From Astropecten irregularis (taxonomy: Eukaryota > Echinodermata > Asteroidea > Paxillosida > Astropectinidae), in contig OZ020244.1 of NCBI GenBank assembly GCA_963971285.1, forward strand, positions 34,968,001 to 35,032,000: a stretch of 64,000 bases of DNA, in the 5' to 3' direction. The notes beneath the pieces are model-generated. The model made no database searches. It saw only the letters and a list, made by a program, of their open reading frames with translations, and was not told where the DNA came from. Both the position numbers and the translations under genes were made by a program. Every line of letters begins with the position of its first letter. The first letter of the stretch is position 1. Shown here in pieces: positions 1 through 64,000 of the stretch.

Positions 1-116
1 GAACCTCTGGAAAACAGTGTTTCACTGAGCAGGTAATCCCAGAATAAACAAGAAATAAATCAGAAATTGCATTCTTTATATGTCTCTCCGGATCCTACAA
101 GAGCCCCGGCCCTCAC

Positions 117-276
117 CCTTGGAGCACTCCAGTTGAGTTTAGGAAAGACTCTTCCTCCGAGACTCTGGATAGCTGCCTTGATGGACTGCTCTAACTCTGG
201 GAAGGAGGGGACTTTGTTCGGGTCTTCGTCCCCGTCTCCATGTTGCTCTAGAATACTGCTGGGCTCGTCTGTGCTG
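117..276 (-). CDS. CDC123: CDC123, single internal exon (gene continues off the left edge)
   Basis: CDC123 is an ATP-grasp-fold chaperone that binds the gamma subunit of eIF2 and promotes assembly of the translation initiation factor in the cytoplasm. This exon encodes about 53 residues. An acidic stretch (HGDGDEDPNK) is followed by the family block SLGGRVFPKLNWSAPR, which matches the conserved start of the catalytic fold in human CDC123 as I recall it. The exon is bounded on the minus strand by an acceptor after a pyrimidine-rich tract (AG at 278-277) and a GTGAGG donor at 116, and it ends in phase 0, just before the expected DAYWIA segment. Downstream exons would lie left of base 1. I could not find the 5' exon(s) to the right, although the 14.8 kb before ZCRB1 leaves room for a long intron. 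Confidence 0.8.
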
Positions 277-1576
277 CTGAGGTTGTAAAAAATAAGATCA
301 AAATAGCCACTTGAGTTCATAGGAACAAAGAAGATGAAGAAAATTATAAATTGTGCATGTTTTAAAATAGGTAGAGCATTTGAACAACTGTACGTGCTAC
401 CTTTGCAGATGCAAAGGGCCAGTTTTAGAAACAGAGGCTCAGGCTCAGGCATCATTTCATGAATCCATTCTAAAGAGACTTTTGGCTGCGGTTGGAAGTA
501 GATTCTCTGGTTTGAAAAGGAAAACAGAGCTTCAGCTACCAATGAAAAACCACAACCTATATTTTAAGCATATGGTTGACAAAGCCGGAGCCTGAGCCCC
601 CGTTTCGAAAACGGCCAATATAATCAACTGTCTGGAACTGTAATTTATCAGACTACAGAGGGCGCTAGTCAAGTTGAATGGTTGAATACACCTTCTCATG
701 ATCATGGATCTTGGATCACGATGTAAGGAGCTAAATGCAAAGAATGGGTACCAATGTCTGGGTACCTTGTTGGTAGGTAGATTCCATCTGCATCCAGATA
801 TGTCAGAAAATCCTTTGGAAGAGGGATTACGTGGCTGCAAAATGGAGCAAAAAGGAAAAAAAAAAGATGTATTTTCAGAATTGCATCACCTTGATTTTGC
901 CGAGTCGGTGGAACATCTGCAAAAAGAACTGAGATGTGGAAGGTGTTGGCAAGAGGGGACAGACTTGAGTCAGATGTCAGATTGGGATAGGTATAAACTA
1001 GGACAATAGGTACGATTTTCGCTTTTCAGGAAATCAAGATGCAAGACCACTAAGCAAGACAGGTGCATTGACTGTGTCCACTGAAAACTAAAACAAGAGT
1101 TACCTTGATCTGTCAGGTTCTTTAAAAATGAAATCGACAAGGGGAGCAGCCATAGGCTGTGTCCGAAACGGGCTTCCAGAGCTATGGCTAGGTCTATTGT
1201 CTTGGTGTCTCCATGTATTTGAGCGAAGACCTAGACCTAGCTCTAGACAACAGATTCGGATGCAGCCTTAATTAAGGAATGTGTTTGATGATCAGGTACC
1301 TGGCCAAATAATCATGGGAATGGGGTCATTCACCATGCCTTACCTATCAATGGTAATATGTTTGAAGATCGGGTACCAGGCTGAGAAGCTGCAATTCAAA
1401 ACCTGTTGTCTATTCATAATGTCAGCAGATGTCATGCAGGCTCAGAGCATGTTGCAGCAACTTGTTGATAAACGGGAGATCGGGGATGGTGTTCAGTTTA
1501 GACTCACCAGCTGTAGGATAAAAATCAACTCTTAAGTATTAGTATTGTATTAGGTCTACTTTAAGTTATAAAATTA
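277..1576. other. Gene-free stretch, probably CDC123 intron
   Basis: No exon with recognisable homology was found. Bases about 418-606 match a second copy at about 63,030-63,225, sharing TAGATTCTCTGGTTTGAAAA and a flanking AAGCCGGA, so this part is a dispersed repeat. The rest shows nothing I can name. Confidence 0.5.
418..606. repeat. Dispersed repeat, copy 1
   Basis: Shares ordered blocks with 63,030-63,225: GAGGCTCAGG, TTTTGGCTGC, TAGATTCTCTGGTTTGAAAA, CAGAGCTTCAGCT and ACAAAGCCGGA. Both copies have the same orientation and sit at opposite ends of the window. Its class is unknown. Confidence 0.7.
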
Positions 1577-1880
1577 GGGTCCCAGTCCCCATGTCAGACC
1601 TTAGCTGCAAAAACTGTAGCCCTAGATTACTCATGATGTTGTTGTCCTATAAGCCTTATCGCATATACCTCCTGGTTGATTTTGGACAATAGTCGAAAGG
1701 CACTGTGGGAAGGGAAAAGGTACAAAATATGCCCCTTTTTCCTTCCCATGGTGCCTTTCCACCATTCTGCAAAATCAACCAGGCGGTATTTGCGATAAGG
1801 CTTATTTTATATACGGCAACAACGTCAGGAGTAATCTAGGGCTACAGTTACAGCAGCTAGTCAGACCTAGGGTTACGATC
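1577..1880. mobile_element. MITE-like element with long inverted arms
   Basis: The left half (TGTAGCCCTAGATTACTC, then AAGCCTTATCGCA and CCTGGTTGATTTT) returns as its reverse complement in the right half at about 1,770-1,850. The arms are over 100 bp with scattered mismatches around a short centre. The outer ends carry the CCCTAGGTCTGAC word shared with the elements at 16,440, 25,698 and 40,865. No coding capacity is present. Confidence 0.75.
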
Positions 1881-2429
1881 ATCGCAACAAGTACATAAGC
1901 CCCTTAATGGATAGGGCCTAGGCCAGTATATGGGGCCCAGACCTACATCAGCATAGAGGTTATTCACCGACGTCATAAAATCACGTGATTGGCCGTAAAG
2001 CTTTTCTATGTTGTCCGAGTCGCTACCAATGACGTATACTGTAGTGTAGAAGGTCACCCCTCGAAAACTTGATACCTCGATAACAGGTACACTGACGATT
2101 TATACAATTGCGATTTTTAATTTAATATTTTAAGTTTTTCACTATTTCCAGGCCAGTTACTACAATATTACTACAGCATATAACTTAACTGTGGACTGGA
2201 TACATACGTGATCGCTAATAACGCCAACCTACCAAGTAACATTGTAAAAATCTTCCTTTGAGTTTGAGCTTGAGTGCATCTCGACAAATGTTTACTATTA
2301 TAATGTATTGTAATGGTTTACTGAAAACTTACATCACAAATGCATGTACACAGCAACACAGTGCATGCAGTACACACAGATCAAACCACCGTTAATGTTG
2401 ACAGGCGCCCTCTGTCGATGTTTGTCAAA
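1881..2429. other. Gene-free stretch
   Basis: AT-rich sequence without recognisable coding or repeat structure apart from the start of the tandem array that follows. Confidence 0.4.
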
Positions 2430-3375
2430 CAGGTCTCCTGTGTGCTTTCCTTATGGGGAGTCATTTTGTGCGTAAATTCGCATAGACAATTTTGTGGCAA
2501 AGTCAGGATCCAGTTCTTGGAACAGTTGACCAATCAGGTGTCTTGTGTGCTTTCCTTATGGAGAGTCGTTTTGTGCGTAAATTCCCATAGACAATTTTGT
2601 GGCAAAGTCAGGATCCGGTTCTTGGAACAGTTGACCAATCAGGTGTCTTGTGTGCTTTCCTTATGGAGAGTCGTTTTGTGCGTAAATTCCCATAGACAAT
2701 ATTTTGTGGCAAAGTCAGGATCCGGTTCTTGGAACAGTTGACGAATCAGGTGTCTTGTGTGCTTTCCTTATGGAGAGTCGTTTTGTGCGTAAATTCCCAT
2801 AGACAATTTTGTGGCAAAGTCAGGATCCGGTTCTTGGAACAGTTGACCAATCAGGTGTCTTGTGTGCTTTCCTTATGGAGAGTCGTTTTGTGCGTAAATT
2901 CCCATAGACAATTTTGTGGCAAAGTCAGGATCCGGTTCTTGGAACAGTTGACCAATCAGGTGTCTTGTGTGCTTTCCTTATGGAGAGTCGTTTTGTGCGT
3001 AAATTCCCATAGACAATTTTGTAGCAAAGTCAGGATCCAGTTCTTGGAACAATTGACCAATCAGGTGTCCTGTGTGCTTTCCTTATGAAGAGTCGTTTTG
3101 TGCGTAAATTCCCATAGACAATTTTGTAGCAAAGTCAGGATCCAGTTCTTGGAACAATTGACCAATCAGGTGTCCTGTGTGCTTTCCTTATGAAGAGTCG
3201 TTTTGTGCGTAAATTCCCATAGACAATTTTGTAGCAAAGTCAGGATCCAGTTCTTGGAACAATTGACCAATCATGTGTCCTGTGTGCTTTCCTTATGAAG
3301 AGTCATTTTGTGCGTAAATTCCCATAGACTATTTTGTGGCAAAAGTGGGATTCGCCACTAAAACAGTTGACCAAT
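2430..3375. repeat. Tandem array, about nine units of 105 bp
   Basis: Each unit carries GTGTGCTTTCCTTATG, then TTTTGTGCGTAAATTC, GGCAAAGTCAGGATCC and GGAACAGTTGACCAATCA. Unit starts recur near 2,432, 2,538, 2,643, 2,750, 2,855, 2,960, 3,065, 3,170 and 3,275. Copy 3 has a 2-nt insertion. The last three copies share variants (TATGAAG, AACAATTG), showing local homogenisation. The unit length is a multiple of three, so one plus-strand frame stays open across several units; I do not regard that as evidence of a protein. Confidence 0.9.
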
Positions 3376-4482
3376 CAGAATGGGCACTCAGATTAGCAAC
3401 AACAGGGGTATTCGGCCCTTTTTGGGGTGCGGATTTTATTGACGTTTAACCGATTTTATGAGTTTATCGCTAAAATGGAGGTTCGACAATTATTGTTGGA
3501 TATAGTGAGTGAGTGTGAGCCATTTCTTTGGACCAAGGACAAGCCCTAGTGACATTATTTTATGCCTTTACTCATATAGTCATACAAAAAAGTTAAATTA
3601 TATCACCAATATGCTTTTACTGTCCTACTGTACCACAAACCTGTACAAAATTTAGTTTTAATTGGTCCTTCATAAAGTCCTTTGATTTATAGTTGTGGGA
3701 ATGATGGCACACTTCGGACATTCGGGTGTTTTTGTAATCAGTTTGATTCATGTAATCCGTACTTGGGCATCCTTTAATCCTTAAAATACTACATTTTAAA
3801 AATATTAATGAGGCTTTTTGTAATGGGAAGCTGAATGGATGGTGATACATCCTTAACCCCTTGAAAACCCAGCCAATGTTCGAGTCGAATCTCATTGCTG
3901 GCAGGATTGGTCTGCTAGTAAAGTGAAAACCGGCTAGAACTGGTTCGAACCACCTACGTCACAAACTTTCCATTCATTTTCCATTTGCTTTAGGACAAAA
4001 TTGACTTATTTATATCGTCTGCTAATTTTGCTCCGGCTGCTGCCCAATAGGAGAGCCCCAAATTCATTACGTCATTATAATTAGGCCTTTGGCCAAACCC
4101 ATGATAGCCGATTAGCCAATTCGGGCAAACAAAATAGAGCCATATAATTGTCAGAATTAGCACAAATTCCCAAAAACTTAATGCATAACTTGGCATTATA
4201 ATGCAAAACTAATATCTGAAATGATTTCTCAACTTAAAATCCTTGAAAAATTGTGATTAATGAGTCAAATCTACAAAAATCTAACCCGCGGAGAAATAAT
4301 AATTTTACAATTCTGGGCGTGTACCACCACCGCATAGCGGCATTATACAGTACATGTACAGGCAAGGTTGTTCACCTCGATGATGTCATTCCGCAGTTCC
4401 ATCGAAGTTGGATAGGATGTCCATGACGCGCTCTGCTGTGTTAAAAATCGCACGTGCTTTTAGGCCGAACAGGAAAGACTAG
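3376..4482. other. Gene-free stretch
   Basis: No coding exon or repeat family recognised. Confidence 0.4.
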
Positions 4483-4611
4483 TTCCGTGGCCTTGTCATG
4501 TCTTGTGAGCTGAACTTTGGCCGCCGTGGAAACTTAGAAGTTATCGGCGATAACTTCTAAGTTTCCACGGCGGCCAAAGTTCAGCTCACAAGACATGACA
4601 AGGCCACGGAA
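4483..4611. repeat. Near-perfect 129-bp palindrome
   Basis: The arms 4,483-4,546 and 4,548-4,611 (64 bp each) are exact reverse complements around a single central G at 4,547. The centre reads TTATCG-G-CGATAA. The symmetry stops abruptly on both sides. Confidence 0.95.
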
Positions 4612-5834
4612 TTTGCGGAATGAAGTTCGAACTCCGTCATAATCTGCATGAAACGAGACAGTGGGAGTTCGTCTCGTTTTTTTTCGCCGAGGGAACTTGA
4701 AAACTGGAAACGGGCGTGCGGCGCTCCCCACCTCAAGTCAAGGAGTCCAGCCCAGGGACGGCCGGCAACTCCCGCCCGGCCCCCGGGCTTAGACTCCACG
4801 GAGACTGACACTTTTGTGAGTGAACTGAGAAATTATGACAATCGTGTGGAACTCTTGGTTTTGGTTTTTAAACGAGATGGGTGGAACTGTTTTCACGTCA
4901 CCAAATGAAATTTGTTCTGCTCAGACTATCAGCTTCGTGAGGACACCAGATTTCCTAGCATATGTGAACTAAAACTCTGACATTTGTGCACGGCAATGAA
5001 CTAAAAAATGTGCTTCAATGTTGTGAACTTGTTTGTCGCATGATCTGAATGACGAATTTGGGATTTCAAGACTCGGGGATACGGGGCAAGTCAAAAACCT
5101 ACAACAAGCCGAGGTAAGTGAAAACCTTTTCATTTTTTTTGGACTGTCACTGCTAAATTTTCACCAAGGTTTTATTTTAGCCCGAGGTTTGAGTGGAAAA
5201 TGTCCCCAAGTTTAAGTTATTTTGAACTTCAGTTGTTCTGGCATTGAACACGGCAACAAAACCCTGTATTTTCATTTTGGAATTCTTTCCGAATTAAGTC
5301 CCTTTGAAGTAAACAACAACCTCTTGGCACTGTGCCTGCATTGGCATGCCTAGTAAACCACTGTCTATTTTTGTCGGTTTGAATTTGCATATGAATAGCA
5401 TGTTATGAGAGAGCAGCAGTGACAGTCACTTTGTATACATTTGAAGTTAAAACTTGCCGCCTTAAATTTTTTTTCTGACGAACCGCCTGATCAGTTCGTC
5501 AGAGCCAATCAAATTTGGTGGTGGGATTTGCATATGAATTGAATTGACACGCACACACGTGCGATTGCGCGGTTACACAAGTCACTGCCAAGAAATAACT
5601 TCACAGCGCGTGGTAGGCCTGTGTTGGTCGCGTGAAGTTATGGCAATGAAAAGGTGAACCATGTGCAATTCTTATGGTTAGGACTTGAGGGTTATTTTGT
5701 ACATATTATAATGTACTGTGGGCCCATTTTTGTTAAGAACTTTGTTGACTGCATTTTTTGTACAATCAAAAGTTAAGGCTTGTGGAAAAGAAAGTGACAA
5801 ACTGAGATTTTGTCAAATTTAATTCATTGCGTGC
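4612..5834. other. Gene-free stretch
   Basis: A short open frame at about 5,033-5,112 runs into a good donor (GAGGTAAGTG), but it has no family match and no confirmed acceptor. A small hairpin (CTGACGAAC ... GTTCGTCAG) lies near 5,475-5,503. Nothing else was recognised. Confidence 0.4.
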
Positions 5835-8110
5835 AATAAAAAGAGAGGATTTCTGAGATTTTACTGTATTATTGGGAAACAATTGCACAGTTTGTGTAAT
5901 TTTAGAAGAAGGAACGGGAGAAATGTTGAATAAAAAATGAATAAAGTGAAGTTGAATGAACTGGTGTTTGTAATTTTATTGCCTACAAGTTGATCATGTT
6001 AATAAACCACGCATGAAAAATATATTTGCATTTGTGTGTGTTTATTGCAAATGAACCATAATTATAAAATAAATTGTTTATGTGTTTTTTTCTGTAGGAA
6101 AAAGTAAAGACAAAATAAAAAACTTATGAGGGAAAGATCACTTTGATTAAATTATGACTGCATATCTGGTATTTTTCAAGTTCTAGGCTAGCAGAACAAA
6201 TAAAAAGTTCCTTAAAGAAGGTAATCTCTAGTGCAGTTGACTTTCATTAGGCCCTTATCGGACCAGACAGTGAAATTGTTTAAGAAATCCCACAAACTTC
6301 ATCCCCAGCAACTTGTCTAGGATAAATAATTTAGTCGGATTTTATTATGTTCAAAAAAACTTGTCACCTGTTTAAATCAAAGTTTCAAGCTATTTGATGA
6401 GGAAGCTCACAATGCCATGTTTAGTACATAGTATTGAGTTAGGGCAATTTGCAAACTTGTGACAGTGCCTGAGGCATTGTCATTTACAAGGTAATCCTCT
6501 CAGTGCATATTAGTAGCGCTGGTTCACAGAGGCCCTTGCTGTGGATTTTATAGCGAGTTGCTTTGAGTTTGTAGAAGGAGTAACATCTATACTTGTAGAG
6601 GCCCTTATTTGCAGATTTTAATTAGAAGTTGCTTTTTATTTAGAAGCCTTTGGAAGGAGTAAACTCTTGTATAAGTGCCCTTTGTTGTGTGTTATGATAA
6701 AAATATTTAAGTTGTAAGTAAATGAGATAAGACGTGTTAGAGGGAATTGAATATAGTAAGAGTGCATATATTATATAGAAGTGCGTTTCCATCTGTTTGT
6801 TTGGAATAAACCATGATAAAAAAACTGTGTTGTGTCTGGGTTTTTTGAAAGGAAAATTTCAAACCTAATGAAGATAATAAAAAGGAAGAAATGTGAATAA
6901 ATCACAAATATCAATCAAGTTGTATTTTGTTTGTGTTCTTTCTTGCAGGAGAAATATATTTAGGGGAAAATGTGAAGAAGTCATCAGCAAAAATGAATTT
7001 AGTTTGCCCATGAGTCTAGGTTGCCAGGTGTAAAAACTATAAAAGACAAAGTAATCTGAAAGAAAATTGCCAATATAAACCATAGATGAGAAATAAAGAG
7101 ACTTTATTTTAAAGACTTTATAAATGCCAAGCAATGTATTAGGAGAAATTATAAATAAACCATGAGTAATTAATAAAGGGTGTTTGTCTCTGTTTGATTC
7201 AGTAACACTAAAAGGAATTGACATAGAACAAAACTGAATAAACATGAATGAAAATGATTTTTGCTCTTGTGTGCTTGTCTTGTTAATTGGGAAAGTAACA
7301 TAATAAAAGCACGGAGGGATAAAATGTTAATAAAACAGGAATGGCCAGTATGCAAACCAAGTGGGTCTTGTCATTCTTTCTCAATGCTTTGAAATAAACC
7401 ATAATTAAAGGGAAAAGTGTTGTATTGACTATTGAGTGTGTGTTTAATCTTGACAATTCAATAGGCCTATGTGAAAGAAATTGACAAAATAAAGGTTCAC
7501 TATAAAGAGAGCATGAGTAATAAAGAGCATGAGTAATTTCTCCCATTGGAGATCAATAAAGTTTTCTTATGTCTTAAAAAAAAAGAAAAAAAAAAGTGAT
7601 GCTTGCCAATTATTTCAATGTTTGAATGTATCTGGAAAAACTGTGAATAAACCATGAGTAATAAGTAACGGGAGTTTCTGCATTTGTTTCAGTAAGTAAA
7701 AAGTGAATAAACATGAATGAAAATTATTTTTGCTTGTGTCTTTGTGTCTTTTAAATTGGGAAAATGGTAAGGGTACCAAGAGGTTATCATTAATAAAACA
7801 TGAATGAACCCGAATGCAAACCAATCAGAATAAACCAAAATTTAAGGAACAAGTGTTGTATTGAGTCTTTTTAATCTAGTTATTATGTTAAAGAAATGTG
7901 CAGAATAAAGCTTGTCTAAGAGGGCATAAAGTGGTGCGTGTCAGTTAATTCATTGTTGAAAATAAATCATATAAAAATGTTGAATTGTCTGTGTGGTTTT
8001 TCTGTAGCAGGAATAAAATGTGCAAAGTATTGAGTGAAGCGTTGAATAAAACATAAGGCAGAATAATTGTTTCTTAAGTTGTACAATTTTCTTTGCTTTA
8101 CATCTCAGTT
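5835..8110 (+). repeat. Degenerate repeat region crowded with AATAAA
   Basis: The plus strand carries more than twenty AATAAA hexamers in about 2.3 kb (for example 5,835, 5,929, 5,940, 6,001 and 6,068), often in words such as GAATAAACATGAATGA and AATAAACCATGAGTAATAA. The words repeat imperfectly, so this looks like an old, decayed tandem family. No open reading frame of note is present. Confidence 0.7.
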
Positions 8111-8339
8111 AATATATTCAAGTAAATAATTTTATGTTCATAAATAACTTGTTGTTTCCTTCTTTTTTTAAACCATGTACTAATCTTTCTTTCTCCCAGA
8201 CCCTGTATTTTTGTACCATTATTTCAGTTCCATTTTGGGTTAACATGTTAATAAATAAGTATTTTGTATAGGAACATGTACTAACTTTTCTTTCTCCCAT
8301 TGTGATAATGTATATTTTTGAGCCACATTTCAGTTCAAT

Positions 8340-9390
8340 TATCTTTTCTTCTTCTTACAGGTAAATGATATTAATAAATCAGTGTTTCTCTTTTAGAATA
8401 AGAACATGTGCTAACCTTTATGTTTCCCATCATATTTATTTTGTATTTGTTGTACCATATTTCAGTTTATTTCTATCTTTTTCTCACAGGTAAATATGTT
8501 CAGTAATAAGTGTGTTTCTTTTTAAATGAACATGTTCTAACCTTTCTTTCTCCCAATATATTTATCTTGAATTTGTTGTAACATAATTCAGTTAATTTCT
8601 GTCTTTTTCTCACAGGTAAATATGTTCAGAAATAAGTGTTTCTTTTTAAATGAACATGTTCTAACCTTTCTTTCTCCCAATATATTTATCTTGAATTTGT
8701 TGTAACATAATTCAGTTAATTTCTGTCTTTTTCTCACAGGTAAATATGTTCAGAAATAAGTGTTTCTTTTTAAATGAACATGTTCTAACCTTTCTTTCTC
8801 CCAATATATTTATCTTGTATTTGTTGTGCCATATTTCAGTTCATTTCTATCTTTTTCTCACAGGTAAATATGTTTACAAATAAGTGTTTCTTTTTATAAG
8901 AACATGTTCTAACCTTTCTTTCTCCCAATATATAAATCTTGTATTTGTTGTAACATAATTCAGTTCATTTCTATCTTTTTCTTACAGGTAAATATGTTCA
9001 GAAATAAGTGTGTTTCTTGTTAAAAAAAACATGTTCTAACCTTTCTTTCTCCCAATATATTAATCTTGTATTTGTTGTTGTATCATATTTCAGTTCATTT
9101 CTATCTTTTTCTCACAGGTAAATATGTTCAGAAATAAGTATGTTTCTTTTTATAAGAAAATGTTCTAAACTTTCTTTCTCCCAATATATTAATCTAATTC
9201 TTGTATTTGTTGTAATATAATTCAGTTTATTTCTATCCTTTTCTCACAGGTAAATATGTTCAGAAATAAGTGTTTTTTTTTAAAGAACATGTTCTAACCT
9301 TTTTTTTCTCCCAATATATTTATCTTGTATTTGTTGTACCATATTTCAGTTTATTTATATCCTTTCCTCACAGGTAAATATAACCAAGGC
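8340..9390 (+). repeat. Tandem array of 124-132 bp units, each with an AG|GTAAAT junction
   Basis: About nine units each contain GAACATGTTCTAACCTTTC, TTTCTCCCAATATAT, TCAGTTCATTTCTATC, then CTTTTTCTCACAG directly followed by GTAAATATG. The AG|GT junctions lie after 8,360, 8,489, 8,615, 8,739, 8,863, 8,987, 9,117, 9,249 and 9,373. The spacing is regular (124-132 bp). Each junction is a polypyrimidine-CAG acceptor fused to a donor-like GTAAAT. Confidence 0.9.
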
Positions 9391-12300
9391 CTAACATTTT
9401 TCTCCCATATAGTATGGTAAGTAAATATCCACATGTAGAAAACTGTAAGTACTGGTAACCATATAATTATGTATGGTTGTTCTAAGTTTGCCAATTAATT
9501 GGTCAAAGTTTACCTTGTTAATGTAACCTAGCTTCGCTAGGACGAATTTGTTTTCTCCTGTTTGTCAAGATCTTCAGCTCAAGAGAGGGATATCTACCTG
9601 CAAGGAGATTGCGAGATGTTGGGTGAGGATGAACAGTCCGGAAAAAAATATCACTGGAAGCAGGCAGGAGGACAGAATCATGTTTTCACCGATGACCCTG
9701 CTTACTGAGTTTTTTTTCACTAAGGTGAGTGCCATTGTTTTAAGGACAAATGAAAAATACAAGAGTAAAAGTGATCAGGGGGCACACATTTCAGAGACTG
9801 ATAGACTGTCATTCAAAAACATTGTCGTGATTTGTTTTTAAAGATGCTTTAATAACAGAACAACATTTGGGTTATTTTGTGACTAGTGCAATTTTTAGAA
9901 ATGAAAGTTTCTAAGAGACATCAGTTAGTATTAAATACTGATTGATGTCTCTTAGAAACTTTTGTTTCTAAAGTTTTTGTGAAGTGTGAGATTTAAAGAA
10001 ACAAAGACTTAGATTTTCAAGTTGGGTGGTGCTTTATACTCCTTGAATTTGATTTTAATTGATCCTGAAGGGGTGCAGTGGATGTACAACATGGCTGCTT
10101 GAAGGACGGAATAACAGTCACTGGATTTCTCCTTCAGGTAAGTGAAACACCTGCTTGTTAATGTTAACCTGTCACACTGTCCAGTTTTTTCCCAGTGTTT
10201 CCTTTCAAGATGTACTGTCATCACCTGTATGTTAAATTTTTGGAGTGGAATCTAGATTTAACTGGTACTTGATGTACACATAATAAACTGCTGCAAACTG
10301 TTCATCAACCCAATTTACCCAAATGAAATAAATTTATATAGAAAGCTTGGGGTTAGGAGGGCCTGACAGTTTTGATCCTAGCAGGAATAATCGCAGGGTA
10401 AAGATACTTAATTAGGTTAAAGTAATTATATTTTTGTTTTTTTATATATTTTTTAAAAGCTCAAAACATAACCCTTAAATCCTAGGGATGTTCCAATTCA
10501 AATCTATTTCCACTTTTCACATCTCAGTGTTAAATTTATCAAAAATAGTCAGTGCATCTTTTTAAGGGGTGTATGTTCTTTCCTATCTGTCTTTATGTTA
10601 GTCTTTTTGTTACCTGCTCACACTTAGTATTGCAATCGCAATTGTATACACTTGGATTTTGAATCTGTGAGAAGAAAGATTTGTACCCACATATCCAGCA
10701 AGCTTTCCCATATAGTCAATTAGTGAATGCAAAATATAGATGACCATGATGTCAGTTGTAATACCTTTGAGTAATGTTTGTTATTAAAGATAACAGAAGC
10801 CTTATTTTAATTATCCCCACTGCATGCTTTACAAGATTCAAATTTGTCTGCAAACCAGAGAGAGTTGTGTGGTCTAGTTGATTACTAGGTTGAGTTATTT
10901 TCACTGTCTGGCCCTTTGAAACAAAAGTATACAGTTTGTAGTAGTATCCCAGGTAGCTAGGGCAAGCCTCATACTAGAAGTCAGTACTTGTTAACAATTG
11001 CAACATGACATCGTGTGACATTGATCACCTGTTTTTCCTTATCTACACCTTGCACGGTGAATAATCCTTTCCTTTCTGTTGTTTCCATCTTTTATTTCAG
11101 TCAGGTTCACCAGGTGCACATGGAAAGGACATGATTCTCTACAAGAAGAACAGTAATTTTTCCAAGCCAACTTAATGCTATCATGCTGTAACCACTACTG
11201 AGTGTGTCTCATGGAGATCAAACATGATTCAGGCCGGGTAATTCAAATCTTGGGTCCAAACTTGTTCAACAGATTAGTGAAGCCAAGCATTTTGTCATTC
11301 AATCTTCAAAATGTTTCATTCAAATGTCACAAGTTTGGATCTGATTTGTAGAATTTATATACCCACTCTCAAAGCTGATTTTTAAATCTGTGTCTCATGG
11401 TGTTCAAGAGAAAAAGGAAAACCATGTGCTGGGTCAGGTTCATGTGCAGGAGGTTGTGGCTCCAAATCCCGCCCGAGTCAGCATTTGAATTCACTTTTCT
11501 TGGGCACTCTAAGGCAATTGAGCACGCAGTGCTAGTACTTAATATTGAGGGGCAAAACCTTGCATATGTAATGGTATTAGTATTCCTGGCTTAGAAGTTT
11601 GTATCAATACAATAAAAAGTTAATTACTTAATAGCTGTACTTTATCTTATGGAAATCGGTACACCAAGATTGTTGGAGCAAGATGAAATGATGTATAGTG
11701 AGGGGTGATCTAGGCTGAGGTGCATAAGAAGATATTCATAAGGCAAACAAGTTGGAATGAAAAACTTTTTATTTTTTGGACGCAAGTCCCTTAAAAAAGT
11801 GGAACATATTTTACACTTTGGCCTTCATAATTATTTGCAATAAAACCCCCAATGCATTTCAGAAATAAAAAACCTAACATGAGAAGCTTTGAAAGATTTA
11901 AATTCTTTTTATTGCAAATTATTTTCATATAAGATGTGCATTCTTTTTGGCTTGGTACCAATTAATAATGTCAATTATGTTAAATGAAAGCAGCCAAAAT
12001 GTCACATCTTAAAATTTAAGCATTTTTGTCATTTCCAACCCATCAAATGCTAAGCAATGTTCCAGTTGTGAAATCACATGAAAGAAACTCCTAAAAAAAG
12101 TTCTGCAACTCAAGTTTGAGGGATGATATCCTTTTTTTTTGAGGAGTTAAAGATAGAAAACTATCAAAATTTTGCTAAATAATTAGCAAAACCAGAATAA
12201 AATTAAATGCACTTGTTGCTCTATTAATTTACAGATTAATTAAATACAAATGATTTCAAGTCAGTGGCGTCACCAGCCTTTTGAGTCTGAGAGGGCACAA

Positions 12301-12410
12301 GGGGGGCACTAGCAATTGTCGGGGGGGAGGGGGGCACTACAATATATATATAATATATTTGTTTTCACCAACCCAAATCTCAAATGGGGGGGCACGCGGG
12401 GGGCACGATG
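9391..12410. other. Gene-free stretch
   Basis: It contains a perfect 19-bp inverted repeat, 9,904-9,922 against 9,944-9,962 (AAAGTTTCTAAGAGACATC), with a 21-nt loop. An open frame at about 9,548-9,724 ends at a GTGAGT donor but has no family match. Around 12,270-12,400 lies a GGGGGGCAC-rich interspersed-repeat remnant. No gene was recognised. Confidence 0.5.
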
Positions 12411-13553
12411 TTTTTTCCCCACTGAAGTTGGGACTTGGAGATTTTGTTTAATTCTGTAACCACAATTTGAACAATTTTTTGACTATGCTCTGCACACTGC
12501 AGCTGGAACACCGAGTAAATACTTCTTTTCTTTTTTTTTTAGAACTGCCCCCCAAAAAGGAAATTATTATTAATTTTATTCACCATACAAAACCTTAAAG
12601 ATTCTGAAAGTTGAAATTTTACTTAATCAGTTTTGCCAATTAAAATGATCAGATCAAATCAAAGAGAAAGAATTATATTTTCTACAACCCAAAACTGCCA
12701 GACCCACCCTCAAAGCTGACTTTTTGAATGTGTGTCTTATGGTGTTCAGGTTCAACACCACTGTTTCAAGTGTATTAAACAACAAGAATCTAGCATTTTC
12801 CGATGTTTTCATATTTTGGGCAAAACTTCATATGTACCCCAAAGACAGTGTCAAAGAGCACACTTGCTAGGTAAAAATACATGAGGCTAACTACTTTTAA
12901 GAAATCAAGTGGCTGAATTGCCGCAATATTATTTTGCAATAAATATCAATCGATTTATTGCCTAAATTATGAGTTTTCAGATGAGCAATTGCACAATAAT
13001 GAGGTCCATGAATTATTGGTGATGAACAACTTCTGTATTACTGCTGCCATGAAACAAAACGCTGCAATAAGTATCTCTAATCAACCACTCTTTAGTGCAG
13101 TATTTCCATTTTGAAGATGATAACTTTAGGTATAAATAAAATAAGATTTAAGGCAATGTATGGTGGAAAACATGCAAAGAAAATATATACATGTACAACA
13201 TTGAATGGCAGCTTGCACTCCACCCACAGTCAGTCAGCAAACACTAAACATTCAGGCTGTAATTTTTTCCCCACTGAAGTTGGGACTTGGAGATTTTGTT
13301 TAATTCTGTAACCACAATTTGAACAATTTTTTGACTATGTTCTGCACACTGCAGCTGGAACACCGAGTAAATACTTCTTTGTTTTTTTTTTAGAACTGCC
13401 CCCCAAAAAGGAAATTATTATTAATTTTATTCACCATACAAAACCTTAAAGATTCTGAAAGTTGACATTTTACTTAATCAGTTTTGCCAATTAAAATGAT
13501 CAGATCAAATCAAAGAGAAAGAATTATATTTTCTACAACCCAAAACTGCCAGA
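12411..13553. repeat. Direct duplication: two ~290-bp copies about 852 bp apart
   Basis: Copies 12,411-12,703 and 13,263-13,553 are nearly identical (TTTTTTCCCCACTGAAGTTG through TCTACAACCCAAAACTGCC). They differ by a few substitutions and one small indel in a T run. The intervening sequence is not repeated. There are no terminal features of LTRs and no coding sequence between the copies. Confidence 0.9.
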
Positions 13554-15107
13554 TCCAGGAGCAGATCAAGGATTTTCCAAAAGGGGGGCGTGGATGTAAA
13601 ATGCGCCAATGCAATAGCGACGATGCATTTCAGGGTGATCAAAGTCAGCTAATTTGTCTCTCTTTTTGAGTCTTTCTCTCTCTATATATAATTGAATTTC
13701 CTCTTTTTTTCTTTTTGTTTTCTTTTTGTTTTCTTTTTTGCTGGAAGAAAAGGGGGGCTTTTGATTTGAACTTTTACTTGGAGGTATAGGGAAAAAAACA
13801 TTTTTCATAAATCTCTTAAAAGTTAAAGGAAAGAATCAGTATTTTCACTTAAGTAACATTTGAAATTTATTTGGGTTATCTTAGAATCAATCGACCATAT
13901 ACATATTGTTTTTATTGTATGTACTTGTTGATCATTTCTGAATAAAATAATAAAAATAAAATGTATCTTCCCCTAATTACCTATTTTGTGATGTTAAATG
14001 TGTCACATGCTTTTCAATATTAATTTGAAATACGTTATTTATGAAAAAAAAGTGACTGGATTGAAGTCAAAATGAAAACGAGCTAAAAGAAAAATGGTGT
14101 CCTTTATTTCAAGTGTCTGCTTGGCCATTAAGAAAAGTTTTGGTGCAGGTTCCAGCTCATGTTTTTTTTTTTCATCCAAAAGGCTAAAAGCAAACAAATG
14201 ACAGGTATTCAATTTTTCCCCGAAGTTGAAAGATACTCTAAGATGTATAACTTAACTGAATATACAAAATGGAGCTGTACCCCAAGCCATGGTTTAGAAC
14301 AGATAAAATTGGGTCGTCACTAGTCAAACAAGGCAATTTACTGAATTAATATGAAAAGAAATAACAATCTTCTCAATAATTATTAACAACAATAAATAAT
14401 ATTCATCATTCAATTCTTGCACAATTTTGTTTGGGAAGATTTGGACACGACCAGATAAATCTCTTTTTTCTAGTGCAGAACTTGCGGCCTCGGAGAGGAA
14501 AACCATGAAAAATATCTACCTCCATGGTCTAACCATCCATTTAACAGCTGACCAAGGGTTACATACAATCATTAGCAACTACCTCCTTTGGTACAATTAG
14601 TGAGAAGATAAAGCATCTAGGACTGATTAGTTTAATAAGGAGGAAGTTACAACTAAAACAATTATTGCCCATTAGAAACTTTCTTAATTTTCCATACTGA
14701 CTTGTGCATTCACTTTCCCCTATTCATCCTCTCCTAAGCCGAGCAAAACCAATTTGTTCTGAACTACAACAAATTGAGGAACCTGCCTATGTGCGAACTG
14801 AAAGTAAAACTTACAAACAATCTGAGTCCTTAATAAGTAATTTATAAATGAAAAGTAGAACGTAATTATGTCTAATCATATAAATCATCGACCTGTTAGG
14901 AGAGGAGATTCCGCCTAGCTGTGTGGGTTGGCAGGCGGGACGCACGTGGAAAATTAAAGACCAAAACAAAACTTTGACCAACCAAAACATTAAACAGCGC
15001 CCTCAATAGTTCGAAAATAGCCATGCTTGATGTTGATGACCGATGTCTGTCTGTAGTGTTTTGGTGGTTTTTTTTAGATAAAATGTTGTCATTATTCCGA
15101 GATTATA
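13554..15107. other. Gene-free stretch including the ZCRB1 upstream region
   Basis: Low-complexity T-rich blocks (13,700-13,740) and AT-rich sequence. The last 200 bp before the ZCRB1 start are the likely promoter and 5' UTR, but I see no diagnostic element. Confidence 0.4.
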
Positions 15108-18100
15108 ATGAGCGGCGGACTAGCACCAAGCAAGACGACATGTTATGTATCAAATCTACCATTTTCTCTGACAAATAACGATCTCCATAAAGTAAGTAGT
15201 CGAAACAATTACATTTTCACTGGGCCCCTAGAACCGAAGCGCCGTGACTGTACGTTTTCCCCTTTACTGGTTCCGATATGTCATGGTTAACATTGCAATG
15301 CATGCCATTCCAGGCCCTGTGGCTTTGTTCAAAAAGGGGTTAGTGTGCTTTAGTCCACAAGGATTATTTTCAGACATGGCTTCTACAGTAAACTAACTCA
15401 CCTAGTAAATATGTTGACCAGTTGTGATATCCTCTATAACTCCTAGTTCAATAATCAGCGCGGAGTGACGTCATTCCAAGTCAACTTGCGCCGACCTTGG
15501 TCTTGGAGCCGATGAAAACAAAGCATTAAGTTGTATATGGATTTTGGTTTTTAAGACAAGAAGCTGCCATAATTGTTTAATCTTATACAGGGTACTTCAA
15601 AGAAGGATTATTGTCTGAGGAAAAACTATGACCCGACAATGAAAGTCGTGCAGAACACGATTTCTGCTTCTTGACAAAAATATTTGGAAAACAATTCTCG
15701 ATGACGGACGGTTTGTGCGTGATTTGTCCATAGCTTGCGCCATCTACACGTTAGTTTTCATTGGTTGTCAGGTTATGAGATTGAAACTTGAAAGTACCCG
15801 GATGTCTGCGGTGATCTATACTAGTACTATTACTAGCAATGTTAAATTTGTGGAAAGAGGGCAGGGCTTTGATTTTTGAGGGATATTATGGGGTCTGAAA
15901 ATAATCCTTGTGGACTAAAGCACACTAACCTTCCTTCAAAAAGAGCAGTTTCTCTGGTGTAATAAGGCTAGAAAGAATTTCCCATGGTTAAAAAACCATT
16001 TCAGTGTTGTTTTATTTTGCATTCAGCCAGTGATTTAGGTCTATGCTTCAGTATCGTAATTTCATTTTGTGTGTGTGTTTTGGTTACAGATCTTTGAAAA
16101 GTATGGAAAAGTTGTCAAGTAAGTTACAATTTTTACAAAGGCACAGCTAATTTGAAAAACAATGTCAACAGTGGCTATTTGATTTGAACTTGAATTAGGT
16201 TAAAAACTTAAATGCTTGGGAAGATATCCAGTGACAGACAATTCAGGAAAGACGTTGGCCTATTTATATCCTTAAGAGCTAACTAACTTACCAGTGTTTA
16301 TGACATACACTTTGAAGCAGCTACCGTATACACTGATCCGATGGCGCGAACATGGAGGTAAAAAACACCCGCCATTACTGTTGTGTCCTCCATTTGTCCG
16401 GCAACAAAAGACTTTACGTCCGCTGCACTCTATACTGCAGGGTGTACATTAGTTTCTATGATCGTAACCCTAGGTCTGACATGGGGACTGAGACCTTAAG
16501 TCTGACATGGGGACTGAGACCTTAGGTCCCAGTCCCCATGTCAGACCTAGGGTTATTATCATCGCAACTAGGTGTACATCCCCTTATCATGGGACGTACA
16601 CCCTGGTATTATAGAGTGCGGCGGAGCGTACATTATTTTGTTGCCGGACAAAAGGCAGGCGGGGACATACCACTACCAGTAATGACGGACAGTATATCGT
16701 GCCGTCAGATCGGTCTACGGGCCTATCCAGGCTGGTGTACACCCGGCTCAGAGGGCATTTTGAGATTAAAAAAATGGATGCCGCTGCAGTGAGTGTACGT
16801 TTGTTTCAAAATCAAAAATGCCTAGATACCTCACTTTTCAGGTATGCAACCCCTGAAATTTAAGTTATATTATCATCTTATTGCTTGCATTCGGTATAAA
16901 GTTAGCTCTTAAAAAGGGCTTATTTGCTTTTTCCATATTGTTTTCTTTCAATGGAAATCATTCCAAATGCTTTTACAGATAATACCATGTTTATTCATAA
17001 CATGTTCATTCTCCTCCAAATATGATTATATTCAGAGTAACTATTGCCAAAGACAAAGAAACCAGGAGAAGTAAGGGAGTTGCGTTTATCTTGTTTCTTC
17101 AAAGAGACTCTTGTTACAAAGCTATCAAGGGACTCAATGGAAGAGAGGTTGGTGGTTGATTTGCATTTTTCAATTTGTTTATTTTAAATTTTATACAAAG
17201 AAGAATTTCAACAATGTTCGGAAAGTTCAAAGTTCGTTGTACTTTTTGTTTTTGTTTTCTTATACTTTTTATAAGGGTAGGAAGCCCCCAACAAAATTTC
17301 CATGCCGGAAACCAACTTTCCTATAAAGTCAATGGATTTGCATAGTGGGTAAATGGATATGGATAGACTTAATCTGAAGGGCGCGCCTTTTTATTACTGT
17401 GGTTCTCATTTCCAACCGAGCCATATTTTGGGCTCCGACCAAAGAAAAAAATCCCACTTTTTTTTGCCGTCGACCCTGTCCAAAATGACATATCAAATCA
17501 AGAAAAAAATAAAATAAAATTCCAGAATTTCTGAGACAAATTTTGCCAATTGGCCTACATTTTTATACTTTCTATCACAGAAATAATAAAAAAAAAAAAT
17601 TAATATTCAATGGAGATTAAAGTGAATACAATGAACATTTCTCATCATTTTCTTTAGGTTTTTGTGTATTCAGACATATTTTTTTCCACCAAACTTTTCT
17701 TTTCTTTTTTTGACCGACCGACCGACCCTCCCTCAAGGTGAAAAAGAAATAAGAACCACAGTTATATAAAGGGGCGCCCTAAGTCTGAAACCCTTTTTAG
17801 TTTTTACTCACCAAATGTTGAGACTGTGGAAAAGTGACATAGGTGTCTATAAAACGTGAAATATAAGGACAGGACGTCGTTCATGAGTGCATTCCAGTTT
17901 GTATGAAACCCTTGCTGTGTATTTTTTGATGAATCAAATTCGTCATTCAGAAAAGCATGCTCCACACAAAACTTGATGCTAGATAACCAGAGCTTGTAGC
18001 TTGTAGTGTTGAGTTAACCAAAACTGTCCGTCTCCACTTACAAAATTGGATTGAAATTACACAGCATTCATTGCTCAGACCAGCTGCTGTTTAAAGGTTC

Positions 18101-20951
18101 ACTGTAATAAAATGTGGGAAAGGGATGAAAGTGCTTTAAAGTTATTGCTTAATACATAATTAATGACAATATAAATTAATATTTGTATGTAAATGCTTAA
18201 TTTTGACAAAGCAGTTACAAAATCGATGTATGTATGCCCCGCCCCTGAAAAAGTCCCCCTTGGATCCGACCCATGAGAGAATAGCTGTTCTGCATGTGAC
18301 GTAAGCAAGGTTTTTCGTTGCGAAAAGTGGGGTGCTCAATTATGGGTCTAAAATACCTTCTTTTTCTATATACAATATCTTTTACCTTCAACAAAGATAG
18401 ACAGGTTGAGTTTGATAACAGTAGAGATGTAATTAACTTCAGATGTGTTTTTATTACAGTGAACCTTTAAAGGGCCTCTTTGAGGTGGATTATTGTACTG
18501 TCCAAACAATTGATTTTTACTTCTTTGATAGCTCTTTGGAAGAAAGTGGAAAGTATCGGTAGCCGCCGACAATGGACGAGCAGCAGAATTCATCAAAAAG
18601 AAGAATTATCCGGACAAGACCCGTTGCTACGAGTGTGGCGTGAGTTGATAAATCATCTGTTTTCATTACAAAATAAATTGTCTCCATCATTTTTTGGACT
18701 GCTGTGTCTGCTGCCCTCAGGGAGTTGTGATATGTCTTCCTTTTTTCTTGACCTTGGCATTTTCGTGACATCTCTTCTCAGGAATTTGGCCATCTAAGCT
18801 ACAGCTGCCCTAAGAACTCTCTTGGAGACAGGGAACCACCCAAGAAGAAGGAGAAGAAGAAGAGGAAACACGAAGATGAAGAAGAAACAGAAGAATACAA
18901 AGACTCAGAGTGAGGGACTTGTATGCTCAGGGCTATACAGGCTGTCAAAAAACCCCCGCAACACTTGTGTCGAGAACTATTATATAAAAATTTAACTGTT
19001 TATCACTTCAAGATTCAGGTATGTGATACAGCCATGTCTTGGCTATCACCATGTGGAATTTGAGCAAAATTGAACTACAATTGAGTGAAAAAAGTAAGAC
19101 TAAATTACCCAACATCAAAACCCAATTTTCATTTTTCTTTCATACACATTATGTGTGAATTGACCACTGTGCGCGTTATCCTTGCAAATTTGTTTTTATG
19201 GAGTATTTTTACAATTGGTCATATTTTTGCCAATTTCAGCCTAAATATGCCTAATTTGAATTCTACATGGTGATAGCCAAGACATGGCTGTATCACATAT
19301 CTAAATCATAAAGTGATAAACAGTTTAATTTTAAATGGTTCCCAACATGGTGTTGCGTTTTTTTCTGGGACACCCTGTATAGGTTTTTGAGATTTGGTGT
19401 TTTGTAGTTGTACAGACATAGGCTGTTGAGTTTGAGTTCGATTTGAGGCTGTGTACTATTGTGGCTCAACCAACTTGCTGTTGATGACGTGCCATGTACT
19501 TGACAAGTGGATTTTCTGTATTAAACTGGATGTGTCATAAGGCATGTACTGTACTATTAACAAATCTGAAGACTGAAAATAATAATAATTTGGAATTTAT
19601 TCCGCGCACACATCTGTCCAAGACACTCGTGGCGCACATATTATTATCCCTGGTCATTGGGCCATAATTTACATTCCTGAAACCATCTCAACTCCCTGGG
19701 GAGTATACAGCCCCGGCTACTTTAAAGTGCACAGAGGCTGATCAAACCACAAAGCCATCTCTACCCTCGCAGGTACCCATTTACACCTGGGTGAAGAGGA
19801 GCAATATGTGATAAAGCGTCTTGCCCAAGGACACAGCACCACTAGCCCATGGCTGGTTTTGAAACCATGATCTGTAGATTGACCACAAGACTTTGAGTTC
19901 GATACGCCAGACCACTAGGCCACAGCACTCCAAATGTGAAGACCAAAATGTATAACTGATGTGATATTATGACCCTCTTTACTCATGATTTTTTTTTTGC
20001 TAGGGATGAAGAGTCCGATGGTGAGGATCCAGCTCTGGAGAGTCTTGGAGCTGCCATCAATTTCCAGGTGATTCTTAGAGTTATACTTGCTCAAAGTCCA
20101 TAGAAAGTCTGCACATTAGACGTCCAGACATTCCTCCAGCTTAAACCTTTATATGCCTCGTATACATGTACATGTATCCCACGATTGCCTTAAAGGTAAT
20201 ATCATACTTTGGTTTTTGTCAAAGAAAATACAGATTCATGGACAAAAATATCAAGGAAGATACAGTAACAGTCAGAAAATTCCAGTCCCATACAGTGCTC
20301 ACTTTTTGAGAAAACAGTGAAAAGTGGCCATTGTATTTTTGAAATCTTTTCTCTTTAACTGTTGATCTTTGAAAGATCAAAAATTGTTTTGGTCACTGGT
20401 TCGACTCTTTTCTGGATAAATACAGCATTACAGGCAGAAACATTTTAACGGTATGTTTCTACCATCACCATCTTTATACCCTGTAAGTTATAGGTAAATC
20501 TGTGAAGATTTCTGTTTCGGTATGTTACCAAAGTATGATAGTACCTTTAAAACATCATGACTGGGAATCCTAGTCAAGCATTTCATAAATCTATCATTTC
20601 AATCAATATTTGTTCACCTTAATATTCAGAGTTTTACGACCAAGACATAATAACACGATAACACCGTGAACTCAAGTGTAATAAAATGGCTGGTTCATTT
20701 ATTGCACATAAATAATTGACACCAATTTTAAACCACCTCGATGTATTTTGCAAAACATTTTAAAATATCATTTCATTTTGTGCTTTGTGTAGAGAGCCAA
20801 GGAAGAAGAGGACCAGTACAGAGACGTGGTGACCAGGGGTGCCTACGGAGAGGTGTCATCATCATCATCACGAGAGCCATCATCTACCAAGAGACCTAAG
20901 GTCAAACAGAGTGCCTACTTCAGCGACGAAGAGGAACTTGATGGCGACTGA
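15108..20951 (+). CDS. ZCRB1: ZCRB1, U11/U12 snRNP 31-kDa protein (7 exons)
   Basis: ZCRB1 is a component of the U11/U12 di-snRNP of the minor spliceosome, which removes U12-type introns in the nucleus. Exons: 15108-15191, 16090-16118, 17036-17147, 18532-18639, 18782-18909, 20004-20067 and 20793-20951. Every junction is GT-AG, the phases agree, and the total is 227 aa (human about 217). The N-terminus MSGGLAPSK and [17 protein letters not shown] match human almost exactly. An RRM spans about residues 10-88 (RNP2 CYVSNL, RNP1 KGVAFILF), followed by a CCHC zinc knuckle C107-x2-C110-x4-H115-x4-C120. A Lys/Glu-rich tail follows and ends in SDEEEL. Introns 1-6 hold at least eight inverted-repeat elements. 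It is convergent with TXNL4B, another splicing protein. Confidence 0.96.
15338..15930. mobile_element. MITE with ~38-bp terminal inverted repeats (ZCRB1 intron 1)
   Basis: The left end GGTTAGTGTGCTTTAGTCC is the reverse complement of the right end, and the match continues through CACAAGGATTATTTTCAGAC. A shorter relative lies at 25,826-26,026. A second element is nested inside (15,454-15,821). Confidence 0.9.
15454..15821. mobile_element. Nested MITE, family ATCAGCGCGGA
   Basis: It shares its whole interior (GGGTACTTCAAAGAAGGA, GTCTGAGGAAAAACTATGAC, ACAATTCTCGA) with the stand-alone copy at 37,196-37,526, whose ends are cleaner. It is therefore an insertion into the outer 15,338-15,930 element. 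Confidence 0.85.
16324..16720. mobile_element. MITE in ZCRB1 intron 2 with nested second element
   Basis: The left end (CCGTATACACTGATCCGA ... TTTGTCCGGCAACAAAA) and the right end (TTTTGTTGCCGGACAAA ... TCAGATCGGTCTACGG) are inverted. Between them (about 16,440-16,620) sits a CGTAACCCTAGGTCTGACA element that is itself an inverted repeat containing a 30-bp direct duplication of GTCTGACATGGGGACTGAGA. Confidence 0.8.
17366..17791. mobile_element. MITE in ZCRB1 intron 3
   Basis: Inverted ends: AGGGCGCGCC then ACTGTGGTTCT on the left, and AGAACCACAGT then GGGGCGCCCT on the right. A GACC microsatellite lies near the right arm. Confidence 0.8.
18090..18471. mobile_element. MITE in ZCRB1 intron 3, ending 60 bp before exon 4
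   Basis: The left end TTTAAAGGTTCACTGTAATA is the reverse complement of the right end TATTACAGTGAACCTTTAAA. It is close enough to exon 4 (18,532) to overlap the usual branch-site zone. Confidence 0.9.
18933..19382. mobile_element. MITE in ZCRB1 intron 5, Tc1/mariner-like ends
   Basis: The ends CTATACAGG.TGTC and GACACCCTGTATAG are inverted. Inner arms with TGATACAGCCATGTCTTGGC and its complement extend the symmetry to over 100 bp per side. The left end lies just 24 bp after the exon 5 donor. Confidence 0.85.
19571..19935. repeat. Interspersed repeat of a type widespread in marine invertebrates
   Basis: It contains TTTATTCCGCGCACACATC, CAGGTACCCATTTACACC, TGGGTGAAGAGGAGCAAT and GTCTTGCCCAAGGACACA. 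I recall this word set from many marine invertebrate genomes as a high-copy short repeat. The class (SINE or MITE) is not settled here. Confidence 0.6.
20191..20550. mobile_element. MITE family TAAAGGTAATATCATACTT, copy 1 (ZCRB1 intron 6)
   Basis: The ends TAAAGGTAATATCATACTTT and AAGTATGATAGTACCTTTAA are inverted. Further copies lie at 22,727-23,077, 31,207-31,405 (truncated) and 63,396-63,759. All share an interior with CAGATTCATGG.CAAAAATAT. Confidence 0.92.
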
Positions 20952-21544
20952 ACATAGGGGACGAGATTTGGACTATTATGCTGCGCGGCCAACAACTAAG
21001 TCCAGCCAATGATCCTGTGGGACAAACTATGTCCCGAAGTTTTGTTTAATCTAGCCGACCGGGTGGACTATCTGGAACAATTAGGCAATGTGTGGTCTGT
21101 CCTGGTTATGGTTGAATCTGCGGTAGATCACACAGGTACCAGTATTCATTGGCAACTACCAGCTAGCCTATAGAATCCTGTATCTTTCGCTGATGTGTCT
21201 AGTGCACGCTATTATAAGCTCATTTTTCTCTTGTTACAGCCAAGGGATTTAGAACAACCATTATGTATCAGATCAGTCAATGGAATTGTCAAGTGTCGAT
21301 CTAAAGTAAGAAGGAGGTGTACTTCTTCTGAAGTTGGGGTTCGTATTTACACATCCCAACAGAATAATGCCACAGCCTTACATAATTCCAAATCTAGCTG
21401 TAGATAACTTCTCAAGTCCCCGGTAGTTGGTTCCCAACAACTCTCTGCTTCCAGTGCTAACCCAATGGTGCAGTTCATTTTGCCTGGTATCCAGTTAGGT
21501 CTACAGAAGGCTCCCAACCTCATCAAATTCTCCCAGAACCTCAT

Positions 21545-22025
21545 CAGACTGATCAAAGGCTCTCAAACCTTCATCATTTGCCCCAGAGGCTTCAAGAACC
21601 TCCACATTTGCCTCCTAACCTCACCAGAGGCTCCCAGACCCTCGTCATTTGCCCCAGAGGCTCCCAGAACCTCAATATTTGCCTCATAACCTCAAAAGAG
21701 GCTCCCAGACCCTAGAGGCTCCCTGAACCTCAACATTTGCCTCATAACCTCACCAGAGGCTCCCAGACCCTCATCATTTGCCCCAGAGGCTCCAAGAACC
21801 TCAACATTTGCCTCATAACCTCACCAGAGGCTCCCAGACCCTCATCATTTGCCCCAGAGGCTCCAAGAACCTCCACATTTGCCTCATAACCTCACCAGAG
21901 GCTCCACTAACCTCACCAGAGGCTCACCGACCCTCATCATTTGCCCCAGAGGCTCCAAGAACCTCAACATTTGCCTCGGAACCTCACTAGAGGCTCCACT
22001 AACTTCACCAGAGGCTCCCAGAACC
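21545..22025. repeat. Minisatellite between ZCRB1 and TXNL4B
   Basis: Variable units of roughly 30 and 65-70 bp built from CACCAGAGGCTCCCAGACCC, TCATCATTTGCCCCAGAGG and AACCTCAACATTTGCCTCA. The array runs right up to the TXNL4B stop codon (22,026-22,028, minus), whose first 3' UTR bases are the repeat word GAGGCTCCCAGAACCTCA read on the plus strand. Confidence 0.9.
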
Positions 22026-24465
22026 TCATATGTCCTGGTAGAGGAGTTCATACTGGGTGATGTTCTTTCTGTCGATGGGCGATGTGACCATGAGTTTTCC
22101 TTTCATGGCACCTCTGTAGATGACTTCCACAAGATCAATGAAGTCCTGCTTCGTTTTGAAGCTCCCAATAAACTTTGTGTGATCAGGAGTTCTGTTGGTA
22201 ACAAGAAAACAACATTTTGACTTGATTTTTATCACATCAACCTTTAGTGTTGTTCAAAGTACACTTTTAAAGGAATAAACATTTGATATTTGAAAGAAAG
22301 TAAAGATTTCAAAATTACAATATTTTTGGTCAAAAATTAAATTGGCTGTACTTATTTCAGTTAGTGTACTGTGAAACAACTTTGAAAAGAAATAATTTAT
22401 GCACTGAAATGAACTAGTACAGTGGATTTCAGAACGGTTTCTGGCAGCTTATTTTGTCTGTAATAACAGAACTATAAATAGAACCTCAGGATTCCTGCAC
22501 TGGACCATACGGATCTCTGGAGGTTGCAGAAGGTTCGAATCCTACTTGTCAGTTTTGTTTTGTTCTCCTTCACAATGACTTAAATTAAACTAATCAGTTG
22601 TGGTAATTTTTGGCTGATTGATGATGTACAGGATCACAATAAAATTTGAGAGCAGAAAGCCTTATAAATTGAAAGGACCTTGAAGTGTAATTTTTAAATA
22701 AAAACTTATACTATCTCAAACTCCTCAAAGGTAATATCATACTTTGGTTTTTGTCAAAGAAATGCAGATTCATGGGCAAAAATATATAAAAAAAAATAAA
22801 GTAAAAGTCATCTGTGAAATTCCCATTCCCATACGGTGCCAACATTTTGAGTAAACTGTGAAAAATGCCCACGGAATTTCTTTTCAAGATAAAAAATATT
22901 TGTGGTCGTTGCTTTGACTAATTTCTTGATAAATAATACATGCAGAGCATTTCAGGCGGAAAAATTTCAACGATATGTTTCTATCAGCACAACCTTTTAC
23001 CCTGAAACATGTGAAAGTTATAGGTAAATCTGTGAACATTTGTTTTGGTTTCCTACCAAAGTATGATAGTGCCTTTTAGCTTAGCTGTGCGGTCCGAGCG
23101 CAAATGATGTAGGTTAAATGTTGTATGTTATTATTAATGATGAGCGAACGCTATGGCACATACCCATAATCCACCTTCATGTGTTGTCCATTGAAGAAGA
23201 ATATGGTGGCCGGTATAAGAGCGACATCAAAATATCGAGTATATACGGGAATACGGTCGACATCCACACAGTATATAACAGCCATCTTGGAAACATCATG
23301 GGCAGTTTTAGAAAGCTGTACACAAAGATAACATACATAAAATCATAATTAGCATCAAAATCTCCTGATGAGGACTAGACTAGTAACGTTGAGACCTAAG
23401 TGCGAAAGTATGAACGATTATTACATGGTGTTTCTGCAAACCGATCCAAATAGCATCAAAATCGACAACTTAAAATCGAATAGCTGAGAAAATCAAGCAT
23501 CCGGTTTTGGTTTCTAAAAATGTGCTGTAAGAAAATTTGTAACAGTTCAATTTTAACAGTTCACACCGTTCACAATTGTTCCACTACAGTGAATGAACTT
23601 GGATATTAGGGCAGGTTTTAGACTTTCAGTGGTAATGGGGCAAATGAACTATGAAATCTGGCAACAGGGCGAGTAGCATTGGGATGAAAGGACAACAGAG
23701 CAAAGTGGTAAATGGAACAAAATGCTAACAGTGCGGTCTGCGGAGAGGTATATTATTATTAGGGCAAAACAGCTACAGGGCATGATGGAATTTAAATGAG
23801 CGTGGCAATGCAAGGGGCAGAATGGCAATAGGGCAAGATGGCAACAGAGCTCGAGGTATATTCTCAGTATACAGTACTACTGTATGGTGGAATGGCAATG
23901 AAGATAAAGTGGTTTAATTTAGGCGTATTACTATAAGCCATTTGCGATTTTTAATCTGAATAGTATCTGGTACACAGACTTCTTTCATTGCAAATAAACA
24001 CCCCAATTTGAATTTCCCAGACTAAAGACTGTTCATATGTTCACATATCACGTGATTCGGGGCAAGCTTTTGCATAGTGATACCCATCTCTGGAGTGATC
24101 TGGTTCCTTTGTGCCATTCTTATCCATTATGAACAGTGCATTGGTGCAAGACATCTGTTATGCAACTAAGCAAAAGCTTGCCCATGTGCTATATTATATA
24201 GCAACAGAGTCTTTAGTCTGGGAAATTCAAACTGTACCAGATACTATTCAGATTTATCTCGCAAATGGCTTATTGAACTAATGTAAAGTGAAACGAATCG
24301 AAGAGGCCAACTACCGCTAATAATATTACTTACGATATCATCGAGCTGCATACACACTAGGTCAGCATCTTGTCCAAATCGGAGCACCAGAACCTTGTCT
24401 TCCGTTTTCTTTATGACTTCATCAATCTCTTTCTTGCTCGTCAGCTTTGACAACAAGAAACTCAT
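22026..24465 (-). CDS. TXNL4B: TXNL4B, Dim1-like thioredoxin-fold splicing protein (3 exons)
   Basis: TXNL4B (DLP) is a nuclear paralogue of the U5 snRNP protein Dim1/TXNL4A and is needed for pre-mRNA splicing and cell-cycle progression. Exons on the minus strand: 24465-24334 (44 codons), 23315-23164 and 22191-22026. Donors are GTAAGT and GTATGT, acceptors end in CAG, and the phases agree. The product is 149 aa, the length I recall for human. The start [15 protein letters not shown], the core VLVLRFGQD, the middle [13 protein letters not shown] and the end [10 protein letters not shown] ... ELLYQDI are family signatures. CMQLDDI with a single cysteine rather than a CxxC motif fits a non-redox member. 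Intron 1 has a MITE ending about 60 bp from exon 1, and intron 2 has another. Confidence 0.96.
22727..23077. mobile_element. MITE family TAAAGGTAATATCATACTT, copy 2 (TXNL4B intron 2)
   Basis: Inverted ends AAAGGTAATATCATACTTTG and CAAAGTATGATAGTGCCTTT, with the same interior as copy 1. It ends 87 bp from exon 2. Confidence 0.9.
23933..24274. mobile_element. MITE in TXNL4B intron 1
   Basis: Left arm TAAGCCATTTGCGA ... GAATAGTATCTGGTAC against right arm GTACCAGATACTATTC ... CGCAAATGGCTTA. Inner inverted words TTTCCCAGACTAAAGACT and AGTCTTTAGTCTGGGAAA extend it. Confidence 0.9.
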
Positions 24466-25690
24466 CCTAGACCTTTGTTTACAATGAATAACAATTAACA
24501 TCATTAGAAACGTTTTAATTCGATTGATAATGGACTTGAAATAAAATATTCATCATGCATAGGCCCCCAATCATCTGATCATGTAGTCCTACTTACTGGG
24601 CCATCTATCCGTCACAGCTCCTTAAATTTAATAACGATTTTTTACTTCATCGGTCGCACTATAAACACTCCCACGCTATTAAGTATCGTCCGGTCATGTG
24701 TTTTCACCCGACATGTGTTTTCGCTCCCCAAATTCGACTCCCGTTAACCGCAAGATCGTGCAAGATTCTTTGTGATCAGTATCCCTAAAGTGATGACTAC
24801 ACTCAGGGCTATATCCAACATTCAGGATTTTGAAAATAAAGTTTCCAGTCGTGAGTGATACTCAAAAGTTAAAAAACTATGTGATTTTGGGTGTATATTA
24901 CTAATACATTTTAAGGCTAATGTTCAAACGTTTATAAAAGACACAATCTGTGGTCAAATATTCCAAACTAAACTGTCGTCTGCTCAAGCAACTTTCATTC
25001 TTCAGATGTCAGACGGCAGGTCATGTGACCCTGTTGCGATCTGGGTTTTTATGGCGTGCCAACGAGACAAAAGTGTTAAAGTCTTTCTCTAATTGGAGTG
25101 ACAGTGTTTTGTTTTTCTCCTTTAAATTTTAACTTTGATAAGCTGATGTATCCATGTTTAGGCCTCTCATAATGATGCCAGATATTATGAAAAATGCTGT
25201 GATAATATTTCGCATCAAGATTAACAATTAGATTTAATTTTATTTGCCTTTAAATATGTCATGCATGATTATGATATTGTTGATAAATTATCTATAATTC
25301 ACAATCTTGGAATCAAGACTGTTTTAGAACCTTTTTAAAATAAACTGAATTGACCCAGTAAGAAGAATCGAGTCAGGACAATATTCCAGCCGTTTTTGAG
25401 TGACTTGGTGCGCCATAGCTACTCCGATGTCAATGAACTTTGCCACTCAGCCAAGGGGGTGAAAACACATGACGTCGCGTTTACATAGCGGAATTTGTGT
25501 CTCTGTAAATGACGGACAATATTTTCAAAGAAAAGACTTGAACTTCGAGGATTTTTACAGATAACAATCTGGAAGTGTCCAGTTGAAAGGTGTGAGGAGT
25601 GATTTTCTGATATTCCATTTCGTTTCCATTTTTGAGAAACTTTCCTGTTATCGGAGTGAAAACCGATAACTGCAGGATAAGTACTGGCAG
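24466..25690. other. Gene-free intergenic stretch
   Basis: It contains the TXNL4B upstream region. No RNA gene or exon was recognised. Confidence 0.4.
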
Positions 25691-25765
25691 TAGTTGGGAT
25701 GATTGTAACCCTAGGTCCCAGTCCCCATGTCAGACCTAGGGTTACGAACATAGGTCCCAGTCAGT
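25691..25765. repeat. GTAACCCTAGGTC inverted-repeat unit
   Basis: TTGTAACCCTAGGTCCCAG followed by CCATGTCAGACCTAGGGTTA gives a short inverted repeat. Related sequence occurs at 1,577-1,880, 16,440-16,620 and 40,865-41,010. Confidence 0.75.
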
Positions 25766-25825
25766 CCCCCAAAATCGCCTCAAAAATGCCTGAAATCACG
25801 TCAAAACCAAAAGATCTAGATTCGG

Positions 25826-26026
25826 GGTTAGTGTGCTTTTACTTAGTCCAAGACGGCACAAGGATTATTTCCAGACATGGCTTCTACAGAAAACTAACTC
25901 ACCTAAAATAAATATTTAAGTTGACCAGTTGTGATTTCCTCTTCAGGGCCGGGCCTACTGATATAGGGGGCCTAGCAAAGTAGCAAGGTTGGACGTGGAC
26001 TAGCTATAAAGTAAAGCACACTAACC
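25826..26026. mobile_element. Short relative of the 15,338-15,930 element
   Basis: It shares GGTTAGTGTGCTTT, TTCCAGACATGGCTTCTACA and TTGACCAGTTGTGAT, and ends with AAAGCACACTAACC. It lacks the nested insertion and most of the interior. Confidence 0.85.
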
Positions 26027-26215
26027 ACAAAGGCAAAGATTCCATAAAACTAAAGCACCTGCCGGCTTCTATACATGTCAAAGATGAACAAGTGGACGGG
26101 GGGACTTCAGTGGTACTTACGATATTTTTTTGGATTGCAATTTCGACAAATTTGTCGCATGTCACTCAGTTTGAGCATGCACAGAGTTGATGAAGACTCA
26201 CTAAAACTAACACTA

Positions 26216-26737
26216 AGGCCGTGTCCCAATTCACTGGCTGCGGCCGTGGCTGCGGCTATTGGCAGCGCGTCCATCTTGTTGCCGCGTCCCAATTCACTGG
26301 CTGTGGCCGTGGCTGTGGCCGCGACGTCACGAATATCAAGCCACAAGGGAAGGTGACTTCGTTGTGGCCGGGCCAACTTTATATGGCAAGCCAAATTCCA
26401 AATAATTCGATAAACCCTATTTATCGGAGATAAACACGTTTTTTGCCAAGAAACACTATATTCCGACATGATAAACACTGCTTTTTGAGAAAAACTCTGT
26501 AATAAACACATTTTATCTAGATAAAGATTGTTTTTCACCGATAAACAGTGTATATCGAATTATTTGGCATTTGGCTTGCCATGACCTCAGTTGCGCGTAT
26601 GAATTCAAATCGTCCCGACAGGCGCGTCTACGCGGCCGAAGGCGCGTCCCAATTCTACTGGCTGAATCCAGTTCGAAGACGCGGCCACGGCCACGGCCGT
26701 AGCCAGCGGCCACAGCCAGTGAATTGGGACACGGCCT
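26216..26737. mobile_element. MITE with AGGCCGTGTCCCAATTC ends
   Basis: The ends AGGCCGTGTCCCAATTCAC and GTGAATTGGGACACGGCCT are perfect inverses. Interior arms TGGCAAGCCAAATTCC and its complement flank a hairpin-prone AATAAAC-type core. AACACT flanks both sides, which looks like part of a 6-8-bp target duplication and would fit an hAT-type origin. Confidence 0.85.
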
Positions 26738-26775
26738 AACACTGTGTAACAGTAACACTGTAGTGAAAAAATTGT

Positions 26776-27053
26776 CACGCGCTTTAGAAATGAGCCCATG
26801 TACAAACCATATCACGAAGTCTGGGAACTTGACCGCATGTCACTGACTATATACAAAATATATCAGTAACTGTTTTATGTAACGCTTACAGCCAAGCGCA
26901 CGAACCCTGCGTGGACCCATGGCGTTTGAGTTAACGTAGGACAAACTGCAACATGAAACAGTCGTTGATGTGTTTGGCATAGCCAGTGACATTCGGTCAA
27001 GTTCCCAGTCTTCGTAATATAGTTTGTACATGGGCTCATTGCTAAAGCGCGTG
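26776..27053. mobile_element. MITE with CACGCGCTTTAG ends
   Basis: Left CACGCGCTTTAG, ATGAGCCCATGTACAAAC, GGGAACTTGACCG; right CGGTCAAGTTCCC, GTTTGTACATGGGCTCAT, CTAAAGCGCGTG. The arms are over 70 bp with few mismatches. Confidence 0.9.
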
Positions 27054-27990
27054 AGATCTTTTTTTCAGAGTGTACACAACTTTTTGAAATCATTGCCTGG
27101 TGGGTAACACATGGACCAATTGTTACATAATTCTTCTCATAAAGATTCTTATTATCATTTCGATGTCACTGAATCAAAACAGTTATTGTTGGGAGTTTGA
27201 ATGAGGGTGTATGGGGAATAACCAATCAGTTAATTAATTAATTAGGGCAATGCCACTGGCAGGTGTTTATGGAAACATTGAGTTATTGAGGAGGGGAAGA
27301 TTTCCAAAGATAAAGAAGAAAGCTGTTCAAACTCATTTAAATTTAATGCAATGATTTTAATGAATAATGACAACTTAAGAAAGAATACACCTTTTTGAGA
27401 CTGTCATTGATTAAACACTCTTCCAATGGTCCAAAATAAAGTTGGGATGAAAAATTGTATTGTTACATAAAACATAAAACATACAAGAAAATATGAAATG
27501 GGTAAAAAGAAATGAAGGGCTGAACATTTGTAAATGGTGTTTGCCTCTTGGTCTAATAAAAAAAATGCTTTGTTCTAATAACTCTTTTAGCAACAACCTG
27601 ACAGTACAATGATTAATTATGAAGTTGTTATCATAATTATTACTCTTCTTAGGGAGGTGATATATTATAGTAGCTCATTTTTGGTTTGACTCATATTTAT
27701 TTTAGGAAAATTACAAATGAGAAATTTGGGGTTTGACTTGTACAGTTTCCTATGGAGGAATAAAACACCCATGTAACTAATAATTATATTGCCATTACAA
27801 AACATAACATACCCTCATAATATATTTTATTTCACCATTTTCTGCAGGTTTGTGTTGGTTATCATACTTGATCCATTGTAAATATTTTGAAACTTTGCAA
27901 TGTCAAAATGTCAAAAGATAAAAAAACCATCAAATAACCACAGAGGAAACTGATTAAATTTTAAAGTCATTGAAAAGTGAACACTGATGG
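27054..27990. other. Gene-free stretch
   Basis: AT-rich sequence with no exon or repeat recognised. Confidence 0.4.
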
Positions 27991-28033
27991 AAAATTTACT
28001 GGAGCAGGATTCGAACCAGTGACACCAATGTAG

Positions 28034-28105
28034 GGCTGGATGGCTCAGTTGGTAGAGCGCCTGTACGGTATTGAGGAGGTCGGTGGTTCGAATCCCGCTC
28101 CAGTC
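28034..28105 (+). pseudogene. tRNA-like sequence (Thr-type GGT anticodon position), degenerate
   Basis: Acceptor arms GGCTGGA and TCCAGTC pair. The D-arm GCTC-AGTTGGTA-GAGC and T-loop GGTTCGAATCC (box B) are intact, and the fold would put GGT at the anticodon. The anticodon stem has two mismatches and the T stem two more, so it is a pseudogene or a tRNA-derived SINE head. An inverted partial copy (CTGGAGCAGGATTCGAACCA, from 27,996) lies directly upstream, and a related 3' end occurs near 31,410-31,440. Confidence 0.6.
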
Positions 28106-28297
28106 AATTTTTCTTTGTTCACTTTTCAATGAAGATAAAAAAATAGCGGAATACATATACTTCTTGTTTCCAATAATCTTTCCAAGAAACTTTATCTACA
28201 CTCAAGATTCTTATAATTGCGTTAACTTCGGTAAAAGTCCTGCTTATAGGCAGTTCTTGTTAGTTAGTTTGTTTTTTATTAGGTTTTTTTTTAAGGG

Positions 28298-28312
28298 GGG
28301 GGGGGGGGGGGC
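28298..28312. repeat. Poly-G run
   Basis: An uninterrupted run of well over a dozen G residues. A similar run lies near 30,615 in RTCB intron 9. Both are G-quadruplex-capable and prone to length error. Confidence 0.8.
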
Positions 28313-28862
28313 GCAAGATTATTGTTCTACACACAAACAAAATCATCACAAACTTCAAGAAAGTTCATTTACCAAATATAATTTAGCAGATATTAAAATA
28401 AAGGTCTTACAAAACCAGTCTTTCATTGTTTATTCAAGTGAGTTGGTTTTAAATAGTTGGATAAACAGAATCCACGATGCAGTTGGTAGCTAGCTGCTGC
28501 GGGTCGAGGGGAAACCGGGGCTAATATTTATTGAAAAAAAACAGCAAATAAAGTTGGATAATTTTAAACCCTTTTGGGCATCTAACTTCTGAAACAGTGA
28601 TGTTTACGTTCCTTTCAGTCAAAATCAAAATGTAAGGCACAGAGCTTTCTCTTGTAAAATCTTTTGCACAATCTGTGACCAAGCAACCAGAACCAGGGAT
28701 GTGAAACTTCAGATTTTAATCTGAATCCTGATTTTTTGGTTTAGAGTTTCAGCTTTTTTGTACACCTGCTCTGTACAAAAGTATAGGAACTTCTAAATTT
28801 CAGCTTCTTCCTTGGTGTTTTAAGATTTTTTGTGTAGCCGCTCACATCCAAACAGAAAGTAA

Positions 28863-29248
28863 TGCTAGGAGTCCACTGGGCCGGCGCCAGTTGGTGCCAG
28901 TTCGCGCCAATGCAATTTGCTGTGGCGCCTAGTGTCGCCAAGTGTGCCAAGTGGCGTGCAGTGGCTCAAACTGCCTCCCAAATGGCCCGTGATGGCCTGT
29001 AACGGCGCCAAAAATTTAATTTGGCGGCAAGAAAATTTCAAAATGTTTGACGTTTTCGTCGCGCCACTTGCATCGAGCAACCAGCGCGAAGTATCCACCA
29101 AGTGGCACCAAATGGCGCAAACAATCCGCCTATTGGAACCCACTTTGATAATGTAATGGCACACGCCAAGTTGCGCCACTACGCGCCAATCACATAATCT
29201 TTGGCGCGACCTGGCACCAACTGGCACCGGCCCAGTGGACTCCTAGCA
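28863..29248. mobile_element. MITE saturated with GGCGCCA/TTGGCGC words
   Basis: The ends TGCTAGGAGTCCACTGGGCC and GGCCCAGTGGACTCCTAGCA are perfect inverses, flanked by TAA-like sequence. The interior is largely overlapping words of the type TGGCGCCA, AAGTGGC and TTGCGCC on both strands. Confidence 0.9.
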
Positions 29249-29395
29249 TAAGGGGGCAAAAACCTGCATGATTCTTAAACCTGAGACAACAAAATCAAAA
29301 TTATTTTGAGAAAGAAAAATGATATTGCTCATTTCATAATGCTAGGTTCTGACTTTGGTTTTTTTTTTTACAGCAATCTATTTACACAAGTTTTG

Positions 29396-29401
29396 TTTAT
29401 T
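29396..29401 (-). terminator. RTCB polyadenylation signal
   Basis: AATAAA on the minus strand, 21 nt past the RTCB stop codon, implying a very short 3' UTR. Confidence 0.6.
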
Positions 29402-29422
29402 TGTTTTTGAGTCACTGATTGT

Positions 29423-40230
<10,808 letters not shown>

Positions 40231-40322
40231 GCTCTTTAATGTAGGTGCTTGCTACAAAATAATGAATTCAATACAGCACTAAGTTATAAGCTTACAGCCA
40301 AGGCATTAAAAACCAGTTTTAA

Positions 40323-40489
40323 TAGGGCTCCGCGCTCAAGCTTTTTAATATAGAATATGCCCGTTATATCGACAGCTATAGTTACTCGGATGTTCGGACA
40401 AACATCACAACATTTACGTGTAAGTTAATGGGGCAATGTGCGACTTGTTTGTCCGAACTCCGAATGTGACATTATGAGCGCGGAGCCCT
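40323..40489. mobile_element. MITE with AGGGCTCCGCGCTCA ends in the RTCB 5' UTR intron
   Basis: Perfect 15-bp inverted ends and inner arms TGTTCGGACAAAC / GTTTGTCCGAAC. It lies about 70 bp upstream of the acceptor of the first coding exon. Confidence 0.85.
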
Positions 40490-40514
40490 TATACACAATT
40501 CTGGTCAAGGTGTG

Positions 40515-40635
40515 AGATCCACTCATCCAGTAACTGTTGCCTTATACATGTATTACTCCTTGTTAACGATTTTGACATGATCGGTCAAAATCGTTAACAG
40601 GGAGAATAAAGCCTGTGGGCTACAGTTACTGGATC
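40515..40635. mobile_element. Small foldback element
   Basis: GATCC ... CCAGTAACTGT pairs with ACAGTTACTGGATC. Inside, GTTAACGATTTTGAC and GTCAAAATCGTTAAC form a perfect hairpin with a 7-nt loop. Confidence 0.8.
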
Positions 40636-40864
40636 TAGCCAAGGCGGTATTATTGCTTAGTTTCTCGTTAATATCATAAAATTGATTGGATATCAATGCA
40701 ATACAATGTTCTTTTTTCAGAAAAACCAACGTTAGGCTTTCAATCGTAAACTGGGGCGCTGTATTCCACTTCATCAGGACTCAACCGCTTTAATAGTCCA
40801 AATAAACACAAAGGGAGTGCAGCACCCTGGATCTAAATTCTATCCATACCATACCTCCACAAAA

Positions 40865-41010
40865 ATACATGTAACGTACTCGTAACCCTTGGTATGACAT
40901 GGGGACGTACTTGAACAGTCAGACCAAGGGTATGCGGGCAATTACAGATGTATACTAACGTTATAGTCCGACCAAGGATTACGATCATCACAACTACAAT
41001 GGAACTAGGA
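40865..41010. repeat. Relative of the GTAACCCTAGGTC family
   Basis: GTAACCCTTGGTATGACATGG is mirrored by CCGACCAAGGATTACGATCAT. It lies just downstream of the inferred RTCB 5' UTR exon. Confidence 0.6.
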
Positions 41011-41124
41011 TGCGGTGCACAGTTTACACTTTCACTTTCAGTACGGTACAGTACCAATGATCTGGCAGTCTTTGGAATCACTTAGAATACGAATAGTAAA
41101 AAAAATGGTAGGCCCCTACTTACC

Positions 41125-41502
41125 AAATTGGAACTGAAGTTAGAATCTGTGAAACACTGTCATTTATTTACAGGACCCAAACAATTTTTGTTTTTTAATC
41201 TAAATGAAATTACTGTTGTTGATTCCTCACTCCAGTCGCAATGATGTCCAGTCTAAAGACTTGACAAAATAGCAACAGATTAAGTACTTGTGATGGTGTT
41301 TATTACTCCCAAATTAATAATATTCCAGCTATTTTATCACACTTCACCAACAACAAAACATTATTTGTTGCACCATCATTTGACACATGTTAAAATACTG
41401 GCCATAACACGACAACAGAGGGCGCAATTAATAATAGAGCTGCAATGATTTCATAATCACTGCATGTGTGATTGCTGGTAAAGTTCACTGCAAAACTTAC
41501 CG
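41125..41502. promoter_or_regulatory. Shared divergent promoter region of RTCB and UQCC5
   Basis: The RTCB 5' UTR exon (donor CAATTTG|GTAAGT at 41,124) and the UQCC5 start codon (41,503) point away from each other with fewer than 380 bp between them. Transcription starts for both genes should lie here. No TATA box is evident. An AGAGGGCGC word is present at about 41,416. Confidence 0.5.
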
Positions 41503-44500
41503 ATGTTTTACAGCAAAACTTTTCGCAATTTCCTCGACCGCTGGCCTGGAAAGAGAAGGTTGGGGTTGTATAGGTTCTTACCTATTTTCTTCGTGATCGG
41601 TGCGTCATTGGAATGGGTTATGATCAACGCTCGTATCGCACCTGGTGGAGAGACTTTCTGTACGTGTGTTTTTTTTTGGTTTCGTAAATCTTACCTGGTA
41701 TCTGTTTTATACCGTGCATTACGTAGGGTCTCAAAATCATTAGGCGAGGGTACCTGACTAAATCTTATGCAGAAACTTTACTTGGCGTTCGTACTGATTT
41801 TTAGGTTTTATGGGGGAACAGGAAGTGGGAAAATTTAGGAAGGGGAAGTCCTACAATTTCAAGGGCCAATTTATTCAATTGCTGGTTATTACTAGCGCTC
41901 CGCACTCTTGCGCTAAAAATAGCACCGGACCTCAGACAAACATTGTAACCATGCACACGTGCGTGGGTGTGCGCATGCATGTACAGTAACACTGTGCACG
42001 TGTGTGAGTCAATGTTTGTCTGACATCCAGGGATTTTGTGAAGTCATTAGCAGAGATGCCAAGTTCAAATTTTTTTCATGAGTGAGATTTTCATGACGCG
42101 GCGTCTCAGCGCGCGCACATGCGCGAAAGTGAGGGAGCAGAGCAACCAAGTAGGGGGAGGGGGTGTCCCCCCTCCCATGGTAGGGAGCTTTTTCAATTTT
42201 TAGCTCTTAATTAAGTTAATGGTGCGATCTGGTGCATACTTAAGTGACCTTTTTCTCTCTTTTTTTAATTTATTTTGAAAAACAAAAGGGAAACAATGCA
42301 ATAATGCTACTTTTTATTTTATTTTCCTTGTCGGGTCCCGATGCGTGAGAAATATGGGTGTCATGCGTGAGACCGTGAGACGGACCCTAAATGCGTGAGT
42401 CTCACGCACAATGCGTGAGACTTGGTAGCTCTGCATTGGATCAAACTTTGATTTACCATCATGGCTTGGAACTTAATCATAATGTACTACAGGTAAGTAG
42501 GGAGAGAATCCCAATGCTTGCCCAATTGAGCTTTCGATGTTCAAGTCTGGGCTGGGCATAATAAAAAAAATCGGAAAAAATTGAAAAAATTAAATAATAT
42601 TATTTTATATTATAATAAAAGGATAATGACTGATCAAACAACGAATCAGCAAACGACAGAGCAGATGGCTAGGCCAATTATTGCAAAGGGGTTTAGCCAT
42701 TGGACAAAAGATAACTTAAAACATTTTGTTGAAGAAACCAAAATTCCAATAGAAGATCCAGAAACGGATTTTACTAAAAGTGAATATATTAATGCTATTA
42801 CACGCAGACAACCAACCCCGCGTGGGTATAAAAGATGGGATTATTTAAAATTAAAAAATTATGTTCAAGATAATAATATTAGGTTAGATTTATCTAAAAA
42901 GCTCGATCACACTAGACGTGAATATATCAAAGCAATTAAAACGTTTACAAATCAATTTTAAAATTTAATAAAGAAAGATAATCAAGAACTTAGAGAATTA
43001 GCTAGAAAATATAACCTCAATGTTGTTCCAACGGGTCAAAGAGGACAAGTAATAAAACGAGATTATATCAAAACGATTAAAGAAAATTTATCATCGGAGG
43101 AAATTCGTGAAGCGACAAACTGGAGAGAAGTGAGATCTTTTCGTGGTAATCTTATAAATTTAGAAATAATTCTTCAAAGACAATATTCCGATCTAAATAC
43201 ATTTTTTAAACATCAGCATAAAAATATGATTAAAGAAGTAACAAAGATCTTTAGAAAAAAAGGTCAATTTAAGCTTGAATTTAGGATAAAACTCGAATAT
43301 ATAAAAGTTGAAGTTTTGGATGAAACATTACATGATTTTACTTTTCGAACCGAACAACATATTATTTTAAGGGAAGATGAAATAAATGAAAAGGTTAATA
43401 GCATTTTGTTCGAGCTAATAAATGTAGTGGAATCAAAAGATTTTGGACCCTCGGGTTTAACTTTAAATAAAATATTAGCGTTTTATATGAACTTTATTAA
43501 ATATACCAATGTTTCTGGTAGTTCATATATTGAACTTACGCCATTTATTAAACATAAAAAGGCTGTTGTTAGCGTACAAAATGACGACGATCAATGCATT
43601 AGATGGGCTATCAGATCTGCGTTAGGGTTATACAAGGATGAAATCAAAGAAAAGAAAAAAAATAACCCGAAATACAGAATTCACGATGAAAGAGTCAGTA
43701 CTTATAAGTTAAATGATGGGTTAGACTTTACCGGTATAGATTTTCCAACACCCTTAAAGCAGATTTCTAAAATAGAAAAACAAAATAATTTAAATATTAA
43801 CGTGTTTGGGTTAGATTGTAATGATGAAAAAGAAGAATTTCCTTATCCATCACATATCTCTAAAGAAACAAACGACATTCACATAAATATATTATTATTT
43901 ACTAGAGAAGTAGAAGAAGAAGGAGAAAAAATAATAAAAAGTCACTATGGTTGGATTAAGAATTTTTCGGCCCTATTCAGCAATGGTACATGTAAAGATG
44001 GGCATAAATTATATTTTTGTTACAGATGTCTATCGCATTTTTATACACCGCAAAAATTAAAAATTCACGATGAAATATGTCAAGGATTAACCGTTCATCC
44101 TTCAAGAGTCATCCTTCCAGAAGAAGATAAAAATATTTTAAAATTTAAAAACTTTAAAAATTTTCAAGATGCACCGTTTGTGATTTACGCGGATTTTGAA
44201 TGTATTTTAGAAAAATACAATGTAGAAAAGATAAAAAAAACTCAAAAGTTGAGCGTTCATAAACCCAGCGGTTATTCTTATGTTGTGGTAAGATTTGATG
44301 GAAAACTAATGAAGCAAAAAACCTATAGAGGGTGTAACGCTAGCGAGCATTTAATTAATTCATTGTTAAAAGAACAACGTAAAATTAATCAAATATTTAA
44401 TAATCCTATACCGATTGAAGAGATCGACGAATCATTAATGATGAGTAACGAGTGTTGGATTTGTGAAAAGGAAATATATCAAACTAGCGTTTTATATTGT

Positions 44501-47500
44501 AATTGTGAGATACCTCGTGAACCCAAAACCAAATCCGAAAAAGAAGAAAACGCGGTCACAAACAGTAAAGGTTATACAGATTTTTTGTGTTTAGAATGCG
44601 GTAAAAAAATTAATAAATTTAGAAAAGTTAGAGATCACTGCCACATCACGGGTAAATTTAGAGGAGTTGCACATGCACATTGTAACCTAAAACTTAAAAT
44701 AACAAATCGAACACAAATACCGGTTATTTTTCACAATTTTAAAAATTACGACGGTCATTTGATCATGCAGGGGGTAAGCGCTTACGTCGAAACGTTAAAT
44801 AATAAAATAAAAAAACGTGAAACGTGTATAGAAAAAATCAAAACGCGTATAGAAAAAATCGAAGTGTATAAAGAAAAACTCGAAACGCAAGAAATAAAAC
44901 TCCGCAAAAAAATTAGATACATAAAAGAAAAACGTGAAATTTTTAACGAGTTTCGTCGAAATATAAGAAAAGGTGATAATTCAAAAATAAAAACGTTTGA
45001 AGAAAAATACGGAATTACATTCGATAAGAAACTTAATATAAAAATTAACCAAAAAGCGAACGTTGTAATAGAGAAAAAATAAAACTAATTAATCAAAAAC
45101 TAAAAATAATCGATGAAAAAATAAATGTTAAAATCGATAAACTAAAAGAGGTTTTAAGTATATTAAATTATTATCAAAAGGAAAAAAACGTATTCGATAA
45201 TATATTTTGTATTCCTCAAAACTCGGAAAAATACATAAGTATTAGTATAGGTCAACTCCGTTTTATAGATTCGTTAAATTTTATGAACTCTTCCTTAGAA
45301 AAATTAGTCGCTGCTTGCCCTAAAGACGCATTTCATTTATTTAGAAAACATTTTAAAGATTATAATACGGATGATGTTGATCTTTTATTAAAAAAGGGGT
45401 GTTATCCATACGAATATATGGATTCCTTTGATAGATTTAAAGAAACTCAATTACCACCCATTGAAAAGTTTTATAGTAAGATAAAACTCAAAGGTATTAC
45501 GCGAGAAGAATATACTCACGCGGAGTTGGTTTGGAAAACTTTTAACTGTAAAACTCTAGGTGATTATCACGACTTATACGTGACCACGGATACGTTATTA
45601 CTCGCCGATGTGTTTCAAAACTTTAGAACCACTTGTAAGAAAACATATCGTTTAGATCCAGCGAAATATCTCACGGCACCGGGATTGTCTTGGGATGCTT
45701 TGTTGCTGCATTCTAAAATAGAATTAGAACTTTTAACCGATATCGAACAATATTTATTTTTTGAAAAAGGTAAAAGAGGTGGTTATTCTAGCGTGGGTAG
45801 TTGTAGGCATCACAAAGCCAACAATAAATATTTAAAAGATTACGATCCTGAAAAAGAATCTTCTTATTTACTTTATTTAGATGCGAACAATTTATACGGT
45901 TGGGCAATGAGTCAATCGTTACCCTACGCCGATTTTAAATGGTTAACCGATTACCAAGTCGCTAACTTTACGGTCGATCATATTTTAGGTTTAGCCGATG
46001 ACAACGACTACGGATTTATGTTGGAAGTAGATCTAGACTATCCTAAAGAGCTTCACGACTTACACAACGACTTACCCTTAGCCCCAGAGAACATAACCGT
46101 ATCGGCTGAATGGTTGAGCCCTTATCAAAAAGAATTGTTATCTAGCGGAGAAAAAGCTTCGCGAGATGACAGACTCATCGCTCATTTAGGACCTCGTAAA
46201 AAATATGTCATTCATTATAAAACGTTAAAACTGTATTTACAACTAGGATTAAAACTCACACGCGTACATCGTGTTTTACGATTTAAGCAAAAACCGTGGA
46301 TGCGGTCTTACATCGATAAAAATACACAACTCAGAAAAATAGCCAAATCAGATTTTGAAAAAGATTTTTTTAAACTCATGAACAATTCCGTTTTTGGTAA
46401 AACAATGGAAAATGTTCGAAATAGAATAGATGGAAATATTATTATAGACGATGATAGCGATTTATCGATAAAAAAAATATTAAAACTAGCATCCAAATCT
46501 AATTATAAAACATCAACTAAATTTACAGATTCTAATATAGGTTTCTTTGAAAGGTACAAAGAAAAAACGTATTTAAATAAACCCATCTATTGTGGAGTGA
46601 GTATATTAGATTTAAGCAAATCTTTTATGTACGACTTTTATTACAATCACTTGAAGAAAAAATATAACGATAACATAAATCTCATGTATACCGATACCGA
46701 TAGTTTATTATTGATCGTTAAAACCGACGATGTTTACGAGGATATTAAACGAGACTCAGAACTTTACGATCTATCTAATTATTCACCCACTCACCCTTTA
46801 TTTGACCCTAAAAACAAAAAAGTAATTGGAAAAATGAAAGATGAATACGGTGGCCAAGTAGTAAAACAAGCCATTTGTTTAAGATCAAAAATGTATGTGA
46901 TCTTAATACAAGATGATAAAGAGGTTAAAAAAATTAAAGGTATAACAAAAACCGTGACTGAAAAAAATATTAACTTTGAACATTTTTATAATTGTTTACA
47001 AAATAAAAAATCTCAAGAACATCAAATGAATATAATTCAATCTAACAAACATCAAATTTATACGCAAGTAAAAACCAAAACTTCATTGAGTCCTTATGAT
47101 GGAAAAAGATATATTTTATTCGATGGAATCAATACTTTAGCATTTGGCAATAAAAAAATTAAATATCAAGATTCTGGCAATTCGGTGTCATCTGGAACGA
47201 TTTGAAGTTCTTCTTTTACAAACGATCGTTTGGGTCCGTCTTTTAAGTAATAAAGCGTAGGACCTGTAGTAACTTTTTTACCACTCATGATTTTAAATTG
47301 ACTCGTTCTTTTTTCAATTTGATACATGTTAACGCTCCATATGGGATCGGTAGCCCTCCTCACCGTACCTCCTTCTTGTTCCCCTGGTTGATATAAATAA
47401 CGAACTAAAACATTAGTCGGAAGATCACTAACGTTTGTTTTTTGTGGTGATGAGGGTAATTGTTTAACCCGTTTTAACTTGATCGCTTGCGTAGGAGTGA

Positions 47501-50500
47501 TTTCTTTATCTTTTGAATCTCGAATCAATCGTGTTGTTTCTTCATTGAGGGATTTTATAACCTGGGGCAACCTCACCACCCATTCAACGTTTCTCGCCTG
47601 CGGATCAAGCATTTCTTGCACGTATTGATGACCAAATAATCTTTCGGCTAAGGTCCGGTTAAATCTTTCAACCACTCCTTGCGATCGATGCACACCCGGC
47701 ACACCTACGCTGATCTCTACGTCATGAGACTGAAACAACTTTTTAAAATCTCCTTTAAATTCTGTTCCAGCATCGATTTGCGCTAATTTAGGCCACGTTA
47801 AAGGCGAACGCTTGTAAATTTTAATAATCGCGTCTTTCACTTGACCGGCAACTTTAGAAGTTATGGGTTCAGCCTCTTTATACCGACTCGCCACGTCTAT
47901 GACCGTCAACGCGTATTTAAACGTTTTTTGTTTAACTAGATCCCAGGGTAAGTATAATATATCTAACTGATGTACGTAATTTGGTTCTAACCAATCACTC
48001 GACATTGCCGTCGGCCTGGGTACATATGAGGGAGGTGGTAAATAAATTTGCCAAACGGCTTGTTTTTTTAACCAAGATCTAACTTTTTGTTTATCAACCC
48101 CCGTTTTTTTATGCAAATGCGTGACAGCACCCTCACCTTTCCAATAACCTTTAGGACTGTAAAACAAACCTGAAAGCTGTTCTCTTTGTTTTTTATTTAA
48201 CTCACTCATTTTTATTTTATACATATCTATAAATAAAGAATCCCACTGCGGCTGTACCACCTAATACCCACACGAGTTCTCTAATTTGTTGATCATCACT
48301 CGGAGTATAAAAGTCACTAAGTTTTGGTTTAGGTGGTAATTCTAAATCGTAATTTTCACCCGTTATTTCGCTGTACACTCTAAGCGCTTCGTTTACGTTA
48401 CTAAACGTTCTTTCTGATAATTTTTGTTGTACCATACGTTTATTCAAATAATCGAGATATTTAACGCGTTGTTGTTCCCAATCTTCTTTGGCTCGCGCTA
48501 ATTTTTCTAATGCTAAGTCGTGTCTTTTTCGTTCTTTGTCAATTTGTTGTTTTGATAAACTGCTAAATAAAAAGTTACTACCGGTAAACGCTAACGCATT
48601 TACTACTGCCCCGCCAACCATCATTGCTATTCCTGCCATCTTTTTATTTATACTAATTTAAAAACCTTATATATTAAAAACACACTATTTTGAACTATGA
48701 ATCATTACGGTAAAAAACTAAACCCAATGAGGCGTCTTAAAATCCCTAAAGCCATTAAAGGCGAACGAAGAGAAGTGTCAATCACTCATAATCCAAGCAC
48801 GATTGCGGCTGGTCAAAAACTCATCGTTAAGTTTCCGCAATTAGGACCCGACGATGTTATCGTACCCGGTACTTCTAAACTCGCTTTTAAACTCGAGTTA
48901 GAAGGGTCTGATAATAATCGAACGGTGTTTAACAACTTATGTCGTAACTTAATACGCGAAATCAATGTTAGGCTTCAAGGTAACACAATCGTGAGTTATC
49001 GCGATGCGGATGTCTTTCACAATTTTAAAGATAACTGGCTGCACCCCTACATTACACGAAATATGGCTTATGTAGGCCTTGAAAAAGAAAACGTCACAAA
49101 ATTAAGATTAGGCGCGGCAGATGCTAATGCTGAAACTAATAGCGGAAAAGATAAAGCTATCGCAGACGCGTTTGGTAATCGATATTGTATTCCTTTAGAT
49201 ATTGAGCTTTTAACGGCACATCATCCTTTTTATCCTAGCAGTCTAAAGCAGCCCCTGACGTATGAATTAACATTTAACGATCACGATAAAGTCGTTAATA
49301 GCTCGGATACAAGTGCCCAATATTCAATTTCAGATTTAACGCTTGAATACGAAGTCGTCACTAACCGAGATTTGACACAAGAGCTAAAAAACAAACGAAT
49401 GAAATACTATCTTTTTGATCACGTACATAATTTAGAAACAAGATCGATCAACAAATCAGATACCTTATGGAACGTTATGATTAATCAACCGATTAAAAGT
49501 CTCAAAGGCGTTTTAATCTTATTTAGAGACCCAACGGTAAAAAACCCTCAAAGATTTTACAACCCCCACATTAGCAAAACCAGCATTACGGTTGAAGGAA
49601 AACCCAATCAACTTTTTTCACAAGGTATGTTTGAGTATCAGCACTGGCAAGAAGTTAATAAATTTTTTGGTGATAGCGATACCGAAAATGGTCAATCGAT
49701 TGTAAAAGATTTAAATTTAGTGGGTCTAGAAATGGCTGACTACTATAAAGATAAATACGGCCTGTGGCTAGATTTTCGCTCAACTGATGATAATAGTGCT
49801 CACGGAAGTGGAAGACGTTTAAACGACGGAGGAGGAATTCAGATTCAGATGACTCGAGAGGCTGAAACAGCGGGAGATTTAACGATGTTTGTATTTTTAG
49901 TCATGGATGCGCAATTAACCATTGAGGATGGAAATTTTAAGAATTTAGTTTTTTAAAAGCTTATTAAAATAAATGGAATCTTGTCATTGTGCTTTAATTG
50001 TAGGAAAAACAAACTCGGGAAAGACTAAATGGATTTTAGATTTATTGGAAACCGAATATCGTGATAAATTTGAATCGATCGTGGTCATTTGCCCGACCTT
50101 ATTTAAAAATAAAACTTATTTATCGAGGCTTTGGATATCAATGGATGAAAATGTATATTTGTGTGATTTAGACTTTGAAAAAATAACTTTAAATGAAGCC
50201 CTAGATTTGTATCAAAATATTTTAGATGGAATAAAAACATTATTTATCATAGATGATTGTTCGAGTCAGCAGGAAATAAAATATCGAAAAAAAACATGTG
50301 CGTTGAGCAAAATCGCTTTTTCTGGGAGGCATTATAACCATAGCTGTTGGTTATTAACACAAAAGTATAATTCGGTTTTAAAAGACTATCGTGAGAATAC
50401 AAGTTGGGTTGCGATGTTTTATACAAAAGATAAAACGAGTTTTGATATTGCATTAGATGAAAATGATGTTGTGTGTGATCAAAAAAGAGACGTAATTAAA

Positions 50501-53500
50501 AAACATTTGTGCGATAAAAAATATAGTAAATTGGTTATTAACACAGAACCTCCAGTTTCATATCAAGTTTTTGATTAACAACCTAATTTTTGTTATCATT
50601 TGTTGTATTTTGTTAAAAATTTGCTAATAACTACCTATCAAGTTATTTATAGCAATTTTTAATTTTGTTATAAATAAAAAACACCAATGCTATAATACGT
50701 TGATGTTATTATTAAGTTTGTTATCATTTGTTGTATTTTGTTAAAAATTTGCTAATAACTACCTTTCAAGTTATTTATAGCAATTATTAAGTTTGTTATA
50801 AATAAAAAACACTAATGCTACAATACGTTGATGTTATTATTAAGTTTGTTATCACTTTAAACTTAAGCTACTTATGTTATAATTTATTTTGCTTTAACAA
50901 AATTTATAAGTTGCTATATAGTAAAATGAACGACTTGACAACAATTATAAATAGCGATGTAAATACACCTTCAACAACAAACGACAGTAGTTATAAAGAT
51001 CGACTTTGTGGAATAGTTGCAGCAGGTGATTCAAAAAAATATTTTGGCAAAGAATACACCATCAAAGACATAGAAGCACTAACACCTGCAGATCAAGAAA
51101 AATTATTTAACCGGTATCAAGTTAAATTCGGTAAAGAAGTGGTAGCTACAGTGGGTAACTCAATTTTGAGTTTGTATGCACGAGCTATAGGTTTAGCAAC
51201 TCCGGCTGATATTTTAGGAATTAGAATTAGCTTAAATTCTGAGGAAAATTTAACCAATGATTTAAATAACGATCCTATCATTAGTAATAGCTTAGCTTAT
51301 GCACTTAGCGAGGTTTGTTACAAATATGGTGTCTATCTATCACCTTTGATAGCAACACTTATTACCACAAAACATTTAAACTTTAACAAATCCACAACAA
51401 ATAAAAATACTTATATAATAAATAATTCAAATGACAACTATGCATCAGGAGAAGGAGCAAGCTTTACCAACAGCACCCCCAACAACAGCACCAGCAGCAC
51501 CAACACCAATACCAACAACCCCAGTGACCCAAGTAACTAAAAAACAAACCGTAAAACCTAAAAACGCTAAACGCGTTGAACAAGGTAAACGCCTGGCAGA
51601 ACATAATAAAAAAATGAAAGAGCAATTAGCTAAAATGAAAACAGAAGAGACAGAGTCGGAGATTATTCAAAATACCCCTGATTCGAGATTACTTTATGTT
51701 GGCGGTTTAATTTTAGTAGGCGGTATAGGTTTTTTATTGTATAAATCATCAAACAAATCACCAGAAAACTCTAAACCTATTCAAATAACAAAACCAAGTC
51801 TACCACAGAGTCAACCCGAAGAACTTTTAATGGATTGATTTTTTAAATGTTTATATATTAAAAATGGATGAAACAACCGTAAATGATATTGCCGCCGCAG
51901 TTTATATTTGCGTTTTAATAGCAGCAGTCACCATTGGCTTTCCCTTTTATCAATCTTTAAAAAAGGGGAACTAATTTAAATTTTAAAAACCTATATAGTA
52001 AGAATGGCAAATACAAATATTGATATAAACGGAATAGCAAACACAGTTTATCATGGTGCAGTGTTAAGCCTTTTAACCATGGGATACTCGATGGTAAGTA
52101 AAAAATTACTCAAAATTAAATCGCCTGATTTAGATAGGCTTAGCGTAGAAGATGCGGCTAAACTAACCGCATTAGTCGGAGGTTCTTTAGCAACGCAACA
52201 GTGGCTGGTCACACAGGGAATCTTACCGGGTAGTATTATAAATAAACCTACAGTTTAAAATGTGTATATAATAAATAATTAAAGATGGATGATTTTGATT
52301 ATCAAGAAAATGATCCCCTGTTAAATGAAACAGAAGATAGAGACGATCAACAATTTAACAACCCCGCTTATGATAATACCGAACTCGATTCTGAAGAAAA
52401 TCAAGCTCGATTAAATAATTTACGAGGTGGTGATACACAAGAACAACTTCAAAAACAGTACATTGATAATTTTTATGCTAGCATAAGAAGTGAAGATTAT
52501 CAAACTTCCAAATTAATTAAATGGGAAAACTTTAGATTTAAAAAGGATGGAATATATTACAAAAAAGATGAAATTAAAATATTATTAACGTTGGAAAATG
52601 ATCCTACAACATTTGCTTCTGTGAAAACAATATATTCTAGAACAAAAGGTAAAGGAATTACAAATAGAACTCTTTTTATGCGAAAAGATTTAAAAATTGT
52701 TGATTTTACAACATCAAAACGCAGCAAAGAAGCAAGCACAGCGCTTCAACAAGCAAGTACATCTTTAACTGATATTCAAAGTGAAAACATACCCTTACAA
52801 GATTTACCACAAGCAGCTGATCAAACGAGTAATGTTATAGAAGAACTCGAACAAGAAACCAATATTGATGAACAAAGCGAATTTAATATCAGAGAGCTAC
52901 GCGGTTTAGACAAAACATTACAATCGATTAAAGGAAATTTATTATTAGAACAAACAAAGCTAACTGAGTTAAATGAGAGAAAAGAAAGAGTTAAAAAAGA
53001 ATTAGACGAAGCAAAAAAAGCAGAAGATGAAGAACAAATAGGATCACTCACAGAAGAGTTAGAAAATATAAACATTGAAATACGAGAAAGGTCTAATAAT
53101 ATCATTAGAGAATCAGATAAAATAAAATCTCAAATCAATCGCGTCAAAGAAACAATCAATATAATGTTAGACAGTGATGTAACGCTTAGAGAAAAAATTA
53201 AGTTTTTATTTAAAGAGCAAGGTGTCACGATCGCGAGTATTTTAGCAGCAATTTCTATGGCCATCAGCACACTGGTAAGCTCGGTGGTAGCAGCCGTTAG
53301 AGGTGTAGGTATCCCAACCCCAGAACCACCCGCGCCTAAACCTGAGCCACCATCAGGAGGTGGCATCAAAGAGTGGGTACACAAGCACTTGGAAAACTTA
53401 GCAAACGCTTTGAAAAAATTAGGGTTAGCCGCATTAGGTGCGCTGCCGGGGGTCATTGGTAGCGTCATAAGTTGGTTACTAAATGTTTTAAGTAAATCAG

Positions 53501-56500
53501 TTGGCTGGCTAGCAGAACACGTGTGGGCTTTATTTATAGGTGCAGGTGCTTTAATTATTGCTTATATTAAAAATAATTGGTAGTTTTGTTTTTTAACAAA
53601 ATAATAAAAAAAAATAACCCCCAAGCTCTTTTGAGCTTGGGGGTATTTTTTTTGGTTTAAATATTTATATTTTTCTAAGTCAAAATTTTGTAGACTAAAA
53701 CTCCTATCGCAATGATTGCAACTGTTCCTATCGTTAAAGATAATTTTTCATCTTGATGAATGTCTAAAGATGCTTTAGGATTTGACTCTGAGGTTTTAGG
53801 TATAGGTGATAAACGTGGTGTAGGTTCTTCTGTTGGTTCTTGAGTGGGTTTGGGTTCAAGGGTTGGCTGAGGATTAAAGTCATCAACTTGTATCGGAGCG
53901 TTTAAGGTTGGTTGAAATCCCGGTTTAGCGGTTAAAGGTGCAATTTGCAAGTTATTATTGTAACCATCGTGTATGCCTACCCTTAAATCCATATCTGACG
54001 GAATGAGGTATAACCCGGGTCTTACGACAAAGTTGAGTGGAGTTTTAGCATACTGCAGTGAATCTTGAAATTGATTGATACTCTGCTCTAAATCTGGTTC
54101 GCTATTAATAAGACTTTCTACGATGGTAACAAACTGATGCTGTGCATCTAAACCGGTTCCCGGGGTTAATGCACTGGTTTTTGTTTGTGCTTGTGCACCT
54201 AAAAGCGCGTACACGTAAGCCCTAATCGATTCGTTAATTTTTGTAATTCCAACATCGGTAAAAGAACTCGTCTTTGAAATAAAGTCTGTCCAAGCACCTA
54301 AAACATTATTGGATTGTTCAAGGTAAGTGACCGTATAGGTACTCGCGTGACCCGATCCTTTTGGTGGATCCATTAAACCAAATCCCATAAAAGTTGAGCC
54401 TGCATACGTACCGTAGTTTACACCCAAGTCGTGGGGGTCATAGTTTTTCCCCGGCACTGGAACCGACCCCGAATTGTAGTAAAAAGCAGTACCCAAGCCA
54501 TTTGAGGTCGTATCTCTCGTTTGTTTAAAAGACTTGCTTCGATCGATGCCAAATACGCGGCACGTGTCCGTAAAAGCTCTCGTATCATAACGGTTATTTA
54601 ACGCGTTAAATACATCATCACCAGGTATAGGTGCTACCAAATTATAAAATATTTTTCGTATAGTATAATACACGTGAAAATGAAACAGCGATGAAATATA
54701 TTGGTTTTTATTGTGGAGGAGGTCAAGACCTACTCCACACGCGGTCGTGGCACAATAAATCGCAAAGTTGAATTGGTTTTGATAAAAGGACAAAGGGTTA
54801 GTTTGCCATCGTTCGATTGCTTCGTCCGTTTTAACGCGTGGTAATTTATACGCGGTTGACATATCTTTAAATTGTACAAAAAAAGTATGATTTTTATTGA
54901 CGATAATAGCTAAAGCGCCTAAAGAGTTTCCCATTTATAATATAAGTCTTTTTATAATAAAAGTAGAGTAAGAATGAGCGGAATACAACACACATTTTAT
55001 TTGACAAAAAACGAACAAACGTTTAAATTGCAAGAGGTGATTGATAATTTAGATGGCTCAAAACAAATTCGCGTTAAAAATCTCGTGTTTACGGTAGGCT
55101 ATTTTAACATAACTAAATCCAGTGAGATTACTTGGGAAAAGGAGATAGATGGGCAACCCGCTTATACTAACGGTAGGTCTAGAGACAATAGACAAACTGA
55201 TAAAAGCTCACAACTACAGACAAAGCCATTAGAACTGACCCCTGAGATAATGAATCAATTTCGTTTATCGATGACAACTGAAGAAATTCAACAAAGCAAA
55301 AAAGAAGTCATAGCACGCATTATTACACAGATGTTTGACGGATATGATACTGAAATTCTTAACGAAGTGGAAATAAAAATACAAGAAGAAATACAGGTCC
55401 TCAGACAACGAAAACAAACCCTAGAATTAGCCAGGGATAGACTTGATGATGAATTACAAAATTATGTTAACTATGTAATACATTTATTAAATAAAAGAAT
55501 AGACTATATCATAGAAGGCCAAGTATTAGCCACAAATTTACTTCGATATGGATACAACAATGACAATCAAGAAAAAACAGAAAATATGCGTTTACCACAA
55601 ATTAAAAACAGCCTCGTTGTTTTAGGACATAAAGAGCCAATCGTAAATGCGCTACATCCGGTGAGTGAGGTTACGGCTTTGCCCGAGGGCAAATCAGGAA
55701 GCATCATTATTTTACCTGGATTTTATGGTATCGATTGGTTCGAGTCATTGATAAACGCGATACCGGGTGTGAGCTTTAAAGTCTATAGAGAAAGTAAAAC
55801 GGTGACCTTAAGGGTCACTGATATAAACCTTAATCTACGTTTAAATCGAGAAGTTTCTAATTTGCTCAATTTACCCAAAGGAAGGTTAATCCCAAATGTC
55901 ATTTATAAGGGTGATTACGATATTAACCCATTTAACATTACGTTTATTCATTGCGAGCAGTTAAACACGAGTGATAATTTTTACAACGGGTTTCCTTCAA
56001 ATATGTTATCATTTTATCACACAAGCCAAACAAACCAAACTCACGTTGGGAAAACATTAAAAAACGGTAAAATTAATAAACTTGCCTTTTCAATTAAAAA
56101 CGAAGAAGGAAAAATCATCAATAACAAAGGCGCGGGGATTTTAATCGAATGTGAAATAATTTAAAAACGCTTATATATTAAAAATATGGCAACCGTAAAT
56201 GTAAATGAAATAAAACCTTTATATCCTGATCTAAACTTAAACAGCGGTGATGATATTAAAGACGAAACTAAAATTTATCGACTTCAAAAAATTGAAGATA
56301 TTAAATCTCAAATCTGTAAAGAAAGAAACTCGCGCGAGGTTTCTTTTAAAAAGTTAAAAAGGTGGATCTCTGCGATTCAATATGTAGAGCACGGGGTTGA
56401 AGTACTGGGGGTCACTGCAGCCGCGATAGGGATCCCCGCATTAATGGGTGTTATTAGTGCCCCAATTGGCTTAGTCTTAGAGGGTACTAGCATAGGTGCC

Positions 56501-59500
56501 TTTGGATTTTACGCGGTACTTAAATACGCAAGCAAAAAATTAGCGGTAAAGAGTAAAAAACACGATCAGATTAAAATTTTAGCAGATGCAAAGTTAAACA
56601 CGATAGATGAATACGTGTCAAAGGCCATCGAAGATGGTGATATTTCTCACGAAGAATTTATATTAATTACGTCAGAACTTAAAAAATTTAACGACTTGAA
56701 AGAAAAAATAAGATTAAAAACTTCTACAAAGTTAGAAGAAGCTAAACATTTAAATAAAGTTGAATTTGAACAACAAGTTGAAGAAAAGGCTAAAGCGATG
56801 GCGAGTGATTTACTCGCCAAAGAAAAAAAAGAGCTTATGAAAAAACTTGGAAATTAAGTTTAAGTTTGACAAAGTCGTTTAAAAACGACGAGAGTAAACC
56901 TCCGAGTTATAAAGAAAGTCAAGTGAGAGTTACCCCTACAGCTCCTCCTCTTTAAAAGTTTCGTTGTATCTTTTTAACGCTTGATTAAAATATTTTAATT
57001 CTACTTGAAATAACTTTTGTACTGTTTCTTGGGTTACGTTAGAAACATTTTTTAGATAACATACAGCCATTAACGACCTGAGTGGATGACCCCTAGATAT
57101 TTTTCCCTTTAATATTTGTTTTAATTTAAACTCGACGAGTTTAAGGTCACACATGATGTTGTGAGTGCACATACCTATCTCATCCATTTATATTTAAAAA
57201 AAATTAATTAATTATTATTTTTTTTTTTTTACTGAATCATTTTTTTTCACCCAATACTTTACTCAGAATGCGTGGGCGTTTTTATAAAGAGTGTAAAGGG
57301 GCCGGGGTCTATGCCTTAAACTCATCAAAGAGGGCCAACAACACTATTGACCCCCTTTTTTGGGGTACCGGGTTCAAAGTTTAAAGGTTTTTTTTTTTTC
57401 ATGTTTTTTTATGTCAGGATATTGTTTTTTATGTTTCTTATTAAATATCACCCCAAATATTCAACGAGAAACATTTTCTTTCTTTTTCTATTTTTTTTTC
57501 ATGTTTTTTTATGTCAGGATATTGTTTTTTATGTTTCTTATTAAATACCCACATCAAATATTCAACGAGAAACCTTTTTTTTTTTTCTATTTTTTATTCA
57601 TATTTTTTGTTATGTTAATTTCAATTTTACAGACCGTGCGTCGAACCCGGTACCCCATGGTTGCAAACCGCCGAGCTTATCCACTGGGCTATCCTCCCAG
57701 CCCCGACTGAAAATGGTTTTTTAATTTGATATATATTATACTCGAAATGGTGCAATAACAACGATGACGACACAAAGGACGAGTCTATTTTTTGAGGGGT
57801 GTTTGACTGTGATTGTGACGGTTTACACAGGTTCAGTCATGTGTTATATTTCAATAACAAAACCGAGCGCTTTTAGGAATTTAACCTTTGTGTCAGCAGA
57901 TGACTAAGCGTTTTACACTACGTTCAGTCATGAATGAAATTTGAATAACAAAAACCCTGTTTACGCTGGGGACAACCACGCGTGACATTGAATGGCTGTT
58001 TTTTTCAAGCGAGTGTTGTGTATACACTTAAGGTAAATAACCTTTAGTGCATTGTCAAGTGCATATGAGTAGTGTACATGCATACGACGTAAAAAAAAGC
58101 CACATCCTAATTTGGATGTGGCTTAATTTAGTGTGTAAATAAAAATGATAATTTTTTTGTTATTTTTTTTGGCTTTCTTTTTTATATTCTAGATTTAGTC
58201 ATCAATATCTTCAATATCAAACATGACATTAGTGGGGATTTGTATACTTTCATATTGCCTAATAAAAGCTTGTTCTAATTTAAATCTGATACTTGCACCA
58301 AATCCACTATTTCCATGAGAACCAAAAAATATATCATTACAGATGAGAACAGGTGTAACTTTACATGATTTATTCATATATTCATCGATGTTATCAATCT
58401 TTTTCTTTTTAGAATCAAACAATTTTGTATATTGTTTTAATTGATTTCCTTTTCCATATGATTTAAGTTTAATATACATTTTTTTGTTTTTATCATCATA
58501 AATTGGTTTAACACTTTGTTTTCCCATGTTTATATACATAGTTCTGGTTATTTTTGGTATATTTTTATCTTTATCAGATTCAATATATTTAGTTACTGTA
58601 CATCTCATTTTATCAAAGTATTTAACAATTTCATCACAATCATTTTGTAAATTATATACAATTTGATAGCCAGTTGTGTTGTCTGGATTTTTTTCTTCAC
58701 CAAAAGTATTAATTGTATTTATTCCAAAACAAAAATTTGTTGGTAACATAAAAATTAAATTACATTCTTTATCATCATGTTTATAAGTAATTTTTGATTT
58801 AGCACATTCTACTACTTCTTGTGAAGTTTTAATCACTGGATTTATTATTAAATTTTTCTCATTAAACAACCCATAATGATTATATTCACTTTTATCTGCG
58901 TTTTTATATAGATCATGTTTTTCAGTTACAAAGTATGTATGTTTTATTGTTTTGTTTTGTTCCATCTTATTTATAATAATATAAAATAATATTATTTAAT
59001 TTTCTCATTTTTTTCCGATTTTTTTTATTATGCCCAGCCCAGACTTGAACATCGAAAGCTCAATTGGGCAAGCATTGGGATTCTCTCCCTACTAGGTAAC
59101 AGTAACAGGATGCATAAAAGTAAACTACATTGTATTGCAAGAAAGAAAATTGTACCTTTTTCACTGAAATATGATATTGGAGAAATTTCTTGAATCTAGC
59201 GTTAGGGTTTTCAGGACTCGGGAACATTTGCTGAAAGTTAAACATATCGTTTGGGTTGGGAGCAATAGAAGTTCTAAAAAGTTGCTTTCCTTTCCTTATT
59301 TCCTATAAATAACTTTATAGTTTTATAACCACTTGTCCTTTCTTTTATAGTTTTGGGAACCACTTGTCCACAATAACCAACAATGTATTTAACCCACCAT
59401 GGAGGTAGGCTTCCTCCATGAACCCACTAGGAAATTAAGAATTATTCATTATAATTAGGTGCTAGCACTCAGTTTATGAATCGCAATCTGAAAACCTGGG

Positions 59501-60102
59501 CATGGCCACAATCTCCGTCCCTCTTGGGTACTAATTTTATTCTTCCTCATGCCAGGAGGAAAGAAGTCGAGTTGAAATTAAATCCAGTAACTGGGGTGCT
59601 GAACTCCCTTTTGTTTAATTTGGGGGTCGATTGCGGTTGGTCTAGCGCCCCAGAGAATCTCATAACATTTGACATTTTGTACACAGAAAAAAGTTGTACT
59701 TCATGGTACTTCGCCAAAAAATGCCCCATCTCTTCTCAGAATGTCAGGGATGAAATGCAACGTTTTTATTTGCACTCCTGACGTTGACGAAAATCAATGT
59801 TTTGCTATCAAAACCCAGACAATCATGTCGGCGCGGCGGCCTTTTTGGTGTGGCTCTCTACCAATTAGAAAAAAAGCATGTTGCCACGTGGGTGTGATGG
59901 AGTGTTTTTATTCAGTATCACCTTTGACAAATTACTGCTCACTATCGTATACTATTTTTGTCAATTTAGCCAAGTAAACTTCTGTATTTATCTTATTACT
60001 CAACGAATGATTGCAGATGACGTGTTCCGGAGGAAAGAAGCAGAACGCCAATTTGCCCAGAAGCTATCCGAGTCAGCAACAGATGAAAATCAGAAGCTGT
60101 GA
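41503..60102 (+). CDS. UQCC5: UQCC5 (SMIM4), complex III assembly microprotein, 2 exons split by a Polinton
   Basis: UQCC5/SMIM4 is a small inner-mitochondrial-membrane protein that works with UQCC6 and the cytochrome b assembly machinery of respiratory complex III. Exon 1 is 41503-41659 and exon 2 is 60017-60102, giving 80 aa (human about 70). The donor is T|GTACGT and the acceptor TTGCAG|AT; the junction codon is TAT, giving ETFYDVFRRKEAERQ, which matches human ETFYDVYRRKASERQ. Exon 1 has PGKRRLGLYRFLPIFFVIG and a transmembrane segment at about residues 23-42. The acidic/polar tail ends DENQKL. The single intron is 18.4 kb and contains the whole Polinton plus two MITEs. The next gene, UQCC6, starts 279 bp after the stop; ATTAAA at 60,214 is a possible polyadenylation signal. 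Confidence 0.93.
41893..42050. mobile_element. MITE family TAGCGCTCCGCACT, copy 1 (UQCC5 intron)
   Basis: Shares GCGCTAAAAATAGCACCGGA, CTCAGACAAACATTG and AATGTTTGTCTGACATCCAG with a copy at 61,332-61,487. The end words TAGCGCTCCGCACT and AGTGCGGAGGGCTA are best seen in that copy. Confidence 0.8.
42050..42435. mobile_element. MITE with GCAGAGATGCCAAGT ends
   Basis: The left end GCAGAGATGCCAAGT and right end ACTTGGTAGCTCTGC are imperfect inverses. Near the right end ATGCGTGAGA-type words recur five times. Confidence 0.75.
42491..42495. repeat. Target-site duplication of the Polinton, left copy
   Basis: AGGTA precedes the left terminus and AGGTA follows the right terminus (59,094-59,098). If the first A of the left end is counted with the target, the duplication becomes AGGTAA (6 bp, the usual Polinton length). 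Confidence 0.75.
42496..42613 (+). repeat. Polinton left terminal inverted repeat
   Basis: The first 85 bp (42,496-42,580) are identical to the reverse complement of 59,009-59,093. The match continues with few differences to about 42,613. Confidence 0.93.
42604..42625 (+). promoter_or_regulatory. Start-proximal TATA-like motif of PolB
   Basis: TATATTATAATAAAAGGATA runs directly into the ATG at 42,626. The block sits at the inner edge of the terminal repeat, so a similar motif serves the gene at the other end of the element. Confidence 0.6.
42626..42961 (+). CDS. N-terminal SAP/HeH-like repeat region of PolB, cut off by an in-frame stop
   Basis: This is a 111-codon segment. The start is chosen because a TATATTATAATAAA motif abuts this ATG. 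Two similar blocks, GFSHWTKDNLKHFVEE ... EYINAI and GYKRWDYLKLKNYVQD ... EYIKAI, look like small helix-extension-helix (SAP-type) DNA-binding units. After the TAA at 42,959-42,961 the same frame continues with a third block (LRELARKYNLN ... DYIKTIK) and then PolB. The stop therefore interrupts one longer frame rather than separating two genes. The DNA-binding role is inferred from the repeat shape; the in-frame continuity is directly visible. Confidence 0.65.
   Translation: MTDQTTNQQTTEQMARPIIAKGFSHWTKDNLKHFVEETKIPIEDPETDFTKSEYINAITRRQPTPRGYKRWDYLKLKNYVQDNNIRLDLSKKLDHTRREYIKAIKTFTNQF
42962..45082 (+). pseudogene. Polinton protein-primed DNA polymerase B, N-terminal and exonuclease part (broken)
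   Basis: Replicates the element using a terminal protein primer. The segment after the upstream stop first has an ATG at 43,226. It contains the Polinton-typical block GSSYIELTPFIKHKKAVVSV, a Cys/His cluster (CYRCLSHF ... HDEIC), exonuclease motif I YADFECILEK (about 44,186), a second Cys/His cluster (DHCHITGKFRG), and motif II FHNFKNYDGHLIMQ (about 44,740). It then enters a Lys/Glu-rich insert with coiled-coil character from about 44,774. The frame ends at TAA 45,080-45,082, and the next frame (minus 1 relative) takes over within 45,049-45,082, an A-rich tract. This is either a real lesion, a homopolymer read error or programmed slippage. Confidence 0.85.
45083..47205 (+). pseudogene. Polinton DNA polymerase B, palm/fingers part (continuation in a shifted frame)
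   Basis: The open frame actually starts after a stop at 45,046-45,048; the first ATG is 45,283. It resumes with the family block IPQNSEKYISISIGQLRFID (about 45,211) and the rest of the exonuclease domain. The polymerase palm follows: KRGGYSS, motif A LYLDANNLYGWAMSQSLP (about 45,880), motif B NNSVFGKTMENVRNR (about 46,381), motif C YTDTDSLL (about 46,687) and KMYVI. All polymerase motifs are intact, with both aspartates of YTDTDS. It ends in a convergent 40-bp overlap with integrase (47,166-47,205). Confidence 0.87.
47166..48209 (-). CDS. Polinton integrase (retroviral-type, DDE)
   Basis: Catalyses insertion of the element. The product is 347 aa from the chosen start MSELNKKQ, preferred over an upstream in-frame ATG because TATAAAATAAAA abuts it and because the longer start would overlap the next gene. 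The catalytic triad is D83 (HQLDILYLP), D146 (AQIDAGTEFKG) and E181 (QGVVERFNRT), with the canonical 34 residues between the last two. The C-terminal part (DPIWSVNMYQIEKR ... FVKEELQIVP) resembles the chromodomain-like end of Polinton integrases. It overlaps the PolB stop by 40 bp tail to tail. Confidence 0.93.
   Translation of the reverse strand: MSELNKKQREQLSGLFYSPKGYWKGEGAVTHLHKKTGVDKQKVRSWLKKQAVWQIYLPPPSYVPRPTAMSSDWLEPNYVHQLDILYLPWDLVKQKTFKYALTVIDVASRYKEAEPITSKVAGQVKDAIIKIYKRSPLTWPKLAQIDAGTEFKGDFKKLFQSHDVEISVGVPGVHRSQGVVERFNRTLAERLFGHQYVQEMLDPQARNVEWVVRLPQVIKSLNEETTRLIRDSKDKEITPTQAIKLKRVKQLPSSPQKTNVSDLPTNVLVRYLYQPGEQEGGTVRRATDPIWSVNMYQIEKRTSQFKIMSGKKVTTGPTLYYLKDGPKRSFVKEELQIVPDDTELPES
48210..48221 (-). 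promoter_or_regulatory. Start-proximal motif of integrase
   Basis: TATAAAATAAAA ends directly at the ATG at 48,209 (minus). It lies over the 3' end of the upstream gene. Confidence 0.55.
48217..48639 (-). CDS. Polinton membrane protein with coiled coil (140 aa)
   Basis: Function unknown. I recall the same architecture in many animal Polintons: an N-terminal hydrophobic segment (MAGIAMMVGGAVVNALAFTG), a charged helical middle (ERKRHDLALEKLARAKEDWE), a short PPKPKLSDFYTPS motif and a C-terminal hydrophobic segment (WVLGGTAAVGFFIYRYV). It may be a virion membrane or minor coat protein. Transcribed toward integrase, whose start lies 8 bp past its stop. Confidence 0.75.
   Translation of the reverse strand: MAGIAMMVGGAVVNALAFTGSNFLFSSLSKQQIDKERKRHDLALEKLARAKEDWEQQRVKYLDYLNKRMVQQKLSERTFSNVNEALRVYSEITGENYDLELPPKPKLSDFYTPSDDQQIRELVWVLGGTAAVGFFIYRYV
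48640..48696. promoter_or_regulatory. Divergent promoter, 57 bp
   Basis: On the minus strand TAGTATAAATAAAAAG abuts the ATG at 48,639. On the plus strand TTATATATTAAAAA (48,667-48,680) lies 16 nt before the ATG at 48,697. The whole spacer is A/T-rich. Confidence 0.6.
48697..49956 (+). CDS. Probable Polinton major capsid protein (419 aa)
   Basis: Animal Polintons carry a double-jelly-roll capsid protein. This one has the family blocks VPGTSKLAFKLELEG, NLCRNLIREINVRLQGNTI, RFYNPHISKTSITVEGKPNQ, KYGLWLDFRSTDDNSAHGSG and FLVMDAQLTIEDGNF, which I recall from proteins next to the ATPase in other Polintons. No signal peptide or transmembrane segment is present, and the protein is beta-rich in appearance. 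The major-capsid assignment rests on size, position just before the ATPase and remembered family resemblance; a penton or other coat role is possible. Confidence 0.65.
   Translation: MNHYGKKLNPMRRLKIPKAIKGERREVSITHNPSTIAAGQKLIVKFPQLGPDDVIVPGTSKLAFKLELEGSDNNRTVFNNLCRNLIREINVRLQGNTIVSYRDADVFHNFKDNWLHPYITRNMAYVGLEKENVTKLRLGAADANAETNSGKDKAIADAFGNRYCIPLDIELLTAHHPFYPSSLKQPLTYELTFNDHDKVVNSSDTSAQYSISDLTLEYEVVTNRDLTQELKNKRMKYYLFDHVHNLETRSINKSDTLWNVMINQPIKSLKGVLILFRDPTVKNPQRFYNPHISKTSITVEGKPNQLFSQGMFEYQHWQEVNKFFGDSDTENGQSIVKDLNLVGLEMADYYKDKYGLWLDFRSTDDNSAHGSGRRLNDGGGIQIQMTREAETAGDLTMFVFLVMDAQLTIEDGNFKNLVF
49957..49972 (+). promoter_or_regulatory. Start-proximal motif of the packaging ATPase
   Basis: AAGCTTATTAAAATAA fills the entire 16-bp gap between the capsid gene stop and the ATPase ATG. 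Confidence 0.45.
49973..50578 (+). CDS. Packaging ATPase, FtsK/HerA (A32-like) type (201 aa)
   Basis: Predicted to drive DNA into the capsid. P-loop GKTNSGKT at residues 11-18, Walker B TLFIIDD at about 89-95, and the downstream sensor-type motif SGRHYNHSCWLLTQKYN, as in the A32-like ATPases of Polintons and large DNA viruses. Its length fits the compact Polinton form. It follows the probable capsid gene by 16 bp, the usual pairing. Confidence 0.92.
   Translation: MESCHCALIVGKTNSGKTKWILDLLETEYRDKFESIVVICPTLFKNKTYLSRLWISMDENVYLCDLDFEKITLNEALDLYQNILDGIKTLFIIDDCSSQQEIKYRKKTCALSKIAFSGRHYNHSCWLLTQKYNSVLKDYRENTSWVAMFYTKDKTSFDIALDENDVVCDQKRDVIKKHLCDKKYSKLVINTEPPVSYQVFD
50587..50880 (+). repeat. 128-bp direct repeat, two copies plus a partial third
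   Basis: TGTTATCATTTGTTGTATTT recurs at 50,591 and 50,719, and TGTTATC again at 50,847, each 128 bp apart. Units contain TTGCTAATAACTACC, CAAGTTATTTATAGC and AAAAAACAC.AATGCTA. The array fills the only sizeable gap between genes in this part of the element. Confidence 0.9.
50914..50925 (+). promoter_or_regulatory. Start-proximal motif CTATATAGTAAA
   Basis: Abuts the ATG at 50,926. An almost identical CTATATAGTAAGA abuts the ATG at 52,004. It decides the start of the next gene. Confidence 0.6.
50926..51540 (+). CDS. Conserved Polinton protein of unknown function (204 aa)
   Basis: The start is chosen by the abutting CTATATAGTAAA; the frame is open 37 codons further upstream. The core YKDRLCGIVAAGDSKKYFGK ... 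VATVGNSILSLYARAIG ... SNSLAYALSEVCYKYGVYLSPLIATLI is helical and resembles a small protein I recall at this position in other animal Polintons. The tail is an Asn/Ser/Thr-rich low-complexity stretch. Its last 110 bp overlap the next gene in another frame. Not assigned a role. Confidence 0.65.
   Translation: MNDLTTIINSDVNTPSTTNDSSYKDRLCGIVAAGDSKKYFGKEYTIKDIEALTPADQEKLFNRYQVKFGKEVVATVGNSILSLYARAIGLATPADILGIRISLNSEENLTNDLNNDPIISNSLAYALSEVCYKYGVYLSPLIATLITTKHLNFNKSTTNKNTYIINNSNDNYASGEGASFTNSTPNNSTSSTNTNTNNPSDPSN
51411..51427 (+). promoter_or_regulatory. Start-proximal motif embedded in the upstream coding region
   Basis: TTATATAATAAATAATT lies 3 nt before the ATG at 51,431, while still inside the open frame of the previous gene. 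This supports 51,431 as a true start despite the overlap. Confidence 0.55.
51431..51838 (+). CDS. Conserved Polinton membrane protein, Pro/Thr-rich N-terminus (135 aa)
   Basis: A Pro/Thr/Ala-rich N-terminus is followed by a basic helical block KNAKRVEQGKRLAEHNKKMK, an acidic linker, and a transmembrane segment (LLYVGGLILVGGIGFLLYK, about residues 90-108). The basic block is one I recall as recurrent in Polinton and adintovirus proteins. Unknown role, probably virion-associated. It overlaps the upstream gene by 110 bp. Confidence 0.65.
   Translation: MTTMHQEKEQALPTAPPTTAPAAPTPIPTTPVTQVTKKQTVKPKNAKRVEQGKRLAEHNKKMKEQLAKMKTEETESEIIQNTPDSRLLYVGGLILVGGIGFLLYKSSNKSPENSKPIQITKPSLPQSQPEELLMD
51851..51863 (+). 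promoter_or_regulatory. Start-proximal motif TTATATATTAAAA
   Basis: Runs directly into the ATG at 51,864 with no spacer; preceded by TTTTTAAATG. Clearest example of the element-wide pattern. Confidence 0.65.
51864..51974 (+). CDS. Small single-pass membrane peptide (36 aa)
   Basis: A short acidic N-terminus, then a hydrophobic helix (AAAVYICVLIAAVTIGFPFY) and a basic end SLKKGN. The abutting TTATATATTAAAA motif and its placement between two genes with the same motif make it likely real. Comparable tiny membrane peptides are common in viral gene clusters. No homologue named. Confidence 0.6.
   Translation: MDETTVNDIAAAVYICVLIAAVTIGFPFYQSLKKGN
51991..52003 (+). promoter_or_regulatory. Start-proximal motif CTATATAGTAAGA
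   Basis: Abuts the ATG at 52,004; near-copy of the motif at 50,914. Confidence 0.6.
52004..52258 (+). CDS. Conserved small Polinton membrane-type protein (84 aa)
   Basis: YHGAVLSLLTMGYSMVSKKL followed by SVEDAAKLTALVGGSLATQQWLV and a TQGILPGSII end. I recall this pattern as one of the best conserved small genes of animal Polintons. There are two moderately hydrophobic helices. Function unknown. Confidence 0.7.
   Translation: MANTNIDINGIANTVYHGAVLSLLTMGYSMVSKKLLKIKSPDLDRLSVEDAAKLTALVGGSLATQQWLVTQGILPGSIINKPTV
52264..52284 (+). promoter_or_regulatory. Start-proximal motif
   Basis: GTATATAATAAATAATT then AAAG, directly before the ATG at 52,285. Confidence 0.6.
52285..53583 (+). CDS. Polinton coiled-coil membrane protein (432 aa)
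   Basis: The N-terminal third is acidic and polar; a globular block follows (KWENFRFKKDGIYYKKDEIK). Residues about 205-290 form a long charged coiled coil, followed by a hydrophobic helix (SILAAISMAISTLVSSVVAA), a Pro-rich linker (PTPEPPAPKPEPPSGGG) and a C-terminal hydrophobic region ending WALFIGAGALIIAYIKNNW. The C-terminal block is familiar to me from large proteins at this position in other Polintons. It is plausibly a minor virion or membrane-lytic protein; role unproven. Confidence 0.65.
   Translation: MDDFDYQENDPLLNETEDRDDQQFNNPAYDNTELDSEENQARLNNLRGGDTQEQLQKQYIDNFYASIRSEDYQTSKLIKWENFRFKKDGIYYKKDEIKILLTLENDPTTFASVKTIYSRTKGKGITNRTLFMRKDLKIVDFTTSKRSKEASTALQQASTSLTDIQSENIPLQDLPQAADQTSNVIEELEQETNIDEQSEFNIRELRGLDKTLQSIKGNLLLEQTKLTELNERKERVKKELDEAKKAEDEEQIGSLTEELENINIEIRERSNNIIRESDKIKSQINRVKETINIMLDSDVTLREKIKFLFKEQGVTIASILAAISMAISTLVSSVVAAVRGVGIPTPEPPAPKPEPPSGGGIKEWVHKHLENLANALKKLGLAALGALPGVIGSVISWLLNVLSKSVGWLAEHVWALFIGAGALIIAYIKNNW
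53618..53643. terminator. Bidirectional hairpin terminator-like signal
   Basis: CCCCCAAGCTC (53,618-53,628), loop TTTT, GAGCTTGGGGG (53,633-53,643): a perfect 11-bp stem, preceded by AAAAAAAATAA and followed by TATTTTTTTT. It lies between two convergent genes (stops at 53,583 plus and 53,675 minus) and reads as stem plus T-run in both directions, like a bacterial or phage intrinsic terminator. Confidence 0.75.
53675..54934 (-). CDS. Conserved Polinton structural-type protein (419 aa)
   Basis: Characteristic blocks are STAYKLPRVKTDEAIERWQ, FNFAIYCATTACGVGLDLL, INESIRAYVYALLGAQAQT and GLYLIPSDMDLRVGIHDGYN, which I recall as a widespread animal Polinton protein. The C-terminus has a Pro/Thr/Glu-rich linker (about residues 350-385) and a single transmembrane helix (IGTVAIIAIGVLVYKIL). 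The start ATG is abutted by TTATATTATAA. A virion surface or membrane-anchored component is a reasonable guess, not a demonstrated role. Confidence 0.7.
   Translation of the reverse strand: MGNSLGALAIIVNKNHTFFVQFKDMSTAYKLPRVKTDEAIERWQTNPLSFYQNQFNFAIYCATTACGVGLDLLHNKNQYISSLFHFHVYYTIRKIFYNLVAPIPGDDVFNALNNRYDTRAFTDTCRVFGIDRSKSFKQTRDTTSNGLGTAFYYNSGSVPVPGKNYDPHDLGVNYGTYAGSTFMGFGLMDPPKGSGHASTYTVTYLEQSNNVLGAWTDFISKTSSFTDVGITKINESIRAYVYALLGAQAQTKTSALTPGTGLDAQHQFVTIVESLINSEPDLEQSINQFQDSLQYAKTPLNFVVRPGLYLIPSDMDLRVGIHDGYNNNLQIAPLTAKPGFQPTLNAPIQVDDFNPQPTLEPKPTQEPTEEPTPRLSPIPKTSESNPKASLDIHQDEKLSLTIGTVAIIAIGVLVYKILT
54935..54973. promoter_or_regulatory. Divergent promoter, 39 bp
   Basis: Minus strand: TTATATTATAA ends at the ATG at 54,934. 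Plus strand: TTTTTATAATAAAAGTAG lies just before the ATG at 54,974. The same 39 bp must serve both genes. Confidence 0.6.
54974..56164 (+). CDS. Polinton coat-type protein, possible minor capsid (396 aa)
   Basis: The N-terminal domain (HTFYLTKNEQTFKLQEV ... LVFTVGYFNI) is followed by a charged helical middle (about 95-190, coiled-coil-like) and a beta-rich C-terminal half with NPFNITFIHCEQLN and LAFSIKNEEGKIINNKG. The C-terminal pattern (a host-of-beta-strands block with IHCEQL and a final LxVxxxxG) is one I recall from Polinton minor capsid or penton-like proteins. No catalytic motif. Assignment tentative. Confidence 0.55.
   Translation: MSGIQHTFYLTKNEQTFKLQEVIDNLDGSKQIRVKNLVFTVGYFNITKSSEITWEKEIDGQPAYTNGRSRDNRQTDKSSQLQTKPLELTPEIMNQFRLSMTTEEIQQSKKEVIARIITQMFDGYDTEILNEVEIKIQEEIQVLRQRKQTLELARDRLDDELQNYVNYVIHLLNKRIDYIIEGQVLATNLLRYGYNNDNQEKTENMRLPQIKNSLVVLGHKEPIVNALHPVSEVTALPEGKSGSIIILPGFYGIDWFESLINAIPGVSFKVYRESKTVTLRVTDINLNLRLNREVSNLLNLPKGRLIPNVIYKGDYDINPFNITFIHCEQLNTSDNFYNGFPSNMLSFYHTSQTNQTHVGKTLKNGKINKLAFSIKNEEGKIINNKGAGILIECEII
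56171..56185 (+). promoter_or_regulatory. Start-proximal motif TTATATATTAAAAAT
   Basis: Directly before the ATG at 56,186, 6 bp after the preceding stop codon. Same motif as at 51,851 and 48,667. Confidence 0.65.
56186..56857 (+). CDS. Polinton membrane protein (223 aa)
   Basis: The N-terminus includes EIKPLYPDLNL. Residues about 70-115 form a hydrophobic hairpin (VEVLGVTAAAIGIPALMGVI ... GLVLEGTSIGAFGFYAVLKY). A long charged helical tail follows (EEFILITSELKKFNDLKEKI, then Glu/Lys/Ala-rich to the end). It resembles a family I recall in cnidarian and other Polintons. Function unknown. Confidence 0.65.
   Translation: MATVNVNEIKPLYPDLNLNSGDDIKDETKIYRLQKIEDIKSQICKERNSREVSFKKLKRWISAIQYVEHGVEVLGVTAAAIGIPALMGVISAPIGLVLEGTSIGAFGFYAVLKYASKKLAVKSKKHDQIKILADAKLNTIDEYVSKAIEDGDISHEEFILITSELKKFNDLKEKIRLKTSTKLEEAKHLNKVEFEQQVEEKAKAMASDLLAKEKKELMKKLGN
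56874..56889. terminator. Weak hairpin between convergent Polinton genes
   Basis: GTCGTTT / AAACGAC stem of 7 bp with a 2-nt loop, between stops at 56,857 (plus) and 56,936 (minus). It lacks a clean T-run, so it is weaker than the hairpins at 53,618 and 58,097. Confidence 0.35.
56936..57187 (-). CDS. Small protein of unknown function (83 aa)
   Basis: Starts MDEIGMCTHNIMCDLKLVEF and ends in a charged helix (ALKRYNETFKEEEL). TTTAAATATAA abuts the ATG. No family recognised. The start motif and convergent placement make it likely real. Confidence 0.55.
   Translation of the reverse strand: MDEIGMCTHNIMCDLKLVEFKLKQILKGKISRGHPLRSLMAVCYLKNVSNVTQETVQKLFQVELKYFNQALKRYNETFKEEEL
57390..57620. repeat. 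100-bp direct repeat in a T-rich spacer
   Basis: CATGTTTTTTTATGTCAGG at 57,400 and 57,500, each followed by ATATTGTTTTTTATGTTTC and ATTCAACGAGAAAC; a third partial copy follows. Non-coding. Confidence 0.85.
57632..57706 (-). pseudogene. tRNA-related sequence inside the Polinton
   Basis: On the minus strand it has a perfect box A (TAGCCCAGTGG) and a box B-like GGTTCGACGCA about 38 nt further, the spacing of an RNA polymerase III internal promoter. The acceptor arms do not pair well, and an A-rich tail (57,630 downward on this strand) follows. A tRNA-derived SINE insertion is the best reading. Confidence 0.5.
57707..58090. other. Gene-free part of the Polinton
   Basis: No open frame and no start-proximal motif. 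GTTCAGTCATG recurs at about 57,830 and 57,924. Otherwise nothing recognised. Confidence 0.4.
58097..58124 (-). terminator. Hairpin terminator-like signal
   Basis: AAGCCACATCC / GGATGTGGCTT, an 11-bp perfect stem with a 6-nt loop (TAATTT), flanked on the plus-left by an A8 run. Read on the minus strand it is stem followed by TTTTTTTT, 70 bp past the stop of the 58,195-58,965 gene. Confidence 0.7.
58195..58965 (-). CDS. Possible single-strand-DNA-binding protein (256 aa)
   Basis: The C-terminal half carries KKMYIKLKSYGKGNQLKQYT, then CKVTPVLICNDIFFGSHG and SIRFKLEQAFIRQ. This order (IY.KL ... V.P.L.I..IFFG ... I.FKL.QA) resembles predicted OB-fold DNA-binding proteins of large DNA viruses. The N-terminal half has no motif I recognise. 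The ATG is abutted by TATTATAAATAAG. It is the last gene before the right terminal repeat and is followed by a hairpin. The role would fit protein-primed replication, but is inferred from pattern only. Confidence 0.5.
   Translation of the reverse strand: MEQNKTIKHTYFVTEKHDLYKNADKSEYNHYGLFNEKNLIINPVIKTSQEVVECAKSKITYKHDDKECNLIFMLPTNFCFGINTINTFGEEKNPDNTTGYQIVYNLQNDCDEIVKYFDKMRCTVTKYIESDKDKNIPKITRTMYINMGKQSVKPIYDDKNKKMYIKLKSYGKGNQLKQYTKLFDSKKKKIDNIDEYMNKSCKVTPVLICNDIFFGSHGNSGFGASIRFKLEQAFIRQYESIQIPTNVMFDIEDIDD
58976..59093 (-). repeat. Polinton right terminal inverted repeat
   Basis: Reverse complement of the left repeat: identical for the outer 85 bp, then two or three differences. The inner edge lies 10 bp from the start codon at 58,965 and contributes its TATA-like motif. 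Confidence 0.93.
59094..60016. other. Right part of the UQCC5 intron
   Basis: Begins with the right target duplication AGGTA. An open minus-strand segment at about 59,155-59,290, bounded by an acceptor-like TTTATAG and a donor-like GTACAA, has no recognised homologue. Confidence 0.4.
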
Positions 60103-60381
60103 TTTGTGGGAACGTCTTTGACATCAAAGAGTCTTCTGACAGCGGAGTGTAGGCCCTACATTTGTGAAGATCAACAAGCTTAAGGCTTATCCCAGCAAAA
60201 TATTAGCTTGACCATTAAATTGAGTAATTTTCACTTGAAACATTCATCACTCTGATCCAGGGAAGTTACGGCACCGATTTTTCAATCAGGAGTGGTCACT
60301 GGACGGTGTAACAGTAATCCTTTCCAATTAGAAACAGAATTTGACAACACAGTTTCCTGGACTGGATTTGGAAGCTTGAAA

Positions 60382-61254
60382 ATGCCGGCCGGTGTTGACT
60401 GGATTCCCTACTTGAAGTTTATGGCGGCTGGGATGCTGTCCATGCTGGCTGGGGCACAGACCGTCCATGCCTACTACAAGCCCGATATGGTAAATGTTGA
60501 GACATTTTCTTTTCTTCAAAACTGATTGCACCATGAACTCTGTCAGTGGAGCCTGCCAAATTCACCAGGGGCCAATTTCATAAAACTGTTAAGCACAAAA
60601 ATTTGCTAAGCATGACATTTCTGTCTTAATAAAAACAGGGTTAACAACCAAATTTCCACGTGTTGTGTATCACTTGCAATTGTTCTTTGGCTGTTGTTCA
60701 CTGACCATGAATATCAAATGGAATTTTCAATGGTGGTTTGTTTTATTGGGCGAGACATTTTTGTGCTAAGCAACTTTTTGTGTTTAACAGTTTTATGAAA
60801 TTGGCCCCAGGCTTCTTTATGTTTCTGATTTTGGCATATTTAGGGTGGGGGATGAATCCAGTAATTAAAAGTGACCCAACACTCACAGACAACTTGCAAA
60901 TGGGAGACTTTTCAGAATCGGTCTTCAAGTCACGCAATTGTGAATATGTGCGCGTTGTTTTGCGCCTGTGCTGTTGCGCGTGCGCATGTGCTGTTGACTT
61001 GAAGACCAGTTCTCCAAAGTCTCCCATTGGTATTTTTTGTGGGTGTGGGGGTTGAACCAGCTCAATGGAATTTGGTCTGTATTATACCAATGTTATTCAG
61101 CTTCAAAGCAAATCTTGGCTTAATTTTCTTGGTGTATTTTTTATTTCTCTCGCAGACGATACCAGAGACGCCTCCAAAAAGAGGTGAATTAGGACAGTTA
61201 AGAGATGAAGCACAAGAACGGGCAGAGAGAGATAAACTTGGAGGGACAACATAG
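60382..61254 (+). CDS. UQCC6: UQCC6 (BRAWNIN, C12orf73), complex III assembly microprotein, 2 exons
   Basis: UQCC6/BRAWNIN is a small inner-mitochondrial-membrane protein essential for respiratory complex III assembly. Exons 60382-60489 and 61156-61254 give 68 aa (human 71). The start MPAGV matches human, followed by a transmembrane helix (LKFMAAGMLSMLAGAQTVHA) and the YYKPD motif. The donor is ATG|GTAAAT and the acceptor CGCAG. Exon 2 begins TIPETPPKRGEL, the family signature, and ends in a charged helix. The gene lies 279 bp downstream of UQCC5 on the same strand. Its intron holds two inverted-repeat elements. Confidence 0.95.
60568..60808. mobile_element. MITE with GGGGCCAATTTCATAAAAC ends (UQCC6 intron)
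   Basis: The ends GGGGCCAATTTCATAAAACT and AGTTTTATGAAATTGGCCCC are perfect inverses, followed by GTTAA.CACAAAAA and TTGCTAAGCA words on both sides. Confidence 0.92.
60899..61028. mobile_element. Small foldback element (UQCC6 intron)
   Basis: AATGGGAGACTTT ... GGTCTTCAAGTC against GACTTGAAGACC ... AAAGTCTCCCATT, with a GCGCGTGCGC-type core. Confidence 0.88.
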
Positions 61255-61265
61255 CATCGAGTGTA

Positions 61266-61717
61266 CCAGGGCTCGAATTTCGTGAAAAAAAACAACACTG
61301 GATACCAGGTCTAGTAACAACTAACAAAGTAATAGCGCTCCGCACTTGCGCTAAAAATAGCACCGGATCTCAGACAAACATTGCAACCATGCAAACGTGT
61401 GTGCGCGTCCATGTACACTACGTGTGTGAGACAATGTTTGTCTGACATCCAGTAATTTTGTGACGTCATTAGTGCGGAGGGCTATTTACTAGACCTGAAC
61501 TTTTTTTTACTAGACCTGTGGCATTCATGTACATAGGAAAACCATAATTGTATGCAATATTGTGTTAATAATTATCAATTTAGGCACCATTTTTTAATTG
61601 TGGAAGGAAAACAAAATCACTAGACACTGACAGCCGGACTAGTGCAGTACATACTTACTAGACTGACACTGAAATCACTAGACTCGGTCCAAGGTCTAGT
61701 GAATATTTCGAGCCCTG
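61266..61717. mobile_element. Repeat family TTACTAGACCTG, copy 3, with nested MITE
   Basis: Starts GGGCTCGAATTTCGTGAAAA and ends ATATTTCGAGCCC (inverted ends). The MITE 61,332-61,487 is inserted in it. It begins 12 bp after the UQCC6 stop codon, so it occupies the 3' UTR. Confidence 0.85.
61332..61487. mobile_element. MITE family TAGCGCTCCGCACT, copy 2 (nested)
   Basis: The ends TAGCGCTCCGCACT and AGTGCGGAGGGCTA are inverted; same family as 41,893-42,050. Confidence 0.85.
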
Positions 61718-61850
61718 TGTACACGTGGACTGTTACCTACCAGCAAGTCACAAGGGGAAGGTGGCAGATAGTGTTTTTTGTTCAGATCCAAACTAATGTA
61801 TGTTACAAATTTGTTAATATTTTAAATTTTCTGAACCCTTCAGCTCTGGG

Positions 61851-62155
61851 CCCCAATTTCATGGAATCCGTTACCTTAAGGAAAAATTCTTCGCTTACAG
61901 TAGCAGACTTTGTTTACAGTTAGAGTATTTCATAGGAGAGTTTTCTTTCTGGTATTAAACATTAAGCAAGAATGCATATATATATGCATTCTGCAAACTA
62001 GAAATTTCTAGTCTAGGTCAGACTAGAAATTATTCAATAAATGTTTACTAGCAGCGAAAGTCTTGCTTTATACGGATTCCATGAAATAGATTTCACGCTA
62101 TAGTAGTGCCTGTAAGCACAAAAAATGGCCCTAAAGGATTCCATGAAATTGGGCC
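61851..62155. mobile_element. MITE with GGCCCCAATTTCATGGAATC ends
   Basis: Left GGCCCCAATTTCATGGAATC, right GGATTCCATGAAATTGGGCC. An extra GGATTCCATGAAAT is present internally at about 62,081. An AATAAA at 62,036 may serve UQCC6. Confidence 0.85.
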
Positions 62156-62570
62156 ATATTGGATTGAACTCTTCAAGATACAAGTTTGTTTGCAGTGTTA
62201 TATCATGTTCAAGTTTGTTTGCAATTATATTAAAATAGAGAAACACAGAATTGCTTGCCCTCCTTTACTGAATTTTAAATTGACCTTGGTGGGAATGCTG
62301 TAGTGTGAATGCCGTTAATATGTGAAGTTAATGTTAACTTTATAAGAATGTTGGCTTCTTGAGGTTATGTACATGGATGTAAGGATAGCAAAGGGTTCAA
62401 TGTGTGGAAAGTTCTTGGTGCCTCTGCAAATACATGTACAATCAAGTACCTGTATATAAATCCCTTTATGGTCTATGATATGACTGGTGGCTGGAAGTTG
62501 TGAATGAATTATCAATTATGTAACTTGCTCCACCAGTTACCTTGTGATTTAGAAATGATCTATTCTCAGT

Positions 62571-62965
62571 GTGCGAAGCACAATCAACTCCATGGTAGGC
62601 CCCCAGGAGCCTCTGCTTGCAACAGTGAAGAGGAGGAAGCTGGCGTGGTATGGACATGTCACCCGTCACAACTGCCTGGCCAAGACCATCCTCCAAGGCA
62701 CCCTCGAAGGTAGTCGCAGAAGACCATCCTCCAAGGCACCCTGGAAGGTAGTCGCAGGAGACCATCCTCCAAGGCACCCTGGAAGGCAGTCGCAGAAGAG
62801 GACGCCAACACAAGACCTGGTCTGACAACATCAAAGACTGGACGTCCCTCTCCACGCCGGATCTCCTTCGGTCAACAGAGACATGTGGAAAGGAATAACT
62901 GTTGCAGCATCCCTCAAGCTCCCCCGACGACCACCCCGGTCATGGGATGAGTGAATGAGTGAATG
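62571..62965 (+). pseudogene. 3' end of a non-LTR retrotransposon ORF
   Basis: KRRKLAWYGHVTRHNCLAKT with GTLEG is the standard C-terminal signature of endonuclease-reverse transcriptases of non-LTR elements. The frame is broken; three tandem copies of a 35-36-bp word (GACCATCCTCCAAGGCACCC) occupy 62,686-62,795, after which GRQ.KTW.DNIKDW and a final LPRRPPRSW-type block appear in other frames. It ends in TGAATGAG-type tail repeats. Strongly 5'-truncated. Confidence 0.75.
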
Positions 62966-63029
62966 AATTCTCAGTTGGTTATTATCTGCTCAGGGCTGTC
63001 AAGGCTATTGGGGCCTTTTCCACAAACCT

Positions 63030-63225
63030 CGCCTCTGGCTCAGGTTCCGGCTCCATTTTATGAATCCGTTCCTAAATGATGGGTATCAAAATTGAGGCTT
63101 TTGGCTGCAGATCGAAAGTAGATTCTCTGGTTTGAAAAGGAAAGCAGAGCTTCAGCTTCAATACCTTTATTTTCAGCATATGGATAATAGAGACAAAGCC
63201 GGATCCTGAGCTGGAACCGGAGTTT
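63030..63225. repeat. Dispersed repeat, copy 2
   Basis: Counterpart of 418-606, same orientation. Confidence 0.7.
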
Positions 63226-63395
63226 AATAGTGTGGTTTGGAAAAGGCCACTAGTATACAAATAATGGAGAGTAGCTTTTATGGTTTCTAAATTAAATGGA
63301 AAATGAGGAATGTTGTGAAGCATTTCGCCTTAAAAATATATGTGAAAAACAAATTCTCAATATGAATTTCTGAAATGCATGAACTCTCTTGGTGT

Positions 63396-63759
63396 TAAAG
63401 GTAGTATCATACTGTGGTAAGAAACCAAAACAGAAATCTTCACAGATTTACGTATAACTTACAGGATATGAAAATGGTGGTGGTAGAAACATACTGTTAA
63501 AATATTTCCGCCTGAAATGGTGTATTTATCCAGCAATTAGTCAAACAATGACCGAAAAACTTTTTGATCTTTTAAAAGATCAAAAATAAAATAGAAAAGA
63601 CTTAAGAAATACTGTGGCTGTTTTTCGCTGTTTCCTCAAAAAGTGAGCACCTTATGGGACTGAAATTTTCACAGATGACTGTTACTGTATCTGTCTTGAT
63701 ATTTTTGCCCATGAATCTGTATTTCTTTGTCAAAACCAAAGTATGATATTACCTTTAAA
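63396..63759. mobile_element. MITE family TAAAGGTAATATCATACTT, copy 4
   Basis: The ends TAAAGGTAGTATCATACTGT and CAAAGTATGATATTACCTTT are inverted. The copy is in the opposite orientation to copies 1 and 2. The remaining 63,760-64,000 shows nothing recognisable. Confidence 0.88.
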
Positions 63760-64000
63760 TCTTAAAACGTAGCAAGATAGTGACCTTCACATCAAATAAT
63801 GTTTAAGGAAATCTACAAGATTCAACCAATAACTAACACCATTATAATAGTGACACATTGCAAAAGTCAAAAGGAGAGTCACAAAGTTTATTTTGTCAAG
63901 CTGAGTAAAATGCCTTCAGGTACAATAAGTTATAAAAATACAAAAACACGATGTGGCTTGGTAAATGTCTTTCGCACAGTTTATCTGAAACTATGTATAG

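Follow-up and report, generated by a model that had tools for sequence, protein, structure and literature searches.

How does a virus-like mobile element resident in an animal genome direct the transcription of its own genes? The window analyzed here, a 64,000-nt stretch of contig OZ020244.1 of Astropecten irregularis, carries an AT-rich element with hallmarks of Polinton/Maverick elements (Table 1). Its terminal inverted repeats are accompanied by target duplication, with the 5-bp direct repeat AGGTA on either side. An rve integrase (33.4 bits against a cut-off of 32.6) and an A32-type ATPase are encoded, and the major capsid protein is predicted to adopt a double-jelly-roll fold: its AlphaFold2 model (mean pLDDT 82.5) matches iridovirus, PBCV-1, mavirus and Sputnik capsids in Foldseek (E 2e-11 or better, TM about 0.5–0.6). 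The PolB region shows 50% identity to an ORF of L079, with no Pfam PolB match at E ≤ 0.01. Pfam scans of 17 ORFs, the majority of them without any match, recognized no RNA polymerase subunit, although a very divergent one could escape them, and gave no element-encoded transcription factor. A single-sequence fold model of the 58,965 product reached a pLDDT of 28; the 54,974 protein had no relatives at E ≤ 0.001, and IMG/VR searches with the capsid (single sequence and profile), 54,974, integrase and PolB confirmed none.

The first-pass annotation had proposed that one TATA-like motif abuts almost every start codon of the element. The strict pattern TATATWNTAA lies within 40 nt 5' of nine of the 16 starts, so that "almost every" was too strong; the nine starts given a core in Table 1 had rightly been named, and seven are without it. 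The cores begin 10–29 nt before the ATG (median 14), and all nine share an A/T box of TTTAAAA-like sequence just upstream that played no part in their selection. A occupies position −7 in 9/9, and five of the nine cores have TTTAAA among the 16 nt that precede them (shuffled mean 0.62, P 0.0005). The integrase gene, 54,974 and 58,965, also named, carry looser variants rather than the strict core, and the coiled-coil gene at 48,639 has a weak one (background fraction 0.087). At 57,187 there is only an A/T run (0.054), and the motif claimed for PolB at 43,226 was not confirmed (0.60); the start at 42,626 may have been meant.

Table 1. Features of the element and of its motif sites (positions within the window)
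Feature	Positions	Strand	Remarks
Polinton/Maverick-type element, AT-rich	42,496–59,093		about 16.6 kb
Left terminal inverted repeat	42496..42619	+	124 nt, 98%; inner end directly 5' of gene 42,626
Right terminal inverted repeat	58970..59093	-	124 nt, 98%; inner end directly 5' of gene 58,965
PolB region	43226..47205	+	two ORFs in the copy studied, 43,226–45,082 and 45,283–47,205; no motif at 43,226
rve integrase	47166..48209	-	PF00665, E 5.5e-8 (scanned from 48,224)
Major capsid protein, predicted double-jelly-roll fold	48697..49956	+	from homologues, AlphaFold2 and Foldseek
A32-type packaging ATPase	49973..50578	+	PF04665, E 2.8e-10; strict motif absent
Core TATATTATAA	42606..42615	+	begins 20 nt before ATG 42,626 (111-aa ORF)
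TTTAAAAACCT-TATATATTAA	48657..48677	+	core begins 29 nt before ATG 48,697 (capsid)
TTTATAAGTTGC-TATATAGTAA	50903..50924	+	core begins 11 nt before ATG 50,926
Core TATATAATAA	51412..51421	+	begins 19 nt before ATG 51,431; within ORF 50,926–51,540
TTTAAATGTT-TATATATTAA	51842..51861	+	core begins 12 nt before ATG 51,864
TTTAAAAACC-TATATAGTAA	51982..52001	+	core begins 12 nt before ATG 52,004
TTTAAAATGTG-TATATAATAA	52254..52274	+	core begins 20 nt before ATG 52,285
ATTATAAAAAGACT-TATATTATAA	54935..54958	-	core begins 10 nt before ATG 54,934
TTTAAAAACGCT-TATATATTAA	56160..56181	+	core begins 14 nt before ATG 56,186
Looser variant, integrase ATG 48,209	48211..48224	-	overlaps coiled-coil ORF stop; background fraction 0.013
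Looser variant, ATG 54,974	54948..54961	+	background fraction 0.002
Looser variant, ATG 58,965	58973..58986	-	within right terminal repeat; background fraction 0.029
Perfect 12-bp GC-rich hairpin, then T-run	53617..53644	.	between convergent stops of 52,285 and 54,934
Perfect 11-bp hairpin	58097..58124	.	71 nt past stop of 58,965

The motif is nearly exclusive to gene starts. Nine of its ten occurrences on both strands of the element fall in the 40 nt upstream of starts; against the nine of 16 starts that have it, dinucleotide shuffles gave a mean of 0.45 and a maximum of 4 (3,000 shuffles). The 2 × 16.6 kb contain seven copies of TATATANTAA, every one start-proximal and on the sense strand, and among 468 other ATGs the six with the motif within 40 nt each lie just 3' of one of these starts. 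Motif discovery on real versus shuffled upstreams at equal effort, the check that the first-pass annotation had called for, bore it out at widths 12 (z 4.0) and 14 (z 7.4), where none of 40 shuffles reached the score of the real set, and was weak at widths 8 (z 2.0) and 10 (z 1.8). The strict pattern was picked after the data had been seen, a concern answered by the unselected upstream box and by leave-one-out scoring, which ranked ten of 16 upstreams among the highest 5% of scores from 1,576 windows outside the upstreams (a background not matched for AT content). The six outside include the ATPase gene (0.068) as well as 50,926 (0.11) and 52,004 (0.051), both with a strict core. Counted genome-wide, TATATAGTAARA occurs 380 times versus 484 for its reversed control, a tally dominated by background.

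Comparison with relatives delimits the motif further. Twenty same-family copies were fetched, and in the three inspected TATATANTAA is kept at 6/6, 6/6 and 5/5 starts (one start being absent from the piece), with substitutions confined to the Y or N position or lying outside the core; in one of the three, the ATG at 51,431 is replaced by GTG. A related AT-rich family instead has TTATTATAAATG adjoining orthologous ATGs at three of nine starts, and TATATWNTAA occurs once in L081, once in L082 and never in L083, at no listed start. Discovery in that family was borderline (z 0.5, 2.5, 3.0 and 2.0 at widths 8–14), returning A/T runs rather than TTATTATAA at widths 8–12. Neither motif is present at any of 14 orthologous starts or 20 capsid genes of the GC-rich families, whose capsid genes carry a TATA-like arm, T(A/G)TATT(A/G)AAC, at −42 to −51 of the ATG in 19 of 20 copies. 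Absence from related copies had been named beforehand as counting against the motif; this is the case for the GC-rich families examined, and the three same-family copies retain it. Since the AT-rich and GC-rich signals are unlike, Polinton lineages within one host differ in promoter layout. In a search for further AT-rich families with capsid queries P0004, P0008, P0012, P0054 and P0071, the best 97–100 of 246–260 candidates all belonged to the present family or the GC-rich group, and within the same span capsid query P0005 also listed the related AT-rich family; rarer families may escape lists of this length. The capsid of the present AT-rich family is ~44% identical to P0054.

We consider it rather likely that the motif acts as a two-part core promoter in this family of AT-rich Polintons, sitting at the transcription start and giving nearly leaderless messages. 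A TTTAAAA-like box would be followed after 2–5 nt by TATATWNTAA at the start site itself; the message would begin within or just 3' of the motif, with some 0–28 nt of leader ahead of the ATG. The terminal repeats provide the sequence upstream of the two outermost genes. The strict form would serve the capsid gene, most of its downstream neighbors and 42,626. This distribution suggests, from sequence, that the strict-motif genes constitute a late class, whose unnamed members may have roles in the virion; PolB is without the strict form, the integrase gene has a looser one and the ATPase gene a weak one. Host Pol II together with a factor supplied by element or host is taken as the default reader. 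Individually initiated, almost leaderless messages, as proposed at first pass, best fit the geometry and would also account for the motif before the divergent genes 48,697 and 54,934.

Base composition and an A-rich start-codon context might by themselves create such a motif by chance in short AT-rich gaps, and the upstreams are indeed 78–100% AT; the faint discovery signal at short widths and the borderline result in the related AT-rich family point the same way. Yet when other 40-nt stretches with an AT content of 75% or more were sampled on both strands (overlapping, in steps of 5), the motif turned up in only 2/1,536 of them in the element and 0/2,170 in the host DNA of the window, so that it is commoner near starts than elsewhere in the AT-rich element. 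The reversed and complemented patterns each hit 0/16 upstreams and the reverse complement 2/16; these counts, the shuffle ceiling of four and the fixed upstream box make a purely compositional origin unlikely. We are similarly doubtful of a conventional TATA box for host Pol II, placed some 30 nt before the start site, which would entail either minimal leaders or genuine starts lying further 3'. The GC-rich capsid arm fits TATA geometry, and the capsid core of the studied element starts at −29. However, transcription beginning 28–31 nt 3' of the core would fall inside the ORF for eight of nine cores; a box 25–31 nt before the start of a message containing the ATG is possible for one of nine, provided the ATGs are genuine. 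Similarity to relatives from the first residues backs the ATGs of 48,697 (19 aligned homologues) and 52,004. The earlier argument that an ordinary animal promoter would not sit so near thus holds on the same proviso, and because a −30 TATA box would leave the ATG untranscribed in eight of nine genes, the core is read as an initiator-type promoter with nearly leaderless messages. Being too near the ATG for an ordinary animal TATA box, and replaced in the relatives examined by another signal or none, it is probably a special promoter.

That the motif serves the gene before it, as a poly(A) or termination signal, is the least credible of the readings considered. Some sites contain AATAAA (51,431; 52,285), and eight of 16 genes have AATAAA in the 60 nt that follow their stop, versus 12.3% of random windows; for no fewer than three of these genes (coiled-coil, capsid and 52,004), it is part of the next gene's start region. 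But the motif precedes divergent genes (48,697, 54,934), where neither re-initiation nor an upstream gene's poly(A) site can explain it, at 50,926 and 51,431 it is embedded in an upstream ORF, and no TATATANTAA site is found at convergent 3' ends. It also seems improbable that the motif is the late promoter of a helper, with a large DNA virus supplying the RNA polymerase for cytoplasmic transcription, as happens for virophages. According to PMC5294985 and PMC7163114, TATATA at −1 to +5 and TATTT at −15 to −11 mark asfarvirus late promoters, and late leaders have a median of 9 nt; PMC8547959 and PMC10945749 describe lineage- or type-specific promoter motifs of endogenous virophages in one host, comparable to the differing Polinton layouts here. 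Close to gene 3' ends, the element's two perfect hairpins are reminiscent of the Mimiviridae hairpin signal (PMC4402537). Against this, no helper is known; AATAAA enrichment fits nuclear 3' processing; pox-type TTTTTNT is not enriched (3/16 genes versus 15.7% of windows); the relatives' pieces searched, most of which do not span equivalent places, held no comparable 3' hairpin; and Capsid_NCLDV and Pox_VLTF3 had no match in the host genome, in searches whose controls were silent too. The initially noted resemblance to what cytoplasmic DNA viruses use as late promoters holds in layout. Equally improbable is the wider scheme in which AT-rich Polintons are helper-dependent, virophage-like viruses whose asfarvirus-style late initiators and hairpin 3' signals are served by a cytoplasmic large DNA virus's polymerase, and GC-rich Polintons rely on host Pol II.

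How animal Polintons express virion genes is apparently undescribed in the literature searched. A promoter abutting the start codon predicts that every message begins no more than about 30 nt from its ATG, and the motif helps to pick start codons and to spot very small genes, for example the 36-aa ORF beginning at 51,864. It also documents differing promoter layouts among Polinton lineages of one genome. If a helper polymerase did read the motif, animals would possess a virophage-like system.

With animal Polinton/Maverick elements, this element shares terminal inverted repeats, an rve integrase, an A32-type ATPase, a predicted double-jelly-roll capsid and a PolB-like region; the literature searched contained no gene-by-gene promoter motif for such elements. 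In yeasts, linear cytoplasmic plasmids have promoters near the ATG and very short leaders, and use their own polymerase. In mavirus and endogenous mavirus-like elements (TCTA, type-specific motifs), which are related to Polintons, many genes are likewise preceded by a single short motif, with types differing within one host (PMC8547959), but their host is a protist and the motif is shared with a known giant virus, whereas here the host is an animal with no known helper. ASFV late promoters resemble the proposed promoter in TATATA at the initiation site, an upstream AT box and short AT-rich leaders; they differ in being read by a virus-encoded polymerase, none being recognized by Pfam in the 17 mostly unmatched ORFs of the element. 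The initiator of poxvirus late promoters, TAAAT(G), adjoins or overlaps the ATG, and some starts of the element likewise end in TAAATG or TAAAATG; the poxvirus core is nevertheless another one, and the constant part in the element is TATATWNTAA.

The element at window positions 42,496-59,093 is a Polinton (see table), and many of its start codons are preceded by an AT-rich motif with the core TATATWNTAA. We examined 16 starts, comprising those named in the first-pass annotation and that of the ATPase, with PolB set at 43,226 and 42,626 counted as a separate gene. The core was present in 9 of the 16 upstreams (40 nt), as against a mean of 0.45 and a maximum of 4 in 3,000 shuffles. Motif discovery on these upstreams, run with equal effort on the real set and on 40 shuffled sets, yielded z-scores of 2.0, 1.8, 4.0 and 7.4 at widths 8, 10, 12 and 14; the real score was matched by 2, 2, 0 and 0 shuffled sets. 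The motif is also enriched near starts relative to the rest of the AT-rich element: 9 of the 10 TATATWNTAA copies found on both strands lie on the sense strand within 40 nt before a start, a space covering 1.9% of the sequence, and overlapping control windows of at least 75% AT contained it in 2/1,536 cases in the element and 0/2,170 in the host. All seven copies of TATATANTAA, again with both strands searched, are sense-strand and no more than 40 nt 5' of a start.

Features of the Polinton and their window positions
Feature	Position	Description
TIRs	both ends of 42,496-59,093	124 nt
Direct repeat AGGTA	either side of 42,496-59,093	5 bp
PolB region	43226-47205	two separate ORFs in this copy
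rve integrase	48,209 (ATG)	coded by element
A32-type ATPase	49,973-50,578	coded by element
Repeat stretch	50589-50857	~128-141 nt, tandemly repeated in most compared copies; copy number apparently varies
Small ORF	51864-51974	36 aa, hydrophobic stretch, own motif; no Pfam match
GC-rich hairpin, perfect	53617-53644	12 bp, then T-run; between two convergent stops
GC-rich hairpin, perfect	58097-58124	11 bp; near gene 3' end

At the level of single genes, the earlier statement that the motif abuts almost every ATG was borne out for the capsid, 50,926, 51,431, 51,864, 52,004, 52,285, 54,934 and 56,186. Integrase, 54,974 and 58,965 have it in a looser form, the coiled-coil gene has a weak version, and 57,187 and PolB lack support. 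Leave-one-out scoring put 10 of 16 upstreams at a level reached by no more than 5% of non-upstream windows, a background not matched for AT content, and PolB (43,226) at a level reached by 60%.

The signal is bipartite. Across the nine core-aligned sites, an upstream A occupies -7 in 9/9, position -6 is A and position -10 is T in 8/9 each, and TTTAAA lies within 16 nt 5' of the core in 5/9 (shuffled mean 0.62, P 0.0005); this upstream box played no part in choosing the sites. Distances from core start to ATG are 10, 11, 12, 12, 14, 19, 20, 20 and 29 nt.

Base composition alone is at odds with the shuffle and AT-rich-window controls, and a 3'-end signal belonging to the gene before it is at odds with divergent genes and with sites lying within upstream ORFs. 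A Pol II TATA box, acting 28-31 nt from the start, would place that start within the ORF for 8 of the 9 genes; the ATGs at 48,697 and 52,004 are backed by relatives, those of other genes being less well supported. Because each of these readings fits poorly, the motif is probably an initiator-type promoter with very short predicted leaders. The capsid gene and most of those to its right carry the strict motif, from which we infer a late class; the capsid alone among them has an identified role, and 42,626, at the left end, bears the core as well.

The capsid model (mean pLDDT 82.5), built from an alignment of the window sequence and 19 homologues (from 120 listed of 439 found), matches the double-jelly-roll capsids of iridovirus, PBCV-1, mavirus and Sputnik. 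The host genome (475.7 Mb in 168 contigs) holds 43 WNT-family matches, in keeping with an animal, for which WNT genes are a marker. Across it, the capsid query gave 97-100% identity at 100/100 scored places, this copy among them, out of 249 candidates; three contain an internal stop and 97 do not. Judged by this identity, the element belongs to a young, recently expanded Polinton family. As to the motif's presence in related copies, it recurs in the same-family copies inspected and is missing from the starts examined in the second AT-rich family and the GC-rich group. Three same-family copies (of 20 fetched), inspected at six starts, preserve TATATANTAA at 6, 6 and 5 of them; the third piece is without one start, and its 51,431 ATG is replaced by GTG.

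The second AT-rich family, with at least three places whose capsid ORFs each contain one or two stops, is 50-52% (capsid), 59-60% (coiled-coil) and mostly ~63% (ATPase) identical to the element. Its piece L082 has coiled-coil, capsid, ATPase, 50,926, 51,431, 52,004 and 52,285 in preserved order; L081 and L083 are partially deleted or rearranged. TATATWNTAA was absent from the listed starts, of which 3/9 carry TTATTATAAATG and some of the rest TAATAATAAAAATG or AT-rich ends like it. TTATTATAA occurs four times in L082, three immediately 5' of an ATG, and three times in L081, two immediately 5' of an ATG and one 5 nt before; L083 has none. Motif discovery was borderline (z 0.5, 2.5, 3.0 and 2.0 at widths 8-14). 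Gene 58,965 is 95.7% identical in L081:4032-4799, although the L081 capsid is only ~52% identical to that of the element's family, a contrast that suggests inter-family recombination or a neighbouring insertion. The 50,926 ORF continues in frame upstream as far as 50,815, which gives a hydrophobic N-terminus; this extension also exists in both GC-rich copies read and forms a separate, overlapping ORF in L082.

The GC-rich group (52.6 and 54.1% GC in two copies measured) shares 50-53% integrase and 44-46% ATPase identity with the element. Neither AT-rich family's motif was found at any of the 14 starts tested in these two copies, or in the 40 nt preceding the capsid ATG of any of 20 fetched copies (of at least 37 places outside the element's family). 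Instead, T(A/G)TATT(A/G)AAC begins at -42 to -51 of the capsid ATG in 19/20, forming one inverted-repeat arm, and start contexts include ACCATGG. The spacer between the inverted promoter arms is flipped in two pieces, L068 and L069, relative to a third, L067. The differing upstreams of the three groups thus give at least three distinct layouts within one host genome, which we infer to be three promoter grammars.

At 3' ends, the two tabulated hairpins are possible terminator or processing signals. The element has three hairpins whose arms hold 5 or more G/C, the third inside a coding region, versus 0-1 in ten shuffles; at a threshold of 3 G/C per arm, six versus 1-6 is not unusual. Among the searched pieces of relatives, most of which fall short of the equivalent places, no similar 3' hairpin was seen. 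AATAAA is also commoner after stops (8/16 genes versus 12.3% of windows), an excess to which its presence in start regions of following genes contributes.

By title or abstract start, and with subscription literature scarcely covered, no work about animal Polinton promoters was found among publications on Polinton, Maverick and adintovirus promoters or transcripts; the word 'promoter' is absent from the accessible portion of PMC12220804. The GC-rich hairpins near stops recall the hairpin 3' signals that excerpts of PMC4402537 describe for Mimiviridae. In layout and short predicted AT-rich leaders, the element's motif resembles asfarvirus late promoters, for which the available sections of PMC5294985 and PMC7163114 give TATATA over -1 to +5 and a median late leader of 9 nt. 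The likeness lies in geometry, with start positions predicted from sequence; membership of that class is at most putative, since Pfam matches among the 17 scanned ORFs, most of which match nothing, include no RNA polymerase. The type-specific upstream motifs of Polintons in the A. irregularis genome, in turn, resemble those of endogenous virophages, whose motifs differ by type within one host in the consulted parts of PMC8547959 and PMC10945749.
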